Source of the DNA: Roridomyces roridus | Taxonomy: Eukaryota > Basidiomycota > Agaricomycetes > Agaricales > Mycenaceae | DNA length: 64,000 nt | Assembly: GCA_029378245.1 (NCBI GenBank) | Contig: JARKIF010000082.1 | Coordinates: 1 to 64,000 of the forward strand | Reading direction: 5' to 3' | Part shown: one piece after another, positions 1-64,000 of the stretch | Numbering within the stretch: the first letter of the stretch is position 1 | Layout: every line of letters starts with the position of its first letter | Position numbers and translations under genes: made by a program | The notes under the pieces: generated by a model | The model's input: only the letters and a program-made list of their open reading frames with translations | Databases searched by the model: none | Told to the model about the DNA's origin: nothing

Positions 1-20
1 GGTTTTCGATTCGGCTTACA

Positions 21-235
21 GGTTCGCCGGCCTGTGTCAACTCTCACTATACATTCATCCGCTTTAGCTCACAACACTTGGGACGCGACGCTCGAGTGAC
101 TTCGAGTCCACCGACGGTGGTGCGTCATCGAGGTACAGAGTGTAGGTCCCCCAATTTTTTTTTGAAGATCCGGTTTCCAAGTAGATGCAGGATGAATCGG
201 GTTGCGTGTAGACACACACCTCTGTGGCTCGAGAC
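21..235 (+). repeat. Direct repeat, copy A (P450-derived duplication)
   Basis: About 210 bp that recur at 601-810 in the same orientation with scattered mismatches and small indels. Shared blocks include GGTTCGCCGG, CTCTCACTATACAT, CATCCGCTTTAGCTC, TCATCGAGGTACAGAGTGTA and GATCCGGTTTCCAAGTAG. Both copies end near TTGATTCTTGACA, just before sequence that in copy B reads as a cytochrome P450 exon. The simplest reading is a partial tandem duplication of a P450 5' region, with this copy truncated. No terminal inverted repeats or target duplications were seen, so I do not call it a transposon. Confidence 0.6.
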
Positions 236-475
236 ACTAAAAATTGATTCTTGACAGCTCATCCTCTTCTTCGGTTTGCGCCGTCGGGCCGAAACTCCGA
301 ACGACTCGGACATCCCTCTCTCTACTGCCGCCTTTCACAGGTCTGAACTCGAGAGACTCGCAACAGCGTACATACAGTGCCCGAAGCTGGAATATCATTC
401 GCTTCTTGACACCTGTACTCTCCCTTGTGTGCATTTTTTAAATACGCCTTCATGGAACACATGCGATTGTCACCA

Positions 476-2218
476 ATGTCCTCGTATATCTCTGGCCTCT
501 TCGTTTCAACTGCCCTCTGGCTGGCGACCAAGTTGATCGCACATGTTCGCCCTCGGTCCCATTCTACCAAGCTCAAAGGTTCCCCGAGAACAGGCTTATA
601 AGGTTCGCCGGCTGTTGTCACTCTCACTATACATCCATCCGCTTTAGCTCCAAACAATTTAGGATGCGGCGCTCGAGTCAGACGGTACTGTCATCGAGGT
701 ACAGAGTGTAGGTCCCCAAATTTTGGAGATCCGGTTTCCAAGTAGGATGACTAGGGTTGCACACACCTTGGTGGCTCCAGCCACCAAACCAACTTGATTC
801 TTGACAACCTCGACAGCATCGGAATTGCGGGATTCTCGCAGGATTTTCGGTACATCGAGGGCCACACGTCCCCTGTAACCGCGGCATTCGAGTCATCGCA
901 GGTCACCGAAACGACGTTTCTTTGGTCAAATGCTATTCTTGCTCAATGTCATTTTCCCCATTTTGATCAGTTTGCCGACAGGGCGCATGCGTGTCTTTTG
1001 GGAGCTGCGCCGCGGTTTGAAGGATATCGCAGAGCGGCTTCTTGAAAATACGCGCAAGGAAAAGGATGGGAATGTTGCGGAAGAGCTGACGGACGGACAA
1101 GTCGGTGATCGGGCTGCTCGGTGAGTGCCCTAGTCAAGGCTCAGCCTTCTGGTTCCGAATTGTGTATGACGCAAGAAGAAGTGGTGGTACAGAAAGTGAG
1201 ATTTGTCGAGATTCGACATCGCTACTTCCGACTTGTTTGTGTCAGAACGTTCTTTTGTTAGCTGGTGCGTACATGTTCTTGTGTCTACCATTTAGTGCTT
1301 GAGAAATTTTCAGGCTACGAAACAACCTTGGGTACGTAACAGTCTTCGTTTTTTGTTCCATCCATCCGAGCATCTGCTGAGTTGCCCTAACGGCGGGTCC
1401 ACTATCTCCTACTTACACCCACGAACCGCAATTGATACTTCCGCCCGTGGGCGCTCATTGAATTGGCGAAACACCCCGAATTCAGGACAAACTGCGCCAC
1501 GAGCACACGAGCTCACGCGGTTCAGTCTGTCAGATCCGACATGGGACCAACTCGTCTCGGAGCTTCCATTCCTCGATACAACGGCATTAGAAGTGCTTAG
1601 ATCGCACCCACCGGTCGTCTCAACCATCCGAGTGGTAAGTTTGATTCTTTGGTATTCAATGGGTGTGTCGACGGATGAAGTATGGGCTGCCTGCGATGAT
1701 GTGATACCCCTTGGTACACCCATCGTTACGCCCTCGGGTGAGACGATATCAACCATTGCCGTCGCCGCGGGAAGCGCCCTATTGGCGCCCGTCCGGTGTA
1801 TCAATCGTTCCGAGGCGCTGTGGGGCGCCGACGCCAAGGAAATTCAAACCCTCCCGTCGGCTTGAAGAGATCACCGTCCCAGCGCGGGCTCTGCAACATC
1901 GCCATCTGCTGATTTTCCACGAATCTGGGCAAGTCGTTTCGTTTGCGCGGCGGTGAGTATTCGACGGTTCTAAATATGTATATCTGTCACTTACCCTTGC
2001 CCTGAAGGAATTTAAAGTAAACTATTTTTCTTGTTCCATATTCGGCTCAAACTCAAGCTTCAACCTTTAGGCCGTGTTGTCCGTCCTGGTTCGCAACTTT
2101 GTTTTTCGAGTTTCCTGATGGGCCAGAGACGAAGATGGAGAAACATATTGCGATCGTCCCGCGCCCCAAGGTTGCCGGGCAGAGCGGCGACAAGGTCCCA
2201 TTAATGGTTAGACGTTGA
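476..2218 (+). pseudogene. Cytochrome P450 relic
   Basis: Pieces of a fungal microsomal cytochrome P450 monooxygenase in correct order. 476-600 encodes a membrane anchor followed by a basic/proline hinge (RPRSHSTKL) and then a stop. About 805-925 reads LDSIGIAGFSQDF. 930-1120 in another frame reads LPTGRMRVFWELRRGLKDIAERLL. About 1510-1635 holds the helix K region (LEVLRSHPPV). 1690-1860 reads DDVIPLGTPIV then STIAVA. 2070-2218 holds the C-terminal strand (LVRNFVFEF) and a stop. Several lesions indicate loss of function: an in-frame stop at residue 42, a frame change near 925, a messy junction near 1640-1690, and a heme-loop region (about 1915-1950) that reads FHESGQVVSFARR and lacks the cysteine of the family FxxGxRxCxG motif. 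The P450 identity is fairly sure; the CYP family is not assigned. Confidence 0.75.
601..810 (+). repeat. Direct repeat, copy B
   Basis: Second copy of the repeat at 21-235, offset by about 580 bp. It lies inside the P450 relic, between its membrane-anchor start (476-600) and the exon that begins near 805. It contains stop codons in the frames that would join those two parts, which supports degeneration of the gene here. Confidence 0.6.
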
Positions 2219-2248
2219 CCTGATCGAGAATCCTTGTCTCTCCATTCT

Positions 2249-3241
2249 ATGCGACCGAGTAACGGTACGGCACCACCACGTTGTAGTAAGTCACCACAGG
2301 TCGGGTGTATTCCATCAAACGCCACCTGCACACCTCTTGAGCCCGAAATGCGTGAAAGAATTACTGTTTTGGGTTCATTGTCTGGCATGCTCCGTGTGCG
2401 GTCGGCGAGCGGAGCTTACGACCAGGTACTTAAATTCGAACCCCGCGACGTGGTGTTCCCGCAAATCTTGACTCTCCCCACCGGGGAGGGAGCTCTTCTA
2501 CATATGTTCTTAGCAACCTTCCTCGCCCCATCTTCCATCTACACACTCTCCGCCAGCATCCAAGCTGCTGCTTACGCCATGCTCGTGCTCAATGACACTT
2601 CGACTGTTGTCCCGGCATTTTTTCTGTCCAACTCTACCTCCCCTGACGATCCCATGTCGGATAAACGAAGTAGGGGAGGTCACCAGTGGAATTCGGGGAG
2701 GATTCTTTTCTGGCTTCTTCTGGTGGGACTAGGTCCGTCTCGTCGGTTGTGAGCTCACGTTTGGGACCTCATTTTTACTTGCGCAGGATTGTATCTCCTC
2801 ATCGCCATGGCGCGCATCGTCCTCGACAAGCACGGTATTCATGCTTGCGATTGGATTAGGCGACAGTGGGCTGCAGGTTCACGTCGCTCGCCGCAGTCTG
2901 GAACCGCCACCAATGCCACCACTCGCTCGATTGTCGAGCTAATCTTTCCCCCAAATATCGTGCAATCCTTTCGTCGACTGCGCAACGTCGACTCCTCTAT
3001 TCTTCCAAGCCATCAACCGCCCCGCCGTAACCTCGTCCCAGACCCGCCCACTGCCATGGCCATCCCACTCGAAGCGAGGCAACCATCCCCTGGCCGTTCC
3101 CCTTTGAACAACCTGCCCCGGAGCAGCAGCCCGACGTCGTTGGCAGGATCCGAGTGGTCCGACTCTTCGACGATCGCACCGGAGCCAGACCCACAACCGC
3201 GTCGGCCGTTTTTCCGTGAGAGCACGTACATGCCTGCATAG
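2249..3241 (+). CDS. Single-pass membrane protein, unknown
   Basis: Two exons, about 2249-2732 and 2787-3241, joined by a 54 bp GT-AG intron that preserves frame. The N-terminal part (about 160 residues) carries several N-x-S/T sites and cysteines and looks extracellular. A hydrophobic segment formed across the splice junction (ILFWLLLVGL then LYLLIAMARIVL) is a transmembrane helix, followed by a serine/proline-rich cytoplasmic tail of about 140 residues. No family is recognised. The first ATG lies only 30 bp after the P450 relic stop, so the true 5' end may have been lost in the same rearrangement and no signal peptide is visible. It could be a truncated gene. Confidence 0.45.
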
Positions 3242-3679
3242 CGCCCCCGGCTTGATACAATCTTTACGCCCATCATGCCCCGCATCATGGTCTGTCTTTT
3301 TTTTCCGCGAAAGTTAGAGATAGACTCCTTGATCACCACGGACCGAATACAATAATAATGCTACTGTACTTAATCTACAACGATTTGCTCGGACTCTTCA
3401 CTGCCTTGACTAACAGTCACGTCCCGGTGGCGCACTGCCGTCGGTTTTCCCAGGTGCTATGTAGCAGATGGCTGTTGCCATCGCGGTGCCCTCTGCGTCG
3501 ACGTCGTACGATGTAGTTAGTGCTGAAAATCCCAGTGTACTGCGAATTTGTATTCCACCCTCCCCCCACATTGTCCCAGGAAAGTGTGGTTCACACCGAC
3601 GCGCTTCGCGTCCACAACACCAAACAAACGCGTCGACTAATTAGGTTTGGTCATCCGGATCAAGCCGTCGGTAAAATTG
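3242..3679. other. Intergenic, no gene seen
   Basis: The stretch between two plus-strand genes holds a poly-T tract near 3297-3304 and no supported coding sequence. It probably carries the 3' UTR of the upstream gene and the promoter of the downstream one. Confidence 0.4.
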
Positions 3680-4284
3680 ATGCTCTTGTCCTCCACCATC
3701 GCTGCTAGTCTTCTCTTGTCGCTCGTCCAATCCGCTTTTGCCGCACCCAGAGGGGACGGTCTTTCGAAGTGGCCTAGGCTGCTGTCGCAATTCCCTGCTC
3801 AGTACTCCCGTGGAGAAGACTGGCAGGCCTTGGTCGATCCTGCAGCTGGTACTGGCAGGACCTCGGCTTCACCGGCGGGTGAAGTGGAAAACACGTCCAC
3901 TGGTGTTGTCCACAACTTGGATTCCGAGGCAGAAGGCTCAGGATCCGAGTCTCCATCTCACTCCGGCTTGAATGGCGGTGTGCTGGTGCTTACCGTGGTC
4001 TTTTGTGCGTGTTCCAATCGCCCGTGTCGCTTTTTTGACACATGTTGATTGTGATATTAGCGGTATTCGGAGCATTCGCTCTGGTCGTCGCTGTCACTTT
4101 GTCGTTGGTCTGCAACCAACGGCGGCAGTACCAGCGCAATGGCATCCATGAGCTGCAGGACATGCGAACCCCAAACCCTGCTCAGCCGTATCCATCCAGG
4201 CAGCCAGAGATGACCGCCAGCACATCAACTATCACCCTGGTTCCCAGGGCTTACAGTGTACCTGGGCGAAGCTTACTTATTTGA
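3680..4284 (+). CDS. Small type I membrane protein with signal peptide
   Basis: The start at 3680 gives a clear signal peptide (MLLSSTIAASLLLSLVQSAFA, cleavage after AFA). About 90 residues rich in Ser, Gly and Glu follow, then a transmembrane helix split by an intron (GVLVLTVVF in exon 1; VFGAFALVVAVTLSLVC in exon 2), then a basic stop-transfer sequence (NQRRQYQRN) and a 50-residue tail. The intron runs from about 4002 (GTGCGT) to about 4060 (TTAG). The ATG at 3647 in the same frame would put a polar leader before the signal peptide, so 3680 is preferred. No family is recognised; the layout suits a small surface sensor or adhesin-like protein, which is inference only. Confidence 0.55.
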
Positions 4285-4521
4285 GGTCGAGTTGGCATAG
4301 GCACCTCGGCCTTGACGCATTGTAGACTGACGATTAGGACTCGGACTGTGATTCTCAACGCACGTATATATTTCGCCATGGGTCTCTCTAGAACTGGGTG
4401 TATATCTTATAATTAACATGGGCATCATTTCGGCACTGGCACTCCGTCTTCATATCACTCTCAAGCGCTCATCATCCCGGCGGGAGCCAAATCTACCCGT
4501 ATTCATGTTGGGCTTGGTACT

Positions 4522-7006
4522 ATGATCAATGTCATAGCCTCTCAAGTCAGTGTCTTTCTCGACTGCTGTGACGCAAGGCTGCAGACGTCGCGCTTCTTTC
4601 CCTGCTGGTTGCTGTTCTGGTATCTTTGTCCTACTGCTGTCAGACTACAAGAGTACCTGGAAATACTTCCGCGGGAGCTGCCCTCGGTATGCACGTAATT
4701 GCACCCGTTTGATATTTCCCCCGACTTGTCCTGAAGGCTGTCGGTAATATGACCTTGTATGGTACTCTCGGCGAATGAAGTACGGCACTAACAGCGACAG
4801 AGATCAAGAACGGTCAATAGTTTGGCGCTCTGTATGCGTATGTCGGCTGTTCCGGTCGTGGTCCCTCCAGCTGATACGGAAGTTTTCTTGTCCAACAAAA
4901 AAAGTTAACAGGCATATCTGGGTCCCAGGCTCTTTGCGAATATCCAGGCGCCGATGAACGAGGCCACGAGCGTCTGGAAGCTCATCTGCTACAACGGGTG
5001 GGGTGTCGAACGCCACCCCGAAAATAAACTGAATACATCCTTGACAGGCTGGACGGGACCAGGAGCTCTCAGAAAAGAAGTCACTGCCTCTTGCGTCCAT
5101 AAATTCCCCTTGTTGACATCCAATGACCTTTCTTCATGCCCTCGACCAGACCCCGCCAATACAGAAAGCTTTCAGACAGCGGAGGGTATAATCCATCTTC
5201 TTGCGTTGCTAGGAAACTTACGATCTGTGTTTCAGCGAGTGGACATCCTGCGCGAGACTCGATGGCAGCGAGTACTACATCAAGAACATGATTATCCGCT
5301 CCGGAGGAGACTCCGTTGCGAAGTCTCCCCTCGTGGTGGATGACTTGCACCTTCGAGCGATAGCGGGGGATTCCACCTCAGCCGGTATATCCTGCGAGGA
5401 GATTTATTTCTCCAAGAAGGAGAAATGGCTGTACATCTTTCATTCGTCGCAGACGGCGTTTTACTCGAGCCAGCCGCGGATTGACACTCCGGTGAAGCGG
5501 AAGCTGTATTGGGAGTATATCGCCTTGCACCCATCACATACCTTCGTTTCGCTGGCAAATTGGCTGCCCGAGGCGCATAAATTGGCAGAAGTGTATTTGC
5601 AATGGTGTACATTTGGTGTGTCCGTTTAGTGTGTTTTTGATAGAAATTGTTTGATATCTTCACAGAGGCGCTCACTTCGTCGGGGGCCAAAATTCCGTTC
5701 CCGCTCAAGCATAGCCAGGATCTGTCCAGAATATTGGCATCTCTGGACGAACAGCCCGAGGATGATGCCCCAGTTGAAGATTGCGGAGAAAATCCAGAGG
5801 TTCCGGCCGAGGAGGAAATTCAACCTGTTGGGCCGGTGGAACTGTCTGTGGAACCTGCCCCTAGCATCCGCGTTGGTAGTGACCACAGCAGCGTGAGCGA
5901 AGGGGACGAAACTCGTCCTATGCTCCCAGAGCGTCTACCCGATCCCATAGCGGAAACTGCAGCTCAGGAGAGTTGTAAATTGCGAACAGCGCTCGTTGCT
6001 AAAGTGTTGTCAAAGAAATGTGCGTCAGGCCTATTTTCCGTGATTTCTGCCCAGCTCAGGATCGCATCCAGACAACCAACAAGGAGCGGTAGACGGCTCC
6101 AAGGACGCTGGGCAGCCACCAAAGCCGTCCAAGGTTTTGGATCTGTTGTTTTGGACTGTCGATATTACCAGCTTTGGCTCCTTCTTTCGGTATCTGAGCC
6201 GTTTGGAGGATGTGCGTGCTCCAATTCTTACGAATGATGAGTGGCGAGATCATATTATGAGATTGGTGAAAGAATGGGAGGAATTCAACCTGATCGTGAG
6301 TCGGGAGTTTGTTCTTTTTTTGAACTTCCACGAAATTCACTGTGCTTTAGTCCACAGTGCTTCTGTCGTGAGTTGATTTTTGTCAACTCACTGGTAAATA
6401 ACACAAAGCCCTTTTCAGAGCTTCTGCCGGAATTCTAGCCCTTCAAGATATTGGAAGTATCGCAAGAACAGCTGTATTGGTTTCCATCATCTGCTCTTTT
6501 GGAAGTATCACAACTGGCCTTTACTGCATCTCCATGTATCAAATCCGAGCCCCGGATCCGCAGGACTCCCTGGACCGCGCAAATTCGCGAACAATCGTAT
6601 GTACGAGAACTTGCGTCACCAGAGGCTAATTGTTCTCTAATAGCTTGCGTACAACCACTACACTTTGACACACAAGAGATTTGCGCTGATTCTGGGTCTG
6701 CCCATGGCCTTCCTGGTGTGGTCGCTAATCTCCTTTATGGTCGGCATACTATCCTTCAACATTGTTGGTACCGAAACAAGGTCTGGCCACGTCTCGGGCG
6801 TCGCGTATGCTGTTGTTGCGGTGGCTGGCCTTGTGTTCATTCTCATGGGGGCTGCATTTTACACTCTGGTTCGTGTCTGGGGAACTGGACATGGGGTGCT
6901 TCTATTCCAGAGTATCAAGAAACGAATTCCTACTTTTTCTTTACGCTTTTTACGTCCGAAACGCCGGGGTTCGTTGCCTGAATCTGAAAAGGCACCGACT
7001 CCATGA
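4522..7006 (+). CDS. Conserved Agaricomycete multi-exon membrane protein, unknown
   Basis: A multi-exon gene. Exon 1 (4522-4686) encodes 55 residues and ends at GTATGC. The second exon is unclear. From about 5230 the reading is convincing (NMIIRSGGDSVAKSPLVVDD, then KKEKWLYIFHSSQTAFYSS), followed by an acidic linker rich in Pro and Glu (about 5660-6010), a charged segment near 6210-6300 (LTNDEWRDHIMRLVKEWEEF) and three C-terminal hydrophobic segments: AVLVSIICSFGSITTGLYCI (about 6465-6530), ILGLPMAFLVWSLISFMVGI (about 6690-6750) and VVAVAGLVFILMGAAFYTLV (about 6810-6870). From memory, mushroom genomes hold many proteins with this SIARTAVLVS...GLYCISMY...FMVGILSFNIVG pattern; none has a known function. 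The frame between exons 1 and 3 needs cDNA. The stop at 7004-7006 is followed by a minus-strand gene. Confidence 0.6.
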
Positions 7007-7088
7007 TTTTTGCTATGTACGCTGCTTTCTAGGATTCATTTGTATCTTTATATGCTCTCTTGTGTCGTTTTTGAACTCGAATTTATTA

Positions 7089-8619
7089 TTACAACACCAC
7101 CGATGAGGTTGCCGCTGGCCTATGAGGCCCGGGGACAAAAATCTGATGTGCGTAATCTTTGAACCTTTGGTCATTACAGCGCAAGCCATCCATCCCGTAC
7201 TCTTCCCATCCATCTTGCGATATCCACTCTTGCTCCCCTAAGAAACGAATCGCATCACGAACCGTCAAACTGTAAAACATAAGCCGAGTTTCTTGTTTCA
7301 ACATCAAAAAAGCGTACCCTTCACGAGCAAGAGTAATCGTCACGTCCTTGGTGGCGTCCTGTTCATGGCCGAGGCGGGTTGCGAGGATGAATGCATCTTT
7401 TCCGTTCTTCTCCACAAGATAAATGTCCGTCGAAGGTGCGGGCCCCTTTGTCCACATCACGTATCTGGGCGAATCGGGCCACCTTTGGATGGCTTTCTGC
7501 GCCACGGCGAATTGCCTGCGGCATTGTTCGTGCGTCTTGGAAGTATATAGGACGGGGAGTTCTCTCAGTCCTTGAATCTCGGGACAGTAGGTTTGGTGGA
7601 TTTCGTCTCGGTCTTGTTTGCCTAACAGGAATTAACAAAAAGGTATTGGGTGTTTTGCGACGTACCCAGTAGGATGGCAATGATACTCCCGGATGGCCTG
7701 CGTATGATTCGAACATCGGGTGGAACAAAAGCTGCAGTGGCTTCTGCAACAGCGGTGGCGGGACTCTGGCTGAGTTTGGCCGTGATATGCGTCTACGTAT
7801 CTGTTAGAACGATGATTGAAAGAAATTTCCAGTGACCAACATTCAACGCATCCATCAAGGGTGCCATGAAACTGGTGGCACTCGTGATGCCGGTGGTCGG
7901 GAATTGGTCGAGTAGGTATTGAATGGCAAGTAGACGATCTAATTGTCCATGACCCGAGAGTTTCTTGAATTCTGGCTGTGACGAGTGAGCGGAGAGCGTC
8001 ACGCCTCTGGAATGCTCACCAAAAGTTCCCCAAAGCAACTCTCCAGATCCACTGCGCGTTGGAAAAACCTGGGTCTGTCGTTTTCAAACTTTTTGACCAG
8101 TTTATCCATTTTCGCCTTCCTGTCGGCATGGTCCTTTTTTGTAGCCTCGCGGACGCGCTTTCGGAACTTGGCTTCGTCCAATTCCTCCTTCTTCTTATAC
8201 GGGGCTATCCAAAAGAATCAGTGCGCACATAGCCGATAGAATGCAGCCGGCAATACCAAGCAAGCACAGGATCTGAGTGAGTTCGTCTTGCGATTCTTTG
8301 GCTCGGAACCACGCCGTCAACTGTCCGCCTCTCAGCGTGCGCCCCAATCGCTGTATATATCGCTGTAAAGTGTTCCTTTTAATATTCAATGGAACAAGAA
8401 AAAGAAGCGACGTACCTCGATCAATTGGACGTCGCCCACAAAAGTATTATCGTCTATGATGAGGTCAAGCACTCGACGTTTGTCTATTTTGGCGAATATG
8501 TCGCAGAGAAGCCGAGTCTGGTGTTTGTGGTATATCATTAGGTTCTCGAGCAAAGGAGCGTTGGGGGAAGCCAAGTAGTGGACAGTGTTGCTGGCAATCT
8601 GGTGCGCGGGGTCAGACAT
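7089..8619 (-). CDS. Membrane-anchored protein, unknown
   Basis: Starts at 8619 (MSDPAHQIASNTVHYLASPN) and ends at 7089, convergent with the preceding gene. Visible parts in order: an N-terminal segment about lengths of residues and helices (LLENLMIYHKHQTRLLCDIF), a hydrophobic helix (ILCLLGIAGCILSAMCALIL, about 8220-8280), a charged coiled-coil-like stretch rich in Lys/Arg/Glu (EELDEAKFRKRVREATKKDH), and a 138-residue C-terminal exon (7505-7089) with mixed alpha/beta composition. Several short introns separate these; one begins near 8412. I do not recognise a family. The heptad-like charged region near the membrane helix would fit a trafficking or tethering role, but this is only inference. 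Confidence 0.5.
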
Positions 8620-8934
8620 GTGGGTGTGTGTGGGGGTGATGTTGGGCGATGACGGGCCTGGGCAGCTTTATTAAGGGCAAAAGTCCATAACAGCAATCTT
8701 TGCTTCCGAAACGGGAGGATCGCCTACGAGATCTGTCAACGGAAGTACCGAAACATCATGTCGTTGCGTCGTTGTTGTGGTGAAGACAAGGTCGTCCTCG
8801 AATCCATGTGGTCACCCGCCGCGTTTTGTACTTAATGAAGCAGGAGTTAGCCACAAGTCTGTTTCCGCACGACTGGACATTGACACGAAGAGATGATTGC
8901 GGGGTATAAATGCATCCTGTACGCCGACCAACAA

Positions 8935-9342
8935 GGAAGTAGTAAAAGGCCGTAGAAAAACACTCTGAGCGCATCAGAATGAGTCCTAGGTGGCGTAAGA
9001 TGGCCAATCTCGGTGCTGTATTGGAGCACTCCAGAAACAAATTGCGAGGTATAGAGAACTGTGGCGTGTTGGACAGGCAGAATGAAAAAGAAAGGACGCT
9101 AGCTGCGCGTCTGGACCCACATGATCTGAGAAAGGGATGCTGGGATCCCAAGGAAGCAAGTAGAAGGCCGTAGAAAAACACTCAGAGCGCATCAGAATGA
9201 GTCCTAGGTGGCGTATGTTGGTGCTGTATCGGAGCACTCCAGAACTGTAGAGAATTGTGGCATGTTGGACAGGTAAAATGAGAAAGACAGAACACAGCGG
9301 CTGCGCCTGGACCCACACTTGATCTGAGAAAGAGATGCTGGG
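8935..9342. repeat. Tandem duplication, two units of about 200 bp
   Basis: Unit 1 (about 8935-9150) and unit 2 (about 9151-9342) share long blocks: GGCCGTAGAAAAACACTC, GCGCATCAGAATGAGTCC, TAGGTGGCGTA, GGAGCACTCCAGAA, TGTTGGACAGG and GCTGGGA. Unit 2 is shorter by small deletions. There is no coding support on either strand. The rest of 8620-9755 holds no recognisable gene and serves as the spacer between a minus-strand gene and the plus-strand ATPase gene. Confidence 0.75.
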
Positions 9343-9755
9343 AACGTCGCTGACAAGAATAGCCTCAATCCGCCTCCAGTGATGTATCTTGACGATTTCG
9401 GCACGAAAAAGCGCGTTTATTGAGCCAAATTTTCGCTGACAAGACCTATCCGAGTCTAAGAAAAATTGTGGGAGTTGGCCAATTGGCATGCACGTCCAGA
9501 AATGCTCTGCTCACTGTCGTTCGGCGCATGGCAACCAGCCAATTTCACAGGAGTTTCACGATGTAGAAAGGGGGCATTGGAAAAAATCTGTCGGGGTTTA
9601 TTTTCAAGGTCCTGCGTTACACTTTTCAGAATACTTGTCTGCAGAAGCTGCGCGGTCTGCACGCAGAGAACAGGCTGGGAGACTCAACAAAGGGTGTGTT
9701 TGATCCGAGTCGTACAAGCAAAGAGTCGGGACACAGCCACAAATATTCCCTGTTT

Positions 9756-12700
9756 ATGAGCGACGGCCACCGGAGGTTATTCCTCACGCTCCCCCCGATG
9801 GCTGCTGAAGGCATCCCTCTTCGTCGTTCCAGTCGCCGCAAAAGCGGCTCTTCTGGCTCCGAGTACCACCAGGACGACTCGTCTCATCATGAAGAGATGC
9901 TACAATACGAGGAGGAGCCACCAAAGGAGATCATCACCACACGGCACGGGAGACGCGTAGTAAAGCATTCATATGCAGAGACGAGCGGCGACGATGCTCC
10001 TGGAGATCCTGCTGGGCTCTTTGACGATGGCCAGGAGGTCGCCGTCCATGCCCCACCATCCATGTCGAATTCGGACGAGGACGACCAACAACCGAGGCGG
10101 TATTCGACGCGTCGCAGAACGACCAACACTCTCTCGGGTTTCATCGTTCCCAGCGACGAGGACAAGCCCCGGTACGAGATGCGCACACGAGTCAAGACCA
10201 AACGACCCCAGCCCAACGGCAACAGCACCGTAACCGCACCGAAACGCAGCACTGGCCCTTCCCAGCGCTCTCAGCGTTATGATCGACGGAATAAGCAGGA
10301 GAACGAGGACATGTACTCGCCAGGGACGCAGCGCACTTCTTCCCCAGACACCCACCCTGACTCGGATGCCGATGCCGAGGGCGAACTCGATAACCTGGTC
10401 GAGCCTGAGCCCGAGGAAGAAGAAGAGGAGGAGGACAATCGGCCGTACGCATTGCGGCAGCGACAGAAAATCAACTACGCCATCCCTCCGCCACTCGAAG
10501 AAATGCCGCGGCCACCACCCCCTGCTCGTCCTGCCCCGTCTCGCAAACGGACGCGCACTGGACCTGGTTGGAGTGCCAGTGGTGCTGAGCTTGGACGCTG
10601 GATGGGTATGGGTGGACCAGCAGATGACTCGGACTCGGACAACCCTGCCAATGGCGTGCCCCGCACCCCTCGCAAGCCCGTCGCCATGGGCTTTGCATCC
10701 ACGCCGTCCAATATGGGCAATCTAGGCCTCGGAAAAGTTGGCGACGCAGCGTTGGCAGACGCAGACCCACTGGGCGTCAATGCCAATGTTACCTTTGACG
10801 AGGTCGGCGGGCTCGACGACCACATCCACGCTCTCAAAGAGATGACGCTCCTGCCCCTACTCTACCCCGAAGTGTTCCAGCAATTCCGTGTTACCCCGCC
10901 CCGCGGTGTCCTCTTCCACGGACCCCCTGGAACGGGAAAGACCCTCCTCGCACGCGCTCTAGCTGCCTCCTGTCGCACCAACGGCCGCCAAATCACCTTT
11001 TTCATGCGCAAAGGCGCCGATATCCTCTCAAAATGGGTTGGAGAGGCCGAACGGCAGCTACGTCTGCTCTTTGACGAAGCCCGGGCACACCAGCCAAGCA
11101 TCATCTTTTTTGACGAGATTGACGGCCTCGCACCCGTGCGTTCGTCCAAGCAAGATCAGATCCACGCGTCGATAGTCGCGACTTTACTCGCTCTCATGGA
11201 TGGGATGGACGGTCGTGGTAGCGTGGTGGTCATTGGCGCGACGAATCGACCGGATGCGCTCGATCCTGCTTTGAGGCGTCCTGGGCGGTTTGATCGTGAG
11301 TTTTACTTTGGACTGCCTGGGGCAGAGGCGAGAGAGCGAATTTTGTCGATCATGACGCGTGGGTGGAAGGGTTGGGGCGAGGAAGATGGTGGGCCGGAGC
11401 GACTCAAGGGGTTGGCATCGCTCACCAAGGGCTATGGTGGTGCGGATTTGAGGGTGCGTTGTCGAGTATTTTTTATTCTACTCCTGCTTACCTTTTTCAG
11501 GCCCTTTGTACAGAAGCATCGCTCAACGCAGTACAGCGCCGGTACCCTCAGATTTACAAGACCACGGAACGACTGCTCCTCAAGCCCGACACGATTGAGG
11601 TTGGATTGCGAGATTTTATGATTTCAATTAAAAGTGGGTTTTCAAATGGTGCAGCTAACAAATTCTGATATGTTACAGAGATCGTCCCAGCCGCTGCGCG
11701 TTCATCGTCCTCGGTGGCAGCTCCTTTACCGCAGCAGCTCACCCCGTTGCTCGGTGATGCCCTCGAGCGCGTCAAAGCGGCGATTTCACTTGTACTGCCA
11801 ATGGACAAGAAGCTTTCCGCGTTGGAGGAGGCCGAGTTTGAGGATCCTGGAGGGGAGAGCGGGGCCTTGGAACGCGAGCTTATGATGCAGGGTACGTTGT
11901 GAATTTCTTCTTGGCCCGTCATTTTTTTGACACGTGATACAGCAATGTCATCCATGCGCGTCTATCGCCCACGAGTAGTGCTGTACGGCGCGTCGGGAAT
12001 GGGGCAGACTTTTGTTGGTGCAGCAGCGCTGCATCATCTCGAGGGATATCACGTGCAGAGTCTCGAGCTTGGAGCGCTTCTGAGCGATTCTACGAGGGTA
12101 AGACGCTCGTTTGATGTACATTTCGACTTGGTCCTTATTTTGCCACGCAGACGCCAGAAGCGGCGATTGTCCAACTTTTCGTGGAGGCCAAGCGTCATGC
12201 ACCCGCGGTGGTGTATATTCCGGCGCTCCGTGGATGGTGCGCGGCTGTCTCTGAGACGGCCCGCGCCACGGTCCGTGCGATGCTTGATACGCTTGCACCA
12301 TCAGATCCAGTTCTCTTGCTCGCCGTGGTTGATGGGCACTTTGCGGACTTGCCGCGGGATGTCCGGGCTTGGTTTGGTGTCGGCGGTGGTGGGCGTGTTG
12401 AGCTGAGAACACCGACTTTTGAGGCGCGAAATGCGTTCTTTGCGGGTGTCATAAAGGATGCTCGCCGCCCACCAAATGAGTTTGCTGATGGGATGCCGAG
12501 ACGGAAGCGGATTCTCGAGGAGTTGCCGATTGCGCCGCCGTTGGAGCCGAGGAAGCCGTCTGCAGCGGAGTTGGCGGTGCAAGACGAGAATGATCAGAGG
12601 GTTATTGCGTTGCTCAAGTATCGGCTTGAGCCGATCTTGACGCAGCTGAAGAGGAAGTTTAAGAGGTTCACGAAGCGGGCTACGGTGAGTAATCATATAC

Positions 12701-14178
12701 ACAAGTATATCGCATGAGCTGACTGCTTGGTCTAGGAGGAGTACGTCTTTGATGATCGGGTGGGGAGCATGGACCACCCTATGCAAGTTCACTTTGAGGA
12801 TGCCGCCATCGCCGTTGAGGCCCAGCCAGCGCCGAACGGGACCATTAACATCATGGACGAAGATCTACCACAAGTAAATGGGCACATCAACGGCATCACT
12901 CCTGCGCCTGCTCCTGTCGATCCTCCGGCCCCTCCTGCGCCACCTCGTCCAGAGTTGTACGACATGGATCTGGAGCAGATGCACATGCAGCTGTACAAGG
13001 GGCGCTATCTGACGCCGCAAGACTTTCTTGACGATGTTGGCAAGATGGTGCACAATGCTGCCGTGCGTCAAGTGGAGGATCCTGAGCGGCTTTGGAAGGC
13101 TCAGGCCATGTTCACTGCGACCCAAGTGAGCATACATGAGTTTGATCCGCAGCTCAAGGTCGAGTGTGAGCGGATGGCTGTAAGGGAGCGGGCGAGGAGG
13201 GAGGAGGCGAGGTTGGCTGTTGACAAGGCGAATGAGGTGATCGGGAAGGGGAAGGAAAAGGAAACCGATAATGGAGGTGGGAATGGGAGTGGGTCGGAGG
13301 GCGGGGGCTCCACTGGGACGCGACGCAGTGCCAGACATAATGGCTTGCAGCCCGAGCTCACCATCACTGATCCGGTTCAGCTGGAGCGCAGACTGAAGCG
13401 ACAGCGGTCTGAAGGAGGCGCCACTGACTCGCATGGATCTGATGAAGATGGACCGGAGGGGCGCGAGGCGAAGCGGTCGAGGATGGCTGCTGCTGCTGCT
13501 GCAGCCGATGAAATGGGGGACGATCCATTGAATATTGCCCCTACAAGACCGGCCGCGGTGCGATTCGCGACCCCTCAACCCATAGAGATGATGCAGCCAC
13601 TTGATCCAGTCCCACAACCGCTTGTAATCGACCCGGCGATAGACCCAGCTCTATCTTCGAATGTCGATGCAATGGTTGTAGACGATCCTCCTACTCAACG
13701 GCCTTCTGGTTTCGATCCATTCCTTCTCAATCCACTTCCATCACCTAATGCCCCCAACAACGATCCCTTCGCCGCTGGTCCTTCAGACGCCGGCCCCTCC
13801 ATGCCTATTCATTCCCTTCTACAAACTCCCACCGAACCTCCAGCTACTGCCTCTCCAACGCCCAGACCAAAATCACTCGAACCAGAACCCGTGCCGCCGC
13901 CGCCTATTATCGAACGCACACCGACACCTCCTCTTCCGGACTTTATCATTGATGACGAGCTGGTCCTGCAGCTAGAGTCGATGCTTTGCGACCTGACGAT
14001 CTCGCTTACGGTCGAGCAACTGGAGCAGCTGCGCGCAACGTGTCTGGCGACGGTTTGGCGACATCGGACGAGTTGGGAGCGCAATCCGGCATTGAGGGAG
14101 TTGCAGGAACTTGTTCAAGAGTTTGTAGATCAGGTTGGTGTTGAGGGGAGCGAGGACGTTGATATTGCCGCCTTGTAA
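9756..14178 (+). CDS. YTA7: Yta7/ATAD2-type AAA ATPase with bromodomain-like region
   Basis: Chromatin-associated AAA+ ATPase that in yeast (Yta7) and animals (ATAD2) controls histone H3 levels and nucleosome turnover. N-terminal about 330 residues are acidic and low complexity, with S/R and poly-Glu runs. AAA domain 1 (about 10780-11450) has VTFDEVGGLDDH, Walker A GPPGTGKT, Walker B IIFFDEIDG, sensor GATNRPDALDPALRRPGRFD. AAA domain 2 has a degenerate Walker A, GASGMGQT (about 11990), as expected for this family where domain 2 is inactive. A bromodomain-like helical region follows (IALLKYRLEPILTQLKRKF; then LYDMDLEQMHMQLYKGRYLT). A long disordered Pro-rich segment leads to a C-terminal helix ending at 14178. 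Introns begin near 11453, 11631, 11891, 12097 and 12685. The ATG at 9756 is preferred; 9798 is possible. Identity is strong. Confidence 0.92.
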
Positions 14179-14524
14179 ATTCATTGCTAGTGCTATTGCT
14201 ACCACTATCCTTTGTATCAGTGCTGCCTATTTCCTTTTTTTGTATCGGTTTGTCTCTTTACTTATAGCTATTGTACCGGTAACAGAGAAGCCTCAGAGCG
14301 AAATAAGACCTTCCTGTTCGGGATGCCGCCGGAAGTCATTTGGTTCTGTTTGACGTCAACACTTCCAGCTCAACTCCAGTGTCTCTCTCTGGTCATTCAA
14401 TACTTCTAGCCAACGGTTATCTCTGGTCATTCATCTTATCTATCATGCCGAGATGACGTGTACGCGATTGGTACGCGGAAAATTTTATTCCGTCTCCGTC
14501 AGCGCCAAGCGCCCAAATGACTCC

Positions 14525-14549
14525 AAATGATCGCGGCGCGCGATCATTT
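14525..14549. promoter_or_regulatory. 25 bp palindrome, candidate operator
   Basis: Perfect 11 bp arms AAATGATCGCG and CGCGATCATTT separated by GCG. It lies in a 1.0 kb gene-poor interval (14179-15192) between the YTA7 stop and the MFS transporter, about 645 bp upstream of the latter. A dyad of this length suits a dimeric zinc-cluster or bHLH-like factor. No other coding support is seen in the interval. Confidence 0.4.
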
Positions 14550-15104
14550 CAATTCAAGTTCCCAAGGGCGAATCCATCGGGCAAATGTGGTATGGCCAAC
14601 TGTGAACAAAGGCCTTCACGTTCATACACGGTAAGTGCTTAGTCCAAGTCAGGCCAAAGTCAGGCCACCATCATTGACAGACGGGGCGGCCGGATGGCAG
14701 GTCCCCAAAGGTCCCCCTCTCGAGTCTCGTTCAAAAATTCATGTTTCAACTTCACAGTCGCCTCTTCTCTTTGCAATTTTAAAGAAAATCATGAGATGAC
14801 TTCTGCTCAACTTGCGCAGTTTTTCACGGACATCTGCTTCCTTCTTCATACTGCGGATGTCACCTTTGATCTCCGGGGACGCGTCCATGCTGGCTCACGC
14901 CCAACTTTGCGGTCCGCCGTCTTTATCGGGACATAGGGACGAGTCAGAGTTGCTGCTGACTGAGCACTTTTACTGCGCGGAACCTTATCCGTGAACGTTC
15001 GGTTGCGCGGATGATGCATATATCCAACGGCCGTTGCACGCGTACCACCACGCCGAGATACGATCGGTCAGACATATTTCATAAACAGGTTCTGGAAAAA
15101 AACC

Positions 15105-15113
15105 TTTATAATT
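15105..15113 (+). promoter_or_regulatory. TATA-like element of the MFS gene
   Basis: TTTATAATT about 80 bp upstream of the chosen ATG at 15193, followed by a C-rich pyrimidine tract (about 15160-15192) typical of fungal transcription start regions. Confidence 0.35.
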
Positions 15114-15192
15114 GGCCGCCGCCCCAACAAAGCGATCGTCGCCCGCCCCGCGGTCCTTCTTCCATTCCACCCCGTTTCCTTCCCTCCTCATC

Positions 15193-17142
15193 ATGTCCGC
15201 CACGCCAACACTGCGGTCCGCCAGCCTGAATATGGAGTCCAAGGGGGAGAAGGATATCGATGCCACTGAAAAAGGAGCTGTCGAGACGACGGAAGACATC
15301 GCCGACTATCCTCATGGCTTCAAACTTTTCCTCATGTGCCTTGCTTTGTGTCTTGCTGTCTTCCTTGTTGCTCTCGTAAGTTTTTCTGTTTCTTTTTTTG
15401 GACGAGTAATTCACGAGTTTTAGGATAATACCATTCTTGCCACCGCCATCCCCAAAATTACAGATCATTTCAACAGTTTGGACGATGTCGGTTGGTACGG
15501 GTCCTCGTACCTGCTCACCACCGCCGCATTCCAATTGCTCTTTGGCCGGCTCTATTCGTTTTTGAGCATCAAATGGGTCTTTATCGGCGCTATCGTCGTC
15601 TTTGAGTTGGGCTCCCTCATCTGCGGCGTTGCGCCAACCTCCAACGCCCTTATCGTCGGACGAGCAATCGCTGGTCTGGGAAGCGCAGGCATCTTCAATG
15701 GTTCGTCGATTTTTCTTAATTCCGCGTTGATTATTCTGAATGCGTCTTTCATTAGGAGCACTGATTATTATCTCCAACACGGTCCCTTTGGAAAAGCGCC
15801 CCGTTTATACAGGCCTTGTTTCGGCCATGTACGGAATTGCGAGTGTTGCAGGCCCTCTGGTGCGTTTACCAGAACTGAGAAAATGACGTTTGGCTGACCA
15901 GTTGTTAGATGGGAGGCGCCTTCACCGACAAAGTTAGCTGGCGGTGGTGTTTTTACATTGTATGTCGTTGCTTTCGTCTCGCTCTTCATTCTTCCAACAC
16001 TCTTTCACAGAACTTGCCCATCGGAGGCATCACGCTCGTTATCATCACGCTCTTCTTCCACCTGAAGAGACGCCAGCCCGACTCGGAGGCAGCTCTCACC
16101 TTCTGGCAACGCCTGGACCAGTTCGACCCCGTGGGGACGGTTAGTCAATACCTCTGCTCCGCATATCCCAATGCTCAACTCTTCAATAGCTCGTTTTCAT
16201 CCCCGCCATCGTGTGCCTGCTCTTGGCCCTGCAGTGGGGAGGGTCCAAGTACGAGTGGAGCAACGGCCGCATCATTGCTCTATTCGTCCTCTTCGCCCTT
16301 CTCATTAGCATCTTCATCGCTGTGCAGATCTGGAAGCAGGACTTGGGCACTGTCCCGCCGAGAATCTTCAAGAAGCGCAGCGTCATGGCGGGCACGTTCT
16401 TCTCGTTCTGCCTGGGCTCCTCGTTCTTCATCCTCGTCTACTTTGTGAGTTGCCCTCTTTCGCTGGCTCGGGCTTTCACTGAAATTACTGCGCGCAGATC
16501 CCGATTTGGTTCCAGGCTATCAAGGGCGTTACCGCTGTCCACAGTGGCATCGACAATCTGCCCATGATCCTCGCCCTCGTCATCTCCTCCCTGCTCGCAG
16601 GAGGCGTCGTCGCCACCTTTGGGTACTATACCCCTTTCATGCTGCTCAGCTCCGTCCTCATGGGCGTCGGCGCGGGCTTGCTCTCCACCTTCACCACCAG
16701 CACAGGCCACGCCCATTGGATCGGCTACCAAGTCATCTACGGGCTCGGCGTGGGCTTTGGCATGCAACAACCCGTCATGGCCGTCCAGACCGTGCTCAGC
16801 ATCGAGGACATCCCCACCGGAACGTCCCTCGTCATGTTCATGCAAACCATCGGCGGCGCCTTGTTCGTCTCCGTCGGCCAAAATGTATTCAACAACAAAC
16901 TCATTTCGGGGCTGACCAGCCATGTCCCTGGAGTGGATCCTGCTATCGTGATCACGAGTGGTGCGACGTCCCTCTCCAAGGCCGTGGCGCCAGAGTTCTT
17001 GCCCGCTGTGTTGACCACATATAATTCTGCGTTGATGAGCGCCTTTTATGTCGGCGTTGCGATGGGTGCGCTCTCAATTATTGGGAGTGTTTTCACGGAG
17101 TGGAATAGTGTCAAGGGCATGCAGTTGGCCGCGGCCGGTTAG
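15193..17142 (+). CDS. MFS transporter, 14-helix drug:H+ antiporter type (DHA2)
   Basis: Plasma-membrane efflux pump of the major facilitator superfamily. A hydrophilic N-terminus of about 45 residues leads to helix 1 ([17 protein letters not shown]), which runs through the first intron into the DHA2 signature ([16 protein letters not shown] and [20 protein letters not shown]). [18 protein letters not shown] is motif A/C-like. [19 protein letters not shown] and [11 protein letters not shown] then [12 protein letters not shown] match the family motif around helices 5-6. The last exon (about 16500-17142) carries helices 11-14. Six or so short introns; the first starts at 15376 (GTAAGT). The protein is about 550 residues, normal for the family. 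The substrate cannot be told from sequence; relatives export azoles, toxins or siderophores. Confidence 0.9.
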
Positions 17143-17396
17143 ATTAAATAGATTCTAAAATTTATGATACTTAGATAGCGAGATGATGTACTAATTTTGC
17201 ACGTTATTGAACGAAGAACCCCAATCTTCTGCAGGAAACATAGACTCGAGGAGCGGCCAAATGACGCATCAAATCTTGATCAAATCTTTGATTGATCTGG
17301 TTCAAGGACACACGGAATATGTAGAGATGTATTCTGGGTACCTCTCCCTCCGTATGTGGTAGCTACATATACTAGCTACATAGACACCATCCTGTT

Positions 17397-17694
17397 TCAA
17401 GGCCCCGCGGTACCATGAGCAAAGACGGCAGCGCCTATGCAGATATTCATCCAGTCTCCATCCACCGCCACCCAAGCCCGGAACCAACTAGTTCGCGCAA
17501 TCGACGGTGTGCCTCTCTCCATACTCGGTTCGGAATCCTAGTCAAAGGGTGGGTAAGACGGGGGAAGACAGATGAGATTCAGCACATACCGACAGAAACT
17601 TGCGAATAGATCTGGATAGAGAGGTCGACGTACACAAACCAAGGAGGAGGGCGGGGAAGAGCAGGTGGATGATGAGGCGGGTGACAAGCGTCAT
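17397..17694 (-). CDS. Small protein with N-terminal hydrophobic leader
   Basis: Two exons on the minus strand. MTLVTRLIIHLLFPALLLGL reads as a signal peptide or anchor, then STSLSRSIRKFLS, then an intron of about 54 bp (GTATGT...ACTAG), then about 43 residues ending at 17397 (start of exon 2 DSEPSMERGTPSIARTSWF). Total about 80 residues. No family recognised. The good splice sites and the hydrophobic leader are the only support, and it might instead be a 3' exon of the neighbouring minus-strand gene. Confidence 0.3.
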
Positions 17695-17965
17695 CTTGGT
17701 GCGACAGACAAGCCAGTGGATGGACACGACTCTGTCCGGTGCTACCGCATCTTCGTTGAAAAGATGCCCAGTGCGCCTACCGCACCATGCCGCGCGCATC
17801 AAGCTATTTCGAATGGGCTCGGGTCAAGACCTCCGCCGCGCGCCGATAGCCAACCAATGCCGGAACACAAAGTACGCCAGGACAGCACACATCAGCGCCA
17901 GGGCTGTAATTGTTTTAGCCCCAATAACAGATGTTTCATGTTCGACCTGGTCGTTGAATAATGAG

Positions 17966-18608
17966 TCAAAACGGAAGGGAGAACTTAAGGCAGGGAGGAC
18001 GCACGACGGAGGTAAATGGCGAGAGGATTGGGATCGTGAAATGCGCGGGGTGTCTGGACTGCTGCTGCTGGGCAGCCGCCTTGTGGTGTGCGAGGTTCAG
18101 GAGTGCGATGACGAGGAGGAGAATCGTCGCAAGGAGCGCCAGCTGCAGCAACGCCAAGTCAATTCGATACGAAATTGAAGCCAAGTGGGTGACATGGACG
18201 CACCACCAATTTCTCCAACCTCGCATACCGTGCATCGTGCGCCTCGACGTCCCTCTAAAGAACCCTACTTGAATGGCGCGAGAAGTAGCAAGTAAAGAGA
18301 CAAACCGCCCGTTTTGCCTCCTCTTCATACGAAAGACTGCGCAGCTCTTGGTGATGCTCGACCCGTGCGGCCAGCAGCGTCTCGGCGGACAGAGCACGAG
18401 CTGCCCAGTACTGCTCCGTATTCCTGGGCGCAATGGCGCTGGCAGTGACACCTGGCTGGATTTGCAACGCAGCCCGGAGGGTCGCTGACATGGGTTGGCC
18501 ATGTGTTTGCAGCGGGGGTCGGACTGCTACCGCATTTTCAGGGACAGGGCTGCTGGACCACGGAGCGGATTTAGGCGAAGAGTGGTTGGCTTTCCTGAGT
18601 TTGTTCAT
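17966..18608 (-). CDS. Small tail-anchored coiled-coil protein
   Basis: Three exons on the minus strand. Exon 1 (18608 to about 18300) has an alanine-rich helical stretch (SAETLLAARVEHHQELRSLS then YEEEAKRA). A 45 bp intron (GTTTGT...TTTAG) leads to a short exon RDVEAHDARYARLEKL, which extends the helix. A second intron ending CTGCAG leads to a transmembrane helix (LALLATILLLVIALLNLAHH) and a Gln-rich tail. A further hydrophobic stretch (TITALALMCAVLAYFVFRHW, about 17900-17850) lies downstream in another frame, so the true 3' end may differ and the protein may have two helices. The heptad-like region followed by a C-terminal membrane helix resembles a tail-anchored protein. Function unknown. 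Confidence 0.45.
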
Positions 18609-18733
18609 AGGACATGAAGGAGAGAGATGAAATGGTTGAAGGCAACCAAATACGGTCACAAGATTCCGCGCAACGCGTCGCAAAGGCTGAATCATACAGA
18701 TACTACAATATACAAGAAAAGTGTGCCGACGAC

Positions 18734-19442
18734 TCAATCCCGCTTCCAGAGCATGTCCCTACTCTTCAAATACCCCTCCGGCGTAAAACTGACGCCCTCC
18801 TTCTCTAGATATCCCACCTTGCGATAATACTGCGTCCCCGTCCTGTGCTCCTTACCCCACTCACCGACGAACCCGCCGATGAAGAGGCTAGATGCGATGA
18901 CACGGTGGCATGGGACGTACGGCGCGAATGGGTTGTTTCGCAATGCGCCACCGACTGCAAGATAATCCCCAATTAGTTTCAAGTTCGAAGTAGTACGGAA
19001 GATAGAGAGAGAGAAAGCACACACCCGACCTCGGCGACCCCCCAATAGCCTGACACACATCCTTGTACGTGGTCACCTTGCCCACAGGGATCGTCATAAT
19101 AAAGTCGTAGACCGCCCACTGGTGCGCGCTCAGCCTTTTGCCTGCATCCGTCTTGAACTGCGCCCGTAAGGCACTCGTGGTGGGGAAGTACATCTCAAGC
19201 TCTGTTCGCTTGGTGAAACCTGCGCTCAAGTCCGTGGTATGTAGGGGGTACTACCCACCTTTCTCCGTCCTGACTTTCGATGCGGGTGTGACACTGGTGG
19301 CAGGGGCGACCTTTGCAGTTCTGGCGGCAGGCATGAAGAGAGGGAAAGTAAGCCGAGGCAAGGCAACTTTTGGAGGTTTTAAATAAGGAGGAGGAGGATG
19401 ACTCGAAGTGAGGAGCCGTTCGGTCAACACGGTGATTTCCAA
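18734..19442 (-). CDS. O6-alkylguanine-DNA alkyltransferase family (MGMT/ATL)
   Basis: DNA-repair protein that removes alkyl groups from O6 of guanine by transfer to its own cysteine. Three exons: MEITVLTERLL or a shorter MPAARTAK start (19334), an intron near 19257-19219, then GKRLSAHQWAVYDFIMTIPVGKVTTY and KDVCQAIGGSPRS (winged-helix and Arg-finger region), an intron of about 70 bp ending near 18955, then VGGALRNNPFAPYVPCHRVIAS with the active-site PCHRV motif and a C-terminal GGFVGEWGKEHRTG. The active-site cysteine is present, so it should be a true transferase rather than a tryptophan-type ATL. The core is about 150 residues, close to the C-terminal domain alone, without the usual N-terminal domain; this small form is known in fungi. 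Confidence 0.85.
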
Positions 19443-19648
19443 GCGAGCACGCGTTATTTGGCAGTGTTGGCACTGGTCACGAAACTTTGTAAGATGTGCT
19501 CGACGCTGCTCGTGCTAGTTTACTGTACAAATGCTGAGTCTATGCGATAGTTTGTGCTACAGGGTCTAGAAATATAGTGATGTGCTTGTTATACAAATGA
19601 AACGCCGATGCCCAAGAGAGAAAGAAAAGATTTTTAAAAATGCAAATA

Positions 19649-19925
19649 GGGGAGGTCAGAGTGGACGAATCGACGTCGATTATGACAGCGATTCTGATGT
19701 CGAAACTCGTTCGAGTTTCGCTCAAGAATCGATCAAGAATCGATTCTTGTTTCGAAACCGATGTAGTTCCTCCTCCGGAGGAGGAACACCAATCTGTTTC
19801 GAAACTCGGAATCGATTCCGGTTCGATTCTGGCTTCGAAACTCGAATTTTCCGATATTCGGCTGTCAGAATCGATGCCAGAATCGAACGCATAATCGCTC
19901 CGTTTCGATCCACTCTGACCTCCCC
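19649..19925. mobile_element. Fold-back MITE with 19 bp perfect inverted ends
   Basis: The ends TAGGGGAGGTCAGAGTGGA (19647-19665) and its exact reverse complement (19909-19927) include a TA on each side that may be the target duplication, as for Tc1/mariner-like elements. The interior is a long imperfect hairpin centred on the perfect palindrome TCCTCCTCCGGAGGAGGA (about 19768-19785). The arms carry matching GAATCGATTC and GTTTCGAAAC blocks at equal distances. No coding sequence. It lies in the spacer between the alkyltransferase start and the 3' end of the next minus-strand gene. Confidence 0.8.
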
Positions 19926-20007
19926 TAATCACGGAACCACTCAGCGGTTCAACGCAGGATAACGCGCATACCCCTCCACAAAACTCGCCTCCCCCTCATC
20001 TCCCAAA

Positions 20008-22389
20008 TCAGCCGCCTGCGCCGCCCGACTTACGCCTCGTTCCCGGACTCAACACGGGCGTCGCCAAACGCTCCTCCTTCACAAAGAACCTAGGAGCCAC
20101 AGGAAGAGGCGTTCGAAGAACACCGTGGCAACCCTCCACCGCAGCCGCGGTAAACCGCCACTCGTCGCTGGTGTTAGCCTCGTGATGATCCATCATCGAG
20201 CAGACGCGCTGTTCCTGTATGCGGATGGCAGCAGGCGTCACGGGAAGGGCGAGGAGACGTGGAGAGGTTGGACGCAAGAGGGCAGTTTCCTTGCCTTTGC
20301 CTTTGTCTTTGTCTTTGCCTTTGACATCCGTACCACCAACAGACCCTTGCTCAGGCGTCTGAACTCGCTGAGAAGTGGAGGCCGAGTTGGGGGAAGACGG
20401 TGTGAAGGATAACGATGGAGCAGAGACATCGGACGGCGTCTCCGGAAGGTGCACGAGGCGCGGCGAGGTAGGTGGCGAAAATACAACTTCCTTGCATTTC
20501 ACAGTTGGCGTGGTCGGCGCTACCCGACGTCCATCGGAGCCAGCAGGGACGAGACAAGCGGGCGTGCGCAGGACGTCGCGGCAAGAGTCCACCGCATCGT
20601 GGGTGAAACCCCACTCGCAGGTCCGGTCAAGACCGAACACGAACATCTGCTCGCTTTTGCGACGTTCTTGGCCTCGCTCAAAAGCCGGAGTCTGAGGCAG
20701 AGGAGGAAGGGGAGGAGACATGCCGTCCCTGTTGTTCTCGCCAGCACCCAACACGCTCGCCTCATCCTCAGTCTCCCCTCCAAACCCTGTCTCCTGCTGC
20801 GGTTCAGGCGATTGAAGATGACGCGACGAAGGCGTATCCTCAGAGAGAGAGAAGGACGTGTTGATGCTGTCCGAGGAAGTGGAAACCGGAGCGAAGAACG
20901 CTTCGGCTTTTCGCTTCTCCACCGTGTCCTCCGTCTCCAGTGATTCCACCGCGAAAGGATCCTCGGAGCCCATGGCGACGGACTCTCCCGTCGAGACATC
21001 GAACGGCGCACCAAAAAGATCCGACGACTGACCCTTGACTCGTACCGACACCTGCGAAGAGCTGGGCTCAGCTGGACCGGAATCGGGGTCTTCGATGGAG
21101 GCCATGCCAGAGACGATCTGACCAGGCTCTTGACGAGGACTGGAGCTCGGACAATCGAAGGTCAGGTCCGATGCCGAACCGACATGGGGGAGTCGTCGAG
21201 AGGTGAGGGGAGAAGCCGGGAAGAAAAGGAGCTGTGGAAGGTCTGTGGAGCTGGATGACTCGTAACCGTCTTTCTCGACATGCGAGTCCGAGCCCACCCG
21301 CCTGGAACCGGGCGACGTGGAGGAATGGAGTTCGCCTGCTTCCTCGACCTGAGCGCACACCGGCGGCTGCATGTTGCCACCTCCAGATGACGAGGCCTCC
21401 GCTTGACCATGATCCATGTCCTTAGATACCGAAGGCGTAAGTGGAATATTCTCCGCCGCGAGGGGTATCTTGGGGACCTGGGCATAAGAGTCATGGACGC
21501 AGGATTCCAGGTTGATATCCCGCGGAGCCAAAACTTGGCGGTGAGCAACGGGTGAATCCGCGTGGTGGGGTTCTGCCTGCGGTGCATGGTCAACAGCCAT
21601 CGGGGGGAGTTCGTCGACGGGCGAGGCGGGAGGCTCCAGATGCTCGTCATCAACTTGAGCTTGGACTGCGCGTTCGTGGACGGGAGCTGGTGCGGGTTGA
21701 GCAGCAGGAACGTCGTCGTCGACCCGAGCCGGTTCATCCTGCGGCTGAATTGGAGTCTGAGGATTCTGGCGCTTGCGCGTCATGGCAAGGACGAGCACCA
21801 TTCGAGCCGGGTGATTGATAGGGGCGTTCTCGTGGCCATTGTCAACGTCAGGCTGAGCCCCCGCGGGAAGGGGAGCAGGAGGGGGTAATATGGGGAGCGC
21901 TGGCTCATCAGGGTCGGGGACTGGCAGCGGCCGCGAAATGATAGGGTGGGTGAGAGAGGCGATATATGAATAAATAAACGGGAGTGCAGCCACCGCCGCA
22001 GCTAGACTCTTGCACCACGATGGCGTGAGTGCAAACCGTCCGAAGCAGACAGCTGCGAGTTGCCATCCAGCAACAAAAAGGCTCGCCAGAACATCCAGGA
22101 CAACCATAATAAGGCTAGGCTCCCGATAGACAACTCCTTCGCGGTGCCGCTGTCGAACGCGGGCCATCAGTCGCTCTTCCTCAGAAGGAAGCAGCGACGC
22201 GAAGAAACACAAGATAATAAAGAGTAGGGGCCATATAAGCGCATGGCGAGAGAAGAGAAGGGCGCTGTGTAGATGATGAGGGATAATTTGGGGAAGAAGA
22301 GCTGAGCGGGACGTACCTGAACTTGACTGCCATGGAGGAAGAGAGAGAAGACGAAAGTGTTTGTTTGTGACGTCACGCGCACTTTCCAT
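20008..22389 (-). CDS. Proline/serine-rich membrane protein, unknown
   Basis: One long reading frame of 793 residues. Three hydrophobic segments lie in the first 170 residues: LIWPLLFIILCFFASLL, IMVVLDVLASLFVAGWQLAAVCF and LAAAVAALPFIYSYIASL. The remaining 600 residues are disordered, rich in Pro, Ser, Glu and Asp, with a Lys/Asp run (DVKGKDKDKGKGKE). Two blocks near the C-terminus repeat a pattern: WGFTHDAVDSCRDVLRTP and WRFTAAAVEGCHGVLRTP, each after a PTSPRL-type motif, so the tail contains an internal duplication. A GTAAGT near 20029 could splice to a last exon ending EGYARYPALNR, replacing the read-through end. GTACGT near 22315 could also mark an early intron. No family recognised. Confidence 0.65.
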   Translation of the reverse strand: MESARDVTNKHFRLLSLPPWQSSSGTSRSALLPQIIPHHLHSALLFSRHALIWPLLFIILCFFASLLPSEEERLMARVRQRHREGVVYREPSLIMVVLDVLASLFVAGWQLAAVCFGRFALTPSWCKSLAAAVAALPFIYSYIASLTHPIISRPLPVPDPDEPALPILPPPAPLPAGAQPDVDNGHENAPINHPARMVLVLAMTRKRQNPQTPIQPQDEPARVDDDVPAAQPAPAPVHERAVQAQVDDEHLEPPASPVDELPPMAVDHAPQAEPHHADSPVAHRQVLAPRDINLESCVHDSYAQVPKIPLAAENIPLTPSVSKDMDHGQAEASSSGGGNMQPPVCAQVEEAGELHSSTSPGSRRVGSDSHVEKDGYESSSSTDLPQLLFFPASPLTSRRLPHVGSASDLTFDCPSSSPRQEPGQIVSGMASIEDPDSGPAEPSSSQVSVRVKGQSSDLFGAPFDVSTGESVAMGSEDPFAVESLETEDTVEKRKAEAFFAPVSTSSDSINTSFSLSEDTPSSRHLQSPEPQQETGFGGETEDEASVLGAGENNRDGMSPPLPPLPQTPAFERGQERRKSEQMFVFGLDRTCEWGFTHDAVDSCRDVLRTPACLVPAGSDGRRVAPTTPTVKCKEVVFSPPTSPRLVHLPETPSDVSAPSLSFTPSSPNSASTSQRVQTPEQGSVGGTDVKGKDKDKGKGKETALLRPTSPRLLALPVTPAAIRIQEQRVCSMMDHHEANTSDEWRFTAAAVEGCHGVLRTPLPVAPRFFVKEERLATPVLSPGTRRKSGGAGG

Positions 22390-22435
22390 TTTGGCTCTTT
22401 CTCCTTTTCACTGTCAGACTTCTGAAGTGATTCAT

Positions 22436-24540
22436 TTCGGTGGCTGACACCCAATTATACATCTTGTCCTCTACCACAAAATGCCCTCCTTCGTATTCCC
22501 AGTCTCCTCTATCCCCCGCAGCTTCGGTGGCCTTTTGTTCGGTGTTCTCAAGATCTTCAACGTCGACAATCAGCCAGTGCTCGTCGTTCCCGAGTACAGC
22601 ACGCCACTGCCCACCAAGACCACTCCAATTTATCTACCACCGACGAGATGCATCCCAGGCCCTTCCAGCAGCCCCAGCGAGTTCCCCGACACTGCGCTCC
22701 TCGGGCTTATCGCCACGATCATCATCGGTCTCGTTTGCATCGTTTGCACAATGTTTGACGCCTCTCCTCCCGAAACACGCCCTCCACCTCCACCTCCTCC
22801 TCCACCCAAACCCAAGAAATTGAGGCAAACATCAACCTCATCCAACAGAGATCCATGGTCGCGTGTCATATGGGTGTATCTCGCCATAATCGTCTTTGGA
22901 ACTCCCATTGCACATCACCTCTACTTCGACAAACCGCGACTCATCGGCGACCTGGGCACACGAATTATGCTCATGGCAGAGAAGTCTTTCCTCAAAGCGT
23001 GGGATAGCATCGAGCGTCTCTTCAATTCGAATATCATTCCGCATTGGCGACAATACTGCAAGATTGGGTTTCTCGCCTTCAGCGGCCATTCGATGGGTCT
23101 CCTCGCCTTCTTCACCTACCGTCGCTTGTATACACCAACGGTGATCATGCTTCAAGAGCGCAGGTATTACATAGCTACCGGCTTGTTCCTGCCATCCGCT
23201 GGCGTCGTTCTTGGTTCTACTTCCAAGCTCAGATGGATTCTCTGGAGTATCTACCATTATAACGATGTCCTCCCGAGTGCGTCCACCATACATCACGCCA
23301 TACTTCGGCTCCCTTTCCAATTATCGTCTCCGTTGGGTGCAAAGGATTGTGTTGATGCTTGGGTCAGTTGCCTCCTTCCTTTTTGAATTCAGCAGTGTCT
23401 AATGAGTTACAGATGATCCTAAACCCTTTCGTCGTCCACGTCGTGCTCCTCAGTCTTCTGACTGCGATCCTGGCTTTCCGTTCCGTTCCCTGGGCCGTCA
23501 GAACCGCGTACCATCTTCGTGCGGGACTACCCAAAATCATTCTAATCCTTGGGATCTATACGTCTTACATTGGTGCATTATTTCCCCTCTGGTTTAGCCT
23601 CTTCGAGTACTGCGAATGGCCCGCTGAAATTCGCACTCTCTGCTGGGGATCCGTCATAGACGCAGAGGCGCGGGAGAGGGTCCTAAGTGAGATCAAAATT
23701 ATATGGGACCGAAACCGGCGCTGGAAGATCGGACGGATGGAAGAGTTCCACAGGCACGGTTGGGAGCTTCGTCATGAGGTATGGGAAGCACTCGGGACAT
23801 GGGGGTCGTTGCATATTGTACAGAAAGTGGTGAGTCTCTATTCTCATTCTCTGAAATCTTTTCTGAACATCATTCAGCTCATTCTCGCGCCTATCGCTCT
23901 CTTGTATGGCCACTACTACGTCGTAAGTCTTATCCTTCCGATATCCGTTCCTCACTCATCAACTTCCAGATTCCCGCCATACGTAAGCAATGGTACGGCT
24001 GGCGCTTCCGGCGTCGACATCTATGGTGCGTCGGGTTGATCCTTCTTGAGCTTGATTCTCATGAGCTTTCGTCCCATGCAGAAACATATGCCGTTCTTCT
24101 CTCAGCATTATTCTTTTCCACAATCGTGGGTCGACGAATGTCTTTCCTCTGCCACATTCTCACCTTGCGCTTCTCCAGATCTTCTTCGTCTTTTCACAAG
24201 AATACTCGGTTGAGAATCGGTTAGCGGCAGTAGCAGGACGGCCAGTAGAAGTGCTCAACGCAACGACAAAGCTCAAGACATCACGAGAGAGGAGCATTCA
24301 AGGAGGGACGTGGCTGCCGTGAAGAAGATTGTCGGGGACGCCCAACTATTTTCGCCACCAGCAAGCCTTTTACCTCCAAGATATCCTAAAACGGTGTTTC
24401 TTGTTCTTTGACGTGTAGGTTTGCGTTTACTGAGTTTTGAATGCGTTTTACTGACCTGTTTTCTGGCAGTGCGAGCCGCGCTTGGGTCGTCCAGTTCCGT
24501 TCGCCTTCCGACCGCCGAGTAAATATACCCGCAGCTACTT
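22436..24540 (+). repeat. Inverted segmental duplication, copy 1
   Basis: The gene at 22481-24322 and its flanks match, in reverse orientation, the segment at about 33180-35220 plus 35766-35790. Similarity starts upstream of the ATG (GGTGGCTGACAC, CAATT, CTTGT) and runs beyond the stop (GGGGACGCCCAACTATTTTCGCCACCAGCAAGCC; here given only by position 24336-24368, and GCCGCGCTTGGGTCGT near 24477). The two copies lie about 10 kb apart and flank three unrelated genes. Confidence 0.85.
22481..24322 (+). CDS. Multi-pass membrane protein, paralogue 1
   Basis: Starts MPSFVFPVSSIPRSFGGLL. Exon 1 runs to about 23363 and is followed by introns near 23364-23412, 23830-23877 and 23922-23970. Visible features: a helix at residues 65-85 (LLGLIATIIIGLVCIVCTMF), a proline-rich linker (eleven Pro in a row-like tract ending PKPKKL), a helix VIWVYLAIIVFGTPIAHHLY, an amphipathic helix with LGTRIMLMAEKSFLKAWDSI, KIGFLAFSGHSMGLLAFFTY, and in exon 2 VVHVVLLSLLTAILAFRSVP, then IILILGIYTSYIGALFPLWF. 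The C-terminal part reads SVENRLAAVAGRPVEVLNAT. Compared with paralogue 2, a deletion of about 20 bp near 24300 shifts frame and brings an early stop; the shared downstream peptide GDAQLFSPPASLLPP survives out of frame, so this copy is probably truncated. Function unknown. Confidence 0.65.
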
Positions 24541-24884
24541 GCTTACACCAAGGATTCTTCTATCTACTGTTGTATTTTCCTACTATCTCAATATCATCTC
24601 TCTCTGCGAATTCGCGTCAACAGTCAACTTGATGCAATCCATACGAACTTCGGAGATGGGCCGTTGACCGACCTCGGCACTTCTCAGGATGGCACCCGCG
24701 TTCTCAGATTCCTCAGACCTGTATTCCATTTCTTGAATCCACCGATACAGATTCATACCCGTTCGCGTTGGACTGGGAGTCGAATGAATCCGAACATTAT
24801 GTAACGTCGTGGTTGCTAAGCAACCTTTGTTGAGCCACGTTTGGAAGGCTGCCTTTTACGTCCCGCCGATCTCTCATTCAAGCC

Positions 24885-26814
24885 ATGGTGGAATCTCCCA
24901 GTGCTACCCAGATGCGGTACATAAAAGACCAGATACACGACTACAGTGCGCTGCCTCGTCCCCTCGTCTCAATCCACGTTAACACGTCAAGCAGTGCCGT
25001 TTTCGCCGCGACTGTGTCAATTTATCGACACGTATGTTCCAGTCGCGTCTCCATCGCGTTCAAATCTCTAAAGTAACGTCCAGACAAGTCTTCCAGCGGC
25101 TCAGATACGTCAAACAGCTGGGCACTTCGTTTTACGTCTGGCCTGGGGCGACGCATAATCGATTTGAGCATTGCTTGGGTGCATCTTGACTAGCTGTCCA
25201 CCTAGACGCGTGTTCATCCTCTTTGAAGGCGTGGCACACCTAGCGCGCAAGATGGCGAAACGAATAAGCAAGAAACAGCCTGATCTTGGTATCACCGACA
25301 GGGATATTGACTGCATTCAAATTGCGGGCTTGTGCCACGATCTTGGGCACGGGCCCTGGAGCCACGTTTGGGATGGTCTCTTTATACCATCGGTCGCGTA
25401 CGTCTCACTCATTCTTCTCTTGAACTCTGTCTAATCCCCGTATGTGTAGTCCCGGCAAGGAATGGAAGCATGAAGATGCCTCCAAAATGATGTTCGAACA
25501 TCTACTGGAGACTGCCAACATTCATCTTCCGGGAAACGACATCGCGTTTATCCTGGCTTTAATCGACGGGGAACCCATGTATGTACGCCGTTCATTTCAT
25601 AGTCGTTGAGACTAACTGGGCAGCAGCGAGGGCGAGAAGCCGTTCCTCTTTGAAATCGTCGCCAACAAACGCAACGGGCTCGACGTTGACAAGTACGTTT
25701 TCGGGACCCAGGTATCATTTGTACTCAACGATCGTAGGTTCGACTACATTGCTCGCGACACGTATATGATCGGCGAACCGACCACGCTCTCGTTGGGCAG
25801 ACTCATCAAGAGCGCCCGGGTTATCAAGGACCAGATCTGCTATAACATGAAAGACGTGAACCAGCTTTACGAGATTTGTGCAACGCGGTTCCGACTGCAC
25901 AAAATGATCTACAACCACAAGACTGGTATTTTCGCGTCCCTGTTGCACTTCAATCCGTTGACCTTTCGTAGCGAAAGCGATCGAGTACATGATCGTGGAC
26001 GCCCTCAAACTGGCCGAGCCCATCTTGAAGATCGCAGACCGAATCGACGACCCCAAGAAATTCCTGCATCTCACGGACAACATCAAGCCTCGGATCGAAG
26101 AGAGCGAGGACGAGAACCTCGCCGCATCGCAAGCCATCTTCGCCCGCATTGCCATGCGCGACCTGTACAGGTTCGTTGACCAACGCGTTGTCGAGTGGGA
26201 GCGCCGGGACTTGTTCAAAAGTCGGATCACGAGCGGGAATATTGTCGCTGAGGCGCGCCGGAAAGCTGTGGAGGAGGCGTCTGAGATGGATCTCAGCGAT
26301 TTGACGGCCGACTCGGTTATCGTGGACCACTCGACGATGCATTATGGGATGCGGGAACGCAACCCGTTGGACTCGGTCATGTTTTATTCGAAGCGGCACT
26401 TTGACAGTGAGTCTGTGTCTTTTTCATTTACTTGGAAGGTAGCTCAATCCAGCAGCCTGCGCGCCGGCTCAAGAAGGCGACTACTCCATGCTGATGCCGG
26501 AGAAGTTTGCCGAGGTGAACTTGACCGTGTTCACGAAACACCCACAGTATGTTCCTCTCCTTACTCCTTCCTTCGAATATGCTCATTTGATTTCAAGATA
26601 CGTCGGACTGGTCCAAGCGGGATATCGCGAGGTGCTCAAATCGATCCTACGAGATGAGACGCCGACGACGCCGACTCGGACGCGAGGAAACAAGAGGCCC
26701 GCGAGTGCTCTTATTGCTGAGAACACGTTCACGACGGTCCCAATCAACTTCCACGGGTCGCCTAGATTTGAGAGTGGCGATGGAGAACGGCAGGCGAAGC
26801 GCGCGCGGTCTTAG
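24885..26814 (+). CDS. SAMHD1-like HD-domain dNTP triphosphohydrolase
   Basis: HD-superfamily phosphohydrolase related to animal SAMHD1, which hydrolyses dNTPs to nucleosides and triphosphate and so tunes the dNTP pool. Seen in order: YIKDQIHDY, then PRLCQFIDT after an intron, [20 protein letters not shown], the metal ligands [21 protein letters not shown] (HD motif), the later Asp in [13 protein letters not shown], and [18 protein letters not shown] long helical C-terminal part follows, ending in a basic tail (QAKRARS, possible nuclear signal). No SAM domain is visible at the N-terminus, unlike the human protein. About eight short introns. All four catalytic metal ligands are present, so it should be active. 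It lies between the two inverted paralogues. Confidence 0.88.
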
Positions 26815-27784
26815 AGGATATGGAATAGAAGTTAGATTGAGATTGGACCAGCTAGACGCATTCACATTCAGTGTATAGATTTTACAACTTTGTAGCCGTA
26901 CATAACTTTGCGCAGTGCTCGTATCGCAAAATTCGGTGGTATTCGAGTCCACAGGTGTTGGTGCGCGTGGTTCACTTTCTATTTCGAGGGTTTTACACAA
27001 AAGCAAGGCAAGTTCCCTAGTCCACGACCATCAAGAATAATCGAAGCGGCTGATATATCATTTTTTTTATCTTCAGGGTCCTGTGTCGGCACTGGAGCCA
27101 AGACTTTCATTGGCCAGTGTGAACGATGGGAAAACGGAAGGTAGGCTGACTACTACGGCGTCAAAAGATTTTTTCAACCAGTCCCTTGGATTACAAAGTT
27201 CCAACTCGGGGAGGTGGCCGACTCGGACCGTGGCCCGCAAAACTCGTGGTGGCGTCGCATGGAAGCAGCATCAATTGAATAGGGGCTTTCCCATGGTTCA
27301 ACTTCGACTCAGGACCCGGACCGTGTCCTACTTATCGAGGCAATTGCCGAAAGGGGACCCGAGAGTCATGATGCCGCAGCCCTGACTCATCTCTGCGCAG
27401 TGCGGGGCCGCCTTGCTTTCAGCGTGCATGCACGGCGTTTTGGGCTCAAGGATTCAACGTTTATGGTCCAACGATACCCCGTACCCTTCCTCTTTTGCTT
27501 CAACTACTTGGCCAGAGATCAAACAGGAGTCGGTGCTGGAACGGACTCGTCCCACGCCAGTGACCTGGCAATTCAAAAACGCTATCAAAAAGGTTGTTCG
27601 ACCTGGAATTAGTTCGAATTCTTATTGCAGAATGTTCCATCAACTGGCTGCCGGCAATTTCTTTGTATCCAGTGAGTTATAAACCAACGCGGAGAGAAAC
27701 GGCGGTGTGTTCAAGTTGTCTTCCCACTTCTCTGCACACACACCTAACCCACACGCTCGCTCGCACCCTCACACTCAACACAAC
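26815..27784. other. Intergenic, no gene seen
   Basis: About 970 bp between two plus-strand genes. Short open frames are present, but none shows codon bias, splice logic or a recognisable domain. The last 100 bp before 27785 is a C/A-rich tract with repeated CACAC, a likely promoter/5' leader for the DUF6534 gene. Confidence 0.4.
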
Positions 27785-29535
27785 ATGGCTATCAATCCTC
27801 TCGCCGGAACGTACGGTGTCTGGCTGGTGTCCCTCTTTGTCGAGACATTGTAAGCTCTTTCTTCGCGGACATGATCCCCATTTGCTGAGTTGTACTTGCA
27901 GCCTTTATGGAATCGGTTTCCTCCAAGTGTGGGCTTACTTTGCCCATCTCCCGACGGACCCACCCTACATCAAAACCACCGTGAGTCTTACACGATTCTG
28001 CCGTTTGTCAGTAGCTCACAAACTGGCAGGTTCTGGGTGTTCTGTATGCGACGTCCGACTCTTTTCTATGTCCCACTAATTCCATACAGATTCCTCGAAA
28101 CCGTCCAAGTCATATTCTTCTTCTACTCGTCCTACGATCGTTTTGTCAACCGCTTCGGGGAGACGCAACTGCAATTGATTTGGTGAGTCTTACGGCGCGT
28201 TATCTTCATGCCATTGACGGCTATCCAGGGCTGACTCGGTATGCGTTCTTCCGGTCGAGGGTTTGAAAACTCATGTCTTCTTCAGCTCCAACTTCTCGCG
28301 GCTGTGGGTCGTCCAGATTTGTCTTCTCAACTCTACTCATCTTCCTCCAGTACCTCGGCGCCTTTGTTGTTCAAATGTAAGCCCAATCAATTCTCGCAGT
28401 GGCATGCAACTCGACTCACATTCAACTAGTTACTTCGCACACAGGATTCACCGCTGTTCGTGTTGACGTTCTCTACATCTCTTGATTAATCTTTGCCCAG
28501 TGACCAAGGGCCGCCCCAAGTTCAGCATCTCTGCTTTCGGTTTATACATCATCGTAAGCATTCGTTCCCCATCTCATTGATTCCTTCTATCGCTTACATT
28601 AACCTCAGTTTGCTTTTGCGTTCGTTTCGATTGTTGCGGGCGTCGTCCAAACGGCCACTTCGTAAGTTTGTTCATTTGCTTCGCAAGTCCCAAGTTCAAT
28701 GATTCAAGGTATCACCTTCGTTCCTACTTGAAGCTTGATCAAACCAAGGTTTGTTGTCAACTCGGTTGGGTCTTTCCATTGTTGTTCAACGACAACCCTC
28801 TTTCAGGCCATCACCACCGTCCAGGCCGCATCTTCCCTCGCCTGCGACGGTCTCATCACCGTGTACCTCTGGATATTCCTCAGTCGTCAGAAGGGAGAGT
28901 TTATGCGGTGCGTCTTACTTTTTGTTTCACAGAGACACCATTGTTCGAGCCTTTGCATTCAGAACCAACTCGCTCATGGACTCACTCATTCACGACGCTA
29001 TCACCCGGGGCCTCTTGACCGCTGTGTCTTCCCTCGCGAACATGGTTCTTTTCCTCGCCATCCCCAATTCGTTTTGGTTCTTCCTTGGGCGAGTTCAACC
29101 TCTTCTCAGTTCTCACGCGACTCCCAAACTCACACGATGTTCAGCCTCGCCCCGAGTAGCAAGCGTGCGTATCCCCTCTTTGTTCTTCCAAAACTGCTCG
29201 AGATGTTCATGTTCTGCAGTATACATGAACAGCATGCTCGCCACGTACGTCCTTCCCTTCCTCGCCTCTACATTGAACGCCGCTCACCTCCCAACAGGCT
29301 CAACGGCCGCCAAAGCCGCCGCGACAAACTGGACTCAACGGACAAGGGCTGGCACACATTCCCCATGGCCACCATCCCCGCTGGCGGCGTCGGCGTCAAT
29401 TCGCATATATCCGGAGTTCACGTTCACGTCCAAGTTGAATCCGACAAGATACACGATCGCCCACTCGAGTTTGACTCCAACTCTGTATGCCATTCTCATT
29501 CGAGCCGCTCGTTGCCCGAGGCAATAGCCGTCTGA
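27785..29535 (+). CDS. DUF6534-type Agaricomycete membrane protein
   Basis: Belongs to a very large family of mushroom proteins with seven predicted membrane helices and a C-terminal DUF6534 region; function unknown, sometimes compared with receptors. Helix 1 begins TYGVWLVSLFVETF, then LYGIGFLQVWAYFAHLPTDP, then FLETVQVIFFFYSSYDRFVN, ADSLQLLAAYLGAFVVQMYF, FAFAFVSIVAGVVQTATS, AITTVQAASSLACDGLITVY and SLANMVLFLAIPNSFWFFLG. YMNSMLATLNGRQ is the family end motif of the last helix. A hydrophilic tail of about 75 residues ends at 29535. At least eleven introns of 45-60 bp break the gene, which explains the many short open frames. The reading of the tail uses the frame that gives LNGRQSRRDKLDSTDKGWHT. 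Confidence 0.82.
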
Positions 29536-29783
29536 TTTGTCACTGAAGGTCAAGGTGGATATGGGAGCCGGCGGGGATTTGAAGGGGCGCGAGTTTTCGG
29601 GTTATGTCTAGTTGGGGATGAAAGGTTGAAAAAAGATCGTGGTTTGCTATTCGATACACCTATGCTATACCTATTTTCGTGGATTTGTTGTGCATTCATT
29701 CTGTACTATGTACTTACTTTGTCTGAAATTGACCTGTCACTCCTTTGAACCATTGAATGCTAGCGTTACAAATGACTGCCTGC

Positions 29784-32682
29784 CTAATCTACACCAGCGG
29801 GGTCTACGGGATCTTCGTCATCCGAAGACGAATCATCGGCTGCATTTCCACCCCAGAAACGGTTGAACACGTTGCGGAGCATCCGAATAGGTAACGGCTA
29901 ACGGGTGTTCAGTATAAATATCAGAATGAAACGAACGAATAGACTCACAGCCACCGGTTCTTCCTCTTCATCATCCTCTTCCTCTTCTTCCTCCTCAATC
30001 TGAACCTCAGGAACGACCTCCTGCTGACCAGGCGCTCCAGGCTGCACTCCCCCCTCCTCCTCCTCTTCCCAGTTCGGGAAACCCGGCATACCACCAGGCA
30101 TCCCACCACCCTCACCAGCAGCAACATCCACATCACCCATCTGCGCCGCAAGCATCAACGCGTCTACCTCATCCGGATCCATCTGCGCCACCTCGTTCGC
30201 AAACTGAACAACACCCTCCGGGAACCGCTCTTGTATCGCCGGATGTGCATTAAAGAACGCCTGAAAGAAAGTTCAATTTACATTCAATTTCGAACATCCG
30301 GCAATGTGAATTTAAACACAAACCTGCAACTGATCGCGCACACCAGCATCAGGGATCATCTGCGCTAGCACCCTTCCTTGCTGTGCCCGCTGCCGCGTCG
30401 TAAGCGTAGGCATAAACGTTCGTAAATCCGCCGTGCCCTCGAAAAACGCGTCGTCGTACGAGGTCACTGCCGTCGGCGGTGGCAGTGGGTCGCATTGCAG
30501 TGTCTTGACGTTGAGAACCGCAGGCGGGATGTACGAAAACAGCCGTCGGTAACTCGTCTCGAGGACCATGACGTGTCGGTAGATCGAGTACCGCAGGTTT
30601 ACGTTCTCGTGAAGAGACAAAAGTCTTGCCGCCGAGGAGAAACTGGGAGGGAAACGGGGAGGGACGAGAATTCGGCCGTGACCGTGCTTTTGAACCAGGC
30701 AGCCTCGTCTTTCCAGACAGGGAAAGACCGTTGAGCGTACAGATGCGAAAGTAAATGCAACGCTGCCTCTGGTGGCCGCAAATTGCTGAATCGGGGGGTT
30801 AACATCTCAAAAAAAAAACAGACCAACAAAACCAATCACCTGCCGTCCGTCTCGATTTTGAAATCGGGATGACTCCGTATTGTGTTCGGAAGAGACACAT
30901 CCAGTTTATCCGCGAGCAGAGGAACAATCGAAGGGAATGCTCGAATCGCCTCGATCAACTCAGCTGTCCCCGCAGTTGAATCCTAAGGCGACCAATCAGA
31001 ATTGAAGCACTTGCCGAGGGAAAGGACGAACCTTTGACTTTCCGTTGAGCCGTATAGCCAAAGCACGTGCGTATGACCACCCCGGCAAGATGCTCGGATC
31101 AGCTCGGGCATCCTTTGTTATGGGCTGACTTCTGCGAGCGGCATACAGGTCGAACATGTCCAACAACCACTGGGCCATGCCGGTCTTGACAGCCATGAAA
31201 TCGAGATGGAATAGTGCACCGTGCGGATCGTTGGCTGGATCGAGAGATAGTCTAAAACACGAATTAGTTGGATTACTTTAAGTAGACATCAACTTACAAG
31301 AGCCGCGCGAATTCAAATGCTGTACGGACACATCCTCTTCGTTGAAGATCGCTGTAAAGTACCGTTATTTGAAAATCTAGCCAACAAAAATAAAACATAC
31401 GTTGCTTGTCGGTGAACAGCAAGGAAAAACGGTCGATTCTCGATATGGTCAAAGTCGAGACGATTGAGACCCGTTGTGAAGTTGAAAGCTCCAAAAAACG
31501 CCCGTTCATACGAGAACAGCGCGCGGTCAACAAACTCGACGGCCTGCGCATAATCTACAAGACCGAGCTGAATAAATAAATCAACACGGCAAAGTTCTAC
31601 TCACCCTCGCGATGTCGATACACTTCTGCAAGTTGCAAAAGCGTGTCCCCGTGCCATGGAAATTTATGCAAAAGGTTGTAAAATCCGTTCGGGTCTAACA
31701 GTGCGTCAGTTTAAAGACGAGATGTAAGACTGCGACGCACCGCCCGAGTACACGATCGTCATAAACGCCAGAGTAACACTCTTGTACTTCTTGCTGTACT
31801 CGACCGTCCACCATTTCTCGTCGCTCGTACGATCCCACGAATGGCGCGCCAACTTCACACCAATCTTCGCATCTGTCAGCGGCCGCAAAGATAACCCTTC
31901 GCGTGGGAGGGTCTGAAACCATGTTTGTGGTGGTCGAGTGAGATTAGACCTCTGGGCAGTCGGTCGTCGGGAGGCTGCTGCAGCGCCGGACTTGTTCGCT
32001 TGGATGACACGCGAGCCAAAGAATTTTCGCATTTCAGCCTCACTGTCGAGATGGGTGAGGGATACAGAGAGGAGGACGCGAGTGACGAAGATGAAGATGC
32101 TCCGCCATCTGCGCTCCCGCTGGTTACGTTCTGCAGTTCGGGGTACCTGGGAGATCGTGAACGGAGGTATGTTGGTTGGATTTGAGGACGCACTTCAAGG
32201 ACAACTCTGCCAGCGCCTGGTCGAATTCATCCCGCCCCGCCTTGCGTTCTCGTGCCTTTGCCTTCTTCGCGGCTTTCTTCTCGTTCTTCACAAGAGATGC
32301 TTGTGGGGTAGCGGCGACCTGAGCTTGCGAAGGGACCGCGGCCGCCCCAGCGCCCTTCTTCTTCTTCTTCTGAGAGCCATTGAGCACATTGAAAGAAGGT
32401 CAGGGAATCCACACACACCTTGCGCGATTTTGGTGTGGCACTCGATCCCTCGTCCGGGCTGTCTTGGGCATCATCTTCTGGTGTGAAGAGCTAAAGGACT
32501 CATTGAGTCGGACAACAAAGGTGTGTGCATAGCGCGCGTACCGCGGCAAAGCCGGATTTTGGCTGGCTAACAGGACTCGTGCCGGATTCTTCGTCACTGG
32601 AGGAGTCGACGTGGGGGTTGGTTCCGAGAGCTTCTAGCTCTTCCAACTCGCGTTGCTGACGCTTGTTCAGTCGAGGAGGCAT
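29784..32682 (-). CDS. Rqc1/TCF25-family protein
   Basis: TCF25/Nulp1 family; the yeast member Rqc1 is part of the ribosome quality-control complex that marks stalled nascent chains with Ltn1 and Cdc48. Starts MPPRLNKRQQRELEELEALG at 32682, followed by an acidic serine-rich stretch and a Lys/Ala-rich basic region (KKKKKGAGAAAVPSQ, KNEKKAAKKAKARERKAGRD). Then EMRKFFGSRVI, WFQTLPREGLSLRPL, then PNGFYNLLHKFPWHGDTLLQ, VEFVDRALFSYERAFFGAFN, FEFARLLLSLDPANDPHGAL and WLLDMFDLYAARRSQ, all typical of the family's helical-repeat core. The C-terminus is acidic (EEEEEEEDDEEEE) and ends with PLPIRMLRNVFNRFWGG then DDSSSDDEDP. About ten introns. Length and order fit the family. Confidence 0.88.
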
Positions 32683-32861
32683 AATGAAGTGAAGTGATTG
32701 GAGTCAGTGCCAAGCAAGTGCCAAGTGGCTCCGACGGCTTTGATTGATCACTGACTCATCTTTGTTCTCAACCACATCTTTCCCACAGTTGACAACACAA
32801 CTTGAACCAATTGAACACAGCCCTCGTTCCCATTTTCAGACGTTTCTTGGGCTACATTGAC

Positions 32862-33066
32862 ATGGCTGGGACCTCCACCACTATCGCGAGCGATTTCGAC
32901 ATTCTGGTGGCCTCGAGCTCGTCACCGTGGCAAACCGGAAATTTTAAAGCGCAACAGTCTGTTGAGGGCATACAGCAACATCCAGATTGTTCTCCTTGAG
33001 GACGAAAATGAGTCCGCGGCCGTCTATGGACCTTCTACGCATCTTCTCGATGCCATTGTCCATTGA
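32862..33066 (+). pseudogene. Possible small gene or relic
   Basis: ATG at 32862 opens MAGTSTTIASDFDILVAS; 20 codons later the better-looking reading continues in another frame as NSLLRAYSNIQIVLLEDENE then SAAVYGPSTHLLDAIVH, ending at 33066. No intron explains the change. It may be a frameshifted fragment of a longer gene cut by the adjacent duplication. No family recognised. It shares a promoter region with the divergent TCF25/Rqc1 gene. Confidence 0.25.
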
Positions 33067-33255
33067 ACTTTGAACTTTGAAGTCGGCAACTGTAACATCA
33101 TTCAATGATACGACAGATTCTCATTCAATTCTATCTGAAAGTAAAGAAGAAACGAAGTCGGTGCAAGCTAAATGATGCTGCGGGTATACAACTCGGCGGT
33201 CGGGAGGCGGAACGGAACAGAACGACCCAAGCGCGGCCCGCACTGCAGAAGAAAA

Positions 33256-35188
33256 TCAGCACATATCCCATAAACAGAAAAATAAAAGAAACCCACACGA
33301 TAAAGAACGAAAACACTGCTTCAGGACCAAACGTGGAGGTAAGAGGCTTGCTGGTGGCGAAAATAGTTGGGCGTCCCCGACGATCTTCCTGGCCGCACCG
33401 ATAGCCTCGTTCGTGGCGCTCTGGATGTAGGTTCCTCTCTCGCGGTGTCTCGAACTTGTCGTTGCGTTGAGCACTTCTACTGGTCGCCCTGATACTGCCA
33501 CCAACCGATTCTCAACCGAGTATTGTTGTGAAAAGACGAAGAGATAGAAAAGGGTATATATCTGAACGGGAGGAAATTTAAATATGAGGAAATACGAAAG
33601 AACAAAAAACGTACCATCGACACTGGAAGCTTAAATTCGGCGCCGACGCCGGAACCGCCAGCTGTACCATCGACTACGAATTGCAGGCATCTGATGTCAA
33701 GGTGAGGATCAGGTGAAAATGATTGGATTTGACGCACGAGATAAAAGTGGCCGTACAAAATCGCAATCGGCACGACAATGACCTGCATGACGGTCAGAAA
33801 CGAAGAAAAGGAGTGAGGATCTCGACTCACCAGCTTCTGAATAATATGCAAGGCCCTCCATGTCTCCATACAGACCCCAATTGCTTCCCATAAGTAATTC
33901 ATGACGCAGCTCCCGTCCATGCGTGGACCATTCCCGAATCCTTTCGTCCTTGAAGCGCAGGTTATTCTCCAAAAGCGCTCGAAGCATACGCCTCGTCTCT
34001 GCACGTGCCTCCGAACAATAGATCGATTGCCAAAGACGTCGAGATTCAGCCGGCCAGGCTCTATACTTCGGCCAGAGAAGGGCAACTGGAAGGGAAACGC
34101 CGTGGTAACAAGTCGAAAGCGCGACTGCGATGGTTTCGGCGCGAATGACGTCACGGATGATATCTCGGTGACGCTGCATCGTCTTGAGGGCCCAGGGGAT
34201 GGCATGGATGGTCAGCGCCACGGTGAGAAGGGCCAGCATGACTATATTGAGACTGAACGGTCCGAGAATCATCTATGCTTCTCATCAGACCACGAATGAA
34301 TTAAGAACAGGAATTTACCCAGATACCCACGGAATCCGTTGCACCGACTAGTGAGTATACCACAGACGGCAGGCGACTTAGCCAGTGGTGCATCGTTTGT
34401 GGCCTAGGGAGATCGCGGTCCACGGAATCGTATATGAACGAAAGAATCCAGCTGAGCCTGGAGGTAGAGCCGAACAGAGCCATGGGTACGATAAAAGGGA
34501 GGGACATGAACGAAGGTATTGGTGTCTGTAAGATACGCGCGACAGGACGGTACCAGCGGCGGTAGGTGAAGAAGGCGAGGAGACCCATCGAATGGCCGCT
34601 GAAGGCGAGAAACCCGATCTTGAGATATTGTCGCCAATGCGGAACGATGTTCAAACTGAAAAGGGATTCGATGCTATCCCACACTTTGAGGAAAGCTTTC
34701 TCAACCATGAGCATGATTTGTGTGCCCAGGTCGCCCACGAGTCGTGGTTTGTAGAAGTAGAGGTGGTGTGCAAGGGGCGTTCCAAAGACGATTATGGCGA
34801 GATACGTCCATATAACACGCGACCATGGATCTCTGTTGGATGAAGATGGTATTGGCCTCAATTTCTTGGGTTTAGGTGAAGGAGGAGGGTGTGTGTCGGG
34901 AGGAGAGGCGTTAAACATGGTGCAAACGATGCAAACGAGACCGATGATGACCATGGCGATGAACCCGAGGAGCGCAGTGTCGGGGAACTCGCTGGGGCTG
35001 CTGGATGGGCCTGGGATGCATCTCGTCGGTGGCAGATACATGGGAGTGGTCTTGGTGGGCGGCGGCGTGCTGTACTCGTGAATGACGAGCACTGGCTGAT
35101 TGTCGACGTTGAAGATGTTGAGAACACCGATCAAAAGGCCACCGAAGCTGCGGGGGAGGGAGGAGACGGAGAATACGAAGGAAGGCAT
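33256..35188 (-). CDS. Multi-pass membrane protein, paralogue 2
   Basis: Same architecture as the gene at 22481. Starts MPSFVFSVSSLPRSFGGLLI at 35188; a helix LLGFIAMVIIGLVCIVCTMF; a shorter proline linker (PPPSPKPKKL); VIWTYLAIIVFGTPLAHHLY; KIGFLAFSGHSMGLLAFFTY; then in exon 2 VMLALLTVALTIHAIPWALK and a loop with SRRLWQSIYCSEARAETRRM; VIVVPIAILYGHFYLV; and the C-terminus SVENRLVAVSGRPVEVLNAT then GDAQLFSPPASLLPP, which here stays in frame. This copy therefore shows the likely full-length C-terminus. Identity to paralogue 1 is high in the N-terminal half and lower after exon 2. A MITE sits 38 bp upstream of the ATG and probably changes expression. Function unknown. Confidence 0.65.
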
Positions 35189-35225
35189 TGTTGTGGTGGA
35201 CGACAACTTACAAGAAGTAGAATTG

Positions 35226-35757
35226 ACTCCGAGTAAGGCTCCAACCGTTTCGTTTCCGTTTGCAATTTTGGGCAAACAGAACGGAAACGGAAGGGAAACC
35301 GTTTGCAACCGTTTGCGAACGGTTTCCGAACGGATAATTTTGGGGTACCTTTTCTACAGTGTCCAGAGAGGCCCAGCGGTCCCAGGATGCTTCGGTGTGC
35401 ACAGGGAGCCAATCTGCGCAGTATCAGAGTCGTTCGACACCAATAGGGAGGGAGATTGGAAATTCATTAAGCAAGATTGGTTTGACTAAGCAGCTGCCGA
35501 GAGCGCGGCGCTCAATTTCACTGGTGGTATGTGGGTTGAGTTTCCCGGATTGAGAAAACTGTTTGACCACAAGTGTACGGGCCTGCTGGGAGACTGCAAG
35601 TAGCACTGATTTGGCTCATTCTGAGCCCCCCAGATGGGCCAAGAGAAACAGTTTCCAAACCGTTTGGGAAGCCGTTTCCGGGTCACCGCAAACAAAACGG
35701 AAATAAAAACCGTTTTTTTCGGCACAAACAGTTTTCGAACGGAAAAGGTTGGAGCCT
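35226..35757. mobile_element. 0.5 kb MITE, hAT-like 8 bp target duplication
   Basis: Flanked by TAGAATTG at 35218-35225 and 35758-35765. Inverted ends share AAGGCTCCAACC (35235-35247 and 35745-35758 reversed). The left end carries about 10 extra bases (ACTCCGAGTA). The promoter of paralogue 1 has the uninterrupted site (CAATTATACATCTTGT versus CAATTCTA plus CTTCTTGT here), which supports both the insertion and the 8 bp duplication. The interior is packed with CCGTTT, GTTTCC, AACGG and their complements. No coding capacity. An alternative is a TA duplication with TAAGGCTCCAACC ends. Confidence 0.75.
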
Positions 35758-38594
35758 TAGAATTGAGTGTCAGCCACCCTGATCTAAGTATGAGAGGTAC
35801 GGCCCGTGCGTCGGCAATCAAGCCGTATCCAAGGCGAACAAAAACTGACGGTGACGATCACATGCTCACTTCCTCTTTCCTTCCTCCCTCACCTCAAACA
35901 TGAACTTGCTGATTCGCTTTGTCTGTTCAGTCCAATTTCTGAATATGTCGCTCATTTGGTGCGAGATGACCCTGCGCGAGGCACGAGCGTAGGGTCAGCG
36001 GAAGATAAGCTAGTTAGTGAGAGCGGGCATGTACCTTCCGACTCGTATATTTTTGCTGAGTTTGGTGGACGATTGTTTGCCGATGGATGCCGTGATCAGA
36101 CTCGTCTGATCCCGACCAACTTTCTCGATTCCCTTTTCTCATTTCTTTTGCGCGTTTTTCGTCCTCGTTACGCGTCCAAACTGCAAATATGACCACCCCT
36201 ACGTATCAAAAATACAAGCCCACGGAGTTTATGCCCAACGCCAACATCCCAGCGCCGTACAATGACGCGACGATTTGGGAAGCGTTCTTTGCCACACCGC
36301 CCTCTCGCTCCTCGACTATCCTCAGCACTCGAGAGAGGAACATTGCAAACCTGCGTATCGAGAACGCCAACCTCGAGAGCCGTTTGCAAACGATGGCTGC
36401 ACAGGCGGCTTTCGACTCGAAGCAGTCTTATAGCTTGGACGTGGGACCGCCGTTGATGGCTTTGTGGACCTTCTCGGCCGAAGAGGTGGCGAGTTTGGCC
36501 AACCATAAGGAGGTCTTGTCCAGTGTCGGCGAGTTGAGCGCGTCTTTGGCCGAGCTAATTGCGCAGTACCGCGATATGGCTAGCGATGATGCCGCTGCCG
36601 CTGCCAGGTTGTTAGGATCGTTCAGGTCCACTCTTCCGGGATTGAAGACCCGTCTCGGCATCCCCATCCCTCAGCAGATGATCTCCTCCTTAGTCCACCA
36701 CCGTTTCATTCCTTTACAGGCACTCGCCCCAGCGTCTTTGAAGCGTTTCGAAGGAGGTGCCAAAGTCCCGACGGTTCAGCATGCTCCTGCGGATCTGGGC
36801 TCAAAATCGGTGGCGTGCTTCGACGGACCAGCGTTCCTCGGTCAGGGCTCCTCGGAATACGATCTCGAAGGTTTTGCCAACCCCCCTTCTGACATCATCG
36901 AGGCCTTGCGCAATCTCCTCGTTATCGCCAAACATGCCACACCAGAAAATGCATCCCCGGGTGCTAACATCGCACACAACATCGAGCAGCATTTGAGTTT
37001 TGTCGAAGAGCGTCTCGCTTCAGATTTCTTCCGCTGGTCTTCTAACCAAATAAAGGCCATGTACAGTAGACCTCCACGACCATTTTCATTGCTCGCACAC
37101 AGCATGTTTCTCGAAAAGCTGACAATGGACGACGAATCGGAGGACCCCAATATTGCCAAACCACCCGCAGACTCGGATGCGTTCGCAAGAAGCCGTCGCG
37201 TGGAACCACGTCTGGGTAACTCGCCTTACCAACGGGGCTTCCTTCGCGATGCTCACGACGCCGGGCAAACGAGCAGCGGCACTGTTGGTGGCAGCGGGGG
37301 ATGGAACAGAGGCGGGAGCGGTTTCGGTGTCGGGGGTTACGCTGGTGGAGGATACGGCAGAGGAGGACACGGCGGAGGATACCAGGGCAGTGGGGGTTAC
37401 GGAAATCATGGTTACGGCGGTGGCAGCAGCGAAGGATACGGTGGCAGAGGCGGGCATGGTCGTGGCGTTGGCCACGGCCATGGTCATGGTGGATTTCAGG
37501 GCCCAGGAAACGTGCACGGCGGCTGGAGTGGAGGCTACGGTGGTCGTGACGGGGGAAATGGATATTCCGGCGGCGGCGGTTCCGATGGGTTTCGAGGGGA
37601 TGGCAGATACGGCAAGGTGGAGGCGGACAACCGTCGGGCAGACCCACCCAGACAACCACGGTCAAACCAGCAGCCTTTTCCGGGTGGCGTCAACGGTATT
37701 CCCATCGACGGAAACGAACGGTTTCAATTTCGGGCCGACGAGCGCACACTATTCTGCCCAATATGTGCTCGGCGTGGACACGGTTATCAGCAACACGACC
37801 CTTCCCACACCCGCGATGAAACCAGGCATTTCGCAGCCCGGGGATATCACGACGGAAGACGATGGTCGTTACTCTCCGTCGGTACCTCAACGCCCATATG
37901 TGTCTACTTCAATATCAACGACCGCTGCCAATCTACATTCCCCATCATACCAACGAATACGCCCACCTCTGTTCGTATTGCGGGTCCGACCAGCACGGCG
38001 CCCGTTTCCACGACCGGGCTTGACACCCAGATAGCCGACATCCTATTCGCGCACACTCCTTTGGTTTTCCCTGATTTGACCCACACCCTTCATCATCGCC
38101 CTTCGCCTATTGACCCAATTGACAAAGAAATCTTGGAACGTGTGGTCACACCATACGACACCAACGCCTTTGAAGCGGCCCTGGTGCATCTTGATATTTT
38201 GGACGAATTCCCGCAACTAGTCAATAATCTTCGTCACGGCTTCCCCATCGGCGATATGCCCACCCTCGAACGTACCATCGTCATTAAAAATCACCCTTCT
38301 GTGGATGCCCACCCCGACGTCGTCCAGGCATATGTTGACAAGGAGCTCGACGCGCGGCGGATTTCCGGGCCCTTTCAACTCACGGACGTCGAGAGAATAC
38401 TTGGTGGTCCCGTTGTCTCTTCCCCCCTCCTGGTTTCCGAGAGCGAGCAGGGACCAGGCAAGCCACCCAAATATCGCGTATGTCGGAACCTTTCCAAGGA
38501 GGCGAAGGAAGAGGGCTTTCCCGATATCAATTCATTCATTGACAAAGAGCAATTCCCCACGGCGTTTGATTCGGCAAAAAAGATGGGCGACACG

Positions 38595-39093
38595 GTTAGT
38601 TTGATTTCTTGATTTTCGGTTGTATACGACCCGTGGGCCCTGATACGGGTTCATTATATTTTGCTTGCGGCTGTATACGGCCTGTGCACTCCTCATACGG
38701 GGTGCACCACCATTTCCTGGCTATTATACGGCATGTGCGCCCCTCATACGGGGCGTGCTTTCCATATTTTGTTGGTAGCCGCATACGGCTCGCGCACTCC
38801 TTATACGGGGTGGGCATTTTTTTTTGCACCCCTTATACGGGGTGTTCGCATGCATTTTATCTATTTTATTCGTTTGGCTGCATACGGCCGGTGCACTCCA
38901 TCATGCGGGGTGCGCCACTATTGGATCCCTTATACGGGATGCAATTCCTTTATTTTGGCCGCATATGGCCGACGCATTCATACGGGTGTGCTATCTTGCA
39001 TCATGTTTCATGCACCCTTACACGGGGCGCAGTCGTTTTCTGTTCCTCTCAATCTGATAGGTGTGCATTCCGCTGACATTTTTGACCTACTAG
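38595..39093 (+). repeat. Intron made of about ten hairpin units with ATACGG
   Basis: A 499 bp GT-AG intron (GTTAGT...CTACTAG) far longer than the 45-60 bp introns elsewhere. Inside, units of about 55-65 bp repeat the theme (G)CATACGGC...GTGCACTCC then TATACGGGGTGC. GCACCCC and GGGGTGC pair around a TTATAC loop (for instance 38827-38845). At least ten ATACGG or close variants lie on the plus strand between 38620 and 39030. No ORF. It may be a true intron that has grown by tandem duplication, or a repeat insertion that is removed by splicing. Confidence 0.7.
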
Positions 39094-39410
39094 ATCGCGA
39101 ATGCTCCCCCGGGCACCACCGCATGCGCCTTTGACATCGAGTCCTTTCACAGAACCATCCCCGTTCATCCCAGCCATAAGGCTTACCTTGTTTTTCAATT
39201 CAACGGTGTTTTCTACATCGATCATTGCCATCCATTCGGACTCGCCGCAGCCAGCAGCAACCACCCTGCGTTGTAGCCACAATGCATTGTACCTTGCCGT
39301 GCCAGGGGGGTACATTTAAATAAGGTGACACATTGACAGGCCAGCCATCATGTGCCCACATTGCAATGTACCTTTGGCAGTGCACAGCAAAGAAATTAAA
39401 ATGCAGCAAG

Positions 39411-39490
39411 AGGGAATTGAACCCAAAACCTCCTGCTGTCATCCAGGGAGAGTGGATCGCAGACACCTTAACCAACTGAGCTAGAGAAGA
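39411..39490 (-). other. tRNA-like segment (A and B box)
   Basis: On the minus strand it reads TAGCTCAGTTGGTTAAGG (A box and D arm) and 45 bp later GGGTTCAATTCCC (T arm, B box). The acceptor stem does not pair and the anticodon arm is not clean, so it is a tRNA-derived promoter segment rather than a functional tRNA. Confidence 0.55.
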
Positions 39491-39793
39491 GTGACAGATG
39501 CCTCTCCACATCAAGCCAAACTATGCCCTCAGACTGAGATCCAGCAGTGAATCGGCAGTTAGACGCGGGTTAGGTTAGGTTAGGTTAGGTTTGGTGCACC
39601 CCTAAACAAATGACATCCCCCCCGCGGCTTCGTCTGTGAGTGGAAGAACTCGTAATCCACCGTGAATGGGCGGTTAGGGGCAATATCCGCTGTGAATGGT
39701 GGTTAGGGGCATCATCCAATGGGAATGACAGCATCAGATCAGGGCTGGTCAAATAGGGTAGTAGTGGCATCAAATAAAGCAACCAGTATGGTT

Positions 39794-39875
39794 CTGTAGT
39801 GTAGCAGTAAGCAGTCATTCCTAATATAGTAATCCCTACCCTAGAGGTCTGGGGTTCAATTCAGCCTGCTGGCAG
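39794..39875 (+). other. Second, weaker tRNA-like segment
   Basis: TAGTGTAGCAGTAAGCAG resembles an A box and GGTCTGGGGTTCAATTC about 35 bp later holds a B box. Orientation is opposite to the segment at 39411-39490, so the two point outward toward opposite ends of the 777 bp element. Confidence 0.35.
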
Positions 39876-41051
39876 CTATTTTGCCCTGCTGTGGCTGGGT
39901 GCAATTCATTTAGCAAGGCTGTGACAGGGTACAATGCAATGTGGGCACACTGTGGCTGGGTTGTCAAGCTGTGGCCACAATTAAATGTACCCCCCAGGCA
40001 TGACAGGGTACATTGCCTATGTGGTACAGCTACACCTCCAGCAACGCGGGCCAAGTGGGATCTGCAGTCGCACGAATTTGGACCTTGCGTTTAGACAAGG
40101 ATGGTATTACCTTACGCTACGAGGACGACATTTCCGGCATCCTTTTCCTGTCATCCCGCCTTTTCTCCTACAATGATTTCTTTTCCGCCATTTCGGACCT
40201 CCAAGTTCCATGGAACAAGAAAAAGTGCGGCACATCCTTCGAAGACGACTTTGTCTCTATCGGTTTCACCTGGTTGTTTTCCAAGAAGACAGTCGGGCTG
40301 CCCGAGGAGAAACGTCTGAAATATCTGGCGCGTTTGGATAGAGTGCTCGTTGGGGGCATGGTTACCAGACGGGACCTGATGAAGGTCCACGGCACTCTTG
40401 TGCATGTTTGTTTCGTCTACGAGAGGGGCGACTCGCACCTTCCCTCGATATCGAATGCCTTCAAATTCTACGCCAACGACGATGCTGGCCGGTTCCTTAC
40501 CAGAACCACGCGTGACGAATTGGAATGGTGGAGGGATTGTCTAGCAGTGCCCAGCTTCACCCGCCCTTTGCGTGTGCTCCCGCCGCTCCAGGATATCGGC
40601 ATATATGTCGACGCTTCGACATCTTGGGGCATTGGGGTATGTCTGGGCGAGAAATGGTTCGCGCTGCGTTTGAAGGTGGGCGTAACATGCGAGATCGGGT
40701 GGCTTGAGGCCGTGGCGATTGAGGTGGCGATTATGTTGTTGGCGCAGGAGGGTTTCCGCAACGCCCATTTGCGCATCCGTTCTGATAATTTTGGCGCTAT
40801 CGGAGCGCATGAGAAAGGCCGCAGCTCGAACGATGCACTCAATCGTTGCGTTCGACGATCGAGGGAGATTCAATTACTCCATAATATCGTTCCCAATTTC
40901 CTCTACATTGCTTCGGCAGAGAACCCCGCAGATTCATTATCTCGTGGTACATTACCAGACACTCCTCCTTTACGCCGTTCTTTCGATTTGCCATTAGAAG
41001 TAGCCAGAGTTTTATGTGATCATCTTTGAATTTTTGATCTCGTTTGCATCC

Positions 41052-41778
41052 ATGTCACCTTCGCAGCTGCCCGCACGACACCTCCAGTCGGATTTTCGCC
41101 CATCCACGGCCAGATCTCGCTTCTTCAGTAATCCCCTTTTAAAGCAGTCCGACGATTGTCCCATCCAGTCAACACGAGTCGACAAACTCGCTTCAGTCTC
41201 GTCGCAGACGGTTTCCACACCACACCTTTCGGACAATCTAGACAACGGCACAGCCGAGCGTTCCCAAGCTACGGTTTCCCAATCGGGCTACGCACACCCC
41301 CACATCTCGTCCACGACACCGTCTCTCGACGATTTGGAATACGCGCGGGACGTTTCTGCCGGCGCATACGCTTTGGCGTTCCCTTCCATTCACAAAGCCC
41401 GTCGCCCCAAGGCGGGAAATGAGGTCCTCCCCTCCCCATTTCGCCCTCACGTTCCTGCCGCAGCTCGTCTTCTCGCGTGGACCTCACCATACGGGCTGGC
41501 CAAAGTCAGTGATCACCGCTACCTCCCGGCGAGCGACAAAGCTCGCGTGTTGGCAGAGATGACCAACGCATTGGCACCAACGACACGCTCAACCTACGCT
41601 GCGGGGCTGATGCGGTTCACGCAGTATTGCGATTCACGTCGTATACCGGAGACCTTACGCACACCGGCCGATCCTCTTTTGCTGGCTTGCTGGATTGCCG
41701 ATTCCATCGGGTCGCATGGTTTGAAGAGCGCCAAGGGATGGCTGGCTGGTCTCGCCTACTTTCACGCCCTCAATTTTG
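41052..41778 (+). pseudogene. Tyrosine recombinase, N-terminal part
   Basis: MSPSQLPARHLQSDFRPSTA opens the retroelement integrase. The first 130 residues are low complexity; then the SAM-like core-binding domain: LAPTTRSTYAAGLMRFTQYC, RTPADPLLLACWIADSIGS and GLKSAKGWLAGLAYFHALNF. The frame ends abruptly at the 15.8 kb insertion; the catalytic half is at 57575-58362. The ATG at 41052 sits just after the RNase H stop region; an upstream in-frame ATG at 41016 overlaps the RNase H end. Confidence 0.85.
41773..41778 (+). repeat. Target-site duplication, left (ATTTTG)
   Basis: ATTTTG directly before TATGACTG of the large transposon; the same six bases follow its right end at 57569-57574. The codon for the Ala after HALNF is split exactly here and completed at 57575. 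Confidence 0.88.
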
Positions 41779-42075
41779 TATGACTGTGTTTACTGGACAA
41801 AATGCAAATGCACACCAATGCGCACTAATGCACGGCATGCTGAGGGATGCACCAGAGTGCAATGGCGTGCATCGACATGCAATGGTGTGCTGACCCATGC
41901 AAAAGCGTAATTTGACCTTGTTTCGAGGCTGCATTTGGACTGTGCTGGACCTGCACTGGCTGCCACTGCACGGCGGATCTGTGCAGTGGAAATACAGATG
42001 CATCACCCTGCATCAGCACTGCATTGGCTATCATGCCTCTGCATGGCTGCACCGTGCAATGTCGTGCTGTTCATC
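41779..42075. repeat. Left terminal and subterminal repeats
   Basis: After the TIR, about 280 bp are crowded with ATGCA, TGCAATG and CATGCA in both orientations (for example 41801, 41829, 41846, 41870-41885, 42000, 42055). Clustered short motifs of this kind in the subterminal part of large DNA transposons usually serve as transposase binding sites. Confidence 0.7.
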
Positions 42076-42340
42076 AATTTCCTTTCTGGGCTCAGAGTTT
42101 TGGTACAATTTCTCCCATATCCGGATTTGGTGGCCGTACTTATACCACTTAACAACCTCTGCCTCATCCTTACAATTGACAAAATATATTTCTCTGTTGA
42201 GACAACCCATACGCCGACCCGAGTGTGAAGACACCCCTTAAAAGCCACTCAAAGAACACAATATCCAGCAAGGAGTCGGAGGTTCCTATTTGGGGTGATC
42301 CGGCTTTTGATTCTGTCCGCCATCTTCTCCAAGTCTGCGG

Positions 42341-44148
42341 ATGCCTGACCCGCTTTTCAACATACGACACAGCTTCACTCTTTTAGACCAACGCGTCCGG
42401 ACCGCCCTCCGAACCCAGCTCGGTGATGCCCCGCGCCTCCGTGCTCAGATCGATGATTGTGCCCGCTTTCTATCGTCAGCTGAGCAGGTCTGCAAACGCT
42501 TCTCTCGTCCGACTTGAACGGCTCACTGATTGTATGAACTAAAGCATGCAGCACTCTTCTCCCCTGCTGAATTCACCCATCTCCGGACCAACATCGCGAC
42601 CATGACCCGCGCCTTGGAGGAAGCGATGAATCAATCTGCAGATCCACTCACGGTTCCCATGCTCTCTGTTACAGAGGAACCCCCGCCTGGCCGACGCAAG
42701 GTGGGCCGACCCGCCAAGAATATCAACAAAACATTCCTTGAGGGTGCGCTGCAGCTCCGTGGGCCAACTGGGATTGCTCGCTCCCTGAATTGCCATCCGC
42801 GTACGGTCCGACGCTACGCTCTAAAACACGGACTTGCCACCCCAGGGCCACCGGTATACCAAGACACGTACATCGAAAACGGGGAGCCCCTCCGTGTGTG
42901 GCAGTCCACTCGCCCCACCATCGCAGCTATCAGCGACATGCCAGACGACTTGGATGCACAAGTCGCAGATATCCTACACCTATTCCCTCATTTTGGTCGG
43001 ACCATGATTTCCGGTGCCCTTCTTGCACGCGGTTTCCGTGTTCCTGAAGATCGAATCCGAGCGTCATATCAACGTGTCCATGGAGTGCCCCGCCGTTTTG
43101 GAGACCGGACCATCCAGCGCAGGGTTTATTCCGTTCCAGGGGTAAATTCTCTGTGGCACCACGATGGACAGCATGGTCAGTTCCTCAAGTTTTCTTTGTA
43201 TGAGCTAAACACTCACGAATGGTAGCGCTTATCCGCTGGAAACTTGTGACTCACGCTTTCATTGATGGCAAGTCGAGATTTGTCACTGGTGCCCGAGTGA
43301 GCAACAACAATCGCGGTGCTACTGTTCTCGCTTTGTTTGAGTGCGCGATTGGTCTCCATGGGCTTCCCAGCCGTGTCCGTGGTGATCACGGGACTGAGAA
43401 TATTCGTGTCGCCCAGAGAATGGAAGAGCTGCGGGGCCCTAACCGGGGATCATATATCTGGGGGCGGTGAGTGTCCTATTCAAATACACACTTCGGACCT
43501 GAAAGATTGGTTAGATCGGTTCACAACATCCGCATCGAACGCCTTTGGGTGGATTTCACCCGTGGCATTGCCAGCAAGTGGGTCGACTTCTTCTTTGAGC
43601 TTGAGCTCTACTATGGCCTTTCCAACGACAACCCTAGCCATATCTGGCTGCTTCACCATTTGTTTTTGGAGAAAATCAATGAGGAGGTGGATGAGTGGGT
43701 CGAGGCGTGGAATTCGCACAAAGTGGCGTTGGAAGGGGAGGGTCGTCGCAGTCCCCGGGACATGTTTACGTTCGGACTTTTGGAGCAGGGTCCACGAGGG
43801 CTGTCCACGGCTCTTTTCGAGCAGGAGGAGGCAGCATATGCCCACATCGATGATTTCGGTATTGATTGGCAGGCTCAAAACAACCCCCAGCTTATCGGAC
43901 ACCTTGCTACCAACAATGACCAACCATGGGCTGCCCATGACCCATTTGCAACATTTGCCACCCCCGAGACCATGGCCGAGGTAATTGTTGAGCCACCTGA
44001 AGGCCCATTGTCCGCCGACTTTGTGGCGGATTTGGATGCCCAGCTTGCGGAGCTCGTTGATCTTTCTTCGCAGGATATGGGTGTGCGCAAGCTTGTTTGG
44101 CGGGAGGCTCTGGCAATCTGTAACTCTTTCTACGAGAATGACGACTAG
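42341..44148 (+). CDS. DDE integrase-core transposase
   Basis: Four exons. Exon 1 from MPDPLFNIRHSFTLL (42341) ends near 42487. Exon 2 (42545-43162) carries a basic HTH-like part (GRRKVGRPAKNINKTFLEGA then GIARSLNCHPRTVRRYALKH) and the first catalytic Asp in LWHHDGQHG. Exon 3 (about 43226-43467) has IRWKLVTHAFIDGKSRFVTG and the second Asp in RVRGDHGTENI. Exon 4 begins RSVHNIRIERLWVDF, giving the catalytic Glu, then LFLEKINEEVDEWVEAWNSH. So D, D and E are all present with integrase spacing. No stop or frameshift. Homologous integrase-core proteins with WHxDGxH and SVHNxRIERLW are, from memory, widespread in mushrooms and fish. It is the obvious mobiliser of the 15.8 kb element. Confidence 0.85.
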
Positions 44149-44210
44149 CATCACAATCCATTGCAAATTCAAAGCGCGTGCCATCAGATCTTATCCATTT
44201 TTTTTTGTCC

Positions 44211-46046
44211 ATGTCTGCCGACCCCTCCTACCATCCTGGTCACAGCACAAGTCTCCAACAGCTTCCACCCCGGGAACCTTCGACCCGTATAATTACTCCA
44301 ACCCAGGACCCCGCCATGCAGGCCACCCCCTTGACGGACCGCACTCGCACTCCGCTCATTCATCAAAGCAGACTCGTAAACGGAACCTTGCCCCTTCACC
44401 AAGATGTAGAGAATAGCGCCTCGGGGGTCGCTTTCCACCCCTCGCTGATGTCTCGAGAACCTCCTAATAATCCAAGCCGCCTGCTGCGCGGGCAATTTGG
44501 AGCGGACATTTCCCCTGCTCAGGAGACTGCAGAGCAGCAGACCACGGCTCAGGAGCCCGCTGAGGCTACTCAGGAGCCTATCGCTCAGGAGCAGGACAAC
44601 GTTTCTGCACCCTTGGTCCTGGACACAGGCAGAGAGTACGGTCAGACCGCCCTTTTCCTCCCAGACACCTCTGAGAATGAGGACGAACAAGGTGTGTCTT
44701 TTTGTGTCAAGTGTTGCAAACAATTGTGCTGACTGAAACACTATTTAGCACCCCTGGAGTCTCCACCACCCCTCGTCCAGTCCAGTGACCGTCGTCGGCG
44801 ACCGAGATCCCGTGGACGTAAGCCACATTCTCCTCCTAGGCGTACTCAGTAAAAATCTGACTGTATTTGCCAAGCTCAACGGATTGTCCTCGAAGGTCAG
44901 GAAGACAGCGAGTTCCAGAAAGCCCTCCAGCAAATTGCCTCAGAGCATGGGATTCATTATCAAGACCCGTCCGTGCCATCCCCAGAGGAGGCTCATAAGC
45001 TACAAGCCGCCCTTGTTTTCGTCGGGTTGATCATCGCCCGTCCGGTTGTGCATCTCTGCATCCTCGACCTTCCAGCAACACCCACCATCAGCGATCTCAT
45101 CCAAAAATTCCGTTCGGCTTCACCCTTGTTCTGCCATGCGGTGGGAAAAATCACCAGGGGCTCCATGGCATTGGCTGTATCGCAGATGCCACTGCGTCCG
45201 GACAGCGACTTCCTGGGCGACTATCAGACGGGCCATCAGGACATTGGCATTTTCGCACCTGCTGAGATTCTCCAAGCCTCCTCCTTCAGCACTACGATCG
45301 TTCCCCCCGCCTTTCGTGATGCTCAGGAGACCAAAGACCTCCTTGCTTCTAAAAATCTTCCGCCCGGCACGCCTTGCTACGTTATGTATCTTACACATAT
45401 GGTAAGTCTCTCAATTTGCGTTGTCGATAGGAAACTCTGAGGCTCATACCTTGTCCAGAATGCGAATGTGGCCCAGGTTTCTCTGCCCCTGACTTTTGCG
45501 TCTACCCAAACTCCAACAAGCACCCTTCCGGCAACGTCCACTGTCTACACATATCTGAGCAGTCGTTTCGGCGATGTCAAAGAAGTGCAGACTCGTGTTC
45601 AGGCGGGTGTTTTGGGCGCGGCATACAAAGGCCTCCAGTTCACACGTGCTGTTTTTGAGGTTACGACGGCGCTCGGCATGGACTGGTCCTCGACCGGACT
45701 CCCCACACCACCTGCCGTCGATGTCGAGGGCGGCCTATCTGTTGGTTGGGAGCAGGTTGCTGAATGGTGCCCAGGGTGCCCGTCGCTCAGCACATTCCGC
45801 AATTGGCGCCGGATCTTCATGAATTGCCACAGCGCATACATGACACTGTGTAGTGTACAGGAACGACGTCACAGCGTAGCAGAAGAGCTCAAGACACAGG
45901 CAGAGCTCTTGGGTGAGCTTGTGGCCGGTCTGCCTCGCAAAGATCATGCCAGAGTGCCTCCCGAGTATCGGGCGCTGGGATCACAGACATGGGAGCAATG
46001 GGAGAAGCACGCAAAGACGGTTTTGGATTACTACCAGACGGTCTAG
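44211..46046 (+). CDS. Transposon-encoded protein B, unknown
   Basis: Starts MSADPSYHPGHSTSLQQLPP, only 62 bp after the transposase stop and on the same strand. The first 160 residues are Pro/Gln/Glu-rich with a repeated QE-P motif (AQETAEQQ, AQEPAEATQEP, AQEQD). A short basic segment (SSDRRRRPRSRG) follows an intron starting near 44690. After a further intron (about 44820-44875) comes a globular part: EFQKALQQIASEHGIHYQDP, KLQAALVFVGLIIARPVVHL, ISDLIQKFRSASPLFCHAVG, LTHM-intron-NANVAQVSLPLTF, and VEVT-like AVFEVTTALGMDWSS, ending with a helical region (ERRHSVAEELKTQAELLGEL) at 46046. About 530 residues. I recognise no family. Linkage to the transposase suggests an accessory transposition or regulatory protein; this is inference. 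Confidence 0.6.
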
Positions 46047-46211
46047 TTCAGATAATCATATTATGTGGTAAAAACATGAAGATAAATGGATGAGAACCAA
46101 GCGAGATGTAGAACAGACATAGTGGTAGCAATATACAATTACAAGTGATCGCACTCTACATTATTCGATTCCGTCTCTCTCTCTCGATCCCACTGTTTCT
46201 TTGCATTCAGA

Positions 46212-49054
46212 CTACAAATCTCCCACTCCATCCTCACTGTCTAAGAATACCACCGCGCTCTCCCTATTCGGCATGTCGGTTAGAGTGAAAGTGACACCAA
46301 GTACACTCACCTAGCCTCGATAATTGCCTTGAAGACGGATCTGTCAACGCAGGGAGGAATTGGCCATTTGTCGTAATTGCTCTCGTTTTCACCAGCTTTC
46401 CACCCGACCGTCTTCTCAAACTCTTTGCGCGCTCTCTCTGCCAAATCTTCCTTTCCACACTTTGCTGCGAAAATGCGTTGCCACCGGCCAATTTTGCAGA
46501 GCAGTTGCTCGACAAAGATGGCCCCAAAGTCGACAAGATCCTTGTCTTTCTCCGACAGATGATGATCGAGCCAGGCATACACGCAGATGAACGCAGCGCG
46601 AACGGAAGACGGCGAGGCATTGCGGGGCAGGTTGAAGCCAAGCAGCTGCAAGCCACGAAACGCGCCATAGCCTTTGTGAAGGTGTATCCATTGGGCCATG
46701 TCGTCCGGAGATGGCGGCGATGCGACACCTGCCAGCACCAAATTGTTGGCAAACTGCAAGGCGCCAAGCCCACTGGCGAATCCAACAAGTCCACTCTTCA
46801 CAATCCAATGCAGTACGCTATCCCACCTAACTCTGGGTGCGTCCGAGGTTGATGGGTCCTTGCCAGAAAGCGTCCCCAAAAGCGCACTGTAGCTGCCCTG
46901 CAGCTTTGCGTCAAACATGGGCTCGTATTTCTCCCGTATTGTCAGCGTCCTGCGCTTCCTGGTGCCGGGAATGGATATGCTCGGATGAACGCTGTACAAC
47001 GTATTGGCAGTGCCGTATATGTTCATATTATCGAATTTCATTTTCACAAGCAGGTTCTGCTGTTTCGCTTCCTCGGACTCGAAAGTGTCCACGCAATCTT
47101 GCAACTTCTGGAAATGCATTCTGCCCGCCCGCTGCTTGATTTGACCGAGGAATTGTTGCGTGGCATAGCCTTGACCCGTGCTCATGAACGCAAGTAGGCT
47201 GGACATCCCCGTCTTTGTCGTGAGTAGCTCGAATGGAAGTACGTCTCGGAGCAGCTTGAAACCCTGAAGCTTGGCACGGATGGGATTCATGTGGTCCGGG
47301 TCGTGGTAGCCAGGTGTTCCGCCTGTTGTCGGATGCAAAGCTTGGAGAAGGCGGCGATACACTGTGTCGGGATTAGCGGGTGTGGCATGGGAGTGCTCCT
47401 CCCGCTGTTGAGCGAGTGCCTCGCGAACGACAGCAGCAACTATACCAAAAGAAGGATTTCTGGGTAGAAGGGAATCGAGGGTTGGAGCGACGTCTGGGAG
47501 CTGCCTGGTGCGTGCCTTCGTCCTGCCCTTCCCAGCCGCAGTAGCATTGATCAAGGTCTCGGGCAGGAGCAGCGCCTGTGGATCCTCCCAAATCTCATCC
47601 GAGATGGGCACACCAAGGTTAAGTGTCAGCAACCCCTTGTGCACCGAGTCTCCAAGGTTCTGGCAAACCTCCCTGAGATCGGGCTCTTTGACAAGCACCT
47701 GAGTGATATAGAGGTCCAGAACCGACATGGCCTGCCCCTCGTCCTTTTCCACTGCTGCACAAAAATGTTTGTAGCGGTCGAGACTTGTCGGAAACATTGT
47801 TGTCGGCTGGCGCAAAAAATCTTTCATCCGCTGTGCTGCAAAAATACCATCCCCTAGAATATCGGCCAACCGGAGCAGAATAGCGCCTCGTGTGATGCAG
47901 CGCTCTCGAAGGGACACTAGGTCTGGTTGGCACCTTGAACCGTTCAACAGCTTGTCGAGGCGTGACATTGGGCGCAGGAGAAGATGCTCATCCCAGAGCC
48001 TGCAAAGCAGATTTGCTGCAACATCATACACGGCCTGCGAGTCAGGGGAGTCAAACCGATTCTTGAGATTTATGGGCTGCAGTCGAATCTCGGCAGTACG
48101 AGCAGAGGCAGGAATTAATCCCCAGAGATCTGCCGGAATACTGCTGTAACGGTTCGCCTCAACCGGAATGGTCGACTCTACGGCACCAGACACTGGATCA
48201 TCTGCAGCTGGAGGCGGTTGTGGTGCCACTTTGGGATCAGGGTGCTTCTTCGTCTTTGGCTTTCGGCCAGGCTTCTTCTTCTTCTTGGCCCTTGCTGCTA
48301 TTTGTGCCCGCGCAGACTCCTGCACAAATGCGACAATATGCGCCACCATCGGCGCCAACTTTGGAAACTGGTCAGCCAATTCCGTTGGCTTCTCCTTCTG
48401 AAGCTCGACCAATTGTGCGGCAAGGGATGGGCTGAGATACACCAGCCACTCATACGCTGCCACCAGTGACCGACAGACCTGGGCCTGTGCGCCGCGAGAT
48501 ACAAGGTCCTGTATGCCGCTCTCCACCTCCAGCACCGATACCGAGTTGCCTATGTCGCAGATGCAGGCAAAGGTAAGATCGGCCAAGTGCGGGTTCCATC
48601 CCGTCGAGTCAGAAGACCCCGATGTCGAGTGCAGAGCCAAATGCAATTGCGTGCTGAGTTGATTTTGGCGGTTGATTTGATCGACCAAGCTGGACGCAAT
48701 CTCGCGTGGAGCGACATTGGCAAGGTTAATCTCCTTGGGATTGACCAGGACTTGTCGGAGACCCTTCACCTGCTCGTATTCGTTGAGGAGAGCGGACGAA
48801 TTCAGGAGCGCGTCAATGTATTTCGTGTTCGGTTGGGCTGCAACTGCCTTGCCGATTTCGACGTTGGGAGGTGTGTGGTCGACTTTCTTTTTGCGCTTGC
48901 GGACAAGATCAATGCCATGGTCACTGTTGAATTTATCAAATAATTCAGAGCTCTCAGAGTCCCTAGCCGCGGTGGTCAGCTTTGCTAAATGTGGCCTACA
49001 ATCGATCAACACATACTTGAATGCAGCGGCCGGCTCCCAAGTGTTCTCCGACAA
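46212..49054 (-). CDS. Transposon-encoded protein C, AT-hook-like, unknown
   Basis: One large exon (49054 to about 46307, MSENTWEPAAAFKYVLIDCR) and a short last exon (RESAVVFLDSEDGVGDL) ending at 46212. About 930 residues, mostly alpha-helical. Near residues 255-275 a basic tract KKKKKPGRKPKTKKHPDPK resembles an AT-hook (core GRKP) and suggests minor-groove DNA binding in the nucleus. The C-terminal third contains hydrophobic glycine-rich stretches (SGLVGFASGLGALQFANNLV) and a conserved-looking end (WLDHHLSEKDKDLVDFGAIF then QLLCKIGRWQRIFAAKCG). No catalytic motif is evident. It starts 68 bp after the stop of gene D on the same strand. No known family recognised. Confidence 0.65.
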
Positions 49055-49122
49055 GTCATAACCCCCCCATTGGACTAACCAACGTCGTTCTCCATTCTAT
49101 CAAGGAATCAGTTCTTTTTTCG

Positions 49123-51841
49123 TCAGCCGGCTTGAATCGTCCTCACCGAAATTTTGCTTGCCAAGATGGCTTTGACAACGAACACGTTGGAGTCGAGCGC
49201 TCTCGAGTCCTCCATCTCCGCCTCCTTGTCCTTTTCGGAATCGCTCGCGTCCTCCTCCTCCGAAGAGGTGTAAACCGGGGTCGATCGCCTCTTCTCTCCC
49301 TTCTTCCTCTGCTTCAGAGGCGGCTCTTCCATCTCTGGGTTGTCGGCCAGCTCCCGGCGACGTTTCCTGGTCAATGGGCCTGTAGTGGAATTGGGCAAAG
49401 GAGTGTCGGCAGTAACGGTGGACATGACGTCCGGCAGCATATTTGTAATGGATGCAGAGGAGTCGGAGGTCGACGCTTCCACATCTTGGATACATCCACT
49501 GGGATTCGAGGTACACGTCAAGTGCTATGTAGACATTTAGAATTGATCGGTAACAAGTGTGCGTATGAAAACATACCTCTGTTGCCTGCGCTGCTGGTGC
49601 TCCTGGTTTGGAAAATGTTATCCGAGGCACCAAGCTACGTTCGGTAGGTATCGGGGGAAGATCTTTGAATCCAGCAACCTTTTGTGCAATGGACTGCTGG
49701 CTGGCAAGGAACTCAGACTTTGTGAGTCCAAGAGAATAAGTGGCGATTATGCCACGCCAGTAGAAGAGATAGCGGCGATACACCGTCATCAAGGCGTACG
49801 TGTTATCATCGTCGATGTCAAAGGGGGCAGGTTCCAGAGAATGGATAGCGCCTTTTTCATCTCCGTAGGTGATGTGATGCAGTAGCTCATCTGTGCTGAG
49901 TTTCAAATTCAGCCCGGAGAGCGTTATCCAGTTTTTCATTGCCAGAACCATCTCTAACCCGAGGCGATTGGAACGACTGTAGTTGTCGCCAAGAATTGTG
50001 TTCCCATGGGCAACAAAGTATCTGCGTTTGTCGATACGCGGGTCTGCAGGCGTGTACAGGAAGCGGAGGCTGGGAGTGTAGAGCATTTGGGTACTGCGAG
50101 TTGTCGCAGTCATGCTCAGATACAGCACATATCCGCAGCGGACCTGAGGCCCAAACTTCTTGAACAGCTCCTGTGCGTCTTCCATACTGACGATTGAGTC
50201 CTGGAGCTGCTTGACATAGGTGGGCACGGTCCCGGAATGAATATCGTGGCCCCTAAAAGACGCAAACAAGATGTATTCGTCCGTCTCTCGAATGTAAAGG
50301 GCTGAGCGCATGAATAGGAAAGGCCCCATGTCGCTCCCATTGGCAAGTCGAAAGAGCAAGACAAAAAGTGTGAGTGGGAGTGGATCGTCTTGAAAGTCGC
50401 CGTGGGGTTTTCCTTGGGGACCAATTGATTTTCCAAGCTTGCCTGCCCGCCATCGCTCGCTCGAAGCATACTCCTTCAGATCGATGAAGTTTCGCTCGGA
50501 GAAGGAAACGCTATCCGTCTCAGACAGGTCAAAATCGAGAACGTTGGCAGCGGAAGAGCTGTTTAGTTGACAGCTCGTCGGCCCAGGCTCTAGCCCGCCA
50601 AAGGCAAGCACGTTGTTCTCCAGACCTTGGAACCGAATCATCTCCCACTCGAAACGAGACACCGATAGCGGCATAATCAATTGGTAGAGCTCATGCAGAA
50701 TCTCGAGGAGCTCCTTGATCTGTGCAGCCGCCTCTGGAGTGTTTGTCTGAACGGCCGGTGCAAAATGGCCGCGACCCTCGCCCTCGCCATGAGTCAAAGC
50801 GAGGTTAAACGAGCCGTCGCCTTTCAACTCGTGCTTGACGGATTTGGACCGGAGATTCAGCTGGAGACCTTCCAGCTCAAAGACTGCGGGCATGCCAGGA
50901 TCTGTGTCTGACGCCTCTCTGCCCCAAGTGAGCTCGAGCAGGCGGGGCATGAGAGCGGCCACCCTCTTCCCCTCTTGGTACTCTCCCAGCGTCGTGAGAG
51001 TGTGAACACAGGCCACAGTAAGGGCGGAATGGGGATCGCCGTCAAGATGATGGACGAAGGGTATGCCGGCTGGCATTCTGATCATGCCCGGGATGGGTGA
51101 AGACACGAACGCCCGAGAGTTGAGATCAAAACGAGCCGGGGTAACGTCTGGGGGCATCCGGACTTGGAGCATATGCTCCTTGTCTTCGGCTCGGGTGGCA
51201 TGGTGGTAGTCAGCGGCATATCTCCACCCGCGTCGATATGAGTTGTCGATTGTCGTGTTCAAGGCGTACTTGGATGCCTGAGGATACCAGCCGACCTCAG
51301 GTTTAGGTGCAGCTGTACAAGGCTGCAGGACACTGGGCTCTGGTTTCCCGGAGCGGGAGAGAGATTGGGTATCCCAAATGAAACGATCGACAGGGGGTTT
51401 TAATACATTGACACCTCCCAGCGGCAAGCCATATAAGCGGGGCTCATTGGGGTTGGCGTACGCTGCGGCCTCAAAGTAAGTGCCCATGACAAGGAACAAA
51501 GCCCAGCAAACGCACCTTCGTCAACTGCTTCAGATTCGACAGGAGTGTCTAAGAACTCAAAGCGGGGGCGGCCGCGGCAGTGCTCAGATCTTGAATCTTC
51601 GGGAGCTAGAGTAAGCAAAGTATATATTGAGCCAAGAAACAACATTACCCAGAGACCCAGGTGGTTGGGAGTCGATATCCATGCCTTCGGCCTTCTCAGT
51701 CATATGAGCTTGGGCTGCAGCTGCAGCTGCTTGCAGCGGGCGCGTGACCTCGGGTGGCAAGCCAGGGTTGCTGAGTAGGCCGTTGATCTGGGTCAGGACA
51801 TTCTCGAGTGGAGGTTGAGACGATAACTCATTTGGTTCCAT
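49123..51841 (-). CDS. Transposon-encoded protein D with nuclear localisation signal
   Basis: Four exons. Exon 1 MEPNELSSQPPLENVLTQIN (51841) with an Ala-rich helix; exon 2 APEDSRSEHCRGRPRFEFLD; exon 3 is long (about 51470-49575) and encodes a globular 630-residue region with ANPNEPRLYGLPLGGVNVLK, IPFVHHLDGDPHSALTVACV, LEILHELYQLIMPLSVSRFE, FLFMRSALYIRETDEYILFA, YFVAHGNTILGDNYSRSNRL and ELLHHITYGDEKGAIHSLEP. Exon 4 (49530-49123) is disordered and carries a strong bipartite NLS (RKRRRELADNPEMEE then LKQRKKGEKRR) and an acidic serine-rich patch. About 870 residues. No motif of a polymerase, helicase or nuclease was identified. It forms a head-to-tail pair with gene C. Confidence 0.65.
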
Positions 51842-52059
51842 GGAGGCAAATCCAGGAGCCGAGCATACACAGCCACCGAGAAATATGTGTCCAGCTTACT
51901 TTACGATCAAACGGTTTCGTAGAGCAAGGGGACACATAATTTTATGGCTCAACAAGACCGGAAACTGCCCAATTTGAATACCGGGGACGAAATCTAAGAA
52001 GATTTCAAAACCTTCTGTCGGAACAAGGAGCCTGCTCATTGCTTGAGGATGAATCGAGT

Positions 52060-52329
52060 CTAAGAGTGAGTGATGATTGATCCGTTGATTCCTCTTTGCT
52101 CTCGACCACCACTGTCATCTTCTCTCAGACACTCTTGTGCCTTGGCGTCTTCCTCAGCAGGGCCTTTATAATGTCTCGGAATGTCCTTGTTTTTGAGGGA
52201 CCAGGTGTCCCAGTTGGGCTTGCCAGCAGATTCCTCAAACTTGGTCGGAACTAAATGAATTGCCACCCAAATTGCTTCATCCGAGACACCCCCACCACCG
52301 TTTCGACGCCCACAAGACGCTCCCATCAT
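52060..52329 (-). CDS. Possible small ORF at edge of tandem repeat
   Basis: Minus-strand frame whose part outside the repeat (about 52270-52060) looks coding: AIWVAIHLVPTKFEESAGKP, NWDTWSLKNKDIPRHYKGPA, EEDAKAQECLREDDSGG. The start lies within the tandem repeat. It may be the last exon of a gene otherwise lost or a separate short peptide. No family recognised. Confidence 0.25.
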   Translation of the reverse strand: MMGASCGRRNGGGGVSDEAIWVAIHLVPTKFEESAGKPNWDTWSLKNKDIPRHYKGPAEEDAKAQECLREDDSGGREQRGINGSIITHS

Positions 52330-53170
52330 TCGATACCGGCCCCGGAGTCATCTGCGCCCGCCGCCGCGGTCCATGTCCGCCACATCACACAATAAAGGTA
52401 TGCTTCTCCAAATTATTCGTGTCTCCACTGTTTCTTACTCAAATCCCTTCATCCAAGACACCCCCACCACCCTCTCGATCCCCAGAACACGCTCCCATCA
52501 TTCGTCAAGGGTGAAGACGTCATCTGCGCTGGCCGCCGCCGTGACAGTCCACCACATCATACAATAGTCAAAATTGTTCGAATCTCCACCATTCCTTGCT
52601 CAAACCCCATCATCCGAGACACCCTCACCACCGTTTCGACGCCCACAAGACGCTCCCATCATTCGATACCGGCCCTGGAGTCATCTACGCCCGCCGCCGC
52701 GGTCCATGTCCGCCACATCACACAATAAAGGTATGCTTCTCCAAATTATTCGTGTCTCCACTGTTTCTTACTCAAATCCCTTCATCCAAGACACCCCCAC
52801 CACCCTCTCGATCCCCAGAACACGCTCCCATCATTCGTCAAGGGTGAAGACGTCATCTGCGCTCGCCGCCGCCGTCACTGTCTGCCACATCATACACTAA
52901 AGGTATGCTTTCTCAAAATTGCTTGTATCTCCACCGTTTCTTACTCAAATCCCTTCATCCAAGACACCTCCACCACCCTCTCGACCCCCAGAACACGCTC
53001 CCATCATTCGTCAAGGGTGACGACGTCATCTGCGCTCGCCGCCGCCGTCACTGTCTGCCACATCATACACTAAAGGTATGCTTTCTCAAAATTGCTTGTA
53101 TCTCCACCGTTTCTTACTCAAATCCCTTCATGCAAGACACCCTCAGGACCTTCTCAACGCCCACAATACA
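52268..53170. repeat. Tandem repeat, six units of about 170 bp
   Basis: Units begin near 52281, 52450, 52611, 52784, 52958 and 53131 with CATCCGAGACACCCCCACC or variants, and share CACGCTCCCATCATTCG, GTCATCTGCGC and CCGCCGCCG blocks. Units 1+2 and 3+4 form a higher-order dimer of about 335 bp with near identity (52268-52560 and 52600-52890). Each unit ends near AAAGGTATGC, which resembles a 5' splice site. It lies between the divergent starts/ends of genes D and F within the large transposon and no other gene is visible in 51842-53407. Confidence 0.85.
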
Positions 53171-53407
53171 CCGCTGCCATTCAATCTCGGCGCCGACGTC
53201 ATCGGCACCGGCCACCGCCGTCACTGTTCGCTGGACCACTCCCCATGCATTTTCAAATATCCACCCACAGGTGCCTGGAGCAAGAAGTGTGGTGTATTGA
53301 ATCGGATAATATATTTATAGGAGAGTTTTTTTGTGTGTTCATCTACAAACGATTATAGTCCCCGCCTTTGAGGGAGGTGATTTTTGACATCCACACATCG
53401 AATGCAG

Positions 53408-56400
53408 TCACGGTTGTGACATCGTCCAAAGAACAGGGCTCCAAGAGGAGGTTGCTGAGCCACGGGTTAATGCATATCTCGACGGTGCTGCTGCATGTGT
53501 GCCAGGCAACCGTGGGGCTCTGCTCGGTCGGACCGCTGCGATCGAAAGAGAGACAGATCTGGGCGGGGCTGAGCTTCCTTTACTATCAATACCTGGAGCC
53601 ACGACACTCACAATGAAGGAATCCGAAGAGCAAGGGGGGAGCAGAGGGCAATCGGTGATGGAATTGACAAAGGTCGTGCCGCGTATGCTAGGACTCTTCT
53701 TGTGCTTCCGATACGACTCGTCCGAGACGATACCTTCCTGGAGACGAGAGGAACCATCAGAATTAACGACAAGACTGCTTCTGAGCTCTCTGGGGAACCC
53801 GCAGCCCGACAACCAACGGCGGAAGCGCCAGATAAACAGATTAGCAAAGACCTGTGCAAGCTGGCTACGGTCGCTGGAGGAGGCCCAGGTGAAATGAGTG
53901 CGTTCAATGACATCTTTGGCGCCGCAAACCATCCTATCGTACAGCCCGAGGAGAATGTGTCGGATCTTGAGACTAGTGCCCAGAAACTATGGATTTGCTA
54001 GGTCAGCATGGATGCGAACGCAGATTGAAAGACCGACATCGGTGAGTTTCATGGGGTGCTTCAGTGGCATTCGCACACCGTCGGAGAGAGAGCGGAATTC
54101 TGCGTCGTCCCACGGGTTTGCACATCCCGTGAAATAGAGTGCGACCAGCCTACGATGGAGTCCCTTTTGTTGGACCGCTGTGCGTGGCTTGGAGAAGATC
54201 TTAATCTACGGGAAGGTCAGTACGGATCGAGCATACTAAAAGGCCACACACGTCGACCTCCAAGAGGTGAACAGCCAACGCCAAGCCACGATGGCTCTCG
54301 TCCGCCTTCGGATTCTCTGTGTCCCCAGAGACCTTGAAAACTTGCTCGGGGCGAATGTCCCACCATGGCTTGAGAATCGTGGCAGTGGCAGGATCCAATC
54401 TTGCAATGAACGCCAGGCTGAGATTGTCCGCGTCGAGGCACTGGGAGTCATGGTGCAAGGTCATGTATATGATGATGGGGCAGATGGGAATGGCCCCTGT
54501 AGCGAGCTGAAGCATGGTGAGGATTGCGTAACGCCCGTCAATGTAGTATTGGTAGCAACGTTCAGTGCCCTCTATGAAAGACTGGCGGGGATCAAAGGTA
54601 GGTCGGTAGAATCTTCCACTGTCTGCCCATCGACTCTGCGCTTTGACATCTCTGGGATCTTTCACTCGGAGCTGGAGCGCTGCGAGAAAGTGAGCGCGCT
54701 CAGGACCATCCCCGGTCCCTGAGTTGGCAAGGTCGTCTGAGTTGATGCTGCCTTGGAATGAGTAACGCTGTTGCTAGGAAGTGGGGCTCGCTCACAGGAA
54801 GTATCGGCGCAAGGTGTGGAAGAATCCGGCCTCGGTGGGGATTTGGGCGCATATGACACCAGGCTCACGAGCAAAGGCAAAATCAGGGTCCTTGTGATGG
54901 CGGATAGCACTGAACAGAGTGCGAGCGATTGCCTCTAGGGAAGGGCCCGATACGGAGACAGCGACGCAGCCTTCGGTATCAATTTGGTCCAAGACCGTAT
55001 CTCGCCAGTCCATTAGCTCATCTCCATCGGCACGCTCCCAGGGTGCGATCTCTGGTAAGCGAACCTGTAGTGCCTCAGGGGATTGAGATCGACTTTTTGG
55101 CGAATGAGGAGCGAGATTGAGGGGCAGGGGACTCGGCCAAACTTCTGGGGAGTCGTTCGAGAGATCCTATGGACATGGTCAGGTCCCTTGCCAATAAGGC
55201 TTGCTGAAAACAGTTACAATCACAGAAGACTCGAGCGGCTGAACATCAGGAAGGTCAATATCGCTGAGCATGTCCGGTGCGATAATGGGAGAGTCGACAC
55301 GCCGGCGAGTATTGGGAGTGTCAAGGCTGCCAACCTCCTCCTGCATGCATGAGATTCAGGAGCAGGCAGATACAGGAGTGCTCACCAGCGACAAGGATCG
55401 TTCACGCCGTCTGCCAAGCGAGGAGGTGCAATCATCGAAGCAGTCCAGATCGTCGACCTGGGTAGGGTCGAACTTGCTCCATACATGCCATGGGAAGCAG
55501 CGGTGCTTCTGGAGCATTGGATACCGGTGCTGAAGCGGACCTCTAAGATTCTGGTACAACGGAGCTGCCGATGTACAGATGATGAGACGGAGCTGGCAGG
55601 AGTCTGAGATGCACACACCGATGAACATAAGGCTCTTGCGACCGTCCTCAGGGTGGTCTACGCCTTTGCACACATTGCGGAGGCGTTTCTCCGTGAATTG
55701 GTACTCGTAGAGTTGGGCAAACGTGAGCGGACGATTGACGTCTGTGCGCTTGTTCTTGAACTCCAGAATTCCCCAAGCGCGATTGTTGTATTTCGTATCG
55801 GGCTCTTGGCGCTGGGTAGGTGGCGCGATCGGAGTTTGGGCCCAAGTCAACTGATCATTGATCGTGTTGTCTACGATGGTGAAAACCGAAGGATCTTCCC
55901 CTGCAGTAGCATCGGAGGTAGGAATATCCAGGTCAAACCACAGGTTATAGGGCTTCAACGCGGCAACAAGCTTCTCCATGTCCTGCAGAGTGCGAAATCG
56001 GTAATCAGGGGAAGGGCTTTGTTCGTCCTCCCCGTCACCCTGCTGGGAGTCGGTCAGTACAAGACAGAGGAAGATCTCAGGGAAGGGCTCACACAGAAGG
56101 GGAGGAGGCCCACGCTATAGGTGTGGTGACTCGGAGTGTCAGGTGCCTTCTTCGTCTTTGTTCTGCCTGGCTGAGATACGCTACTAGGCTCTGATGCAAA
56201 AACATTTCTGCCAGGGATGGAGCCGCCCCTACCACCTCTACCCCCTCCTCGGCCACCACGAACACTGGTCCCACTCGGACCGCCGCCACGACCGCGAGCG
56301 GTACCACGACCACGACCACTGACCGTACCACCACGGCTGTGTGGACGGATTGAATTATGCTGTGGGAGATTGGCAAGACGGCTTTGATCGCGCTGCTCCA

Positions 56401-57316
56401 AAACAGAGGCCCCGGACCTGCCAGCCGGAAGACTCTCCCACGTGTCGGGAATTGCGGGCGGCATGTAGTGTTCATTTGCAGGAGGCGCTTGAATGACGTC
56501 TCGGTAGATCTGGGCCGGCGGAGGGAGGACCTGAGATCCGTACGAAAATCGACTTGCTGGTTGGGAGGGCCTGGAGAGGTGTCAGTTTTTTTTTGATAGC
56601 CCACGAGAATGGTGACATACAGCGGAGGATCGGTCGCGTGGGTGCTAGCAGTGCTGGAAGGAAATGAAGGATTGGTGGACTGTGCTGCTCTGTGACAAGG
56701 TTTGAGATATTAAAAGTTACGAATTGAAGAAGGACATACAGAAGGTGATTTGCCGACAGCAGGTCGGCTGGTACATCGTGGTGTAGCCAGGGCTCCCTAC
56801 ACCCGGCACAAGGTGTGTCGTGCCTCCATGGGGCGGTGGTGGCCTGCAGGCAGCATAAGCCCGGCTCGCTCTAGCAGATACAAAAAAGTGATTGCGCACC
56901 GAGAGAAATCCTCCACATTGCTTGGAAGGAATACCAGCACGCCGCATATTGTTGTTTGGATCGCTGGGATTGTTCTGAGTAGCAAGGATGTGGGCGGTGT
57001 AGGGATGACCACAATTGCAGACATCTTGGAGACTTGGCGGCTGGAATTTGCGCTGAGCAAACCCAGGTCATATCTACACGGCAAAAAGCTCACGGTATAG
57101 CAAAAGCTCTCCCCCGAACCAAAGGTGGATGAGGTACAGCGACAATTTGAATGGAGACATCTCCCGCGCGGGGGGAATGCCATCTTGGACGGGAGCGCTG
57201 GTGGTCGATTGAGATGACAAGTCCACGACTCCTATACAGTTGTCCAGAAAAGGCAAAAATCGTAGGAAATATTGGAAAATAAAAATTGGGTGCTGATGCA
57301 TTGGAGCTGCACACAT
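53408..57316 (-). CDS. Transposon-encoded protein F: Cys/His cluster, RG box, PD-(D/E)XK-like motif
   Basis: About twelve exons. Exon 1 (possible starts 57316, 57301, 57160) ends LIHLWFGGELLLY. Next comes a zinc-binding-like cluster VCNCGHPYTAH, then MRRAGIPSKQCGGFLSVRNH (about 57030-56900). A Pro/Ser linker leads to an RG box (about 56345-56220; for instance RGRGRGTARGRGGG). Then RFRTLQDMEKLVAALKPYNL, a region with EPDTKYNNRAWGILEFKNKR (about 55800-55740), which fits a PD-(D/E)XK nuclease core with PD, ExK and spacing of about 11, then HRCFPWHVWSKFDP. Later exons read DTVLDQIDTEGCVAVSVSGP, EGTERCYQYYIDGRYAILTM, ILKPWWDIRPEQVFKV and GLHRRLVALYFTGCANPWDD. The stop is near 53408. No exact family recognised. 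The nuclease call is tentative; the start lies in the right subterminal repeat. Confidence 0.55.
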
Positions 57317-57568
57317 GCTGGACTGATAGGGGTTGGGAAGCCGAAGAAGATCAAGAAGCACATGAATGCAGTGTCGTGTGTTGTACATGTATTGCATTGA
57401 TCCAAGGTGAATGCATTAGACTTCGAATCAATAACATCATGGGAAATATCTACTTTGCACGACTCTGCATGCTGTTGCATGTCATTGCACTGTTGTGCAT
57501 GCCCATGCATCCCTCAGCACAACTTGCATTACTGTGCACCTGCATTTTGTCCAAGAAACCCCGCCATA
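57290..57568. repeat. Right terminal and subterminal repeats
   Basis: Mirror of the left end: reversed, it starts TATGGCGGGGTTTCTTGG and continues into GCTGAGGGATGCA. ATGCA/TGCAT motifs recur at about 57295, 57365, 57412, 57466-57480, 57497-57515 and 57540. It overlaps the 5' end of gene F. Confidence 0.72.
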
Positions 57569-57574
57569 ATTTTG
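57569..57574 (+). repeat. Target-site duplication, right (ATTTTG)
   Basis: Second copy of the six bases at 41773-41778; the G at 57574 also completes the split Ala codon of the recombinase. Confidence 0.88.
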
Positions 57575-58362
57575 CACCATGGCATGGAGACGAAGCGTGT
57601 GTCAAGAAGGTCTTGCGTGCTGTGGACAAAGAGGGAAAATTCACACGTCCACCGCGGGGACCTGTATCCGAGCAGCATATGCAATGCATACGCAGCAATC
57701 TCGATATCTCTACACCCCGCGGTGCAGCTCTTTGGGCTCTTGCATGCGCAGCATTTTGGGGTTGTCGTCGTCTCGGGGAATTGACTATCGGGAAGCTGGA
57801 CGGTTTTGATGCATCACACGACGTCTCCCGTTCCTCATCGCTATCACGGTCTAATGCCAGCGGCCTTTCGGTAATAACTATTCACCTCCCTTGGACGAAA
57901 ACTACCGGATCTCGGGGTGGCTCTCTCATTCTGACGGCCACCAACGACAACCTTTGTCCCGTCGCAGCCCTCGATAATCATTTAATCATCAACCATTCTC
58001 CGCCTCCCGACTCCCCATTTTTCGCTTTCCGCGACGGCAGCTGCTGGCGCCCCGTCGTCAAGTCGACTTTTATCGAATTGATTGGCAACATATTCAGGGC
58101 CAACAAACTCGAGCAGGTGTTCGGCCACAGCTTCCGTATTGGTGGCTCGGTACATTTGCTTTGTATGGGCGTCGAACCTCAGATTGTCATGAAGATCGGC
58201 GGATGGTCCTCGAACTGTTTTCTCATATATTGGCGGCGGCTGGAAACAGTCATCCCAGTCGCCTTATCCAAAGCATGGGCTAACAAACAACAGACATTTT
58301 GTTCGGCCAATGGTATAGCAGACGAGATTGCATCTGAAATAGATTTCATTACAGCTCGTTGA
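57575..58362 (+). pseudogene. Tyrosine recombinase, catalytic part
   Basis: Continuation of the frame broken at 41778. Catalytic residues are visible: Arg I in FWGCRRLGELTIG (about 57755), HxxR in GHSFRIGGS (about 58125-58150), the His/Trp position in GGWSSN, and the nucleophile Tyr in FLIYWRR (about 58225). AALDNHL, PPPDSPFFAFRDG and the helical tail fit the YR of mushroom DIRS-like elements. The stop is at 58360-58362. All catalytic residues intact, so the loss of function comes only from the insertion. Confidence 0.85.
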
Positions 58363-58489
58363 ATATAATCAAATTTCGCATAATTCCCGACACCTTTCTC
58401 TGTGTTGCTCCTCACGTTCGCCGCTCCTTCCCTGATGACTTCGCATCGCTCCAGCTAGGGTGCCCGACGCCGCAATAGCGCCCGCCGGA

Positions 58490-58795
58490 CGCGCTTTCGC
58501 TTTTGGAGCGTTGCTCCGTCGGGGTGTCCGTCTGGTCGCTTTGTCGTCGCCGGTCGGTTCATCCCAGTCTCGCGTCGCGTGGCCCTGGCCGCAGGCTCGC
58601 TTCCCCGCCTTTTCTCTTCCTTCACAAGGCGATGCATTCCTTTTGATGCATCAAGCGCGCCGGCGGCCAGAGGCCGCGTCCGACACAATCCAGACTTCGG
58701 ATTGCACTGTCTAGAGACCACCGGCTGATAAGTAATGCTTACACATTCCCGGCATGCACATGCCGGTCGCGCCGAAGGCGCCGCCTTCCTCTCTC
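58490..58795. other. Cluster of short DNA hairpins
   Basis: At least six stem-loops in 300 bp: GGAGC-GTT-GCTCC (58505-58517), GATGCAT/ATGCATC (58631-58652), GCGGCC-AGA-GGCCGC (58663-58677), AATCC/GGATT (58687-58703), CCGGCATG-CA-CATGCCGG (58749-58766) and GCGCC-GAA-GGCGC (58769-58781). They follow the recombinase stop and may belong to the 3' end of the retroelement or to the leader of the next gene. No coding support. Confidence 0.6.
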
Positions 58796-58869
58796 TCTCG
58801 AGTTCGTCCAGCGGCCTAGGTTCATTCCGTGCCAGCATATCTTTGCCTGTCATTCACACCACTCTTCAC

Positions 58870-60526
58870 ATGCCCGCGCCACAGACTAGCTTATCTCTCA
58901 GGCATCCTTACCTCGCCTCTCTTCTCATCCTCGTCCTCGTCCTCGTCGGTGGCCTATGTCGCGCGATTGTATGGATGAAGCAGATGAAAAACGAAATTCG
59001 CGCTCTGTTTGGCGAATTGTCGGCCCCAGCCCCCACGATGACCGTCACGTTGCGCGAGACGACCACCATGACCCAGCTCTCCGTTTCGACGTTCACGGCG
59101 ACCGTCACAGCGACCCCAGCCACTATAACGTCGACATACAGCCCTGAGATCTCTCCTTCATCCGCGCCATCCGCCACACCCTCCCCGCCCACTGAGGCCT
59201 CTTCTTTCTTCCACAGTCCATGGCTATTCGCCTTGCCCATCATGGTCGGTGCCCTGGTCTTGATTTACGCAATCTGGCGTTTCTTTTCTGGTCCTTGCGC
59301 CAGCGTGACCCCGCGCCGCCAGTCGCGGTCGAGGCCCAGCAGGAACCACCAGCTTTGGCCATTCCCCAACCCGCGCCGCGTGCGGTGGTCGCTCCTCCGG
59401 AAGCTCCCCCGCCATGTCCAGCTGGTCCTTTTGCCTTCGTTGACCTGGATCGTTTGCCTGGTCCCCCCAGTCCTTCATACTCCATAGCGACCTTTGTCGC
59501 CGAGCTTGAGGACCCGCCTGCCTCGCCACCTTGGTTGGCGGGATATCCCCACCTCCCTCAGCAGGTCCTCTCTCCCCTTCTCCCCGGTTCCCCGTCGTCA
59601 GAGAGCCAGGCGCAGCTCTTGATGATGATGCTCGTGCACCCCACTCCGAATCGGACTCGGTCTGGGACTTTCGTTCAATTCGACATCCATTTCCAGCTGC
59701 TCGCTGGCCTTTCATGGCAAGGGCAAGCGTCGAGAAACGGACGTGGAGGTGGTCTATAGCGACGCTGAGGAGCCCGATTCCAGCGGGATGTCGTCCCCAG
59801 CCCTCCCTGCAACACTTTCCTTCACGTCGCTGGGGGAACTGGGGTCGTTTTTGATGCACGAGAGAATCGAGGACTTGGAGGCCTTTGCTTCTTTTTCGGC
59901 GGAGTGGTCAGCCGGCCAAGGCACTGTACGAAGGGCAACGGGTGGAGGTGCCGCATACCGAGGCGGCAAGCTTCGCACAGGATCTTCACCAACCCTCGTC
60001 TACCTCGTCTCTTGCCCTCTATGAAATTTCGTCCACCTCCTCTCCGCCACCTGCGAGCTCCCCCATGCGTCCGAGTCAGCCAGCACCTTCCACTCCGTCG
60101 TCCCACGGCGAAGCTCACGAGGAGAGCGACTCGCTGGCGCATCTCGCTGCACTTCTAGCGGGTCGAGTGTCGGGCTGGGAGACCCTTAGCAACGAGCACC
60201 GCGCGCGTATCGTCCAAGAGCTCTCCGTTGCGAGGTCCATGACCTTTAGTGACGATGAGCTCGAAACCGTCGTCAAGTTTGTCGAGGTCATCACGGCGCG
60301 ACGAACTATCCCTCCCGATACCTCTTTCGGCAACCTCCACGGGCTTGCAGCTGCGAGGGAGGCGGTCGCGTCTGATGCTGCCGAGGCCGAGAAGGAAAAC
60401 ATTGCTCCATCCAACGCTTTGCCCGGGGGCTCGCACGACGGGTGGCCGTTCGGACCTAAGGACCCATCGCCGGCGCAGCTGGCCATGAAGAGGAGCCGTC
60501 GACCTGCGTTTTACTCTTTATCCTGA
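58870..60526 (+). pseudogene. Two-helix membrane protein gene with frameshifts
   Basis: MPAPQTSLSLRHPYLASLLI opens a first membrane helix (LASLLILVLVLVGGLCRAIV), a Thr/Ser-rich extracellular-like loop (TVTLRETTTMTQLSVSTFTA), a second helix (LFALPIMVGALVLIYAIWRF) and then a cytoplasmic part. The convincing reading changes frame near 59300 (to QQEPPALAIPQPAPRAVVAP), near 59610 (to DDDARAPHSESDSVWDF), near 59690 (to RRETDVEVVYSDAEEPDSSG) and near 59910 (to LYEGQRVEVPHTEAASFAQD), ending with FSDDELETVVKFVEVITARR and a stop at 60524. No splice sites fit these shifts. It is either a decaying gene or a stretch with several assembly indels. No family recognised. Confidence 0.55.
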
Positions 60527-60980
60527 ATCGGCCACATTGTATACTACACTATCCAATTATCTCACATGTATCTCTACTACTACACCCACATTGTATCCAA
60601 CTATCCCACATTGTATCCACATTGTATGCAACTAGCCCACATTTCAATGATGCATCTACTTCAAGCTGCCTCACACCGTCAGACATTCATCAAGACCCTT
60701 GAATTCCAAATAATCTGGGTGTACAGCAGTGGTATAATCTACAAATAGGTAGTATGGTAGGTCGAGAGTCGAGACCGATCGACAGCTCTAGGTTAGACAA
60801 GTAGCAAGCAGCAATGCAAAAAAAGACAGGGAAAGTACATATGTATCATAGTTAGCAGTATTTAATAGACTCCAGAGTGAGCATGAGCAAGAACGCGCAG
60901 ATACAGAAACAGAACACAGTCACAACAAAAACAACAAAAAACGCCCAAGCCCCAAGTAGACAATCGGATACACAGCTCAA
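60527..60980. other. Intergenic with short direct repeats
   Basis: Holds the 3' end of the upstream gene and a run of CACATTGTATCCAACTATCC-like repeats (about 60536-60640, four imperfect copies of CCACATTGTAT). No gene seen. Confidence 0.5.
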
Positions 60981-61138
60981 GAGCCGAGTGCCCCAATCCC
61001 GCGCCTGGCTCGGCTCGACAGAAGAGCACATCCCGGCTTCGGGAGCGCCCCGCTTGCCGCAAAGCGCAAGGGGCACGGGTATGCATCCGCCGCCGCAGCG
61101 GCGGGTATAGGAATCGCCCGTAGAAGCGAAGTACTTCG
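60981..61138. other. Second hairpin cluster near the G-alpha stop
   Basis: GAGCCGAG/CTCGGCTC (60981-61016), CCCG-GCTT-CGGG (61032-61043), GCCCC/GGGGC (61046-61073), CCGCCGC/GCGGCGG (61087-61104) and the perfect palindrome CGAAGTACTTCG (61127-61138). It lies just beyond the stop of the minus-strand G-alpha gene, so in RNA it would fold in the 3' UTR. Confidence 0.55.
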
Positions 61139-61154
61139 TCCCTTCCCTGGCGTG

Positions 61155-63358
61155 CTATAAGATCCCAGAGTCCTTCAGTGCGTTTTGCAGTATAGTCTCC
61201 TTGACTGCGGCAAACACCAGCCGAATATTCTTGGTATTCGTGGCTTGAGTGACGCTGAAATGGTTCTCAGTGCTTGCTACACGATACATAGAGGAAGCAT
61301 AAAACTCACTGAGGGTACACCGTCAACTTGGCTCGATTCTCCTGCATAAACTTCCACAGGATGTACTTGGCAGCCTTGTGCAGGTCGTTCCCGCCCGCAT
61401 ACTCCGCGAAAAACCGGCCGAGTGGAATCTTCGGTAGCTTCCTCTTGAAGACATCGATCTTGTTGAGAAACAATATGACGCTGGTCCGTAAGAACCAGCG
61501 TGAGTTGATGACGGATTCAAAGAGGTAGAGCGACTCGCGCATGCGGTTCTGGAGGTAGCTGTTAGCATACAGATGAGGGATATCAAGCAATGTGGGGTGA
61601 GCAGAATCAGCACTAGGATGACCGTAGTCCAGCCACAGAAGAGCCTAAGCTCCACGGCTCGAGCCTCGCGGAACGCTACACCGCCGACCCGCACAACAGG
61701 ACCGAAAGAAGACTCACCACCCGCCGCTCTTCCTCAAGGACTTGATCATACTCGCTCAGCGCAGTACAAAAGATGATACTCGTCACGCTGGCATATATAG
61801 GTCAGCATGAAAAGCGCCGATGAGACCACGGAAACGAACGCACCTCTCAAAACAATGTATCCACTTCTTCCGCTCGGAGCGCTGTCCGCCGACGTCGAAC
61901 ATGTGGATCCTGTGGGCGCATTAGTATGTTGGGTAGCGGTAGAGCTAGCTATGGAAAGGAGGAAAGAGAAGAGGAGGCACTAAAGGGATGTGCCGGCATG
62001 GGAACGACGTCATGTATGTGAAAAGGAAGAAGGATGGTGCGAGAGGATGTGGACGTGAGAGCAGGAGGTACCGGGGAATGAGACGAGCGGTGAGGGCCGG
62101 TGCAAGACGGTATGGGAAAGAAGATAAGATCGAAGGAATGACATCACCAGAGTGGCGAAAAGGCGGGCGAAGACAAGAAACCAGAAAACTCACGATAAAT
62201 CCCCCATCCAAAACCTCGTCTCAATAATGGCCGTACTCTTCGCTCGGGCGCGCAGGACGTCTTCTTCCGACGGGACGTACGTCGGTGCTGCGATACGGTG
62301 GATCTCACGAAAAAAGCTGGCTCGTTGTTATTATTGTATGTGAAGAGAAAAAACAGAGGACGTACTAGCTCGCGCTGTCCATGAGATAAAACTCTCCGGG
62401 ATGCTCGTCTACGGCCCGCTCAACAGCCGGCGAGCGGGAAATATGCCATATAGCGTCCGCCAGCGCAGGTGTGAGGAGGGTGTGTGTCTGCGTGAGGACG
62501 AAGGCGTCGGGGGCACCGCTCCCAGGGAATCCGTTGCCGCCGTGATTGGAGTTGGCGGTCGTCGGTCGTCGAGCTTCCCAATCACTCGGACGGCGACCAG
62601 CAGGCGCTGACGAGGGAAGACCAGCGAGTTCCCAATCGGTCGGCCTACGTCCGCCGCCGGCACTGAGATTCTGGTTCGGGGTAAGGTCGTCGACAAGTAT
62701 CCGATCGTCCCACTCGCTGCCCCTTCGTTCTGTTGCACGAGTAAATGGTACTGGATCGAGTCCCACCTCGACCGCGCCGTCCTCGAGATCACGCCGCCGA
62801 CCGAAATGCCCGTCCAGTGTGTCCCCATCCCCGTCTAGCGTGTCCACGTCCACGTCGACATCGGCTCGCACGATGGCTGGGAAAGCCTGTAACAGCTGCC
62901 CCGCCCACCGACCATCCTCTCCCAGCGCAGGCACGCCAATTCGCCTGACGACCTGCGCAAGTGTCCCCGCGCTATCGAGCACGTTCCGATAGATCGTATA
63001 CCGAAAGTCGGCGCGCGCCTTTTCGTCAAAACCACGTTGGTGGATGATCTTCATCTGCTTTACTACAAGGAGTTGAGGATCGAGTAGCATGGAAATGAGA
63101 TGGATAGGAACCTATGGTGCTCTTGCCCGACTGGCTTGGAATGAGAATTTGCCAGACAGAAGAAAGCAAGAACAAGAACGGACCTCTCCACTTCCTAGAC
63201 ACCGGTAAGCATGAGCAAGGCATAAGCAGATGGGACACACCGAGCAACAAGATCTTGCACTCCTTCTTGTAGCGCTTGGAGTCTGCAGCTATCTGGCGGT
63301 CGATAGCATCAGAGCGGGCGCGGTCTGTGCGGGATTCCTTGGATGCAGGCTGGCCCAT
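61155..63358 (-). CDS. Heterotrimeric G-protein alpha subunit, divergent, with long insertion
   Basis: GTP-binding signal transducer downstream of seven-helix receptors. Start [20 protein letters not shown] at 63358: MGxxxS is an N-myristoylation site. [13 protein letters not shown] leads to the P-loop, whose second half SGKSTI is seen at about 63128-63137; the usual first half GAGE is not clear and the splice there is uncertain. [12 protein letters not shown] follows. Between residues about 110 and 230 lies an insertion rich in Asp, Gly and Arg with a repeated [12 protein letters not shown] / [11 protein letters not shown] unit. The helical domain ends [20 protein letters not shown]. Switch I has [14 protein letters not shown], switch [20 protein letters not shown]4 [11 protein letters not shown]5 TQATNTKN, and the C-terminus is NALKDSGIL. 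About nine exons. Such expanded G-alpha paralogues are common in Agaricomycetes. The Arg of switch I and Gln of switch II are kept, so GTP hydrolysis should work. Confidence 0.85.
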
Positions 63359-64000
63359 TGAATGGACTCGAGGAGAGACAAGTATCAAACAGCTGTCGTC
63401 GCGTCGTCGTGTAAATGTCGTGAAGCCCGTCCACCGACTCGGGAGACCGTAGAGGATGACGGGCAGAGTCAAGTTCTCAACGTCCCGTGCCGCGTGTTGT
63501 TTCCAATTATTCCTTTCTTGGGTATCCGAGCAGGCGTGGCGCATCAATGATGATCATTCCCGCTTTCTTCCCGCCCTGACCTGACCTAGTACCTAGCTGC
63601 ATACTCGCTGTCTGCTCATCAGCACACAACCCTTGGTTCCAACATACCAGCCTACCCTCGTCTTTTGCTTCAAATTCCCACCTGCTGGAGCGCCGCTTTC
63701 CGGGTAGTGGCCAATTGAAATAAGGACTGATTGACTCGGGCATGTGTCTGGCCGGTTCACGGACGCGTTTCTGACAGCAAAAATGGGCAATTTCCTACCG
63801 AAATTTCAAACTCATCTTCGGCTTCGTTCGGTCCCAAGGAGAATAGATAGGCCCTTTCCATCATCCGACGAACATATGAGTCCACACCTGTATGATGTAT
63901 CTGCTACTGCTACTGCGCGAATGCCCTGGTCCCGAAATCGCACGGACGTCATTGGTTTCACAGGTACATTCCTGCGTGAGATCTTCCATTGGGTTGTGCC
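63359..64000. other. Upstream region of G-alpha, no gene seen
   Basis: No supported coding sequence on either strand. It presumably contains the G-alpha promoter and the edge of a gene beyond the window. Confidence 0.4.

Follow-up and report, generated by a model that had tools for sequence, protein, structure and literature searches.

An IS3EU-type transposon of Roridomyces roridus encoding a chromodomain protein with a likely dioxygenase-type domain

We describe a 15,790-bp DNA transposon of the mushroom Roridomyces roridus, occupying positions 41779–57568 of the window, the 64,000-nucleotide stretch analysed here (assembly GCA_029378245.1, contig JARKIF010000082.1, positions 1 to 64,000, forward strand). 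Our preferred reading, to which we give a probability of about 60%, is that of an autonomous IS3EU-type transposon of Mycenaceae, one protein of which, C, would work against silencing of the element. Protein A would bind the ends and mobilise the element through DDE-catalysed strand transfer, making a staggered cut of 6 bp. The host would mark the element by CpG methylation. Protein C would dock on the silenced chromatin via its chromodomain, and its dioxygenase-like domain would oxidise methylated bases there, freeing the element for transcription and movement. Subterminal arrays with a 10-bp period would serve A or another element protein as a binding platform. We infer the anti-silencing role of C and consider it likely; proteins B and D presumably have roles in the element as well.

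A mobile unit with four genes

The element begins with TATG and ends with CATA, and its left and right terminal inverted repeats match at 33 of 42 bases in direct reading. Paralogues of the target, a recombinase region interrupted by the element, occur elsewhere in the genome without the insertion, which we searched as a draft assembly of 90.8 Mb in 501 contigs. At C78 and C35 the left flank matches at 60/60 positions, with one ATTTTG each, and at C33 it matches at 57/60. Two further full copies, at C112 (16,452 bp, AAAGAC on both sides) and C179 (18,627 bp, TTGACC on both sides), have the same end bases as the window copy and are 98.7–99.8% identical to it in collinear aligned blocks. Since the three insertions have different 6-bp duplications, they represent one mobile unit with both ends. 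The original prediction had read the ends, the ATTTTG duplication, a restored target and a single mobile unit from the window copy, and had named recurrent copies with other duplications as what would confirm it; the genome bears it out on each of these points. The element is real, complete and recently mobile. In the C112 copy the four gene models contain no stop, and its gene C has a 48-bp in-frame insertion; in the C179 copy, insertions interrupt genes C and D. The features of the window copy are as follows.

41773–41778, plus strand: target-site duplication ATTTTG, left; single copy at the uninterrupted paralogues C78 and C35
41779–41820, plus strand: left terminal inverted repeat, starting TATGACTGTGTTTACTGGACAAAATGCA; the copies at C112 and C179 share this end
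41803–42098, plus strand: left subterminal array, TGC/TGCA about every 10 bp; comb score reached by 0/500 shuffles
42341–44148, plus strand: gene A, DDE transposase, 550 aa (own model; Pfam rva_4, 2.9e-60); exons 42341–42487, 42545–43175, 43226–43466 and 43515–44148
44316–46046, plus strand: gene B, about 498 aa (own model; first two exons uncertain)
46139–51841, minus strand: gene C, 1,783 aa (own model; its small last exon is uncertain), composed of a dioxygenase-like domain, a chromodomain and, at the C-terminus, a long further domain
50138–50404, minus strand: HxD..H..R motif of C (H 50404–50402, D 50398–50396, H 50239–50237, R 50140–50138)
52268–53163, no strand: minisatellite, unit of 173/333 bp, in the gap that separates the 5′ end of C from the 3′ end of D; in all three copies
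53343–57160, minus strand: gene D, about 1,020–1,037 aa (own model; 5′ exons uncertain)
57249–57544, minus strand: right subterminal array, weaker than the left one, with TGCA roughly every 10 bp; score reached by 0/500 shuffles at period 10
57527–57568, minus strand: right terminal inverted repeat, starting TATGGCGGGGTTTCTTGGACAAAATGCA when read on the minus strand; this end, too, is shared by the copies at C112 and C179
57569–57574, plus strand: target-site duplication ATTTTG, right; the last element base is 57568

Simple exon–intron modelling carried out in this analysis yielded four genes, encoding the transposase A, the orphan B, the chromodomain protein C, and D. Five genes had been predicted; there are four, because two long minus-strand open reading frames belong to the single protein C. 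Relatives of C are annotated as single proteins (P0003, 1,886 aa, from R. roridus; P0006, 1,906 aa, from Mycena). By sequence, gene A is a DD34E transposase of the IS3/IS481 group, with matches to the NCBIfam models IS481 (1.3e-9) and IS3 (0.0019) that both lie far below the curated cut-off. The catalytic D, D and E expected of it are present as D256, D313 and E348, each kept in 96–97% of 107 relatives, which were picked by length from 120 listed (367 were found).

The remaining proteins had been put forward as belonging to no recognisable family, which holds for B and D and fails for C, where the chromodomain is certain and a dioxygenase domain likely. Gene B has no Pfam match and no family, and in this genome its last two exons find matches only in the three full copies. 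Protein D, also with no Pfam match and no family, has an invariant WHTC near its C-terminus; three related proteins were found, one from the C179 copy in R. roridus and two from Mycena sanguinolenta. A HECT assignment for D, suggested by an HTC motif and the pattern around it, both seen by eye, found no support and stays no more than an idea: Pfam and a PDB profile search did not back it, PF00632 had no match at the D locus even with E values of up to 10, and D scored 22.1 against one HECT gene of this genome, where the maximum of 60 shuffles was 22.2. In the open-access literature we found nothing on HECT with Zisupton.

Protein C and its relatives

The chromodomain of protein C is certain from its Pfam match (Chromo PF00385, 3.7e-8). 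Scoring the best 8,000 candidates gave 17 relatives of C, of which three are from Roridomyces (one being the C179 copy), 13 from Mycena and one from Marasmius; databases name them as hypothetical or chromo-domain proteins. The alignment joins the window exon and 16 relatives; the one omitted is P0001, the C179 copy. Residues H353, D355 and H408 are invariant in 17/17 rows, at identities down to 32%, and R441 is kept in at least 90% of them. On this HxD..H..R motif, C likely contains a domain of the Fe(II)/2-oxoglutarate dioxygenase type. The pattern of HxD..H with a downstream R is common to the wider dioxygenase superfamily. Searches of Pfam, PHROGs, NCBIfam and the PDB were all negative for a dioxygenase assignment of C by sequence; Tet_JBP (PF12851) and other dioxygenase Pfam models had no match in C or its relatives, and a profile of the C domain run against the PDB found no dioxygenase and no solved TET. 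The only PF12851 match in the genome, at C442 (E 0.1), was set aside: it is not gene C, and the translated locus has no recognisable features.

A second gene, diverged from C, is carried by the sister element C458 (ends 1543541 and 1568452, duplication TCAAAG) and by the C20 locus. The C-terminal part of the C458 gene aligns to that of C with a score of 70 (shuffled maximum 26, 0/100), and its dioxygenase-like part aligns to C with 34.8 (shuffled maximum 22.5, 0/100). Four C rows, aligned together with the pieces from C458 and C20, share with them the invariant pattern G..H-x-D..D..G-x-F..H-x-G..P..R; the match to the R is weak in C458, since that residue lies where the reading frame used breaks off.

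Gene C is under purifying selection. The dN/dS of its exon is 0.10–0.13 in the six diverged comparisons in which it could be computed: 0.10 for the window copy against C334 or C21 (dS 3.5–3.7) and 0.12–0.13 in four comparisons of intermediate distance. Against C1 or C412 the window copy is saturated and the ratio not computable, and two very recent pairs gave 0.20 and 0.69. The C334 gene contains two stops. The ratio of 0.69 and these stops count against the preferred reading, as do the insertions in C and D of the C179 copy and the negative sequence searches for a dioxygenase. The loci C1, C412, C334 and C21 hold the C-like genes found beyond the three full copies, and in 4/4 a transposase relative lies no more than 10 kb away. 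The two genes converge at C334 and C21 and diverge at C1 and C412. D-like genes occur at three loci beyond the full copies and B at none; transposase loci are far more numerous, and most transposase relatives in this genome have no match to C or D, which also counts against the preferred reading.

In some retrotransposon integrases a chromodomain directs insertion. We think it rather doubtful, though worth weighing seriously, that the element is a plain multi-gene IS3EU whose proteins C, B and D take part in transposition itself, through synapsis of the ends, target choice or tethering to chromatin by the chromodomain, and not in anti-silencing. The chromodomain would then direct insertion, and the dioxygenase-like fold would be inactive or act on proteins. 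Such an element would fit the certain chromodomain, the closeness of C-like genes to transposase relatives at all four further loci, and the lack of any sequence-level match between C and DNA dioxygenases. However, three invariant residues in rows as little as 32% identical would be unexpected of a dead enzyme, and DNA transposons of fungi are already known to carry TET genes (PMC12730594).

We regard it as improbable that the transposon needs only A and has captured C, B and D from the host as cargo. The accessory genes do vary outside the full copies, at four C-like loci, three D-like loci and none for B against many more for the transposase; yet relatives of C came, among the 8,000 candidates, only from Roridomyces, Mycena and Marasmius, every further C locus in this genome has a transposase relative no more than 10 kb away, and C is under purifying selection. 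The chance that an assembly artefact, or a fortuitous cluster of host genes in a broken recombinase gene, explains the locus is negligible: nothing was found in its favour beyond the origin of all copies in one draft assembly of 501 contigs, and it is ruled out by exact-ended copies with different duplications on three contigs and by the uninterrupted target paralogues.

Related elements, subterminal arrays and CpG changes

The terminal inverted repeats recur across the genome. With as many as 3 mismatches allowed, a TIR-like pattern occurs at 60 sites of the genome and at 2 in a reversed control; for a second version of the pattern the counts are 133 and 2. We examined 13 end pairs, namely those of the three full copies and ten chosen from the TIR-pattern lists; 11 of them have exact 6-bp duplications, and the duplications at C7 and C113 are of 5 bp. 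Among the ten chosen pairs, eight lie 0.7–2.7 kb apart and by their size look non-autonomous; the other two, C458a and C112b, span 24.9 kb and 27 kb. Some sister families have one TTTG end.

Inside the ends lie arrays of short motifs repeated about every 10 bp. Such period-10 arrays were present at five of five ends tested, from four element families, and each beats 500/500 shuffles; the ends tested were those located with 320 bp at hand, the C20, C24 and C112b ends being left out. For the right array of the window element, 6/500 shuffles reach the score when the best of periods 5–13 is allowed, against none for the other four ends. Ranked against 796 overlapping windows of the 64-kb sequence, the left array comes first and the right array tenth; seven of the top ten period-10 windows overlap the ends of the element, and three lie outside it, at 39521–40000. 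The motif, judged by eye, varies by family: TGCA in the window element, AGATCTGG-like on C21, CAAGA-like on C458b and GTGG..CACGC-like on C458a. Runs of four TGC spaced 10 bp apart are present at 195 sites in the genome, compared with 57 in the reversed control. The matches listed include both ends of the C112 and C179 copies and also unrelated 10-bp satellites, so a TGC array alone is not diagnostic. The arrays are probable candidates for a platform bound by A or another element protein. A phased array would also fit plain transposase binding or nucleosome placement. We found no open-access report on 10-bp subterminal periodicity and transposase binding.

We also speculate, tentatively and with more doubt than belief, that the anti-silencing is self-targeted, the family-specific, helically phased arrays at both ends being an address read by an element protein and the chromodomain-guided dioxygenase an eraser of methylation on its own family only. 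Arrays vary among the sister families in this genome, two of which carry another version of the enzyme; in the self-targeting reading, address and eraser would therefore co-evolve. The dioxygenase would in that reading belong to none of the known types PU, AG and PE but form a class of its own.

Comparison of the three copies over 14,873 aligned sites, with the minisatellite left out, points to methylation of the element. The window copy has 23 private changes, 21 of them C>T or G>A and 19 of these 21 at CpG (binomial p 5e-11). For the C112 copy the corresponding counts are 26, 20 and 17/20 (p 4e-9), and for the C179 copy 94, 33 and 20/33 (p 2e-6), where the changes credited to C179 may include some from the common branch of the window and C112 copies. 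CpG makes up 22% of C/G positions. Because the private C-to-T-type changes fall mostly at CpG, the element appears to carry CpG methylation in its host. The observed/expected ratio of CpG is 0.83 in the element and 1.03 and 1.06 in its flanks. DIRS-like copies show the same signature to a lesser or equal degree, with CpG in 17/38, 7/9 and 42/128 unpolarised transitions in three comparisons, and methylation of repeats therefore seems general in this genome. The signature also means that methylation of the element is not fully prevented, which counts against the anti-silencing view.

Comparison with known elements

Three general features support placing the element, by sequence, with IS3EU, as had been predicted: the TA..TA termini, seen as TATG..CATA in all three copies; 6-bp duplications, in 3/3 full copies; and an IS481/IS3-like DDE catalytic domain, here DD34E with NCBIfam scores below the curated cut-offs. 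A catalytic domain of this kind is common to IS481EU and the IS3EU/GingerRoot group, of which IS3EU has TA..TA ends and usually 6-bp duplications, as here, whereas IS481EU encodes a single protein and makes duplications of about 4, 15 or 25 bp (Kojima 2023, PMC10045372).

The closest published elements are the TET-bearing IS3EU of seven rust species (Pucciniales) and one truffle, Tuber indicum, all with an alpha-kinase gene (Kojima 2025, PMC12730594). They share with the present element the 6-bp duplications, the TA..TA termini and a dioxygenase-type gene placed between the transposase and an oppositely oriented further gene. The present element differs from them in its agaric host; in having no alpha-kinase gene recognised, models of that family giving no match to A–D or to the relatives of D even with E values of up to 10; and in protein C, whose HxD part is fused to a chromodomain and to a long C-terminal domain. 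Rust termini read TAYGG..CCRTA (PMC12730594); here the left end, TATGA, departs from this and the right end is CCATA. Protein C has no Pfam Tet_JBP match.

In Agaricomycotina, TET-bearing Kyakuja, Zisupton, EnSpm, Plavaka and Helitron2 elements are described (PMC12730594), likewise mushroom transposons with dioxygenase genes. Their transposases and duplications are different (7 bp for Kyakuja, for example), and their enzymes are AG-type or HxE PE-type. The text of that paper, as far as it was consulted, includes no IS3EU among its Agaricomycotina elements and no chromodomain-fused gene. The original suggestion that such a system is not, or only poorly, described in mushrooms thus stands in part: TET-bearing IS3EU are published for rusts and a truffle, and none is listed there for mushrooms. 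Our own search of the open-access literature found no dioxygenase plus chromodomain DNA transposon of Agaricomycetes and no report on transposable elements of R. roridus. What is new here is the pairing of a transposase with a chromodomain-fused dioxygenase-like gene in an IS3EU-type mushroom element; the kind itself was recently described.

An analogy may be drawn with a plant system. VANDAL elements are Mutator-like. In Arabidopsis, VANC21 binds to short motifs that stand in arrays within its own elements (PMC5735166); these family-specific motifs are densely arrayed in non-coding parts, as the motifs are here. The idea of element-encoded anti-silencing would be common to both, by analogy only; VANDAL belongs to another transposon superfamily, no dioxygenase is named in the passages of that paper that were consulted, and the arrays of the present element are putative binding sites.

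Protein C would add a diverged dioxygenase-like class that has so far appeared only as chromodomain or hypothetical proteins in the databases searched. If our preferred reading is true, a single transposon protein would combine chromatin docking with base oxidation, in a host that apparently methylates the element. One copy looks open in all four genes, and uninterrupted targets exist as well; whether TET-like cargo really releases a transposon from silencing would thereby become directly testable in a mushroom.

The insertion target and neighbouring features

The sequence into which the window element is inserted (40004-41779 and 57575-58362 of the window) looks like a DIRS-like retroelement. 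It holds an ORF that is, by eye, reverse-transcriptase/RNase H-like, and a weak match to Phage_integrase (0.0066); sister copies of it occur on contigs C78, C35 and C33 of the R. roridus assembly. Outside the element, a 10 bp period also ranked high at 39521-40000, in three overlapping 320 bp windows. The ORF at 9567-11618, which has a strong AAA ATPase domain (1.1e-41), is probably a host gene.

Gene D, the C458 sister element and a transposase relative

A minisatellite with a 173/333 bp unit (window 52268-53163) adjoins the 3′ end of gene D and is present in all three copies. In the related sister element on contig C458, an array of 162 bp units (L052 3094-3420) closely follows the D-like gene, and the element also contains a LINE-like ORF with, by eye, an endonuclease-like start (L076 8448-9936 and L028 2-892). 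P0126 from Favolaschia claudopus, a transposase relative, is named nitrite transporter NirC in its source database, which is likely a misannotation.

Related terminal inverted repeat families

A related TIR family starting with TATAGGTGTCC makes duplications of 5 bp rather than 6, as seen at C7 and C113 of the assembly.

C7:88339-91072 and C113:303102-303833, TATAGGTGTCC family members, duplications GAAGA, ATCCG

A 972 bp non-autonomous relative (C29:69642-70613) is flanked by an ATTTTG duplication identical to that of the window element. Among the matches listed, at least 41 identical TTTGAGGGTCCTTGGTGGACAAAA ends are spread over many contigs of the assembly, and for many of them the partner end, at a distance of about 0.8 kb, is TATGAAGGCCC. 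A short non-autonomous family whose two ends differ (TTTG on one side, TATG on the other) thus appears to have multiplied in a recent burst.
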